Shown here piece after piece: positions 1 to 34,533 of a stretch of 34,533 bases of DNA (position 1 is the first letter of the stretch; every line of letters begins with the position of its first letter). Source of the DNA: Methanomassiliicoccaceae archaeon (lineage in GTDB: Archaea > Thermoplasmatota > Thermoplasmata > Methanomassiliicoccales > Methanomethylophilaceae). The translations under genes were made by a program, and so were the position numbers. The notes under the pieces were generated by a model. That model saw only the letters and a list, made by a program, of their open reading frames with translations. It ran no database searches and had not been told where the DNA came from. Location: assembly GCA_031285205.1 (NCBI GenBank), contig JAITWO010000042.1, positions 1 to 34,533 on the forward strand. The letters are read 5' to 3'.

Positions 1-189
1 TTGTTTGGCGATGATAAATATCGAAAGGCCGCTTATACTTCTTCGCCAGCCCTCCGCAGTGATCTGAAAAAACATCAACCGTTTACGATCGCCCGGTCGC
101 TCTAAGTGTCATACTCGGGGTATCATGAGGATGCCGCCGGTCGGTCTGAACGGCCGATAAGATCATGACAGAGGCCATGACAGAACGCG
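1..189. other. intergenic left edge, no gene seen
   Basis: I found no convincing gene in this stretch. It lies downstream of the G3E GTPase gene, which is read leftwards, so it is probably 3' flank. A short element, CAGAATGATCAT, occurs twice (about 198-209 and 235-246) in and beside the small open frame described next. The AT-rich patch near 10-20 could be a promoter for a gene beyond the left edge, which cannot be judged here. Confidence 0.4.
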
Positions 190-273
190 TCAGTCCACAG
201 AATGATCATAAAAATACAGGAACGCACCCATCGGCAGAATGATCATCACGTCCAACTGGTACCAGACGGACAC
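190..273 (-). CDS. possible 27-residue hydrophobic peptide directly after the G3E GTPase
   Basis: The frame begins at a GTG two codons after the TGA of the G3E GTPase gene, in the same frame, and runs 27 codons to its own TGA. The predicted peptide has a hydrophobic middle (VMIILPMGAFLYFY) flanked by aspartates, which could span or associate with a membrane. A weak purine run (GAGTGA) lies 5' of the GTG. It could be a coupled micropeptide, a read-through tail of the GTPase, or chance. I recognise no family. The hydrophobic, coding-like composition is the only argument for it. Confidence 0.25.
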   Translation of the reverse strand: MSVWYQLDVMIILPMGAFLYFYDHSVD

Positions 274-279
274 ATTCTG

Positions 280-1986
280 TCACTCAAAGAAGAAATGGGA
301 CGGCGACTCCGGGTTGGGAGAGAAGCACGCCTCGCTCACCTTCTCTATCTTCGCAGGATAAGAGGATAAAGAATCGATAACATTCCGCATGGTGTCCTCC
401 AGGCGCTTCGGCGGAGATATCACGCGGGCGTTCAGCACTAATTTTCCGGTACCCGATATGAACCGTGAACCGTATACGCCGTCCACCTGCATCGACTCCT
501 GGACCAGCGACATCTTTGCGGCAGCCTCTTCGGACGAGATGATGACCTTCACATGAACTATGGACCTTGGGCCGTACTCTCTGGCGACCCCTCTCATGAT
601 GTCCGATGCCATGGAATACATGTCGATGCGGCCGTTGGGCGTTACGGTATACGTTCCGGAATACCATCCTAATTTTGCCTTTTCAAAGGCGAAGCCCTTG
701 CTGCTGTCGCGTTCCGCGACCTTTGTGCTGGTGCGGTCGGAAAGTATGATCCCGATTATCTTATCAATGTTCCTGAGATCTGACGACGACGTCTCAATGA
801 TGTCCGCATCAGGAAGTATCTTCAGCAGTTCGGTCTTGATCTCTGCAATGACATCGGGGCGGACCATGTCCGCCTTCGAGAGGACGACCACTTCCGCCTC
901 TCTGATCTGATGGGCCGGTATGAGGTCAACGGACTCAACGTTCCGTTCCTTTGACCGGGAAAGGATATCCATCGCCCTCAGACAATCAATGACCACCATG
1001 AACGGGGCAACATCGAACTCGTTTGGATACAGCGTTCTGAGGGGCGCGACAACAGAGCCCATGAGGTTCGTTGATGTACCGATGGGTTCAGCGATTATGA
1101 TGTCCGGCTTTCCCATCGATACCAACGTTCTTGCGTTTGACACAAACTCGTCGAAATTTGAACAGAAACAACCGCCGAGTATCTCCCTCACGTCAAACCC
1201 CGCATCTTTAGTGAACTCGGTATCCACGAGAACATCACCCTGGTCATTGGTGATCATCGCCACTGACCTGTTGTTCCTTTCTCTGAGGGCCCTCGCGAGA
1301 TTCACAGCCAATGTGGTCTTCCCGGCACCCAGGTATCCTCCGAGCACCAGGAACCTCGTCTTACCTGAGCCGGAGGGCAACTCGGTGCCCCTTCTCATGA
1401 ACGTGCATCTGTCGCACGGTATCGTAAGAACGCACCGTTCCCCCGAGATCAGCCCCCTGACCGCTTTGACTATCCCGACATCCAACGGCCGGGCATCTCT
1501 GCGGTTGTTGATCCTGAGAGTCTCCCTCTCCGCGTCAGTGATATCCTTGCCGATGATCCCCTTATCAATAAGCGACCTCATGCATTCCCCGCAGTCCTTC
1601 TCAGAACAGGAGTCACACCGCAGCCCCACATCGGACAGCGGCCCGAACAGTTCTGCCAAAGGATCGGTGATGTAAATTTTCCTGTCCTTTCCGATGGCGA
1701 TGTAAACGGCATCGGGATTCGCTGGAACAATGAACTCCATACGGGCCCCGCGGACCTTCTTTTCATAGGCGACCTTCCAGAACGCGGAAAGGTGATCGCA
1801 CATCTGGTATGACAGTTGCTGATACTTTATTTTCAGATGGTCGGCGATATTCTGTTTTGAAACGGGGCCGCCGGCCCTCGTCATCTTGAAAAGGGCGGTG
1901 AGTATGCGCTGTCTCAGCTCATGGTCACGCACGGAAACATATGTTTCAGGGTCAAGACATACGATCTCAATGTTACAGTTGGCCAC
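280..1986 (-). CDS. HTH - cysteine module - COG0523 (CobW-type) G3E GTPase fusion
   Basis: 568 residues. Residues 20-75 look like a winged-helix/ArsR-like HTH (DHELRQRILTALFKM, then VSKQNIADHLKI). Next come a CxxC-x4-CxxC module (C124, C127, C132, C135) and a CDRC pair (C191, C194). From about residue 211 a CobW/HypB-type GTPase begins: P-loop GGYLGAGKTT (216-225), GGCFC (271-275, at the place of the COG0523 CxCC metal motif) and the guanine-specificity motif SKAD. COG0523 proteins are metallochaperones or cofactor-insertion GTPases. The N-terminal half suggests it also binds DNA or metal, so it could sense a metal or corrinoid state. It faces away from proA and is likely a single gene. The substrate metal is not evident. 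Confidence 0.75.
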   Translation of the reverse strand: MANCNIEIVCLDPETYVSVRDHELRQRILTALFKMTRAGGPVSKQNIADHLKIKYQQLSYQMCDHLSAFWKVAYEKKVRGARMEFIVPANPDAVYIAIGKDRKIYITDPLAELFGPLSDVGLRCDSCSEKDCGECMRSLIDKGIIGKDITDAERETLRINNRRDARPLDVGIVKAVRGLISGERCVLTIPCDRCTFMRRGTELPSGSGKTRFLVLGGYLGAGKTTLAVNLARALRERNNRSVAMITNDQGDVLVDTEFTKDAGFDVREILGGCFCSNFDEFVSNARTLVSMGKPDIIIAEPIGTSTNLMGSVVAPLRTLYPNEFDVAPFMVVIDCLRAMDILSRSKERNVESVDLIPAHQIREAEVVVLSKADMVRPDVIAEIKTELLKILPDADIIETSSSDLRNIDKIIGIILSDRTSTKVAERDSSKGFAFEKAKLGWYSGTYTVTPNGRIDMYSMASDIMRGVAREYGPRSIVHVKVIISSEEAAAKMSLVQESMQVDGVYGSRFISGTGKLVLNARVISPPKRLEDTMRNVIDSLSSYPAKIEKVSEACFSPNPESPSHFFFE

Positions 1987-2004
1987 ATTCCCGCATGGCC
2001 GCGT

Positions 2005-2022
2005 GTTTATTTAAATCAAGGG
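2005..2022 (+). promoter_or_regulatory. TATA element for proA-proB
   Basis: The AT stretch TTTATTTAAATC at about 2007-2018 is centred about 24 bp before the GTG at 2036. Archaeal transcription usually starts about 25 bp after the TATA centre, so the message would start at or next to that GTG. Confidence 0.5.
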
Positions 2023-2035
2023 TACGCTTAATTAT

Positions 2036-3391
2036 GTGGAAGATATTGCATCAGTGGGTCATCAGATGGCTGACATAAGAACGGAAGTTGTACGCGCGAA
2101 GAGCGCCGCGATAATGCTCTCAGCGGAAGCCACCGATGTGAAGAACAATGCGCTGGACGCGATGGCCGGTGCCCTCGATAAGTACCGGAAGAAGATAGCG
2201 GAAGCGAATGCGAAGGACATGAAGGCTGCGGAGATGATGAAGGCATCCGGCGAGCTTACCGATCCGATGGTAAAGCGTCTGAAGGTCACCGATGAAAAAA
2301 TAGACGGGATGATCGACGGGATAAAAGATGTGATAAAAATTAAAGACCCGGTCGGAGAGACGATGTCCGCGATGGAACTGGATGACGGCCTGGTCCTGTA
2401 CCAGCTCAGGTGCCCGATAGGGTTGATAGGGGTGATCTTCGAATCAAGACCGGACGTCGTCCCGCAGATAATGTCGTTATGTCTGAAGAGCGGCAACGCC
2501 GTCGTGTTCAAAGGAGGGAAGGAGGCAGCCAACACCAATCGCGTCCTCTTCGACATATTGTCAAAGGCGGCATACGGTGCCGGGGTGCCGAAGGATGTCT
2601 TCTGTTTGATGGAGACGAGGGATGACGTATCCGCGATACTCGGGATGGATGAGCACATAGACCTGCTCATTCCGAGAGGTTCGAATGAATTTGTAAGATA
2701 CATACAAGCGAACACCAAAATCCCGGTGCTCGGTCACGCAGCGGGGATGTGCCATGTCTATGTGGACAAGGATGCGGATGAGGAGATGGCCCTTTCCGTG
2801 TCACTCGATTCGAAGATACAGTACCCGGCGGTCTGCAACGCATCCGAGAACCTTCTGGTGCACGCGGGCATAGCGGCATCGTTCCTGCCGAAGATTGTCG
2901 ATCTCTTTGTGAACAACGGCGTGGAAGTGAGAGCGGACCCAGAAACAATAAAGATCGTCGGGAAGGACGCAAAGGTCGCAAAGGCCACGGAAAAGGACTG
3001 GGACACAGAGTACAACGACCTCATAATATCAATAAAAGTGGTGAGGTCACTGGATGAGGCGATAGATTTCATCAACGTACACGGTTCCGGACACTCCGAT
3101 ACCATTGTTACAGAGAACATGAAGAATGCACTGAGATTCACAAGCCTCGTGGACTCGTCCACCGTGTTGGTGAATGCGTCCACAAGGTTCCCGGACGGTT
3201 TCAGGTACGGGAAGGGAGCGGAGGTCGGGATAAGCACGAACAAGGTGCATTCAAGGGGGCCGGTGGGGATGGAGGGGCTGATGATATACAAGTACATCCT
3301 CGTTGGGAACGGTCACGTGATGAAGGATTATGCCGGCAAGGGCGGAAAAAGATTCAAGCACCGCCCGTTGGATAAGGAGTTCGGTTTGTGA
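2036..3391 (+). CDS. proA: glutamate-5-semialdehyde dehydrogenase (gamma-glutamyl phosphate reductase)
   Basis: ProA reduces gamma-glutamyl phosphate with NADPH to glutamate-5-semialdehyde, the second step of proline synthesis in the cytoplasm. The 451 residues match the family over the full length. The sequence shows the FESRPD motif near residue 125, the catalytic cysteine in QYPAVCNAS (Cys277), and the C-terminal GPVGMEGL motif. The GTG at 2036 fits a leaderless message; the ATG at 2066 (MADIRTEV) is an in-frame alternative with no clear ribosome site. The stop overlaps the proB start by 4 nt, so the two are translationally coupled. proC is not in the window. Confidence 0.93.
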   Translation: MEDIASVGHQMADIRTEVVRAKSAAIMLSAEATDVKNNALDAMAGALDKYRKKIAEANAKDMKAAEMMKASGELTDPMVKRLKVTDEKIDGMIDGIKDVIKIKDPVGETMSAMELDDGLVLYQLRCPIGLIGVIFESRPDVVPQIMSLCLKSGNAVVFKGGKEAANTNRVLFDILSKAAYGAGVPKDVFCLMETRDDVSAILGMDEHIDLLIPRGSNEFVRYIQANTKIPVLGHAAGMCHVYVDKDADEEMALSVSLDSKIQYPAVCNASENLLVHAGIAASFLPKIVDLFVNNGVEVRADPETIKIVGKDAKVAKATEKDWDTEYNDLIISIKVVRSLDEAIDFINVHGSGHSDTIVTENMKNALRFTSLVDSSTVLVNASTRFPDGFRYGKGAEVGISTNKVHSRGPVGMEGLMIYKYILVGNGHVMKDYAGKGGKRFKHRPLDKEFGL

Positions 3392-4515
3392 TACAAATGG
3401 GCAGGAACGAGTATCTCAAGGAGTTGCACAGAGTCGTGATAAAGGTCGGAACGACGTCAATAACCAAAGGAGGGTCAGGTGCGTCGTCCGATTTCATGGA
3501 CTCGATAGCCAGGCAGGTGAAGGCGTTAAAGGACAAGGGCATCGAGGCGCTGATAGTGACGTCGGGTGCTATCGGGATCGGCCTGTCGACGATGAACGCC
3601 AGGTCAAGGTCCCGTGAGATCCCCATAAGGCAGGCTGCCGCATCCATCGGCCAGAGCGTGCTGATGCAGAAATGGAACGACAGTTTCCAGAAGTTCGGCA
3701 TAGCAGTGGCACAGATACTGCTGACGTTCGACTTCTATTCCGACCGTGAAAAATATCTGAACCTGAGGAATGCGATACAGACGATACTGGAATACAAAGC
3801 GGTGCCGATATTCAATGAGAACGATGCGATATGTGTGAAAGAGATAGACGCAGTGTTCGGCGACAATGATACATTATCCGCGATGGTATCGATAAAGATG
3901 GACGCGGACCTTCTGATAATATTATCTGACGTGGACGGCCTTTACGATAAGAACCCAAAACTGTTCAGCGATGCCAAACTGATATCCGCCGTAAATGAGA
4001 TAACGGACGATATAAGAGCATCCGCAGGCGACACATCATCCAAAGTAGGCACCGGCGGGATGAGGACGAAGATACGCGCAGCGGAGATATGTCATGAGGC
4101 GGGATGCAACATGATAATCGCGTCCAGTGATGTTGAGAACGTGATCGAGAGGATAATCTCCGGCGAGGAGATCGGGACGATATTCCTGGCCGACAAGAAA
4201 GAAAGGAAAAAAAGCAGGTGGATACGCTATGCGCATGCGTCCGGGTCCATAGAGGTGGACGAAGGAGCAAAAAAAGCATTGGCGAAGCACGTAAGCCTTT
4301 TGGCCATCGGTATAAAGGCGGTGACGGGACGGTTTGACAGAGGGGACGTCGTTAACATAACATGCGGCGGAAAAATAATCGCGAAAGGTATCCCGGATTA
4401 TAATTCCGATGACATCTCAAAGATCAAGGGACTTCACAGCGATAAATTGGAAGAGGCCCTCGGGCACAAGAATTATGATAATGTGATCAGAAGTGAGAAC
4501 ATCGTTCTGATGTGA
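3388..4515 (+). CDS. proB: glutamate 5-kinase with C-terminal PUA domain
   Basis: ProB phosphorylates glutamate at the gamma-carboxyl, the first step of proline synthesis. The amino-acid kinase domain spans about residues 12-265 (VVIKVGTTSIT near residue 16, VTSGAIGIG, NENDAI, SDVDGLYDKNP). A PUA domain follows from about 285 (GSIEVDEGAKKAL, then RGDVVNI). The 375-residue length is that of the long, PUA-bearing form. I chose GTG 3388 because AAGGAG ends 8 nt before it and it overlaps the proA stop (GTGA); ATG 3397 is less well placed. The pair supplies the substrate that becomes proline after cyclisation and reduction. Confidence 0.94.
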   Translation: MIQMGRNEYLKELHRVVIKVGTTSITKGGSGASSDFMDSIARQVKALKDKGIEALIVTSGAIGIGLSTMNARSRSREIPIRQAAASIGQSVLMQKWNDSFQKFGIAVAQILLTFDFYSDREKYLNLRNAIQTILEYKAVPIFNENDAICVKEIDAVFGDNDTLSAMVSIKMDADLLIILSDVDGLYDKNPKLFSDAKLISAVNEITDDIRASAGDTSSKVGTGGMRTKIRAAEICHEAGCNMIIASSDVENVIERIISGEEIGTIFLADKKERKKSRWIRYAHASGSIEVDEGAKKALAKHVSLLAIGIKAVTGRFDRGDVVNITCGGKIIAKGIPDYNSDDISKIKGLHSDKLEEALGHKNYDNVIRSENIVLM

Positions 4516-4784
4516 GCATCGCGGCGCATGCCGCCGGCCATCCGTGATGCCGGCACAGCGGCCGGGCATAATGTCATATTTATAATTAACCGAGGACGGC
4601 ACCGGACGATGCCTCCGTGGCGCATTATATTCATGACATCTCAAAAAAAAACAGATCTACGCGCGCTCTCAGTGAGAAATGATCGCCGTTATTTACGGCT
4701 GATTAATAAACTCAGACAGAATAACAAAACATATACCGCAACCCTCTTGGCCGCAGCGGCCATGTGGGTCACCAGGTGAGAGAA
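4516..4784. promoter_or_regulatory. intergenic region with promoter for the surface-protein cluster
   Basis: About 270 bases without a convincing gene. It holds AT-rich elements able to act as TATA boxes (TATTTATAATTAACC at about 4577-4591 and ATTAATAAACTC near 4701-4712) and a nine-base A run near 4645. A plus-strand frame of 83 codons exists here, but its product is arginine-rich and low in coding character and it has no ribosome site, so I do not call it. The leader of the next gene would be long if the first element is used. Confidence 0.4.
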
Positions 4785-6401
4785 ATGAAACCAAAGACGA
4801 AAGGGAGAGGGAGGAAGATGGAGGGCAAAGCAATTCTTTCATTGATGGTCGCGGCCATGTTCGTAGTGACAGCATTCGCGCTGTTCACTGCGGCCGACGA
4901 TGATGATGAAGGATATGTGCTCGGAGACATACCATACACGAAGATAGGTACCGCGGCGGACCTCGCGAAGATAGGGAACGATGCGATGTTCCCGCTGAAC
5001 GGGAAATATCTGCTTACCGCGAACATAACACTGCCCGATGATTTCCTGCCGATAGGCATCAACAGTGTCGACCCGTTCACCGGCCTGTTCAACGGCGGAG
5101 GCCATACGGTGACGTTGCCTGCATACTACGCAGCGATATCGGACAGCGATGCCAAAGAAATAGATTCCATCGGCCTCTTCTCATACATCAAAGGGGCAAC
5201 GATACGCGACCTCGGTGTGAGCGGGAGCATAGGGATCGACAAGCTCATAGAAGGAGCGGGAACACAGAGCCTCACCGTACTGTTCGTGGGAGGCATCGTA
5301 GGTTATGCCGAGGATTCAACGATAAAGAGATGCTACAGCGAAGTGGACATAGACGCATCATGTACATCCAAAGATAAGACCGGGGTCGCAGCAAGCGGCC
5401 CGGCGGTGACCGGGGCGGCAGGGATAGTATGCTACGCGAAGAACACATCGATATACGATTGTTATGCCACAGGGAACATATCTTCAACGACCGACGGGGC
5501 CGGAAGCTTCGCATCAGATGCGATAGCGGCGACAGGCGGAATAGCGGGCAGGATGGACATCGGTCATGACTCGCTCATCAAAGACTGCTACTTTGTCGGG
5601 ACCACTGAAGCGGAGGCGAACCTGCACGGTACGTCATGGAGCGACCCTACGAGAGAGGGCGAGGAATGCCGCGCAGGCATAGTTGCGTTCGTAGAGGAGG
5701 GATCACGGCCCAACTCGCCGGTGATACAGCACTGCTATTATCGGGACGACGGGCTTGACACATCGATGTACACGGGTGACGTGACTGATATCCACAATGA
5801 TGACAGCGGCATGAGGTCCGAGGGCGACATGATGGAGCAGGTCCCTGCTGACAGGACCGAGACCACATTCATGGAATGGGACTTCGATGATACATGGGAG
5901 TTCGACGGGAGCAACAACACCGTCTATCCGACGCTGACGTTCTCGGTCTCATCGGAGGACGACGGGGACGAGGACAAGTTGGTAGCTGCGGTAGCCATCA
6001 CGGGCGTGACATCTCCTGTGGCGAATGCGGTGCCGTCAGCGGCGGTCAACGGAGGAACAGGGTTCACAGCCGTCCTTTCATGGACTCCGGCAGATGACCC
6101 GTACAATTACAACACAGTGTACACGGCAACGATAACGCTGACGGCGGCAGCAGGGCACACATTCTCCGGAGGTTACACGAACACCTCGCAGATAGCAGGA
6201 TTCACTGTCAACGGGATCGCACCGGTGTTCGTCAGCAACAGCGGGGAAAAACTGTCATTCACGGTGGCATTCCCGGCGACGGCGGAAGCACCGCCGGCAG
6301 GAGGAGGAGATGACGGCTTCCCGTGGATATATGTGATAGCGGGTCTGATGGCCGCAATATTCATAGGGGCCCTGCTGTACTTCTTCCGCCGTAAGGAGTG
6401 A
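4785..6401 (+). CDS. membrane-anchored cell-surface protein with GLUG-type beta-helix repeats
   Basis: About 538 residues. A basic N-terminus and one hydrophobic segment (ILSLMVAAMFVVTAFALFTA) form a signal or anchor sequence. Repeats of the form GGI(V/A)GY-x-(T/S)I-x-CY follow, typical of GLUG or right-handed beta-helix surface proteins. After an acidic linker (DDGDEDK) comes an immunoglobulin-like domain (AITGVTSPVANAVP, VYTATITLTAAAGHTFSG) of a kind common in Firmicutes surface proteins. The chain ends in a glycine-rich hinge, a membrane helix and the basic tail FFRRKE, so most of it faces outside. ATG 4785 is preferred to 4764 because GGTGAG lies just before it. The role, perhaps adhesion to host or other cells, is inferred. 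Confidence 0.8.
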   Translation: MKPKTKGRGRKMEGKAILSLMVAAMFVVTAFALFTAADDDDEGYVLGDIPYTKIGTAADLAKIGNDAMFPLNGKYLLTANITLPDDFLPIGINSVDPFTGLFNGGGHTVTLPAYYAAISDSDAKEIDSIGLFSYIKGATIRDLGVSGSIGIDKLIEGAGTQSLTVLFVGGIVGYAEDSTIKRCYSEVDIDASCTSKDKTGVAASGPAVTGAAGIVCYAKNTSIYDCYATGNISSTTDGAGSFASDAIAATGGIAGRMDIGHDSLIKDCYFVGTTEAEANLHGTSWSDPTREGEECRAGIVAFVEEGSRPNSPVIQHCYYRDDGLDTSMYTGDVTDIHNDDSGMRSEGDMMEQVPADRTETTFMEWDFDDTWEFDGSNNTVYPTLTFSVSSEDDGDEDKLVAAVAITGVTSPVANAVPSAAVNGGTGFTAVLSWTPADDPYNYNTVYTATITLTAAAGHTFSGGYTNTSQIAGFTVNGIAPVFVSNSGEKLSFTVAFPATAEAPPAGGGDDGFPWIYVIAGLMAAIFIGALLYFFRRKE

Positions 6402-6410
6402 TGTAAGAAG

Positions 6411-7907
6411 ATGAGAAGAGAACGGATACATATGCTGGCAGCAGGGATGGTAGCGGCGATGCTCGCTGTCACGGCGTTCACGCTGCTCGCAGCGGAAGAT
6501 GCGGGCGACGGCACGGTGCTGGGCGACGATCTCTTCGGATACACAGCGATATCAACGCCGGAGGAGCTTGTGAAGGTGGGCTCCACAGGAGATGATACCG
6601 GAGACTGGCCGGCCAACGGGAAATATTATCTGAAGAACGATATCGACCTAACAGGCAAGGACACCAACGGCGCCGATCCCGGGAACATGTACCCGCTCAG
6701 CAGATCCAATGATTTCACCGGAACGTTCGACGGCAACGGAAAGAAGATATTAGGAGTGGTAATTGAAGTTGAAACAGACGGCTGGGTATATGCAGGTCTG
6801 TTCGCACAAGTGTACGGGGGAACAATACGCAATCTCAGCGTCCAAGGCAGCATCACGGCGACAGCAACGGGAGGTTCGTCCGGTTATGTGGAAGGATACG
6901 CATTTGCGGGCGGCATAGCCGCCTGCCTTTGGGCGGACGGTTCCGATGCCGTGATCGAGAACTGTTCATTCAGCGGTTCCGTCAAAGCAACGGCGTCCGC
7001 AACGGCAACAACACAGAACGTAATCGCAAAAGCATATGCGGGCGGGATCACAGGGCACGTGTATGCAATGAGTTGGCTGATGACGGCGACAAAATGCCAC
7101 AGCAGCGGAGATATAAAATCAAGCGCTTCGGCAGAGACGGCATCGGGCACGTTTATAAATTCGGAAGCATACGCAGGAGGTATAACAGGCGTTATCCAGT
7201 CAGATACGGGGGATCTGCAGATAGAGAGTTGTTACAGCTCCTGCGACATCACGACGGAGGCTAGGTCGGCAGGAGGCACAGGCGGCAACAAATGGATGGC
7301 GGCGGGCGGCATAGCAGGCACTGCCCTTACAAGCGGCGGGTCCGTGCGGATACTGAACTGTTACAGCACCGGCAGCATGGGAGTATCGTCACCGTCATCC
7401 GCACCGGCATTCATAGGAGGCATCATCGGAGACACAACCGTCATCAGCGGGACATTGACGGCAAAGAACTGCTACTTCACCGGAGATGCCGAAGCGGCAA
7501 CGGGAGGCGACGTATGTGAAGGAGGTATCATCGGCAGAGCGTTCAAGGCGGCCATAGAGGACTGCTATTTCCTGGATGACGACGGAACCGGTCCCGACAT
7601 CTGCTACACGGACAGCGACCTATCGGCATGCACGGGCGGACCAAAAACATCAGCAGAGATGAAGGCGCAGAGCACATACGATAACTGGAACTTTGACGAC
7701 ATTTGGGAATTCGCCGACGGAAAGAACAACGGATATCCGGTGCTGCAGTGGACGCTTGCCGCAACAGGCGGCGGTGACGGAGACGGTGACGGAGGGCCGG
7801 GCGGCGACAGCATGATGCTGTACATCGTCATAACGATAGCCTTTATAGTGGCGATAGGCATCTTGGCATACTTATTCATATTACGGCCGAAGAAGAAGAT
7901 CAAATAA
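6411..7907 (+). CDS. membrane-anchored surface protein, paralogue of the preceding gene
   Basis: 498 residues with the same plan as the upstream protein: a signal sequence (MLAAGMVAAMLAVTAFTLLAA), the opening YTAISTPEELVKVGS and NGKYYLKNDIDLTG, at least five beta-helix repeats with the pattern AGGI-x-CYS-G, a glycine/aspartate stalk (GGDGDGDGGPGGD), and a C-terminal membrane helix with the tail RPKKKIK. It lacks the Ig-like domain of its neighbour. It starts 9 nt after the upstream stop, with GTAAGAAG before the ATG, so the two are one transcript and probably an old tandem duplication. No enzyme motif is visible; an adhesive or structural role is an inference. Confidence 0.8.
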   Translation: MRRERIHMLAAGMVAAMLAVTAFTLLAAEDAGDGTVLGDDLFGYTAISTPEELVKVGSTGDDTGDWPANGKYYLKNDIDLTGKDTNGADPGNMYPLSRSNDFTGTFDGNGKKILGVVIEVETDGWVYAGLFAQVYGGTIRNLSVQGSITATATGGSSGYVEGYAFAGGIAACLWADGSDAVIENCSFSGSVKATASATATTQNVIAKAYAGGITGHVYAMSWLMTATKCHSSGDIKSSASAETASGTFINSEAYAGGITGVIQSDTGDLQIESCYSSCDITTEARSAGGTGGNKWMAAGGIAGTALTSGGSVRILNCYSTGSMGVSSPSSAPAFIGGIIGDTTVISGTLTAKNCYFTGDAEAATGGDVCEGGIIGRAFKAAIEDCYFLDDDGTGPDICYTDSDLSACTGGPKTSAEMKAQSTYDNWNFDDIWEFADGKNNGYPVLQWTLAATGGGDGDGDGGPGGDSMMLYIVITIAFIVAIGILAYLFILRPKKKIK

Positions 7908-7952
7908 AAATAACATGAGAGGAAAAAGAGAACAATCAAAGGAGGAACGAAC

Positions 7953-8444
7953 ATGGGCAAAGGAATGGTGATAGGTGTCATTCTCGTTGTGGCGGTCGTG
8001 GCCGCCGCAGGATATTATTTCCTGGTCATGGACAATGAGAAGACGGTAAGCGCAGATGCGAAAGAACTTCTGCCTGATAGGTTGAATGACTGGGGCCTCG
8101 ATAATACAGAAGCAGGGCCGACAGGCAGTCACATAAGGAGCAGCATAATCGGAAATTATACGATCACGCCGCCAGGCACCAAGGTGCAGATATCGATCGT
8201 TGTATTCACATCGACCTCTGAAGCCAAGGGAAGCCATGATAGGAATAAATCGGGGCTGGAAGAAGTAACGGATTATGATAAGTTCGACAACTGCTTCAAG
8301 TTCAAAGGCCTCAAGTACAGTAACGGGTGCCAGATCCTGAAGTCGAACGTTGTCGTACGGATAGAGTCATCTAACCCCCTCGGCGCGGATCTGGACAGTA
8401 TTCTGACGGACATCCTGAAGAAAATAAACAACAACCTGTCCTGA
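7953..8444 (+). CDS. small extracellular protein with N-terminal membrane anchor
   Basis: 163 residues: a single N-terminal hydrophobic helix (VIGVILVVAVVAAAGYYFLV) followed by a mostly soluble, mixed-charge domain with no recognisable motif and two cysteines. AAAGGAGG, the strongest ribosome site in the cluster, lies about 8 nt before the ATG. It follows the two large surface proteins by 45 nt and is likely transcribed with them, so it may assist their display or form part of the same assembly. I do not recognise the family. Confidence 0.7.
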   Translation: MGKGMVIGVILVVAVVAAAGYYFLVMDNEKTVSADAKELLPDRLNDWGLDNTEAGPTGSHIRSSIIGNYTITPPGTKVQISIVVFTSTSEAKGSHDRNKSGLEEVTDYDKFDNCFKFKGLKYSNGCQILKSNVVVRIESSNPLGADLDSILTDILKKINNNLS

Positions 8445-8501
8445 GACGAACACCTTAAAGGGATGCGGCAGCGTCCCGTCTTTATTATTTTCTGAACACG
8501 A

Positions 8502-9071
8502 TCAGAATCCAATGATCTCAAGATGTTCCAGCAGGATCTTCAATCCTATCAGTATCAGTACGATCCCGCCGGCGATCCCCGCCTTAGATCCGAAACGCGT
8601 TCCGAAGAGGCCTCCGAGCCTCGCGCCGATGACCACGACCAAGAACGTCACAAGACCGATGACGGCAACAGCAGGAAGTATATCGATGCTCAGGAAAGCG
8701 AACGAAACACCGATCGCCAGCGCATCGATGCTCGTTGCGACCGCATAAGGCAGCATCTTCGACGGAGACAACGATGTCTCGTTCTCATCATCATCGTCCT
8801 CCCTCAGACTCTCGACGATCATCTTCACACCAAGGAACACCAGCAGCCCGAACGCGATCCAGTGATCAAAGGACACGATCCTTTCTGCGAACAACGATGC
8901 GACCAGGAAACCTATCATCGGCATGACCGCTTGGAACACCCCGAACCACAGTCCGATGATGAGCGGCCCCTTCAATGTCTTGTTTCGTATATTGGACCCG
9001 AGGCATACAGCTACCGCAAAAGCATCCATCGACAGCGCAACGGCGATCAAAAGCAGTTCAATGAAGTTCAT
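8502..9071 (-). CDS. mntP: putative manganese efflux pump, MntP family
   Basis: 189 residues, the usual MntP length, with six hydrophobic helices in two inverted halves. Each half opens with the family signature: AVALSMDAFAVAV near residue 10 and ATSIDALAIGVSFA in the second half. The intramembrane aspartates are those expected to line the metal path. An acidic loop (EDDDDENE) joins the halves. MntP exports Mn(II) across the cytoplasmic membrane in bacteria; archaeal members are mostly untested. I take ATG 9071 over the TTG at 9083. The gene ends convergently with the surface cluster. Confidence 0.85.
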   Translation of the reverse strand: MNFIELLLIAVALSMDAFAVAVCLGSNIRNKTLKGPLIIGLWFGVFQAVMPMIGFLVASLFAERIVSFDHWIAFGLLVFLGVKMIVESLREDDDDENETSLSPSKMLPYAVATSIDALAIGVSFAFLSIDILPAVAVIGLVTFLVVVIGARLGGLFGTRFGSKAGIAGGIVLILIGLKILLEHLEIIGF

Positions 9072-9102
9072 TTGATTAACCAATCCGTCAGATCAGGTAA
9101 AG

Positions 9103-9175
9103 TGGGCCTAACCGGGATCGAACCGGTGATCTGCGCCTTGTAAGGGCGCCGTCATAACCACTAGACCATAGGCCC
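9103..9175 (-). tRNA. tRNA-Val (UAC)
   Basis: 73 nt. The acceptor arms GGGCCTA and TAGGCCC pair fully, with discriminator A. The anticodon loop CTTACAA on stem GCGCC/GGCGC gives anticodon UAC. The T-arm is ACCGG-TTCGATC-CCGGT. CCA is not encoded. A TATA element (TTTTTTATAATTCC on the minus strand, about 9196-9209) lies about 28 bp upstream. Confidence 0.95.
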
Positions 9176-9220
9176 GGTGCCGCCACCATCAGCGAGGAAT
9201 TATAAAAAATGTTCATTCGG

Positions 9221-9499
9221 TCAGTATACGATGCGCTTGTACCTGCCGCCGAACAGTTTGCCCATCAGCCCACCGATCATAAGCGCCCCGCCTATTGCAG
9301 CTATAAGACTTCCCAGCAGAACGATCAGGATCCCACCCATAAGGCCGGACGCGCTTACGTCGTTCAAGGCGTCGGATACGATCGAGATCACCCCCCACAT
9401 CACGATCAGGATGCCGATAATGAGCAGAACCAATCCGATGAATATCGGCATCGGCATCTTTTTTGCATCGATCGGACTGCTACCCTTACTTCTGGCCAT
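9221..9499 (-). CDS. small two-helix membrane protein
   Basis: About 92 residues when started at ATG 9499 (MARSKGSSP). Two long hydrophobic segments (IFIGLVLLIIGILIVMWGVISIV and a glycine-rich one, ILIVLLGSLIAAIGGALMIGGLMG) are joined by a short polar loop, with a basic C-terminus (GGRYKRIVY). A TATA-like AATTTAATAC centred near 9526 is about 26 bp ahead of 9499, which suggests a leaderless start there; ATG 9520 is possible. No family recognised. Confidence 0.6.
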   Translation of the reverse strand: MARSKGSSPIDAKKMPMPIFIGLVLLIIGILIVMWGVISIVSDALNDVSASGLMGGILIVLLGSLIAAIGGALMIGGLMGKLFGGRYKRIVY

Positions 9500-9571
9500 G
9501 ATGGTAAAAAGGATCATCATGTATTAAATTGTGGTTAAAAGAATAGGAAGGCGGGTCGTGACTTTAGAGGG

Positions 9572-9988
9572 TCACCAAGGAGGCTTTCCGTGACGGATCA
9601 CATGGTAATTGTATTTATTAGCCAGAGCATTGGCGTCGAATATGTTCCACAGCCAAATTACGATACTCGATATCCCTGTAACTATGATCCCCGCGACCCC
9701 CGGCCAAGAAGATTCACCCACGAGCACTTCAAGAACAAGGACCGAAGTTACCATCATTAATATGCTGTAAATCACCACTATGCAGAGTCCGCGCACCAGC
9801 TGACCGACATATATCTGTCCGAGGCCACCCCAGAGGAATGACAACAGAGCCGCAAGACCGGCGCTTTTCTCATTATAATGAGCCGTCTGCGGCAGTCTCG
9901 GCAAAACGGCGGATCCTGCCTTGGTGCCGCACTTGTCACAATACTCATATTCCGACCCTAATTCTTTACCGCATTTCGTACAGTACAT
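9572..9988 (-). CDS. zinc-ribbon TM2-like membrane protein
   Basis: 138 residues. The N-terminus is a zinc ribbon with two CxxC pairs (C3/C6 and C17/C20: YCTKCGKEL, YCDKCGTK). A linker leads to hydrophobic segments beginning KSAGLAALLSFLWGGLGQIYVGQ, which matches the start of TM2 domains (a loop with G-x-G-x-F/I-Y between two helices). A third hydrophobic segment follows. Zinc-ribbon TM2 proteins are common in archaea and bacteria; their function is not established. The next gene on the same strand also combines CxxC ribbons with a membrane helix. Confidence 0.75.
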   Translation of the reverse strand: MYCTKCGKELGSEYEYCDKCGTKAGSAVLPRLPQTAHYNEKSAGLAALLSFLWGGLGQIYVGQLVRGLCIVVIYSILMMVTSVLVLEVLVGESSWPGVAGIIVTGISSIVIWLWNIFDANALANKYNYHVIRHGKPPW

Positions 9989-10074
9989 TCGCTCACTCCG
10001 AATTCATGATCAACTCAAAAGGTCGTCTGTCGGACCTCCCGACAGACGATTAAGACGGTTCCGAGAGACAAGTC

Positions 10075-10287
10075 TCACGGCTTCTGATCATTATTGTTAT
10101 CGAATTTCGGAAGCTCCAGCATGTTATCATTCATTTTACACATCGGGCATCTTCTGTGCCATTTTATTATAGCATAGATTATCCCCGGAATGAGGAGAAA
10201 AAGGAACAATATAACTAAGACCGCATCATTCCAACTGTGTTCTGTATTCACGTTTCGTTTACAACCCGGACAATATTTTACACCCAT
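10075..10287 (-). CDS. small LITAF-like zinc-ribbon membrane protein
   Basis: 70 residues. CPGC (C6/C9) and CPMC (C47/C50, preceded by a histidine: WHRRCPMC) are separated by one hydrophobic stretch (AVLVILFLFLLIPGIIYAII). This CxxC-hydrophobic-HxxCPxC order is that of LITAF-like domains, where the two halves form one zinc site and the hydrophobic part inserts in the membrane face. The tail is polar and asparagine-rich. The family assignment rests on topology only. No partner is evident besides the zinc-ribbon gene downstream. Confidence 0.6.
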   Translation of the reverse strand: MGVKYCPGCKRNVNTEHSWNDAVLVILFLFLLIPGIIYAIIKWHRRCPMCKMNDNMLELPKFDNNNDQKP

Positions 10288-10394
10288 ATTATCAATAATC
10301 TTAGCATGTCCAAATATTTATTTCTTGTTATCTTGTAATATTGTTTATAGATTTTATTGGTATCAAATATCAAGTAGATAATATATGTATACAC

Positions 10395-10556
10395 ATGCCC
10401 GAGCACATCGCCGAAGCACACATGACCACAAGAGGTCAGATAGCGATACCGAAGAAGGTCAAAGAGTTACTTGACGCCAAGGACGGGGATTATATCTTAT
10501 TTTATCAGGAAGGCAAAAGAATTTACATCGAGGCCGGAAAATTGGTGCCTAAGTAA
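10395..10556 (+). CDS. AbrB/SpoVT-type DNA-binding protein (orphan antitoxin-like)
   Basis: 53 residues. The signature MTTRGQIAIPKKVKELLDAKDGDYI is the swapped-hairpin AbrB/MazE fold, which binds DNA as a dimer. The size is that of antitoxin-type or stand-alone archaeal regulators. A longer frame from 10341 exists, but its first 18 codons lie over the likely promoter (TTTATAGATTTTATT, about 10343-10357), so ATG 10395 is preferred. No toxin (PIN, MazF) gene lies beside it, so it may be a free regulator or a leftover antitoxin. Confidence 0.75.
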   Translation: MPEHIAEAHMTTRGQIAIPKKVKELLDAKDGDYILFYQEGKRIYIEAGKLVPK

Positions 10557-10560
10557 TACC

Positions 10561-10672
10561 ATATATAAACGAGCCCAACAGAATTTCACTCATATGAACG
10601 GTATGCGGACATCCGTGCTCGGGATGTCGCCCTGGTCGGAAGGTTAGGTTCTTCAAGCAATTTTTCTTTCAC
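10561..10672 (+). ncRNA. candidate small RNA with own promoter
   Basis: A strong TATA box (ATATATAAAC, about 10561-10570) predicts a start near 10590, but no gene of normal size follows. The predicted transcript contains a hairpin, GACATCC-GTGCTCG-GGATGTC (about 10608-10628), and ends in a T-rich run (ATTTTTCTTTC, about 10660-10670) that could stop transcription, giving about 80 nt. The same stretch also encodes a 17-codon frame (MNGMRTSVLGMSPWSEG, ATG about 10595), so a micropeptide is the alternative. No known RNA family recognised. Confidence 0.3.
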
Positions 10673-10786
10673 ATTGCACATATGGACCGTTTTGATATCA
10701 GCAGTAAGTGATATACAACTCAGGGCAGGCGAAGTGCATCCATCCCGATATCAAAATTTAAATCACGGGATACGATTGATGGAACG

Positions 10787-11557
10787 ATGGAACCCGGAAA
10801 GAAAGGGGAAGGAAAGAAGACTGTCTCGTGGAGCCCCGACTCGGGCGCCGTATCTGACAGGCACCCGCTCAAAAAGGCGGCCACCCGCAATCCCTTCTGG
10901 AAATTCATATCGAAACGTGTCCCACTGCCCTTCATAATCACTGAATTCTTCTTCGGCGCATGGATGTCCTGCATCGCCATCAACCTGGTGGGCGGGTTCG
11001 CGGACCCGGAGAACCCGGCCGTCCTGTTGTATGCGATATCGGCGGCGTACATGGTGAATATAATATGGGGGATCATAGACGGCTGGTCATACAATCTTTG
11101 CACCACGATAGCCCTGTCGGAGGACGACCGTTATCTGTACAGATTATTGAAGAACAGGAATGATGCCGCCGCAAAGGAACGCCTCATCGCATCGCTGGAT
11201 TCCGGGCCGGCGCGTCATCTGGGCATCACCGAAAAAGAAAACCTCCTGGAAACGATCCTGGCATCGGACCCGGATGTGCATCCGAAGAAGGTATACCGGT
11301 TCAAGAAGTTCGATTACGGCGTCATGGCGGCATTCCTGATGATAGACGTATTCGTTGCCACGTTGACGGTACTGCCGTTCATAATACTGAACGACATCAG
11401 CACGGCAATGCTGTTCTCACGGTTCGTTACAATATCGGTGTTCGCATGCGTCGCTTACGTCTCGGCGAAATATATGAACCGGAACTGGATATTCTGGGTT
11501 GCGATAATGTCCGCGCTGGGGATATTCATCGCAGAGGCGACATTCCTTTACAGCTGA
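10787..11557 (+). CDS. polytopic membrane protein, possibly VIT/CCC1-like
   Basis: 256 residues with a basic soluble N-terminus and about five membrane helices (first near residue 47: LPFIITEFFFGAWMSCIAINL; second holding NIIWGIIDGWSY; three at the C-terminus). The loop between helices 2 and 3 is about 80 residues, charged and helical. The size, the glycine/aspartate motif in helix 2 and the large cytoplasmic loop recall VIT/CCC1 iron or manganese transporters, but I do not see a decisive signature. A TATA element (AAAATTTAAAT, about 10754-10764) is placed so the message would be leaderless at ATG 10787. Confidence 0.55.
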   Translation: MEPGKKGEGKKTVSWSPDSGAVSDRHPLKKAATRNPFWKFISKRVPLPFIITEFFFGAWMSCIAINLVGGFADPENPAVLLYAISAAYMVNIIWGIIDGWSYNLCTTIALSEDDRYLYRLLKNRNDAAAKERLIASLDSGPARHLGITEKENLLETILASDPDVHPKKVYRFKKFDYGVMAAFLMIDVFVATLTVLPFIILNDISTAMLFSRFVTISVFACVAYVSAKYMNRNWIFWVAIMSALGIFIAEATFLYS

Positions 11558-11694
11558 CCGTTGCGTCTGAACAGCAACGACAGGGATGTATGCATGATGC
11601 ACGCTGAGATATTCTTTTAAGCAACCTCTGATCTGACAGGCGGCGTACCGACCGAAGAGGTCACGCTCATAAGCGCATCGGAATGATCAGCTGT

Positions 11695-11985
11695 TCAGCC
11701 CTGTGTGACAACTACCTTGCCGTTCCCCGAAAGGGTGTCGTAGGTGTACGTAACTTCGTACTTGCCGCCATGCACATCGATCTTCGTGTTAACGAGCCCC
11801 ATCTCCTTGTCCTGATTGAAGATGAAGACCTTCAGCGTATGCGACCCCTCGCTCAGCGTGGTGTCAAGCGACCTGTCCGGTTCTACCTTGAACCTATCTT
11901 TGTCGTCAACGATGACATCGATAGGCCCCTGCAGTGTCAGTTTCTGTGAAAGGCTCCTTTTAAATTTGAAAATAACGTTTCCCAT
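11695..11985 (-). CDS. small hypothetical protein, probably all-beta
   Basis: 96 residues, no signal peptide or membrane helix. Alternating hydrophobic residues and turns (PIDVIVDDKDRFKV, EGSHTLKVFIFNQDKE, KYEVTYTYDTLSGNGKVVV) suggest a small beta-sandwich. The GSHTLKV motif is like those in PEGA-type domains. GAGGGA lies upstream of the ATG. An AT-rich 7-bp inverted repeat (AATCTTT/AAAGATT, 12010-12031) sits over its likely promoter. Function unknown. Confidence 0.55.
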   Translation of the reverse strand: MGNVIFKFKRSLSQKLTLQGPIDVIVDDKDRFKVEPDRSLDTTLSEGSHTLKVFIFNQDKEMGLVNTKIDVHGGKYEVTYTYDTLSGNGKVVVTQG

Positions 11986-12059
11986 GTTAGGTCCCTCAAC
12001 ACTGAAAACAATCTTTATCTTTAAAAAGATTAGTGTAATTATTGACTTAACAGCTATAA

Positions 12060-12260
12060 TTTTTCGGAACCGCTCATGTTAGGCATCAGTGGGCATATGC
12101 GGCCGATGAAGCGGCCAAGAACCTGAAAAAACTGAAAGAGAAGGTGAACGCCGAAGAAATGGGAGAGCCATCTTTCATGGCCGTTATAACAGCATCACAT
12201 CATGCGTACCGTCGTGCTGACGGGGTATATGTGATACCGATAGGCAGTCTCAGGGAATGA
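12060..12260 (+). pseudogene. C-terminal remnant of an AAA ATPase with DUF4143-type tail
   Basis: An open stretch without any start codon ends at TGA 12258-12260. Its last 50 codons read DEAAKNLKKLKEKVN, then PSFMAVITASHHAYRR, then DGVYVIPIGSLRE. This is the typical C-terminus of archaeal and bacterial ATP-binding proteins with AAA_14 and DUF4143 domains (PAF-x-AVITA-x-YAYRR-x-DGVYVIPIG). Upstream there is a stop (12057-12059) and no trace of the P-loop domain, so more than 300 residues are missing. It ends 28 nt from the 3' end of tRNA-Pro, a common place for inserted DNA. Confidence 0.65.
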
Positions 12261-12288
12261 GTCTTCCGATGAAGCATAATTCAGAGAG

Positions 12289-12361
12289 TGGGCCTATCCG
12301 GATTTGAACCGGAGTCAATGGCTCCCAAAGCCACAAGTATACCAGGCTAGCCCATAGGCCC
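12289..12361 (-). tRNA. tRNA-Pro (UGG)
   Basis: 73 nt. GGGCCTA pairs with TAGGCCC; discriminator A; CCA not encoded. The anticodon loop TTTGGGA on stem GTGGC/GCCAT gives UGG. The T-arm is CTCCGG-TTCAAAT-CCGGA. A TATA element (TGTTAATAATC on the minus strand, about 12384-12394) lies about 28 bp upstream and is enclosed by a 9-bp inverted repeat. Confidence 0.95.
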
Positions 12362-12369
12362 ACGGAAGT

Positions 12370-12406
12370 GAGCATGCGGAGATGATTATTAACATTTCGC
12401 ATGCTC
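12370..12406. repeat. perfect 9-bp inverted repeat around the tRNA-Pro promoter
   Basis: GAGCATGCG at 12370-12378 is mirrored by CGCATGCTC at 12398-12406, with 19 bases between that hold the tRNA-Pro TATA element. The right arm overlaps the stop codon of rdgB. In an RNA from the rdgB side it forms a 9-bp hairpin, so it may end that transcript or separate it from the tRNA; as DNA it could be an operator. Confidence 0.6.
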
Positions 12407-12956
12407 AGAATATTTTTCTGAGCTCATCAACAAGGAGCCGGACCGCATTCCCGCGGTGCGATATTTTGTTCTTCTCGGTGACGGGGATCTCGGCGAACGA
12501 CCTTCTGCCGTCTTGGCTGAATATCGGGTCGAATCCGAAGCCTTCCGTTCCCGCTTCTTTTTTCAGTATGATCCCGTCACATCTTCCCAGGACGATGATG
12601 TCCTTGCCGTCGATGTTGCATCCTATGCAGCATCGGAAGTCGGCGCTCCGTTCATTCACGTTATCCATCAATTTCAATATTCCGGAGTTGCCGATGGCCT
12701 TCAGCGCATAAGCGGAAAATACCCCCGGGAATCCGTTCAGCGAGTCAATGAAAAGACCGGAATCATCGATGATGAAATCCGATATGCCGGCGCTTTTCAG
12801 ACAGCGCATCCCGTTCCCGACGACCTCAGTAAGATCCGATGTCTGGATCTCATCGTACGGGATCCTTACATGCTCAGTTCCGATACCGAATGATGATAAC
12901 GCCTCCCGATACTCACGGACCTTCCCAGGGTTGGAGGTTATGATCTTAAGGATCAT
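12405..12956 (-). CDS. rdgB: XTP/dITP diphosphatase (RdgB/HAM1 family)
   Basis: 183 residues. The enzyme hydrolyses deaminated purine triphosphates (ITP, dITP, XTP) to monophosphates and keeps them out of nucleic acids. Family motifs present: TSNPGKVREY at the N-terminus, DDSGLFIDSLNGFPGVFSA in the middle, and GFGFDPIF and KNKISHRGNA near the end. It starts inside the bud32 stop (ATGA overlap 12953-12956), with GAGGAAGG upstream. The bud32-rdgB pairing is also seen in other archaea. Confidence 0.93.
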   Translation of the reverse strand: MILKIITSNPGKVREYREALSSFGIGTEHVRIPYDEIQTSDLTEVVGNGMRCLKSAGISDFIIDDSGLFIDSLNGFPGVFSAYALKAIGNSGILKLMDNVNERSADFRCCIGCNIDGKDIIVLGRCDGIILKKEAGTEGFGFDPIFSQDGRRSFAEIPVTEKNKISHRGNAVRLLVDELRKIF

Positions 12957-13594
12957 GTATACCTTCCTCTGTTGCGTATATCATCGACGCGCCTGAGCAC
13001 ATTTCCCGCATCTTTCATATGTTCCGCATAGGACGACATGATATCCGTGATGCAATCATCGAGACCGGAATGGGCGGATGTGAACGCCCTCTGCAGCAGA
13101 TGAACATCAACCCCCAGGTCCTCGATCTCCGCCAGCGTTGTTCCGAGGGACATGTCCAGTAAGCATATCTCCCCGTCAGGCATGAGTATCATATTGGAGG
13201 TGGTAAGGTCGCCGTGCGATATCCTTCCGTTGTGCAGTTCTGCAATTATTTTACCTATCTTCCCGCATAACTCCTTTGCGCCGGACGGCTCTTCGTCAAG
13301 CACATCCTTCACTTTGCGGCCGGTGACGAATTCCATCGTTATGTTGCATGCGTTCACATCGATATCATAGATCACCGGCGTCCTGACCCCGAGCTTCCGC
13401 GCCTCTATCATTATGCGCGCCTCGTTCTTCGTCCTCGATGAGCGCAGCCGCATGTCAAGCTCGGAATGCCGGTAGCTTTTAGGCGTCCTGGTCTTGACAA
13501 CCGCCTCGCGGCCGAGATACTTCGTTCTGTACACGGTCGCTTCCGCTCCGCACCCCAATATATCCCGTTCGCGCATGATACGATGATAACTCAT
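12953..13594 (-). CDS. bud32: KEOPS complex serine/threonine kinase-ATPase Bud32
   Basis: 213 residues, the stand-alone archaeal form rather than the Kae1-Bud32 fusion. Bud32 is the small kinase-fold ATPase of KEOPS, which makes t6A37 on ANN-decoding tRNAs. The sequence shows a glycine-loop equivalent (GCGAEATVY), VVKTRTPKSYRH, the catalytic loop HGDLTTSNM, the metal site as LLDMSLG (DFG replaced, as in piD261/Bud32 proteins) and DVHLLQRAFTSAH. kae1 is not in the window. AT-rich DNA between it and the divergent radB probably holds promoters for both. Confidence 0.93.
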   Translation of the reverse strand: MSYHRIMRERDILGCGAEATVYRTKYLGREAVVKTRTPKSYRHSELDMRLRSSRTKNEARIMIEARKLGVRTPVIYDIDVNACNITMEFVTGRKVKDVLDEEPSGAKELCGKIGKIIAELHNGRISHGDLTTSNMILMPDGEICLLDMSLGTTLAEIEDLGVDVHLLQRAFTSAHSGLDDCITDIMSSYAEHMKDAGNVLRRVDDIRNRGRYT

Positions 13595-13660
13595 CCCTCT
13601 AAATATTTATTACCGCGCAGAAGGCAACAACTTTTTCAATAGCTTGCGGTTTATTATCGC

Positions 13661-14323
13661 GTGAACATCATGAAACGTATTCCTATAATGTGTCCGTCCA
13701 TTGACAATCTTCTGAACGGCGGCATTGAGAACGGAAGCGTCACGATGCTTTACGGAGAAGCGGGCACCGGAAAGACGAACATATGCTTGCAGATGGCGTA
13801 CAATGTCGCAAGATCGGGAAAAAAGGTCGCCTATATAGACACCGAAGGACTCTCTGCGGAAAGGATCGGGCAGATATTCGTCGATGAATCATATTCCAAG
13901 GACCTTCTGGTATTTCATGCGCACAACTTCGACGAACAGAGCTACGGGATAACGCAGGCGGCAAGACAGGCCGAGTCCGATGCAGTGGGCCTGATAATAG
14001 TTGATTCCATGACCATGTACTATCGTCTCAGGTCGGATGACAGTTCGGTGCGCAACGAACTGGTAAGGCAGATGGAGATACTTCTGAGCACCGCAAGGAA
14101 GAATGATGTCGCCGTTCTGATAACGTCTCAGGTGTACACCAACATAGGAACGGGGACGTTCGAGTTCCTCGGCGGGCACGCGATACAGCATAACGCGAAA
14201 ACGATAATCAGACTGGAAAAAAGAGCGAGCGGGAAGAGAGCGGCCGTCATAGTCAAACACCGCAGCCTTCCGGAGGGAAGGTCAGCATTGTACCGTATCG
14301 TTCAGACGGGCGTGGAAGATTAA
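13661..14323 (+). CDS. radB: RadB recombinase paralogue
   Basis: 220 residues, the usual RadB length, lacking the N-terminal helix-hairpin-helix domain of RadA. Walker A is GEAGTGKTN (about residue 31); Walker B is GLIIVDSMTMYY. The C-terminus has the archaeal recombinase core with VLITSQVY, EFLGGHAI and IIRLEK. RadB assists RadA in homologous recombination in euryarchaea. The start may be GTG 13661 or ATG 13670 (MKRIPIMCPS); neither has a clear ribosome site. The 3' end overlaps the convergent idsA by 4 nt. Confidence 0.92.
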   Translation: MNIMKRIPIMCPSIDNLLNGGIENGSVTMLYGEAGTGKTNICLQMAYNVARSGKKVAYIDTEGLSAERIGQIFVDESYSKDLLVFHAHNFDEQSYGITQAARQAESDAVGLIIVDSMTMYYRLRSDDSSVRNELVRQMEILLSTARKNDVAVLITSQVYTNIGTGTFEFLGGHAIQHNAKTIIRLEKRASGKRAAVIVKHRSLPEGRSALYRIVQTGVED

Positions 14324-15309
14324 ACGTCCCTTTTCATCGCGAACTCCGCAAGCGCGATCATGAACTCCTTGTCATCGCTGTCCTTCAGAACATCGAGCTT
14401 CTTTATGGCGCGCTTCGTGTAGTCCGTTGCCATCTCAATGGCGAAGTCAACAGAGCCGGCATCCTCCATTATCTTCCTCGCCTTTCGGATGTCCTCTTCG
14501 GTAGCATCCATCTTCCCGAGGACGGAGCGGAATTCCCTCATAATATTCTCATTCTTTATGTTCTTCAATGCGTGCGTCACCATCACGGTGCTCTTTCCTT
14601 TACGCACATCGTTGCCCACGGATTTTCCTAACTTCACAGGATCGCCGACCAGTCCCAGGACGTCATCGAACATCTGGAACGCGACCCCGAGAAGCATAGC
14701 GTACTCATGCACAGCATCCACCGTCCTCTTATCGGCGCCGCCTATCATCGCACCGCCGGCCGCACCGGCCGCAAAGAGGACACTCGTTTTTAGACGGATC
14801 GTCTCAATGTACTCGTCCATGGTGACCTCTTCACCATTCTCGTTGTTCACATCCATCTGCTGTCCGCGGGCAAGGTCCCATACAGCTCTAGTGACGACCT
14901 TCAGCACATCACGCACCACGCCGTCAGGAACATCAAGCTGCGCTATGACCTCGAACGCTCTTGCGAACAATGCGTCACCGGCGAGTATCGCCGTCGGGCC
15001 TCCGTACTTCACGTGGATGGTGGTCATGCCGCGGCGTTTCTCATCACCGTCCATGTAGTCGTCGTGTATCAGCGTGAAATTGTGGATGTATTCAATGGCG
15101 ACGGCCAGCGGCATCGCTTTATCCTTATTGCCGCCGACCGCGCCCGCTGCGGCGAGCACCATAGCCGGTCTCATCCTCTTCCCTCCGGCCTGCGGATATT
15201 GTACGGTTGCTTTCATCAGGTTATCCGGTTTCTCGGGAGGCAGGAACTCGTCTATCGGGCCGTCAAATCTCTTCGAGTACTCGGAAAGTATCTTCTTCAC
15301 ATCCATCAT
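14320..15309 (-). CDS. idsA: geranylgeranyl diphosphate synthase (polyprenyl synthase)
   Basis: Trans-prenyltransferase that chains IPP onto allylic diphosphates, giving GGPP for archaeal ether lipids. The sequence shows GGKRMRP, the first aspartate-rich motif HDDYMDGDEKRRG with phenylalanine five residues before the first Asp (as in GGPP-forming enzymes), GDALFARAF, and the second motif FQMFDDVLG. ATG 15309 overlaps the fni stop (ATGA) and gives 329 residues; an ATG at 15324 is possible. Last gene of ipk-fni-idsA. Exact chain length of the product cannot be read with certainty. Confidence 0.92.
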   Translation of the reverse strand: MMDVKKILSEYSKRFDGPIDEFLPPEKPDNLMKATVQYPQAGGKRMRPAMVLAAAGAVGGNKDKAMPLAVAIEYIHNFTLIHDDYMDGDEKRRGMTTIHVKYGGPTAILAGDALFARAFEVIAQLDVPDGVVRDVLKVVTRAVWDLARGQQMDVNNENGEEVTMDEYIETIRLKTSVLFAAGAAGGAMIGGADKRTVDAVHEYAMLLGVAFQMFDDVLGLVGDPVKLGKSVGNDVRKGKSTVMVTHALKNIKNENIMREFRSVLGKMDATEEDIRKARKIMEDAGSVDFAIEMATDYTKRAIKKLDVLKDSDDKEFMIALAEFAMKRDV

Positions 15310-16358
15310 ATCTGATCCATCCATTCTTTAGTTCTTCCGAGGACGACATATTTCGCCGATGCCAGCCCCCTGATGTCCGCAGAGCCGGTGAGCAGCATCG
15401 TAGCTTTCATCTCCTCCCGTATCATCGTCAGTCTTTTCTTCACCGCATCGGCCGATACCATCGCATCCTTCAGTATCAGGTTGGCCGCGCCTGCGCAGCA
15501 TGCCCCCAATGCTATCGATGAGGCAGCATGAAGGCCGTTCATTATTCCGCCGCTTGCGATCACCGGTATGTCCTTGCTCACGGACATAAGGGAGACCGGG
15601 GAAGGTATCCCCCAGTCGGAGAACGTTCTGCCTATCGATCCCCTTATGTGATCCTTTTTAGCGATGGCACGGTGCATCTCGACCATTGAGAAACTAGTTC
15701 CGCCCATCCCGGCGATGTCTATTCCCTTTACACCTATGCCGCTCAGTCTTTTTGCGGTCTTCGGAGATATCCCTGCCCCGGTCTCTTTGACGATAATAGG
15801 ATATTTACGGGCGATGCTCCGTATCGCATCGAAGCAGCCGTATGAGTTCGTGTCCCCTTCCGGCTGTGCAACTTCCTGTAAGAAGTTCAGATGGATCGCC
15901 ATGACGTCTGCGGAGATGAGGTCCATGGCCCCGCCGATATCATCATCAGTGAACGCCTTCTTTCTCTTCTGCGGTACAAGTTGCGGCGCGCCCATGTTCC
16001 CTATGATCAACGGAACATCGAAATCCTTTATCACCGCATAGCTTTCTTTGTCCACATTTTCAACAGCCGCCCTCTGGCTGCCCACGCCCATCCCGGCACC
16101 CAGGTCGGCGCATGCTTCGGCGATGTTCGCATTTATTTTCTTTGCGCCCGGAAACCCTCCGGTGATGGCGGTGACGATGAACGGAAATCTCAATCTTTTT
16201 CCGAGGACCGTCGCACCGAGATCGATGTCATCCGAGTTCACATCGGGAAGCGCCTCATGGATGAGCCTTATGTCATCCCAGTAGCAGTGGTCCTGCGTGA
16301 CCTTCTCATTGGCGCATATCTCTATGTGGTCCGCCTTCCTTTCCTTCATAAGCGTCAT
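15306..16358 (-). CDS. fni: type II isopentenyl-diphosphate delta-isomerase
   Basis: 350 residues. The FMN- and NADPH-dependent enzyme interconverts IPP and DMAPP. Motifs: RKADHIEIC near the N-terminus (substrate binding), TAITGGFPGA, GSQRAAVE, NMGAPQL, HLNFLQEVAQPEGD, KETGAGIS, DIAGMGGTSF and ASGGIMNG at the FMN phosphate site. It starts 1 nt after the ipk stop with GAGG about 9 nt upstream, so coupling is likely. It converts the IPP made by Ipk into the DMAPP primer needed by IdsA. Confidence 0.95.
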   Translation of the reverse strand: MTLMKERKADHIEICANEKVTQDHCYWDDIRLIHEALPDVNSDDIDLGATVLGKRLRFPFIVTAITGGFPGAKKINANIAEACADLGAGMGVGSQRAAVENVDKESYAVIKDFDVPLIIGNMGAPQLVPQKRKKAFTDDDIGGAMDLISADVMAIHLNFLQEVAQPEGDTNSYGCFDAIRSIARKYPIIVKETGAGISPKTAKRLSGIGVKGIDIAGMGGTSFSMVEMHRAIAKKDHIRGSIGRTFSDWGIPSPVSLMSVSKDIPVIASGGIMNGLHAASSIALGACCAGAANLILKDAMVSADAVKKRLTMIREEMKATMLLTGSADIRGLASAKYVVLGRTKEWMDQI

Positions 16359-16359
16359 C

Positions 16360-17130
16360 TCATTTCCTCGCTCTTGTGCATATCACTTTCTTTCCCGTGA
16401 GCAATTCTTCCAATCTTCCGTCTACCGTACCGTTCACGAGTATACAATCCCTGCCGTCCGAACACATGTCAAGCATAGTTCTCATTTTAGCGTGAACGCC
16501 CCCCGTGACGTCCGCCACGGTCATCTCCGGAGGTATCCGGTCAAGGGCATCGCGGTCCACGTCCGTTATGAGCTTCGCGTCCTTCGATACCTTGGGGTCA
16601 CGGTCGTAGAGGCCGTCGATATCGGAAACGAAAACGACAGCCTCCGGTTCGAATAATATTGCAAGGGATCGCATCACCGCATCGCCGGAACATATCCCGA
16701 ACCCCTTCTTCCGGTCGAGGACGACATCGCCGAACATCACCGGCATGATTCCAAGTCTCACATATCCGCGGAGCACCTCATCATCATTTATCAGAAGTTC
16801 GTTGTCATCCATGACAAAGCATGAGCCCGTAGGCACAGAAACGGACGGGATCCCCGCGCTGATCAGTTCGCTTACGATCATGCCGTTCAGTTCCCTGACA
16901 TCACGTGATACCTTAGCGACGGCATCTATCTGGCCGTTGTTCATATGTCCCTTCTGCAGCTCGAACTCTTTCGCAAGAACGTGACCGAAGGACCCGGCAC
17001 CGTGAACTATGATCACTTCTTTTTTTGACCCCTTTATCTCCCGGCACAGTCTCGATACAATATCCTTGTTGAACCGTTTGTACGCGGATTTATCGGTGAT
17101 CACACTTCCGCCGAGCTTGATCAGTATCAT
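16360..17130 (-). CDS. ipk: isopentenyl phosphate kinase
   Basis: 256 residues of the amino-acid kinase fold. Ipk phosphorylates isopentenyl phosphate to IPP, the last step of the archaeal alternative mevalonate route. The N-terminus MILIKLGGSVITDK binds ATP phosphates; HGAGSFGH carries the catalytic histidine typical of IPK; VFVSDIDGLYDRDP and DVTGGVHAKM follow. A TATA element (TAAATTTTAATATCG on the minus strand, about 17149-17164) is centred about 27 bp ahead of ATG 17130, so the message is probably leaderless. First gene of the operon. Confidence 0.95.
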   Translation of the reverse strand: MILIKLGGSVITDKSAYKRFNKDIVSRLCREIKGSKKEVIIVHGAGSFGHVLAKEFELQKGHMNNGQIDAVAKVSRDVRELNGMIVSELISAGIPSVSVPTGSCFVMDDNELLINDDEVLRGYVRLGIMPVMFGDVVLDRKKGFGICSGDAVMRSLAILFEPEAVVFVSDIDGLYDRDPKVSKDAKLITDVDRDALDRIPPEMTVADVTGGVHAKMRTMLDMCSDGRDCILVNGTVDGRLEELLTGKKVICTRARK

Positions 17131-17212
17131 CGCACGCTCATTGATGTACGATATTAAAATTTAGTTACGCGCGCAACGGACGTGAACGTAACAAGTGAGG
17201 GTGAGAAGTGGT

Positions 17213-17329
17213 TGACAGCGTTTCTGTGTTCCCGTACGCTCTCGCAATACAGTACAGACAGAGACGCAGGCGGACTTTACTACCGGGTTCGGAATGGGAC
17301 CGGGTGTTACCCCGCCGCTATGGCCGTCA
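17213..17329 (-). rRNA. 5S ribosomal RNA
   Basis: About 117 nt. The minus strand has the conserved 5S loop A/B region (GACGGCCATAGCGGCGGGG), CCCGGTCCCATTCCGAACCC of loop C, and GCGAGAGCGTACGGGAAC of the 3' half. The ends TGACGGC and GCTGTCA pair as helix I, which sets the limits to within a few bases. No 16S or 23S gene is adjacent, as is usual in Thermoplasmata, where rRNA genes are scattered. Confidence 0.9.
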
Positions 17330-17353
17330 TACCGAAATGTGGGATACAGGCCA

Positions 17354-17370
17354 AGTATATAATATTTATC
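17354..17370 (-). promoter_or_regulatory. TATA box of the 5S rRNA gene
   Basis: GATAAATATTATATAC on the minus strand, centred about 33 bp before the predicted 5' end of 5S rRNA. Strong AT element expected for a stable RNA. Confidence 0.6.
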
Positions 17371-17409
17371 ACATCATCCTTTCAAAAACCGCAAAGCCTG
17401 TGCGCAGCA

Positions 17410-17793
17410 TCAGCGCAGACATCCGCAGAGGTCATGACCCGCAGCAGGCTCCCGGAAGCAGACGGGCACCTGATGGCAGATCTCTTTTGCTCTGTATATC
17501 TGTGTGTCCGGGAATGTTCTCAAAAGAACATCGGTCTCATCGGCATCCAGATCGAAATAGATGATCACGTGGCCTTCTTTATCATATCTCATCTTTGATC
17601 TGATCAGGCCGATGATGTCATTGTTCTCGGTAATGCGTATGACGTTTCTCGAATCGTCTTCCGCCAAACGGTCCGCTAACATGTCCAGAAGCCTTTCCGC
17701 GCCCATTCTCCGCTCGCCCGTGAGCGTTCCGGCGTGAGGGTTCGAGATGAACGAATCGATCCTGTCCACGGTCCTGCCCGGGTTCTGTAACAT
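17410..17793 (-). CDS. hypothetical protein with conserved-looking soluble domain
   Basis: 127 residues from ATG 17793. A TATA element (TTTAATAT, about 17817-17824) is centred 27 bp upstream, giving a leaderless start; ATG 17805 is close by and a much longer frame runs into the hypC end. The body is charged and mixed alpha/beta (MGAERLLDMLADRLAEDD, VIRITENNDIIGLIRS, HVIIYFDLDADETDVLL). The C-terminus has four cysteines (EICHQVPVCF, DLCGCLR), which could bind metal. No family recognised. It follows alaX-nac-hypC on the same strand. Confidence 0.55.
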   Translation of the reverse strand: MLQNPGRTVDRIDSFISNPHAGTLTGERRMGAERLLDMLADRLAEDDSRNVIRITENNDIIGLIRSKMRYDKEGHVIIYFDLDADETDVLLRTFPDTQIYRAKEICHQVPVCFREPAAGHDLCGCLR

Positions 17794-17863
17794 ATATGAA
17801 AGCATGGGCTCGCGGGATATTAAACATGATGCCGATGCAACAGCCGTTAATGGAATACCGATG

Positions 17864-18094
17864 CTAACGTATATCGGTCTCGTCGTGCGCCAGGACCTCG
17901 TTCCACAGATCGATCGTCCTGTGTGCTTCCTCCTCATCCATTATCTCGATGGCGAAGCCTGCGTGGACCACCACCCAATCCCCTATCTTCGTTTCCACCA
18001 TTGTTATGTTGGCCTTCTTTATCACGCCTCCGAAATCTACGTCGGCGGTGTCATCATTTATCGAAACGATCCTGCCGGGCAATGCTAAGCACAT
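17864..18094 (-). CDS. hypC: hydrogenase maturation chaperone HypC/HybG
   Basis: 76 residues starting with the invariant MCLALPG, where Cys2 binds the Fe(CN)2CO precursor and the hydrogenase large subunit. AAGGTG 5-6 nt upstream and this signature fix the start at 18094; the upstream extension of the frame is not used. The small beta-barrel continues with DVDFGGVIKKANI and GDWVVVHAGFAIEIMDEEEA, all typical. HypC works with HypD, E, F in building [NiFe] sites, so the organism should have a [NiFe] hydrogenase. None of the other hyp genes is here. Confidence 0.95.
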   Translation of the reverse strand: MCLALPGRIVSINDDTADVDFGGVIKKANITMVETKIGDWVVVHAGFAIEIMDEEEAHRTIDLWNEVLAHDETDIR

Positions 18095-18102
18095 GTTGCA
18101 CC

Positions 18103-18468
18103 TTATGAACTGATTATCTTTATTATCGCTTCCGCCGGCTGGCCGTTGCATTCCTGCAACGCCTTCACAGCCGTTTCTTTATCGCAGCCGGTCTGTGACA
18201 TCACAAGTTCGACGTCCTCTGCAGGTACGAAGACCCCGGCATCATCATCAGCTGACCCGAGTGGCCTGGGTTCGGGCTCTCCGTTTATCTGATACGTCTT
18301 GCTGCCCTGTACCTCCATCAGGCTGACCTCGGGGTACTTGAACACAAGCTCCTCGTTCGGCATCCTTATTATGACCTCAACGACATCCTTCAGTTCTGAA
18401 TTACGGATGCCCATCTTTTTCATCGCCTGTTTCATTTGGCGCGGGTTTATCCTTCCCATTCCGGACAT
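18103..18468 (-). CDS. nac: archaeal nascent polypeptide-associated complex protein (NAC)
   Basis: 121 residues. The N-terminal NAC domain (GRINPRQMKQAMKKMGI, then VVEVIIRMPNEELVF) forms the dimer that sits at the ribosome exit; the C-terminal UBA domain follows (AEDVELVMSQTGCDKETAVKALQECNG). Both are in the order of archaeal aNAC. GAGGAAG about 6 nt before ATG 18468 supports the start. It lies between alaX and hypC with short gaps, probably one transcript, possibly with an extra promoter just upstream (ATTAATATAATATACG). Confidence 0.95.
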   Translation of the reverse strand: MSGMGRINPRQMKQAMKKMGIRNSELKDVVEVIIRMPNEELVFKYPEVSLMEVQGSKTYQINGEPEPRPLGSADDDAGVFVPAEDVELVMSQTGCDKETAVKALQECNGQPAEAIIKIISS

Positions 18469-18495
18469 ATAACTTCCTCATAATCGTATATTATA

Positions 18496-19680
18496 TTAAT
18501 TTTGATGCTTCAGAGAGGCCCTTACAGAACTCATGATCCCGTTGAACACGGCATCAGCCTTTGATGCATCGGGAACTCCGCCCTGTGCGAAGTCCTTCTT
18601 TCCGCCGCCCCTTCCGCCGGCGGCGGTCATTGCATCCTTCAATACGGCGGAGCAGTCCACCTCCCTCACTCCGGATGATACGATCACAGACAGCACATCC
18701 GTTCCAGAGACGAGGACGGCGACACTGCCGGAATTCTTTATCCTCTCGGCGGCATCGGTGAGCACAGCCCTATCATTGATGCTGAAGATGCTTCCGTACA
18801 CATCAATCCCGTTGACCACCTCCGGGACAAGTTCGTCGATCGCATGTGACAACGCGCACCTCAATTGCACGGTCTTCGCATCATTATCCTGTTTTATGTT
18901 ATATGCGGCCTTCACCGCATCCTCTGGTTTGGTGCCGAATATCTCGATCATCTGCAAACAGGTGTTGGCAAGATCCATTGAACGGGAGACAGCATCGATG
19001 CCGATCCTGAAATGTATGGCATATCCGTCCTTTCCCGCCGAGACCTTACGGTCCACGATCAGCGCACCTATCTCTCCGGTCTCCCGCACATGTATGCCGC
19101 TGCACGCTGCAACGTCCGCATCCCCTATCTCCACGACGGTCACGAGATCATCATCTATCCTTTCCATCCTAGCGCGGATGCCGTCCATATCCGGGTCATC
19201 CCTTCCCATGGTGCTCTTCACTACACACAAATTATCATTTATCGCCCTGTTCACGGACTCCTGCGCCCTCTTGATCTCCGCCCATCCGACATCCCTGTCA
19301 ACGATCACGTATTTGTTCTCTGGAGATATGGATATCTTCACGATGCCGATATCCGGAACTTCCTTTTTCAGCGCCCCGAACAATAGATGTTCTGCGGTAT
19401 GGCCCATCATCAGGTCATAACGTTTGTCCCAATCGACGCTGCACCATACATCATCACCGACCTTCATGCCGTGTCCGGGGACGCAGTGCATGATCACATC
19501 ATCGACAGCCTTCACATCTGTGACATCAAGGCCGCATATCGTTCCTCGGTCGCTTACCTGCCCCCCTCCTCCCGGATAGAACGCTGTGGCGTTCAGCGAC
19601 ACCCAATCATCATCCACGGAAGTGACGGTGCCTTCGAATTCGAAGACGTACGCATCCCGTTCGTATATCCTGATCATCAT
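18496..19680 (-). CDS. alaX: alanyl-tRNA editing protein, long form AlaX-L
   Basis: About 394 residues. Free-standing homologue of the editing half of AlaRS that hydrolyses Ser- or Gly-tRNA(Ala). Motifs: FYPGGGGQVSDRG (about residues 34-46), the zinc-site HTAEH (H94/H98) and ACSGIH. A C-Ala/DHHA1-like domain fills the C-terminal third (AAGGRGGGKKDFAQGG, the RNA-binding glycine-rich motif), making it the long form. The GTG at 19710 lies in a likely promoter (TTTATTAAGG), so ATG 19680 or 19677 is preferred. AlaRS itself is not in the window. Confidence 0.92.
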   Translation of the reverse strand: MMIRIYERDAYVFEFEGTVTSVDDDWVSLNATAFYPGGGGQVSDRGTICGLDVTDVKAVDDVIMHCVPGHGMKVGDDVWCSVDWDKRYDLMMGHTAEHLLFGALKKEVPDIGIVKISISPENKYVIVDRDVGWAEIKRAQESVNRAINDNLCVVKSTMGRDDPDMDGIRARMERIDDDLVTVVEIGDADVAACSGIHVRETGEIGALIVDRKVSAGKDGYAIHFRIGIDAVSRSMDLANTCLQMIEIFGTKPEDAVKAAYNIKQDNDAKTVQLRCALSHAIDELVPEVVNGIDVYGSIFSINDRAVLTDAAERIKNSGSVAVLVSGTDVLSVIVSSGVREVDCSAVLKDAMTAAGGRGGGKKDFAQGGVPDASKADAVFNGIMSSVRASLKHQN

Positions 19681-19719
19681 GAATGAATGCACATTGCCCT
19701 TAATAAACACGCGAGTGCA

Positions 19720-19788
19720 TGCTTTTTAATATAATGCGACGTTAACGAGGTAGATTCGAAATTCTACTTATGTGGATGAGGGATTCTG
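19720..19788 (+). promoter_or_regulatory. aspS promoter and short leader
   Basis: TTTTTAATATAA (about 19723-19734) is a TATA element able to serve aspS. The leader contains a small hairpin (GTAGA 19750-19754 with TCTAC 19763-19767, loop TTCGAAAT) and then GAGGG (19778-19782) 6 nt before the ATG, so this first gene is not leaderless, unlike many others here. Confidence 0.5.
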
Positions 19789-21606
19789 ATGAGAAGGACA
19801 CATAACTGCGGAGAGTTACGTCAGGCGGACATCGGGAAGAAGGTGTGCATGCAGGGCTGGGTAAGATTCTCCAGGGATCACGGAGGCGTGGAATTCATAG
19901 ATCTTGCGGATGCATACGGGATAACGCAATTGGTCTTCGACCCGGAGGACATAACCAGCGGTGCCGACAAGAACAGCATCTCCGAATCGTTAAGGTCATT
20001 CACAAGGGAGTCCGCCGTCTCGGTGGACGGCATAGTAAGGAAGAGGATAGAGGGGACCGAAGACCCCAAGAACAGGACCGGCGAGGTCGAGGTACTGATA
20101 ACGAAGGCGGAAGTGCTCAACAGATCGAAGGCGCCGCCGTTCGAACTCGGGGACCAGAAAGAGGGGGTGCTTCCCGGAGAGGAGATAAGGCTCAGGTACA
20201 GATATCTGGACCTGAGAAGGACGGAGATGATCGAAGCGCTAAGATTCAGGCACAGGTTCATCTCAGCGGCCCGCGAATATCTGGATAAGAACGGGTTCGT
20301 GGAAGTCGAGACACCGATGCTCACCAAGAGCACACCGGAAGGTGCAAGGGATTTCATAGTTCCTTCGCGCGTACATCCGGGAACGTTCTACGCGCTGCCG
20401 CAGTCGCCGCAGCTGTTCAAGCAGATGTTGATGATGGGCAGCATGGACCGTTATTATCAGGTTGCGAGATGCTTCCGTGATGAGGACTCCCGTGCGGACC
20501 GTCAGCCGGAGTTCACGCAGCTCGATATGGAGATGTCATTCGTTGACATGAAGGACATCCAGGAGATGATAGAAGGTCTCGTGGTCCACATCTGGAAAAA
20601 GATATACAACAAAAAACTGAAGGCGCCGTTCAGAAGGATATCGTTCGACGAAGCAATGAACAAATACGGTTCCGACAAACCAGATCTGCGGTACGGGCTG
20701 CCGATGGTCCATATAACGGATATCGTCAAAAATGCGCCGTACGAGATATTCCAGAATGTCCTTTCGAAGGGCGGGGCGATCGTTGGATTGAACGTGACGT
20801 CGGACCTTAGGATGAAAGACGGCGAGGACAGTATAGGAAGGAACGAGATAGACCGTCTGATCCATTTCGTGAAGAAGAGCGGACTGGGAGGCATGACGTG
20901 GATGCGGGCAACAAAGGACGGCCTGGACAGCAACATCGTGAAATACTTCACCCCCGACGTCCTTTCAGAACTGAAGAAGGAAATGGACGTCAAGGAAGGC
21001 GATCTCTTGTTGCTACTGGCAGGGCCGAAGAGGAACGTCCTTGAGACGGGAGGCCTCCTTAGAAAGAAGCTCGCGGAGGACCTCGGATTGACGGATCCGG
21101 ATGATTTCCTGTTCGCGTGGCTGGTCGACTGCCCTATGTTCGAGACAGACCCGGCATCGGGGAAGAAGGATGCGTTCCACCATCCGTTCGTGATGCCCAC
21201 GACGCCGCTGGACATCGAGAACGTAGGCGGCGCGTCGTTCGATCTGATACTGAACGGCAGTGAATTGGGAAGCGGGTCGCAGAGGATACATGACCCGGAG
21301 GTCCAGAGGAAGATATTCAAGATGTTAGGCCTCTCGGACCAGAAGATAGAGACGGACTTCGGATTCTTCCTGGAGGCGCTGGGATACGGCGCCCCGCCGC
21401 ACGGCGGCATCGCGTTAGGTCTCGACAGAGTGATAAGCATCCTCCTTCACAGGGAGACGATACGTGATGTGATAGCATTCCCGAAGAACAAGAAGGGACA
21501 ATCATTACTGGACGGTTCACCGCAGAAAGTGGACGACGAGAAGTTAGAAGAACTGCAGATACTGTCGATAGCGATAGATGACATCAACATAGAAGACATC
21601 GAATGA
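19789..21606 (+). CDS. aspS: aspartyl-tRNA synthetase, bacterial type, non-discriminating signature
   Basis: 605 residues, the bacterial length; archaeal AspRS is about 430. An N-terminal OB-fold (to about residue 105) is followed by the class II core: YLDLRR, motif 2 FRDEDSRADRQPEF, QLDMEMSF, and motif 3 GGIALGLDRVISILL. A GAD insertion of about 120 residues (about 285-405) splits motifs 2 and 3, a bacterial trait. The anticodon-side motif is RDHGG with His31; bacterial non-discriminating enzymes carry this His, while Asp-specific ones such as E. coli have Leu. It is therefore expected to charge both tRNA(Asp) and tRNA(Asn). Convergent with gatB. Confidence 0.95.
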   Translation: MRRTHNCGELRQADIGKKVCMQGWVRFSRDHGGVEFIDLADAYGITQLVFDPEDITSGADKNSISESLRSFTRESAVSVDGIVRKRIEGTEDPKNRTGEVEVLITKAEVLNRSKAPPFELGDQKEGVLPGEEIRLRYRYLDLRRTEMIEALRFRHRFISAAREYLDKNGFVEVETPMLTKSTPEGARDFIVPSRVHPGTFYALPQSPQLFKQMLMMGSMDRYYQVARCFRDEDSRADRQPEFTQLDMEMSFVDMKDIQEMIEGLVVHIWKKIYNKKLKAPFRRISFDEAMNKYGSDKPDLRYGLPMVHITDIVKNAPYEIFQNVLSKGGAIVGLNVTSDLRMKDGEDSIGRNEIDRLIHFVKKSGLGGMTWMRATKDGLDSNIVKYFTPDVLSELKKEMDVKEGDLLLLLAGPKRNVLETGGLLRKKLAEDLGLTDPDDFLFAWLVDCPMFETDPASGKKDAFHHPFVMPTTPLDIENVGGASFDLILNGSELGSGSQRIHDPEVQRKIFKMLGLSDQKIETDFGFFLEALGYGAPPHGGIALGLDRVISILLHRETIRDVIAFPKNKKGQSLLDGSPQKVDDEKLEELQILSIAIDDINIEDIE

Positions 21607-21646
21607 TCCGATCTCTGTTCAGGGTCCGTTCCCTGAAAGGCCCACG

Positions 21647-22981
21647 TCAGAGCATCTCATCCAATATCCTTTTTGTCGCTTCCACGATGTCCGATGATGA
21701 GTATGCGCCGCCCGTTTGCTTCATGACCGCGCCGATCACCCTGTTGGCGGCCTTCTCGTTCTTGCGGTAATCATCAATAACGGAAGGATTGTCGGAAACG
21801 GCCTTTCTTATCAGCGCATCAAGGTCTGCACCGTTCTTCTCCATGTCGCTCAGCGTTCCGCCGGTTATGAACGCTTTAAGCCTCATGGAACACTCGACGT
21901 CATTGATCATTTTGTTCTTGTATTGAATGATGATATCAGTCAACCCGTCTGTTCTTCCGGGCATCTGGCTCTCCAGTATCTTCCAATTGGAACTTATGGG
22001 TCCAGCGACCCATTTCACTGCGTTCTCCGTATCCGCTTTCCTGGCGATGTGCTCAAACAATTCCGCCAGTTTCATGGAGGTGTTGATGATCTGCTTCGCC
22101 ATCTTCTCCTCGATGCCGAACTCCTTCTGAAACCGTGACACCATGCCCTGAGGACTCTCTTTTGTGACGATATCCCCAGCGATGCCCTTCACGTTTATCA
22201 CGCCGAGGTTCGGTTCAAGGACATACGCATAGTCCCCGGCGAATTCCTTTTTCCTTGCAGCGGTCGTGACCTTCCGTTCTTCGTCATAATGTCTCGTCTC
22301 CCTTACGATCTTGCCGCCGGACTGCAGCACCTTCGTCTGTCTGACCGCTTCGTAGGTAAGCGCCCGCTCCACATTCTTTAGGCCGCTGACATTCTTGACC
22401 TCGCATCTTTCCTTTCCAACGGATATGTTGCAGTCGCACCGGATGCTCCTCTCCCCGTCGTCCGGGAGATCAATGACATGGCGTATGTCCTTCAGCAAAG
22501 AGGTAAGGAACTCCCTTGCCTCCGCAGGAGATGAGATGTCCGGGTCCGTGACGATCTCAACGAGTGGCATCCCGCTCCTGTTGTAGTCGATCAAAGCACC
22601 GTCACCGGATTTGGTCATGCTTCCCGGATCCTCTTCCAAGTGCGCTTCCGTGATGCCTATCGGTTTCTTTCCAAGATGATACACTCCGTTTCTTCCGATG
22701 GGGGTCTCGTACTGCGTTATCTGATAATGTCTGCATAGGTCGGGATAGAAGTATATCTTCCTGTTGAACCAGATGACATCGGGGACGGTACAGTTGAGAA
22801 GCCTGGCCAGTTTGATCCCTATTTCCACGGCGGCCTTGTTCAGGGACGGCCTTGTGCCGGGCATCCCCATGCAGCCGGGGCATATGTGCTCATTGGGCCC
22901 CTCTGCGCCGGTGGACGGGCAGGAGCAGAACATCTTCGACCTCGTGGGAAGCTGAACATGTATCTCAAGGCCTATCTTCAT
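21647..22981 (-). CDS. gatB: Asp/Glu-tRNA amidotransferase subunit B
   Basis: 444 residues. GatB activates the misacylated aminoacyl-tRNA by phosphorylation and amidates it with ammonia delivered from GatA. The sequence shows IGLEIHVQL at the N-terminus, the zinc site (FCSCPSTGA and HICPGCMGMPG), YFYPDL, YQITQYETPI, AHLEEDPG, DYNRSGMPLVEIVTDPDI, and a C-terminal YqeY-like helical domain. ATG 22981 overlaps the gatA stop (ATGA) and has GGAGGTG just upstream; the longer frame to 23023 is not needed. All expected active-site and metal motifs look intact, unlike GatA. Confidence 0.95.
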   Translation of the reverse strand: MKIGLEIHVQLPTRSKMFCSCPSTGAEGPNEHICPGCMGMPGTRPSLNKAAVEIGIKLARLLNCTVPDVIWFNRKIYFYPDLCRHYQITQYETPIGRNGVYHLGKKPIGITEAHLEEDPGSMTKSGDGALIDYNRSGMPLVEIVTDPDISSPAEAREFLTSLLKDIRHVIDLPDDGERSIRCDCNISVGKERCEVKNVSGLKNVERALTYEAVRQTKVLQSGGKIVRETRHYDEERKVTTAARKKEFAGDYAYVLEPNLGVINVKGIAGDIVTKESPQGMVSRFQKEFGIEEKMAKQIINTSMKLAELFEHIARKADTENAVKWVAGPISSNWKILESQMPGRTDGLTDIIIQYKNKMINDVECSMRLKAFITGGTLSDMEKNGADLDALIRKAVSDNPSVIDDYRKNEKAANRVIGAVMKQTGGAYSSSDIVEATKRILDEML

Positions 22982-24270
22982 ACCGACACCTCCGGCCTCT
23001 TCATTGGGAACATCTTTTCCCATTCTTCCGCCGCCGATATGAGGACGCCCTCATCCCAATGGTCGGAGGTCAGCTGCATGCCTGCCGGCATGCCGCCGGA
23101 GTAGCCGCACGGAACAGAGAGGCAAGGAAGGCCGCAGAACACCGGAGGTACGGCGAAACGGCCGGTGACGTACCGGTCAACGGAACTCATCCCCTCGATA
23201 TCGCTGAAATTCGGAGCAACGGACGGCATGCTTGGTGTGACTATGACATCATGCGTCCTCAGTACGTCCTTGTGATCCTCCAGCAGAAGCTGTCTGATGC
23301 CCAGGGACCTAAGGTAAAAGGCATTCCTGTTCTCACCGGAGGTCATAAGCGCACCCATGATGCTCCTGAGCTTCGCCTCTCTGCCGAAATACCTGCTTCG
23401 GAATGATACGAAGTAGTCATTGAAAGGTAACGACAGATCCCCATCCTGCTTCCCGACCCTCATGCCGCAGTACGTGACAAGGTTTGTTGCGGTCTCGGTC
23501 ACGGACAGGATATAATGCGCCGGAAGGGCATATCTCAGGGAAGGCATGTCAACATACTCCACATCAACGGACATCCCTCTCAACACATCCAGTGAATCAT
23601 CGAACGCTTTGCGGACATCTTTGCCGACGCCGTCGGTGATACCCTTCGGCACCGCCGCCGACCTGAGCTTCTTACCCAATTTCAATACGGGCTGCACCGT
23701 TGACACAGGGTCCATACGATCCTTCCCGGATATGACCGGAAGGCATTCCCTCAGCATACTGCTCTTTGATGCAAGCACGCCTATCGACCCCATTGAGCTC
23801 ACGGAGTCGATCTGCCCGTACCGGGACACACGTCCATGCGTCGGTGTCAATCCGAATATCCCGCAGAATGCCGCCGGCGATGTTATCGAACCGCCCGCGG
23901 AGGTTCCGAGCGCGACATGGTCGTCAAGCACCGCAGCGGCACATGCCGCCCCTCCAGACGAACCGCCGCACGATCTTCTGATGTCGAACGGGTTCCTAGG
24001 TACCTCCGGGCCGGTCGTTGTGAACATGCCGAACCCGAACTCGTCCATGTTAGTTTTGCCCACAAGCGAACGGCCGACCGCTTTTAAGCGGGAGACCGCG
24101 GTGGCATCGAATACGGGACGGTAGCCTTCAAGCACCCTCGACCCGGCGGCAGCTTGGAAGCCCATGGCGGCGATGTCATCAGATACCGAGAATTCAGGGC
24201 CGTCATCAGGACGGGCGGCGGTCTCGCTGAACATCCGATACCGTTCGTTGATGATCCGGTGGCGGGTCAT
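22978..24270 (-). CDS. gatA: Asp/Glu-tRNA amidotransferase subunit A with altered amidase active site
   Basis: 430 residues, about 40-50 shorter than usual at the N-terminus; the start overlaps the gatC stop (ATGA), so the missing part is not simply upstream. GatA normally frees ammonia from glutamine with a Lys-cisSer-Ser triad. Both serines are present (Ser104 in CGGSSGGAA and Ser128 in SAGGSITSP). The lysine of the usual KDN motif is Ser30 (FSVSDDIAAMG), confirmed by reading the codons. The usual DTGGSIR reads SAGGSIT, losing the conserved Asp and Arg. Fold markers elsewhere are kept (VGKTNMDEFGFG, PAAFCGIFGLTPTHGRVSRYG). Glutaminase activity is probably lost or changed. Confidence 0.9.
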   Translation of the reverse strand: MTRHRIINERYRMFSETAARPDDGPEFSVSDDIAAMGFQAAAGSRVLEGYRPVFDATAVSRLKAVGRSLVGKTNMDEFGFGMFTTTGPEVPRNPFDIRRSCGGSSGGAACAAAVLDDHVALGTSAGGSITSPAAFCGIFGLTPTHGRVSRYGQIDSVSSMGSIGVLASKSSMLRECLPVISGKDRMDPVSTVQPVLKLGKKLRSAAVPKGITDGVGKDVRKAFDDSLDVLRGMSVDVEYVDMPSLRYALPAHYILSVTETATNLVTYCGMRVGKQDGDLSLPFNDYFVSFRSRYFGREAKLRSIMGALMTSGENRNAFYLRSLGIRQLLLEDHKDVLRTHDVIVTPSMPSVAPNFSDIEGMSSVDRYVTGRFAVPPVFCGLPCLSVPCGYSGGMPAGMQLTSDHWDEGVLISAAEEWEKMFPMKRPEVSV

Positions 24271-24539
24271 ACTATCTTCGGCCCCCTGACGAATCCGTTG
24301 TATGTGCTCATGTTCCTGAGGATATGACCGACGTTATCGTCAACCACTGGAACATCATCCCTGAGGGCATCGGACACGCCGACGGGATCGAAACATAATG
24401 AGTTGCAACTCGGAGCGTCGTTCAGGGCATTCAGAAGATCGAATATCTTGTCAATATCCTCACTGAATCCCACCCGCTCCTCATCGGTAAGTTCGATGCG
24501 CGCAGCACCCGCCGCGCGCTTCAGCATATCCGTATCCAT
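24267..24539 (-). CDS. gatC: Asp/Glu-tRNA amidotransferase subunit C
   Basis: 90 residues from ATG 24539, which has GGAGAT just upstream; ten more codons to 24569 are possible. GatC wraps around GatA and GatB and stabilises the complex. The N-terminal helix (LKRAAGAARIELTDEER) matches the LAKLARLELTEEE pattern. The central FDLLNALND and the tail (LRDDVP, GFVRGPKIV) fit the family. First gene of gatC-gatA-gatB. The interval up to the divergent surface-protein gene (24570-24734) is AT-rich and carries promoters for both directions. Confidence 0.9.
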   Translation of the reverse strand: MDTDMLKRAAGAARIELTDEERVGFSEDIDKIFDLLNALNDAPSCNSLCFDPVGVSDALRDDVPVVDDNVGHILRNMSTYNGFVRGPKIV

Positions 24540-24734
24540 GACATCTCCATCCTGCCACATCACAAACAAGTCTTATCTATTTTTCTTAACCGGAAGCGCA
24601 TAACACAGGTGTCCGGCTGCTGTTGTTGTAGAGATATCTTATTAAAATTTAATTTCATATCAATACTCAGTGTTATATAGCTACAATCGATATACCAGAC
24701 CATCAACACTCAGAATAAACGTTGGGGAGAGTAT

Positions 24735-25667
24735 ATGATAAAGAACAGAACAATCATGAAAAACAAAAAGGTCGTGATACCGATGGCCGCATTGGCGATA
24801 GCATTCGTCATCACAGCGGCTTTTTTCGCGGCCCCCGCGCTCACGCAGGGCGATGACCAGGCAATATCGTCCGATGGTAGATTCCAGACGTCATCTGACG
24901 GCCTGTATTATTATAAGACAACGTCAGGATATGTGCAGATATCGGACGGCCACGTGTGGAAGCTGGGAGAAGAAGTAAAGATCCCGTCGATAGCATGGGA
25001 CCAATGGAACAACAAATACACAGTTACCGGGATCGGGACGGCAGCATTCGAAGGGCATTATGCGATGACCTCCCTGATCCTTCCTGACACGATCAGATAC
25101 ATCCAGGATAATGCGTTCTATTTCTGCTTCAGTCTGACATCGGTGACCGTGCCTTCGTCGCTGACATACATCGGAAATGAGGCGTTCGCATACTGTTACG
25201 GCCTCTCCGCACTGGCGCTGCCGGATTCTTTACTCGGTTCCATAGGGGATAATGCGATACCGTCCGAGACCACGCTAGTGTATTACAGCGGCGCATCCGC
25301 AGTGACAGCATCGCTCGGCAGCGACGGAACGATGTATCTCGACATCGTGGTGCCGGACGGAGTGAAGATACTGAGCATCGATGTCAAGGACTTCGACGGC
25401 AATGAAATATCATCTGCGGGTGCCGACGGTCTTTGGTCGTTCTCCACAGTATACGATGTGCCGATATACACAGTCGACGTACTGACGGACGAATCCACGG
25501 ATACAAAGGATCCCGGAGATGAGCCCGGAGATGAGCCCGGAGATGAGCCCGGGGACGAAACGCCGGAAAGGCCGCGCGGGTGGGCATGGTGGCTGATCCT
25601 CATCGCTGCCATACTGATGTTCTCCATCATACTCCTGGGAGGCATGTTCAGGCGCAAGAAGAAGTAA
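24735..25667 (+). CDS. membrane-anchored BspA-like leucine-rich surface protein
   Basis: 310 residues. Signal helix near residue 17 (MAALAIAFVITAAFFAAPAL), then BspA-type (LRR_5) repeats with the pattern GIGTAAFEGHYAMTSLILPDT, IQDNAFYFCFSLTSVTVPSS, IGNEAFAYCYGLSALALPDS. A short beta domain follows, then a stalk with repeated DEPG, and a C-terminal helix (WWLILIAAILMFSIILLGGMF) with a basic tail. The repeats face outside and the protein is likely an adhesin-type surface protein. ATG 24735 is preceded by GGGGAG; the second ATG at 24756 is an alternative. Such proteins are frequent in gut microbes. Confidence 0.85.
   Translation: MIKNRTIMKNKKVVIPMAALAIAFVITAAFFAAPALTQGDDQAISSDGRFQTSSDGLYYYKTTSGYVQISDGHVWKLGEEVKIPSIAWDQWNNKYTVTGIGTAAFEGHYAMTSLILPDTIRYIQDNAFYFCFSLTSVTVPSSLTYIGNEAFAYCYGLSALALPDSLLGSIGDNAIPSETTLVYYSGASAVTASLGSDGTMYLDIVVPDGVKILSIDVKDFDGNEISSAGADGLWSFSTVYDVPIYTVDVLTDESTDTKDPGDEPGDEPGDEPGDETPERPRGWAWWLILIAAILMFSIILLGGMFRRKKK
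25517..25556 (+). repeat. 12-bp tandem repeat in the stalk of the BspA-like gene
   Basis: About three copies of GATGAGCCCGGA encode the (DEPG)n stalk between the outer domain and the membrane helix. Copy number could change by slippage and so alter the length of the stalk. Confidence 0.85.
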
Positions 25668-25696
25668 GGCGAATAAAGGAAACAGATTAAAAACAC

Positions 25697-25719
25697 AGGG
25701 GGGACACCCCCTCTTTTTT
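25697..25719 (+). terminator. hairpin plus T-run terminator
   Basis: AGGGGG (25697-25702) and CCCCCT (25707-25712) form a perfect 6-bp stem with loop GACA, followed by CTTTTTT. It lies 30 nt after the BspA-like gene and would end its transcript before the TPR gene promoter. Confidence 0.8.
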
Positions 25720-25795
25720 ATGAATGCGGTTGCGTTTTAACACAGGATGTCTCTGAAAGTTATTATAAGCTGAAAAGCGATAGACCGACGATAAT

Positions 25796-26302
25796 ATGGC
25801 TGACCTCGAAAAACAGCTCAGTGACGGCATGAAGGCCATGGACGAAGGCGATTTCAAGAAAGCATACAGCAAGTTCAAGAAACTCGCCGAGGACTTCCCG
25901 AAAAGCGCGGAGGCATGGTTCCTCAGAGCGGACACCGGAAGGATGGCATCTGGTATGTTTGGTGCCAAGATAGCCGACGAAGAGATAATGACGTCATACA
26001 AGAAAGCGATCGAGCTTGATGCGGAGAACTGCGAGTATTATGCGGAATACGGCGCGTTCTGCATCGAGATAGGAAAATACGACGAAGCGGAAAAGGCGTA
26101 CAACGAAGCTGCGGAACTGGACAGCGCCGAATCGCCGAGGTTCTTCTCAGAGTTCGCAACAAGCTATTACAACAATGTGCTGGCAAAATACGGAGAGATA
26201 ATGGACGACCCAAAGGCAAGGGCGCCGTACGCTAAGAAAGCACTGCTGTACATGCTCAAAGCGCTGGAGATGGAACCGGAGGAGGCGAAGAGTCTCCTCT
26301 GA
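25796..26302 (+). CDS. tetratricopeptide repeat protein
   Basis: 168 residues, soluble, acidic. About three to four TPR-like helical pairs: EGDFKKAYSKFKKLAEDFPKS, EIMTSYKKAIELDAENCEYY, KYDEAEKAYNEAAELDSAES and YAKKALLYMLKALEMEPEEA. TPR proteins are scaffolds for protein contacts; no catalytic part is seen. A TATA element (AGTTATTATAAG, about 25758-25769) lies about 30 bp ahead of ATG 25796, so the message has little or no leader. It converges on mptA with a 5-nt gap. Confidence 0.8.
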   Translation: MADLEKQLSDGMKAMDEGDFKKAYSKFKKLAEDFPKSAEAWFLRADTGRMASGMFGAKIADEEIMTSYKKAIELDAENCEYYAEYGAFCIEIGKYDEAEKAYNEAAELDSAESPRFFSEFATSYYNNVLAKYGEIMDDPKARAPYAKKALLYMLKALEMEPEEAKSLL

Positions 26303-26307
26303 ATTAT

Positions 26308-27240
26308 TTATCGACTCCCTCTCAGGGATCCGAGCGTCGTCTGTATCTCCGCAAATGCGTTATGCTTGTGTATGGATTCCTCTGATTCGCTCCTTACCGT
26401 CAGGAACACCTCGTCCGGAAGGTCCCAGTATTTTTCAACGATCCTTTTCAATACGTCACGAACAACGTCCTCGACGAACTTGGGATTATTATGGGCGTTG
26501 ATGACAACGGCCGCCTCATCATCCCTTTTCAGTATCTCGTACGTCGGTGATGAAAAAGACAGCTCCACAATATCAATGAGGTCATTGGCCTCGATGTTCA
26601 CATTCTCTTCCATTGTGACGGAGACGGTACAGATATTGCGCTGATTGTGCGACATCACCGCAACACTGCCTTTGCAATCCAGCGCGTTACCGACGGTCTC
26701 CTGGGCGCACGGGCATGCGGTCATGCCTATGACCTCAACGCCAAGCGTCTTCAGTAGCCCCTTCCCGCGGACCGCGGAAGCCTCACCGACGAGCGTGTGC
26801 ACCTCAAGCGTGTCCCTTCCGATGGGAGTCTTATTATTTCTGAAGTATTCGGCAATTATCATGACATCTGCGGTGTCAGCATATTCATGTCTGTCCAGAA
26901 GTTTTCTGCAGATGTTCACCGCCAGCGTCTCGATCCCGGACACGGGGCTGCGGACGCTCTCATTCACGACCTCACCGAGGACCTCAAGGTTCCGTGAAAG
27001 ATGAGATCCTCTCTGCTCCGCAGGAAGGTCCACGAACACATCTATCGTACAGTTGAGGGTGTCGTTTATGAGTGCGATATCCTCATCCCGTTTTATGCGC
27101 ACAGGTTTTCTCACACCGGTGACGCCAACCCTGGTCAGCCTGAATCCGGTGTCTATCCGTCTGCTCTGAACATCGCATTTGTTGGACATATGGTCCGGTC
27201 CATATGCGCGATATGACTTAAAGTCATGCATATCAACCAT
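26308..27240 (-). CDS. mptA: GTP cyclohydrolase MptA (type IB family)
   Basis: 310 residues. The Fe(II) enzyme converts GTP to 7,8-dihydroneopterin 2',3'-cyclic phosphate in methanogens; related GCYH-IB (FolE2) enzymes also feed 7-deazaguanine synthesis. The sequence shows VGVTGVRKPVRI near the N-terminus, ALINDTLNCTIDVFVDLP, RGSHLSRNLEV, the metal-site stretch VIGMTACPCAQE, VMSHNQRNICTVSV and AHNNPKFVEDVVRDVL, all in family order. Start may be 27240 or the ATG three codons later. If the host lacks methanopterin, as Methanomassiliicoccales are thought to, its product probably goes to archaeosine. Confidence 0.93.
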   Translation of the reverse strand: MVDMHDFKSYRAYGPDHMSNKCDVQSRRIDTGFRLTRVGVTGVRKPVRIKRDEDIALINDTLNCTIDVFVDLPAEQRGSHLSRNLEVLGEVVNESVRSPVSGIETLAVNICRKLLDRHEYADTADVMIIAEYFRNNKTPIGRDTLEVHTLVGEASAVRGKGLLKTLGVEVIGMTACPCAQETVGNALDCKGSVAVMSHNQRNICTVSVTMEENVNIEANDLIDIVELSFSSPTYEILKRDDEAAVVINAHNNPKFVEDVVRDVLKRIVEKYWDLPDEVFLTVRSESEESIHKHNAFAEIQTTLGSLRGSR

Positions 27241-27313
27241 TATTGTGGTTGTTGATGACAGAATATGAACTCACCAAGGCGTTGATCGTCATCGTTCCTC
27301 AAAGTGCGGAACA

Positions 27314-27326
27314 TGACTAAATAAAC
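27314..27326 (+). promoter_or_regulatory. TATA element of rnhB
   Basis: ACTAAATAAACAGG, centred near 27320, about 26 bp before ATG 27346. This supports ATG 27346 over the GTG at 27340 and a leaderless message. Confidence 0.55.
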
Positions 27327-27345
27327 AGGATACCATAGGGTGCCG

Positions 27346-27984
27346 ATGTTCTGCGGAGTGGATGAGGCAGGCCGCGGGCCGGTGATGGGTCCGCTGGTGG
27401 TCGCTGCTGTTTTTGTTGATGACGATGAATCGTTAAAAAAAATAGGCGTGAAGGATTCAAAGAAACTGTCGCCGGCATCGAGGGAAAGGATGTACGATAT
27501 GATAATCAATGTCGCAGATCACAGGGTGATCATTCTGTCGGCAGAAGAGATCGATTCGGAACGGGAACATCATTCACTGAATGAGATAGAGTTACGGATG
27601 TTCGCCGAGGCCGTTTCAGGAACAGATGTGTCCAGGGTCTACGCGGACTGTCCTGACGTGAATATATCATCATTCTCATCATCCCTGTCACTGATGCTGA
27701 CGGGAACGAAGGTCACGGCGGAGCATAAGGCCGATGACACATACCCGGTGGTATCGGCGGCATCCATAATCGCAAAGGTGACAAGGGACCGCAGGATAGA
27801 GGAAATAGCAAAAGAATTCGGGAGAGATATAGGCAGCGGTTACCCGAGCGACCCCGTGACCGCGGAGTTTATCGCTAAATGGATAAAGGAGAACGGGAAT
27901 CCGCCTCCACATACCCGGCGTTCATGGGAGACGGTCAGGAAGATGATGACCTTACATAAGAACAAAAAGATCACGGACTGGTGA
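27346..27984 (+). CDS. rnhB: ribonuclease HII
   Basis: 212 residues. RNase HII cuts RNA in RNA-DNA hybrids and at single ribonucleotides in DNA. The acidic catalytic residues are visible: GVDEAGRGPVMGP at the N-terminus (Asp and Glu), VYADCPD, and VTRDRR; KDSKKLSP and SAASIIAKV are also conserved. ATG 27346 gives MFCGVDEAGRG. Followed by the SCP2 gene after 4 nt, so the two form a small operon. Confidence 0.94.
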   Translation: MFCGVDEAGRGPVMGPLVVAAVFVDDDESLKKIGVKDSKKLSPASRERMYDMIINVADHRVIILSAEEIDSEREHHSLNEIELRMFAEAVSGTDVSRVYADCPDVNISSFSSSLSLMLTGTKVTAEHKADDTYPVVSAASIIAKVTRDRRIEEIAKEFGRDIGSGYPSDPVTAEFIAKWIKENGNPPPHTRRSWETVRKMMTLHKNKKITDW

Positions 27985-27988
27985 AAAA

Positions 27989-28321
27989 ATGACGATGCAC
28001 GGACCCATTCAGGAAATGATAGACAGATTCCACAGGAAAGTAGAGAGAGATGAGAAGGTCCGTGATAAATTGAACGGCGTCGTGAAAACGATAAACATAG
28101 ACCTCGGGGGCGAATCGTATTCCATGAGGCTCGACAATGCGCACATATACGATTACAAAGAGGGCATGACCGACAGCGCGGACATACTGTTCACATCAAC
28201 GCCCGAGAACCTTAAGAAGATGATAGACGGAGACCTCAGGCCGATGAAGGCATACATCACCAGAAAGTTCACCGTCAAAGGGAAGATAGAGGATCTGATG
28301 CACCTCAAAAGCCTGTTCTGA
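27989..28321 (+). CDS. SCP2 sterol-carrier-type lipid-binding domain protein
   Basis: 110 residues forming a single SCP2 domain: VKTINIDLGGESYSMRLDNA, then TDSADILFTSTPENLKKMIDGDLRPMKAYITRKFTVKGKIEDLMHL, where the G-x-MKA-x3-GK-x-KG-type end is the family hallmark. SCP2 domains bind lipids in a hydrophobic tunnel; in archaea the ligand is unknown and could be a prenyl lipid. GGTGA precedes the ATG, which sits 4 nt after the rnhB stop. Confidence 0.88.
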   Translation: MTMHGPIQEMIDRFHRKVERDEKVRDKLNGVVKTINIDLGGESYSMRLDNAHIYDYKEGMTDSADILFTSTPENLKKMIDGDLRPMKAYITRKFTVKGKIEDLMHLKSLF

Positions 28322-28380
28322 GCATTCCCGAAGCGTCACATCAGCACGACCGTAAAAGATGTCAGCAAGGGAGGCCCATT

Positions 28381-28542
28381 ATGTTGACACATATCGCGGT
28401 TTATAAAGGCCCCTCATTATCCTTTCTCCCATCATACGTAAGATGGCATTCAGTAAAAAAGAGCCAGATCTTTGATTTCAATGATCATGCGCGTATTTCT
28501 GTCAACAGCCGCGGACGAAGATACGCGCTATGCAAAATATAA
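28381..28542 (+). CDS. possible 53-residue basic protein
   Basis: An ATG with AAGGGAGG 6 nt upstream (28367-28374), one of the best ribosome sites in the window, opens 53 codons to TAA. The product begins MLTHIAVYKG and is basic (RWHSVKKSQ, SRGRRYALCKI) with one Cys. It fills most of the otherwise empty 248 bases between the SCP2 gene and initiator tRNA, and its stop overlaps the tRNA TATA box. A TATA-like GTTTATAAAGG inside it (about 28399-28409) is a complication. No family recognised. Confidence 0.35.
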   Translation: MLTHIAVYKGPSLSFLPSYVRWHSVKKSQIFDFNDHARISVNSRGRRYALCKI

Positions 28543-28546
28543 ATAC
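28533..28546 (+). promoter_or_regulatory. TATA box of initiator tRNA-Met
   Basis: AAAATATAAATA, centred about 30 bp before the 5' end of the tRNA at 28570. Confidence 0.6.
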
Positions 28547-28569
28547 GACATAGGATTAGGTGCCATCAC

Positions 28570-28647
28570 AGCGAGGTGGGGTAGCCAGGATATCCCGTCG
28601 GGCTCATAACCCGGAGACCGGTCGTTCAAATCGACCCCTCGCTACCA
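28570..28647 (+). tRNA. initiator tRNA-Met (CAU) with encoded CCA
   Basis: The acceptor AGCGAGG pairs with CCTCGCT, so the first pair is A1-U72, the archaeal initiator mark. The anticodon loop CTCATAA (anticodon CAU) is closed by three G-C pairs (GGG/CCC), a second initiator mark. The T-arm is GGTCG-TTCAAAT-CGACC. The 3' end is discriminator A (28644) followed directly by CCA, which the two other tRNA genes in the window lack. Confidence 0.95.
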
Positions 28648-28687
28648 CCTTATCCCACGGTCATGATCCAAACTGTGGCCGAAGGCC

Positions 28688-29449
28688 TCATTCCTTGATC
28701 TTCTCAAGCTTCTTATCCATAATGGATATGTCATTCACGTAGACGTTCTCCGGTTCCTCAAGGTCGTCGAGGCATCCTAACCAGTATACCACAACGCCGG
28801 GTCCGAAGAGGTTGGTGTAAGGTATGAGCTGTTTTTTGGAATTGTACCGGAACTCGGTGTTATCGCCGAACGATGCTTTGCTCTCCACCCAATAGATCTT
28901 CTTGCCGTTGTACATCATCGGTTCGTCCAGCAGGGCATCGGGTGTCTTCTCATAAACGCCTCTGAGGTCCTCTTCGGTCCTGTATTTTATGCCCTGGCCG
29001 TCAAGCCACTGGTGCAAAAGGGATTCGCCCCAGAGTCCCCGCTGCCTCTGCATCTCATTACCTTCCGGCGAGTACACGAGGTCCGCTTTCCGTACCTCCT
29101 TCACCTCATCCCTGACATCCTTGCTCTGGAGGCTGTCCGGTTCGTTTATGTACCCCCAGAACTCCTTCCTTGAGGCGCCGTCCTCCATGAAGATGAACAT
29201 CGCAGTGAGTATCGGAGGGAATTTCCATCTCTCCGCTATCTGTAGCAATGTATGTCCCCTTTTCCAATCCTTTAGCATACGGCCGGTGTTCTGTTTGACC
29301 ACGTAGAACCTTTTCTTGACTTCCCGGGTCATCTTCTGTGTGAATATCGATATCAGCATCTCGCGGTCATACCCCTTGGACGCCATCTTTTCAATGTCCT
29401 TCGAGCCGTTCAATGCATTATATATTGTCTTGTAATCGCTGTACTTCAT
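28688..29449 (-). CDS. CDIN1-type (TPD-motif) nuclease-fold protein
   Basis: 253 residues. The C-terminal half matches the TPD family, whose human member CDIN1 (C15orf41) is mutated in a congenital anaemia. Motifs in order: GLWGESLL (Glu142), the family's name motif KTPDALL (Thr169-Pro170-Asp171), YWVESKASFGD (Glu189-Ser190-Lys191), and FGPGVVVYWLG. Glu142, Asp171 and E-x-K match a PD-(D/E)xK nuclease core. The N-terminal half is helical and may bind nucleic acid. It starts 4 nt after the reductase gene, so they are co-transcribed. The substrate is unknown. Confidence 0.85.
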   Translation of the reverse strand: MKYSDYKTIYNALNGSKDIEKMASKGYDREMLISIFTQKMTREVKKRFYVVKQNTGRMLKDWKRGHTLLQIAERWKFPPILTAMFIFMEDGASRKEFWGYINEPDSLQSKDVRDEVKEVRKADLVYSPEGNEMQRQRGLWGESLLHQWLDGQGIKYRTEEDLRGVYEKTPDALLDEPMMYNGKKIYWVESKASFGDNTEFRYNSKKQLIPYTNLFGPGVVVYWLGCLDDLEEPENVYVNDISIMDKKLEKIKE

Positions 29450-29453
29450 CTGA

Positions 29454-30803
29454 TTACCTGTTCAGGTTGTTGCATAGGTTCTCGGCGGCAGAGATCACAA
29501 CATCCCTTACCATCGATGTCGGCGGGCAGTAGGCGTTCTCTGCACGCTCGAGGAAATCCTCTGCCTTGGTTCCGTTGATTATCGCGTCAGTAAGCCAGTT
29601 TATCCTTCCTGTCGCGTCCTCTCCGGCAACGATCTGAGCACCTATCATGGCGTGCGTGTCCGCATCCGCCATTATCTTCACTATCATCTCCTTGTGGTCG
29701 GGGTAGTACCGGGCCCTCGTGAACCCTTCCGCCCTTCCCGAGACCGTCCGTATGTTGTACCACGCGGCGAGGTTTTCGGAAAGTCCGGTGCCTGCGATAT
29801 GCAGGTCCCCTATCACACTGACCCACGGGCTTGCCACCGCACCCGATGACGCCCTGTCGCCGGCGGCGTTCTTTCCCGCCACGAGCCCCTGTTTCACCGC
29901 GCTTGAACCGAGCTGGCTCATCGTCGGCCCGGATGCTATCGCCGATTCGCACTGAACGACATCGCCGGCAACGAATATATCATCCACCAACACACCGTTC
30001 CTGTAGGGGCGCATCGAAGGCGACACGACAACGGCACCGAGTTTTCCTATGTCAAGGCCGAGCATCTTCGGTACCTCGAGGTTCGCGCGCACACCGGTGG
30101 CGAGTATGACCATATCGCATTCGTATCTTTTTCCGGAGGCGGTGACCCATCTGACCGTATCGCCTCCCTCTATTGACTGTATCGGGGAGCTGAGGACGAA
30201 CTTTATGCCGAAGCGCTCAAGGTGTTTCTGCACAGGCTCCGCCATGTCCTTGTCGGCTATCCTCGGCATGATCTGGTCGAACATCTCGATCGCCGTGACA
30301 TCCTTGCCGCCCTTCCTCACGGACAATGCCATCTCCAACCCGATCACGCCCGCTCCGGCTATGACGACCCTGTTGCAGTCCTTCATCGCGTTCTGTATCT
30401 TCTTCCCGTCGTTTATCGTGCGGACGACGAACACATTCTTCAGACCGACACCGGGAACCGGCGGTCTGAAAACGGCCCCTCCCGTAGCGATCACCAGCGT
30501 ATCGTAATCATACGTCCTCCCGCCGGCGGTGACCTTCTTCGTATTGCCGTCAACCGCGGTGACCTTCGTCATCGTATGGACGGTTATCCCCCTTTCCTCA
30601 GAATAGTAGGATGCGTCATGCATCACGATGTCATTCCATGTCGTCCTCCCCTCAAGGACCCATGGGATAACGCAGGGAGAATACGCTATGTGCTCATCCT
30701 CCGTGAATACGGTGACGGCGGCCCTCGGGTCGGTCCGTTTGGCCGCAGATGCCGCGGTCATCCCGGCGGCGCCTGCACCTATGACAATGATCTTCCTTAC
30801 CAT
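29454..30803 (-). CDS. flavin disulfide reductase, CoA-disulfide reductase/NADH oxidase type
   Basis: 449 residues. FAD-binding GAGAAGMTAAS (about 9-19), a single redox cysteine Cys44 in YSPCVIPW (as in single-Cys CoA-disulfide reductases and NADH oxidases), VIATGGAVFRPPVPG, the NAD(P)H motif GAGVIGLEMA, VILATGVRAN, and DDIFVAGDVV for FAD. The C-terminal dimerisation domain includes the HPTxxE-like region (YCPPTSMVRDVV). It likely reduces CoA disulfide, a persulfide or oxygen. AGGAGG precedes the ATG. It heads a two-gene unit with the CDIN1-type nuclease. Confidence 0.85.
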   Translation of the reverse strand: MVRKIIVIGAGAAGMTAASAAKRTDPRAAVTVFTEDEHIAYSPCVIPWVLEGRTTWNDIVMHDASYYSEERGITVHTMTKVTAVDGNTKKVTAGGRTYDYDTLVIATGGAVFRPPVPGVGLKNVFVVRTINDGKKIQNAMKDCNRVVIAGAGVIGLEMALSVRKGGKDVTAIEMFDQIMPRIADKDMAEPVQKHLERFGIKFVLSSPIQSIEGGDTVRWVTASGKRYECDMVILATGVRANLEVPKMLGLDIGKLGAVVVSPSMRPYRNGVLVDDIFVAGDVVQCESAIASGPTMSQLGSSAVKQGLVAGKNAAGDRASSGAVASPWVSVIGDLHIAGTGLSENLAAWYNIRTVSGRAEGFTRARYYPDHKEMIVKIMADADTHAMIGAQIVAGEDATGRINWLTDAIINGTKAEDFLERAENAYCPPTSMVRDVVISAAENLCNNLNR

Positions 30804-30895
30804 CTTAACCGCCTCCTATGAAACGATGGGATAATAATCTTTTCTAGCGCACGGCAGCATGTGATATATTACTCATATCTGCCACATATGTTCCG

Positions 30896-31621
30896 TCAGA
30901 GTCTCAGGAGGGCCGCTATGGCCTTCTCATGCTTCTGCTTGGCGGCAAGCTGATACCATCTCTTCGCTTCCTTGACATCTTTCTCTACGCCCACTCCTTT
31001 CTCATACATCATCCCGAGATTGTACTGTGCCCCGGTGTTCCCCTGTTCTGCAGACAGCTTGAACCACCTGAGTGCCTCGTAGTGGTCCGCATCGATGCCC
31101 TTACCGTTGGCGTACATCCCTCCCAGGTTGCACTGTGCATCGGCGCTCCCCTGGTCAGCTGCCAGTTTGAACCACCTGAGTGCCTCGTAGTGATCCGCAT
31201 CGATGCCCTTACCGTTGGCGTACATCAGCCCGAGATTGTTCTGTGCGCTCATGTTGCCCTGGTCTGCGGCCAGCCTCCACCACCTGACCGCCTCGGCATC
31301 GCTCTTCTTCACGCCTCTCCCGTTGGCGTACATGTTGCCGAGATTGAGTTGCGCACCGACATTGCCCTGGTCTGCGGCCAGCCTGTACCACCTCACAGCC
31401 TCGGCATCGCTCTTGTTCACGCCCTTCCCGTTGGCGTACATCAGCCCGAGACTGTACTGCGCCCTGTCAAAACCCTTCTCCGCGACCAGCTTGAACCACT
31501 TCAGCGCTTCCCTGTAGTTCTGCGGCACACCGTCGCCGGTATAGTATACACGGCCGAGGGTGTACGCCGCCTGGGGATCCCCATTCTCCGCATAGCCCTT
31601 CAACCTTTCCACATCTGGCAT
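30896..31621 (-). CDS. Sel1-repeat protein
   Basis: 241 residues made almost wholly of 36-residue Sel1 repeats (about six), pattern A-x-Y-x-LG-x-MYANGKGV-x-D-x-EAxRWxRLAADQGN. No signal peptide or membrane helix, so a cytoplasmic scaffold is likely; no enzymatic domain. Two repeats are nearly identical at DNA level (31059-31117 and 31167-31225, one mismatch in 59), a recent duplication. ATG 31621 is 26 bp from the centre of a TATA box (TATAAATA, 31644-31651), thus leaderless. Confidence 0.88.
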   Translation of the reverse strand: MPDVERLKGYAENGDPQAAYTLGRVYYTGDGVPQNYREALKWFKLVAEKGFDRAQYSLGLMYANGKGVNKSDAEAVRWYRLAADQGNVGAQLNLGNMYANGRGVKKSDAEAVRWWRLAADQGNMSAQNNLGLMYANGKGIDADHYEALRWFKLAADQGSADAQCNLGGMYANGKGIDADHYEALRWFKLSAEQGNTGAQYNLGMMYEKGVGVEKDVKEAKRWYQLAAKQKHEKAIAALLRL

Positions 31622-31640
31622 GTAACAGTGATGTCAATAT

Positions 31641-31651
31641 CATTATTTATA
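31641..31651 (-). promoter_or_regulatory. TATA element of the first Sel1 gene
   Basis: TATAAATAATG on the minus strand. The identical 11-bp string lies before the second Sel1 gene (32451-32461), at the same distance from the start codon. Confidence 0.6.
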
Positions 31652-31691
31652 TACGTGGTCGCCGGCACGATCCCGGACACGCTGCTTTCCG

Positions 31692-32432
31692 TCAGCGCTT
31701 TACTTTATCCATGTTCTGAATGATCGATTTGGCCTTCGAATGACCCTGCTCGGCGGCAAGTTCAAGCAGCACCCTGGCCTCCTCGTGGTCCTTTTCCACG
31801 CCCAGCCCCGACCCATATGCCAGACCGAGGTCGCACAGCGCATCCGCATTACCTTGGTCCGCGGCAAGGTCCCACAGTTTAACGGCCTCCTCGTAGTTCT
31901 GTTCCACGCCGTTCCCTTTGGCATACATCACGCCGAGGCTGTGCTGTGCCTTTGCGCTTCCGCTGTTCGCGGCAAGGCTGTACCACTTGATCGCCTCATC
32001 GAAGCTCTTGGGAACGCCTCTGCCCCTGACGTACATCATACCTATGTTGCACTGTGCGTCCGTGTTCCCCTGATTGGCGGCGAGCGTGAACCATTTCATG
32101 GCCTCTGCCTCGTTCCTCTTCACGCCGTCCCCGTTGCCGTACATCACGCCGAGGTTGCACTGTGCGTCCGTGTTCCCCTGATTGGCGGCGAGCGTGAACC
32201 ATTTTACCGCCTCAGCAAGATCTTTCTTCACACCCGTCCCGTTGACGTACATCAGCCCCATGTTGTACTGTGCACGCACATTTTTCTGGTCGGCGGACAG
32301 CCTCCACCATCTGATCGCTTCCGCAGGGTTCTTCTCCACCCCGTCGCCGTAATAATACATCCGGCCGAGACCGCACTGCGCCTCGGGGTCGCCTGTCTTC
32401 GCAAGCTGTTTGGTCTTTTCGACATCCGTCAT
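31692..32432 (-). CDS. Sel1-repeat protein, paralogue
   Basis: About 246 residues of Sel1 repeats (A-x-C-NLGVMYGNGDGVKRNEAEAMKWFTLAANQGN and variants, about six), ending with a short charged tail (SIIQNMDKVKR). Two repeats share 51 identical bases (32046-32096 and 32154-32204). ATG 32432 (MTDVEKTK) is 26 bp from the centre of the TATA box TATAAATA (32454-32461), identical in place and sequence to that of the neighbour; the longer frame to 32453 starts inside that box. Together they look like a co-regulated pair of interaction scaffolds. Confidence 0.88.
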   Translation of the reverse strand: MTDVEKTKQLAKTGDPEAQCGLGRMYYYGDGVEKNPAEAIRWWRLSADQKNVRAQYNMGLMYVNGTGVKKDLAEAVKWFTLAANQGNTDAQCNLGVMYGNGDGVKRNEAEAMKWFTLAANQGNTDAQCNIGMMYVRGRGVPKSFDEAIKWYSLAANSGSAKAQHSLGVMYAKGNGVEQNYEEAVKLWDLAADQGNADALCDLGLAYGSGLGVEKDHEEARVLLELAAEQGHSKAKSIIQNMDKVKR

Positions 32433-32450
32433 GAATGCGGATGTTGGTTT

Positions 32451-32461
32451 CATTATTTATA
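32451..32461. promoter_or_regulatory. shared TATA element between the second Sel1 gene and the RaSEA-like gene
   Basis: CATTATTTATA. On the minus strand it is TATAAATAATG, 26 bp before ATG 32432. Read to the right, TTATTTATA is centred about 32 bp before ATG 32490, so one AT element could serve both genes. Confidence 0.5.
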
Positions 32462-32489
32462 CAGCAGTGTTGTTCGTCATCGTGATACA

Positions 32490-33485
32490 ATGGACAGGAA
32501 GAAGGTCCCGTCGCAACCTGAGGCGATATGGAAGGAGAAGGACATGTCATCCGGCAGGACCGTCGATGCGATGGTCATCATACTGAGGACAAACGGCTGC
32601 TCATGGGCACGGAAAGGCGGATGCACGATGTGCGGTTACGCATCCGCATCAATGAGCGGCATCACAGCGGGCGACCTGATGGGACAGCTGGACCATGCGG
32701 TCAAGATATACAGGAACGAACCCTTCGTGAAGATATACACATCCGGCAGTTTCCTTGATGAGAACGAGATACCGGCGGACATGAGGAAAGCGATCCTTGA
32801 CATATTCAGAGATGCGGAGAGGATACTGTTCGAGAGCCGTCCAGAATACATAAATGAGGACGTCCTGAGGACGCTCCCGAAGAACGTTTCCATAGCGCTG
32901 GGTATTGAATCGTCCGATCATGATGTGCTTGCGAAAAGCATCAAGAAAGGGTTCACGCCGGAGGACAGCAGGAACGCAGGGATCATGATAAGGAAGGCCG
33001 GGCTCAAGGTGCGCGCATACCTTCTGCTCAAACCTTTGTATCTGAGCGAAAGGGACGCGATCGAAGACGCCATATCATCAATAATGTTCGCGGACGAGTT
33101 CTCGGACGAGATATCAATAAATCCGGTGAACGTACAGAAGTTCACGCCCATCGAAAGGGTCTGGAAAAAGGGAGACTACCGGCCGCCGTGGATATGGTCC
33201 CTGATCGAGGCGATGAGAAGATGCGCCGGGAAAGTGAACGCAAGGCTGATGTCATCCCCTTCCGGTGGAGGGACGCAGAGAGGCGTCCACAACTGCGGCG
33301 GATGTGACAGGAAGGCGTTGGACGCGGTCGAAAGGTTCTCATTCTCCCAAAACATAAAAGACCTGGACACCGATGCATGCAGATGCCGTGACACATGGCT
33401 TGAGGTCATGAGGTCGGAGGTCCTGCTGGGGACGTCATCGGATGTGCAGAGGGCCATAGACAACGACCTGGCGATAGGGAAGTGA
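32490..33485 (+). CDS. archaeosine-type radical SAM protein (RaSEA-like, Elp3/MiaB-related)
   Basis: 331 residues. The cluster motif is C37-x7-C45-x2-C48 (NGCSWARKGGCTMCGY), unlike the common Cx3Cx2C; this spacing and MCGY are those I associate with the TIGR01210 family, now called RaSEA. RaSEA works with ArcS to turn lysine-modified preQ0 at position 15 of tRNA into archaeosine. Further marks: VKIYTSGSFLDENEIP, ILFESRPEYI, IALGIESSDHDVL, and a cysteine-rich tail (NCGGCDR, DACRCRD). ATG 32490 is chosen because frame upstream is only antisense to the Sel1 gene. Family name from memory, so moderate certainty. Confidence 0.78.
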   Translation: MDRKKVPSQPEAIWKEKDMSSGRTVDAMVIILRTNGCSWARKGGCTMCGYASASMSGITAGDLMGQLDHAVKIYRNEPFVKIYTSGSFLDENEIPADMRKAILDIFRDAERILFESRPEYINEDVLRTLPKNVSIALGIESSDHDVLAKSIKKGFTPEDSRNAGIMIRKAGLKVRAYLLLKPLYLSERDAIEDAISSIMFADEFSDEISINPVNVQKFTPIERVWKKGDYRPPWIWSLIEAMRRCAGKVNARLMSSPSGGGTQRGVHNCGGCDRKALDAVERFSFSQNIKDLDTDACRCRDTWLEVMRSEVLLGTSSDVQRAIDNDLAIGK

Positions 33486-33489
33486 AGGG

Positions 33490-33813
33490 ATGAAGGAATT
33501 CGACATCAAGAAGGGCTGGGCCAAGAACATCGAAGGGGACCTTTTAGAGAAGCTGATGAAGGAAATGTTCGGAAACTGCGCCAAGGACGGTGATATGCTC
33601 GTCTCATCATACGGGGTGCTGAAAAAGATATCCGTCAGACAGATAAGTAACGTCCTTTTAGCGGTGGACACCGAAGCGGGCGATGCCAAGGATGATTCGC
33701 AGATATTGGACAGCAAGCGTAAACTGAACATGTTCATGGAAAAGGCGACGGGATTCGACGCCAAGGCAAGGATGAAGCGTGAGCAGCAGAAGGCGAAGAA
33801 AGGCGAATTCTGA
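33490..33813 (+). CDS. small archaeal protein, probably DUF5611 family
   Basis: 107 residues, basic, no membrane helix. It starts 4 nt after the RaSEA-like gene with GAAGGG before the ATG, so they share a message. The core (WAKNIEGDLLEKLMKEMFG, GDMLVSSYGVLKKISVRQISNVLLAVDTE) looks like a small alpha/beta fold; the tail is highly charged (KARMKREQQKAKKGEF). I believe it is a Thermoplasmata/methanogen protein of unknown function (DUF5611), a name given from memory. Confidence 0.65.
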   Translation: MKEFDIKKGWAKNIEGDLLEKLMKEMFGNCAKDGDMLVSSYGVLKKISVRQISNVLLAVDTEAGDAKDDSQILDSKRKLNMFMEKATGFDAKARMKREQQKAKKGEF

Positions 33814-34196
33814 AGGACATATCCAAACGCCTTAAACACTCACCGTTAAGGCACAGTGAATATCAAAGGAGCACCGACGGTCGCTACCGCTGACAATTAT
33901 ATCTACGACAGGAGGTCCGATTTCTTTAATTTTTATTCCGATGACGCGACCATACTGTTTTCTTATACTTATATAGGGGGACAGCACCTTTTATATACCC
34001 CCTTATTATACCATGCTCTCAGATTGAACACGAGATGTTCGACCAGACGCATTGGGCAATGCACTGTGCAACCCTCATTCATGCTCATGTCGATATTATC
34101 GGTATGAAAACGGCGTCACGGTCGGAGATTGAGACGTAGAGATCGAGAAGAAAAATCGCGAGGTTAGCGAAGATACCCTCGCAGGCATGTGTTAAT
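33814..34196. promoter_or_regulatory. long leader/promoter region ahead of the ribosomal protein operon
   Basis: About 380 bases with no convincing gene. It has three structured parts: a hairpin GCCTTAA/TTAAGGC (33829-33852) just after the preceding gene; a TATA box TTTTATATA (about 33989-33997) enclosed by AGGGGG (33975-33980) and CCCCCT (33998-34003); and a leader hairpin GCGAGG/CCTCGC (34158-34182) ending 14 nt before the rpl3 start. If that TATA box is used, the leader is about 170 nt, long for this genome, which suggests control at the RNA level. Confidence 0.5.
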
Positions 34197-34533
34197 ATGT
34201 CGCAAAGAAGACGTCCCAAGAAAGGGTCGCGTGCATACGGGCCAAGAAAAAGAGCCCAGTCGCAGACCCCAAGGCTGGATTCGTGGCCCGATATCAGCGG
34301 AGCCCCTAAGATCCAGGGTTTTGCCGGTTATAAGGCAGGAATGACGCACGCCTTCATAGTTGACGGGCGTGCGAAGAGCACTACAAAAGGAATGGAACTG
34401 CAGGTTCCCGTGACAGTCCTCGAGGTACCGCCGATGAAGGTCGCAGCGGTGAGGATATACGAGAACACCATCTACGGGCTCAAGACGGCAGGAGAGGTAT
34501 GGGCGAACAACCTTGACTCCCTTCTGTCAAAGC
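34197..34533 (+). CDS. rpl3: ribosomal protein uL3 (partial, runs off the right edge)
   Basis: 112 codons of the N-terminus are present. They read MSQRRRPKKGSRAYGPRKRA, then GFAGYKAGMTHAFIVDGRAKS, LQVPVTVLEVPPMKV and AVRIYENTIYGLKTAGEVWA, the archaeal/eukaryal uL3 pattern with an N-terminal extension reaching into the ribosome. rpl3 usually opens the S10/spc-type operon (rpl3, rpl4, rpl23, rpl2) in euryarchaea, so more ribosomal genes should follow beyond the window. Start ATG 34197 has no strong ribosome site. Confidence 0.95.
   Translation, partial: MSQRRRPKKGSRAYGPRKRAQSQTPRLDSWPDISGAPKIQGFAGYKAGMTHAFIVDGRAKSTTKGMELQVPVTVLEVPPMKVAAVRIYENTIYGLKTAGEVWANNLDSLLSK

Follow-up and report, generated by a model that had tools for sequence, protein, structure and literature searches.

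A gene for a TPD-family (CDIN1-like) putative PD-(D/E)XK nuclease was found at positions 28688-29449 on the minus strand of the window, i.e., the whole stretch of 34,533 nucleotides that was analysed (contig JAITWO010000042.1 of a Methanomassiliicoccaceae archaeon, a methanogen of the gut, assembly GCA_031285205.1). It starts with ATG and encodes a protein of 253 amino acids. We see an even chance that TPD is a vertically inherited core nuclease, metal-dependent and of the PD-(D/E)XK type, that acts on DNA in genome maintenance, whereby both catalysis and the DNA substrate are what we infer. The helical N-terminal half would bind nucleic acid, most likely DNA, and the C-terminal PD-(D/E)XK domain would cleave phosphodiester bonds of the backbone by means of E142, D171, E189 and K191 and of one or two divalent metal ions. 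TPD would act as a genome-maintenance endonuclease, which would probably be structure-selective, and the link to codanin and to histone chaperones would be a later eukaryotic addition. The human relative CDIN1 bears the name of a nuclease, and opinions on its role in disease are divided between an action as a nuclease and the supply of histones. An archaeal TPD protein, being free of any need for codanin, lends itself well to testing whether members of the family cleave nucleic acids, and of which kind.

The TPD domain (PF14811) was located at residues 109-240 (positions 28730-29125, minus strand) by a six-frame Pfam search and by hmmscan, the latter with an E-value of 8.5e-43 and 145.9 bits versus a curated cut-off of 27, and judged by these scores the match is far above chance. 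PF14811 was also matched by all 55 aligned homologues, and the closest named relatives were Methanomethylophilaceae/Thermoplasmata MAGs with identities of 66% and 62%. The claim of the initial annotation that the gene encodes an archaeal homologue of CDIN1 was thus verified. NCBIfam and PHROGs yielded zero matches to the protein, and the RecB/Cas4-type profiles PF12705 and PF01930 were absent among its Pfam matches at E <= 1. A sequence search retrieved no solved relatives, with Card1 appearing only at E 3-4. RmuC was weakly matched by four of the 55 homologues (best 7e-4), and when 10 long homologues were scanned for fused domains, TPD was the sole domain above the cut-off. The protein had also been called small, a description that did not hold, as the median length of the family is 264 amino acids (63 fetched loci). 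According to the available text of the respective articles, CDIN1 orthologues have been published for Euryarchaeota with a human-archaeal BLAST E-value of 1e-34 (PMC7092493), and CDIN1 relatives occur in archaea and viruses (PMC6519365). The existence of archaeal relatives was therefore already published, and the sequence in the window is a new, uncharacterised member.

The three family motifs were present at the positions claimed for them, i.e., KTPDALL at residues 168-174, YWVESKASFGD at residues 186-196, and FGPGVVVYWLG at residues 215-225, and the numbering of D171 and K191 was correct. The conservation of the residues was determined with an alignment of 55 homologues from a single phylum, which are 19-67% identical to the protein of the window; eight of the 63 TPD loci are outside this alignment, namely one partial sequence (L086) and several near-duplicates or ORFs with long extensions (L033, L052, L054, L069, L071, L072, L093). 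The invariant columns were D123, E142, T169, P170, D171, W187, K191, G195, Q207, Y211, G216, G218 and G225. They include the predicted active-site helix glutamate E142 (29024-29026), D171 of the TPD motif T169-P170-D171 as the predicted metal ligand (28937-28939), and K191 of the (D/E)xK element E189-S190-K191 (28877-28885; all on the minus strand). At position 189, 46 of the 55 homologues had E and the other 9 had D, and thus the residue order of PD-(D/E)XK enzymes, a D followed by (D/E)xK, was retained throughout as D171, E/D189 and K191. After the (D/E)xK strand follows the invariant pair Q207-x3-Y211 (28817-28831, minus strand), the spacing of which we take to resemble the QxxxY motif of RecB/Cas4. 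The families with D at position 189 (f29 and f37, which probably represent marine group II) have a divergent form of TPD, and a basic, RG-rich N-terminal tail was present in eight of their nine sequences (L087, L088, L090, L094-L098), while the ninth was masked. Because E142, D171 and K191 were conserved in 55/55 sequences down to 19% identity and residue 189 was always acidic, TPD is predicted to be a nuclease. The suggestion of a plausible PD-(D/E)xK active site was borne out by this residue set and by a confident AlphaFold2 model.

This model had a mean pLDDT of 96.7 and a pTM of 0.89. It comprised an N-terminal half that was all-helical, with helices only at residues 1-123 (29081-29449, minus strand), and an alpha/beta C-terminal half. 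The structure comparison with PD-(D/E)xK nucleases that had been proposed gave a divided result, as Foldseek yielded zero matches to PDB structures at E <= 0.001, whereas the best rows of the VIA structural comparison, which aligned residues about 127-253, were mostly such enzymes acting on DNA. The top row was BsaWI (Z 8.2, rmsd 3.0, 117 aligned), and AF1548 (1y88; Z 7.4, rmsd 3.2, 100 aligned), Can1 (Z 7.3, rmsd 3.8, 112 aligned), PspGI (Z 6.8), FokI (Z 6.7), EndoMS (Z 6.6), EcoT38I and the Hjc structure 1ob9 (Z 4.8, rmsd 4.5, 97 aligned) were also in the row list; as Z values of 5-8 may reflect merely a common arrangement, single rows below Z 8 prove little, and it is the agreement between rows that carries weight. 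All these ranked entries presumably are PD-(D/E)XK enzymes. The predominance of DNA-acting enzymes among the best rows argues for a nuclease that acts on DNA, and the empty Foldseek result argues against it.

Results with the human protein also argue against a DNA nuclease. In the accessible part of PMC7261414, numerous DNA and RNA substrates all withstood CDIN1, whether it was alone or combined with a fragment of codanin-1, and the human complex left Holliday junctions, linear RNA and RNA stem-loops uncut; the accessible part of PMC13370696 (2026) still records no published CDIN1 activity. A search of the open-licence PMC literature found no functional study of an archaeal TPD protein and no activity of any family member. 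The repeated failure to detect an activity of human CDIN1 would be explained if TPD had a nuclease fold and yet were a non-catalytic nucleic-acid-binding or scaffold protein. However, a protein with such a role should have lost the E/D/(E or D)/K set somewhere, and the set was invariant in all 55 archaeal sequences, which makes a non-catalytic role very unlikely.

The distribution of TPD was analysed at three levels. It was present in 57 of 61 genomes of the relatives sample, in 42/42 good genomes (completeness >= 90%, contamination <= 5%) of the order sample, and in 187 of 294 genomes of the phylum. Of the 107 genomes lacking TPD, at least 20 are members of f8, f9 and f10, families that belong to the same class. 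The gene is single copy in nearly all genomes; G276 contains two copies on different contigs (L069 on G276:C24 and L070 on G276:C1). A tree of 54 TPD sequences, from which L089 was left out due to masked letters, recovered seven of nine taxonomic families with a single change, and all groups together required eight changes, which is the minimum. Therefore, as judged from the sequences, the inheritance of TPD is mainly vertical, and the retention in all good genomes of the order together with a tree that follows the taxonomic families argues for a core gene. A mobile or defence gene was also considered and was rejected, as searches for TPD in phages, plasmids, PHROGs and confirmed viral contigs gave zero matches, and PADLOC reported merely a chance-level match to SspF (E 0.048). 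Of the named controls, Methanosarcina acetivorans contained TPD, while M. jannaschii and H. volcanii had no match; the gene is thus present in a laboratory archaeon that is open to genetics.

A similarity of CDIN1 to archaeal resolvases is stated in the available text of PMC7261414, and TPD could accordingly function as a Hjc-type Holliday junction resolvase that is redundant with Hjc. In the families f2, f5 and f6 of the order and f20 of the phylum, all sampled genomes with TPD were devoid of a match to the Hjc profile PF01870, and the same was true for M. acetivorans. However, the genome of the window has a separate Hjc gene (G000:C26:4820-5173), and both genes were found together in 157 of the 187 genomes with TPD, while 30 had TPD without a Hjc match. 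Hjc matches were also missing in 10 of the 107 genomes without TPD, a count obtained by subtraction, assuming that both counts cover one and the same set of 294 genomes, and the difference between genomes with and without TPD was not significant (Fisher p 0.12). When only good genomes were compared, Hjc was absent from 21/108 genomes with TPD versus 4/70 without (Fisher p 0.014), with the counts 21 and 4 taken by hand from the completeness values listed and related genomes treated as independent; this split is compatible with a partial overlap in DNA processing, although it does not prove one. Hjc belongs to the same PD-(D/E)XK superfamily, and in a profile-profile comparison the ExK motif region aligned locally with TPD. 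The probability of that match was, however, just 0.3%, PF01870 was absent among the Pfam matches of the TPD protein at E <= 1, and the Z of 4.8 for 1ob9 and the failure of the human complex to cut Holliday junctions also speak against a resolvase. A replacement of Hjc by TPD was rejected, as the two genes are not exclusive. Because most genomes with TPD also have a distinct Hjc gene, TPD is not simply identical with that resolvase, and we consider a redundant function of this type quite unlikely.

The gene context was inspected next to the distribution. Directly upstream of TPD a pyridine nucleotide-disulphide oxidoreductase gene is located on the same strand (29454-30803, minus; PF07992 E 6.1e-57), and only 4 bases separate its end from the TPD start codon. 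The protein is CoA-disulphide-reductase-like, with a TIGR03385 match at E 1e-91 that is yet under the cut-off of that profile. The two-gene unit noted in the initial annotation therefore exists. The oxidoreductase gene was next to TPD in 15/15 loci of the window's family, the Methanomethylophilaceae (14 via ORF selection and L033 via tblastn), versus 0/48 loci elsewhere. Since the neighbour is confined to one family, the unit is a local arrangement that is silent on function. Further upstream, two adjacent genes for Sel1-like repeat proteins are present (30896-31621 and 31692-32453, both minus), the former with six Sel1 repeats according to Pfam and the latter alike by sequence look. On the other side, a gene for RNase HII (27340-27984, plus) is followed by a small SCP2-like gene (27989-28321, plus), and this pair is near TPD in further members of the window's family too. 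Between the end of a tRNA-Met(CAT) gene (about 28570-28650, plus) and the stop codon of TPD the distance is 41 bases; a general link to tRNA was rejected, as tRNA-Met(CAT) was at most 400 bp from TPD in just 5 of 63 loci, all of the window's family. A promoter scan of positions 28400-31000 revealed nothing above chance, and a terminator scan of the same region gave four weak candidate sites, none of them on the TPD strand.

In most of the order outside the window's family, and also in f11, TPD is adjoined by a gene for a Cas4-like membrane protein, for which L055:9389-10378 (plus) and L056:7784-8818 (minus) are examples, with 9 others in alignment A3. This protein has Cas4-like and PDDEXK_1 Pfam matches, four invariant Cys and, before the nuclease core, stretches of hydrophobic residues as are usual for some four membrane helices; its AlphaFold2 model was moderate (pLDDT 74.9). 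A manual comparison of the coordinates showed that in 24/24 relatives carrying both genes it is the next gene 3′ of TPD, in the same orientation, and a 25th carrier, G046, had no TPD match. Such an adjacency would fit a DNA-degrading pair at the membrane, formed by TPD and a membrane-anchored Cas4-like iron-sulphur nuclease. Yet the gene is missing from the genome of the window, and it is found in 185/294 genomes of the phylum, including the families f8, f9, f10, f19 and f28, for which no TPD is among the matches listed. In other genomes with TPD it is distant, e.g., about 1.5 Mb away on the same contig in G073. A profile-profile comparison of the two proteins gave 0.1% probability. The adjacency thus holds in the order and fails phylum-wide, a general pair was rejected, and a joint function at the membrane is extremely improbable.

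Other families had LeuRS (marine families), ABCE1 (f22 and f30) or a GHMP kinase as neighbours of TPD, and no neighbour, repair genes included, was conserved phylum-wide among the 63 TPD loci. The gene context is therefore uninformative on the function of TPD, and the lack of a phylum-wide repair-gene neighbour counts against a DNA nuclease. Some PD-(D/E)XK domains cut RNA, and an RNA substrate would fit the RG-rich tails of the marine sequences and the LeuRS and ABCE1 neighbours as well. The leading rival explanation, which we regard as unlikely, is thus that TPD is an enzyme that cleaves or processes RNA, with the basic, G-rich tail of the marine branch tethering RNA. The resemblance of codanin-1 to the CNOT1 scaffold of mRNA decay, which is reported in the accessible part of PMC7092493, points in the same direction. 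On the other hand, the structural neighbours are mostly DNA enzymes, the gene neighbours vary between families, and the RNA substrates offered to the human complex remained uncut. A nuclease that acts on DNA in genome maintenance is still the preferred reading.

In humans, CDIN1 is connected with codanin-1 and histone supply, and codanin-1 and histones were both searched for in archaea. Histones (PF00808) were found in 17 of 294 genomes, i.e., in 10/187 with TPD and 7/107 without, and a histone link was rejected; TPD and histones are uncoupled. A PF00808 histone was not found in the genome of the window (87% complete), and the controls M. jannaschii and H. volcanii had a histone and no TPD match. 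The available text of PMC4153887 and PMC7613761 places a histone loss at the base of the branch that includes the Methanomethylophilaceae, and according to that of PMC7613761 this family has no known nucleoid proteins at all. Codanin-1 (PF15296) was over the cut-off in 0/41 genomes, in a scan without a eukaryotic positive control, and a single sub-threshold match (E 0.06) contained an internal stop. As a lineage devoid of histones and of a recognisable codanin has retained TPD, the ancestral role of the protein cannot require either, and in this branch that role cannot consist of handling histones in the way the CDAN1-ASF1 complex does. It had been suggested that the archaeal protein could reveal the ancestral role; this value is upheld by the retention of TPD in such a lineage, while the argument drawn from the two-gene unit falls. 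We give somewhat less than an even chance to the wider proposal that the ancestor of CDIN1 was an ancient nuclease of genome maintenance that worked independently of chromatin and the catalytic site of which is strictly selected in archaea without histones and, in the window's family, without known nucleoid proteins. Nuclease activity would then be the old function, and the tie to codanin, ASF1 and histones would be a late eukaryotic harness. Taken together, the new results are the invariance of the site, the near-universal retention in a histone-free order, the lack of a recognisable codanin, and the local nature of the two-gene unit.

Among solved structures, AF1548, BsaWI, PspGI, Can1/Can2 and EndoMS have the folds nearest to residues about 127-253 (Z 6.6-8.2), and their identity to TPD is 9-17% over about 100 residues. 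TPD is not confined to cellular genomes, as relatives in giant viruses are present in the BFVD structure library, where the entry A0A8F8SNR0 matched the TPD model with a Foldseek E-value of 4.3e-14. Similar predicted folds were found for A0A167RJG3 of Powai lake megavirus (E 4.8e-9) and for A0A2L2DJP4 of A. polyphaga mimivirus (E 1.0e-7), which is annotated as 'CDAN1-interacting nuclease 1'; the two proteins have 18-19% identity to the protein of the window. The hosts of both viruses presumably are amoebae. In contrast to human CDIN1, the protein of the window resides in an archaeal host with no histone found in its genome and no recognisable codanin-1. The human protein C15orf41/CDIN1 is itself a member of the TPD family, and the two share a TPD domain in the C-terminal half, at residues 135-265 of CDIN1 according to the available text of PMC6077826, and a helical N-terminal half, for which helix-turn-helix domains have been assigned to the human protein (PMC7261414, accessible part). 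Judged by the motif, D196 of human CDIN1, which is named in the same article, probably corresponds to D171 of the archaeal protein.
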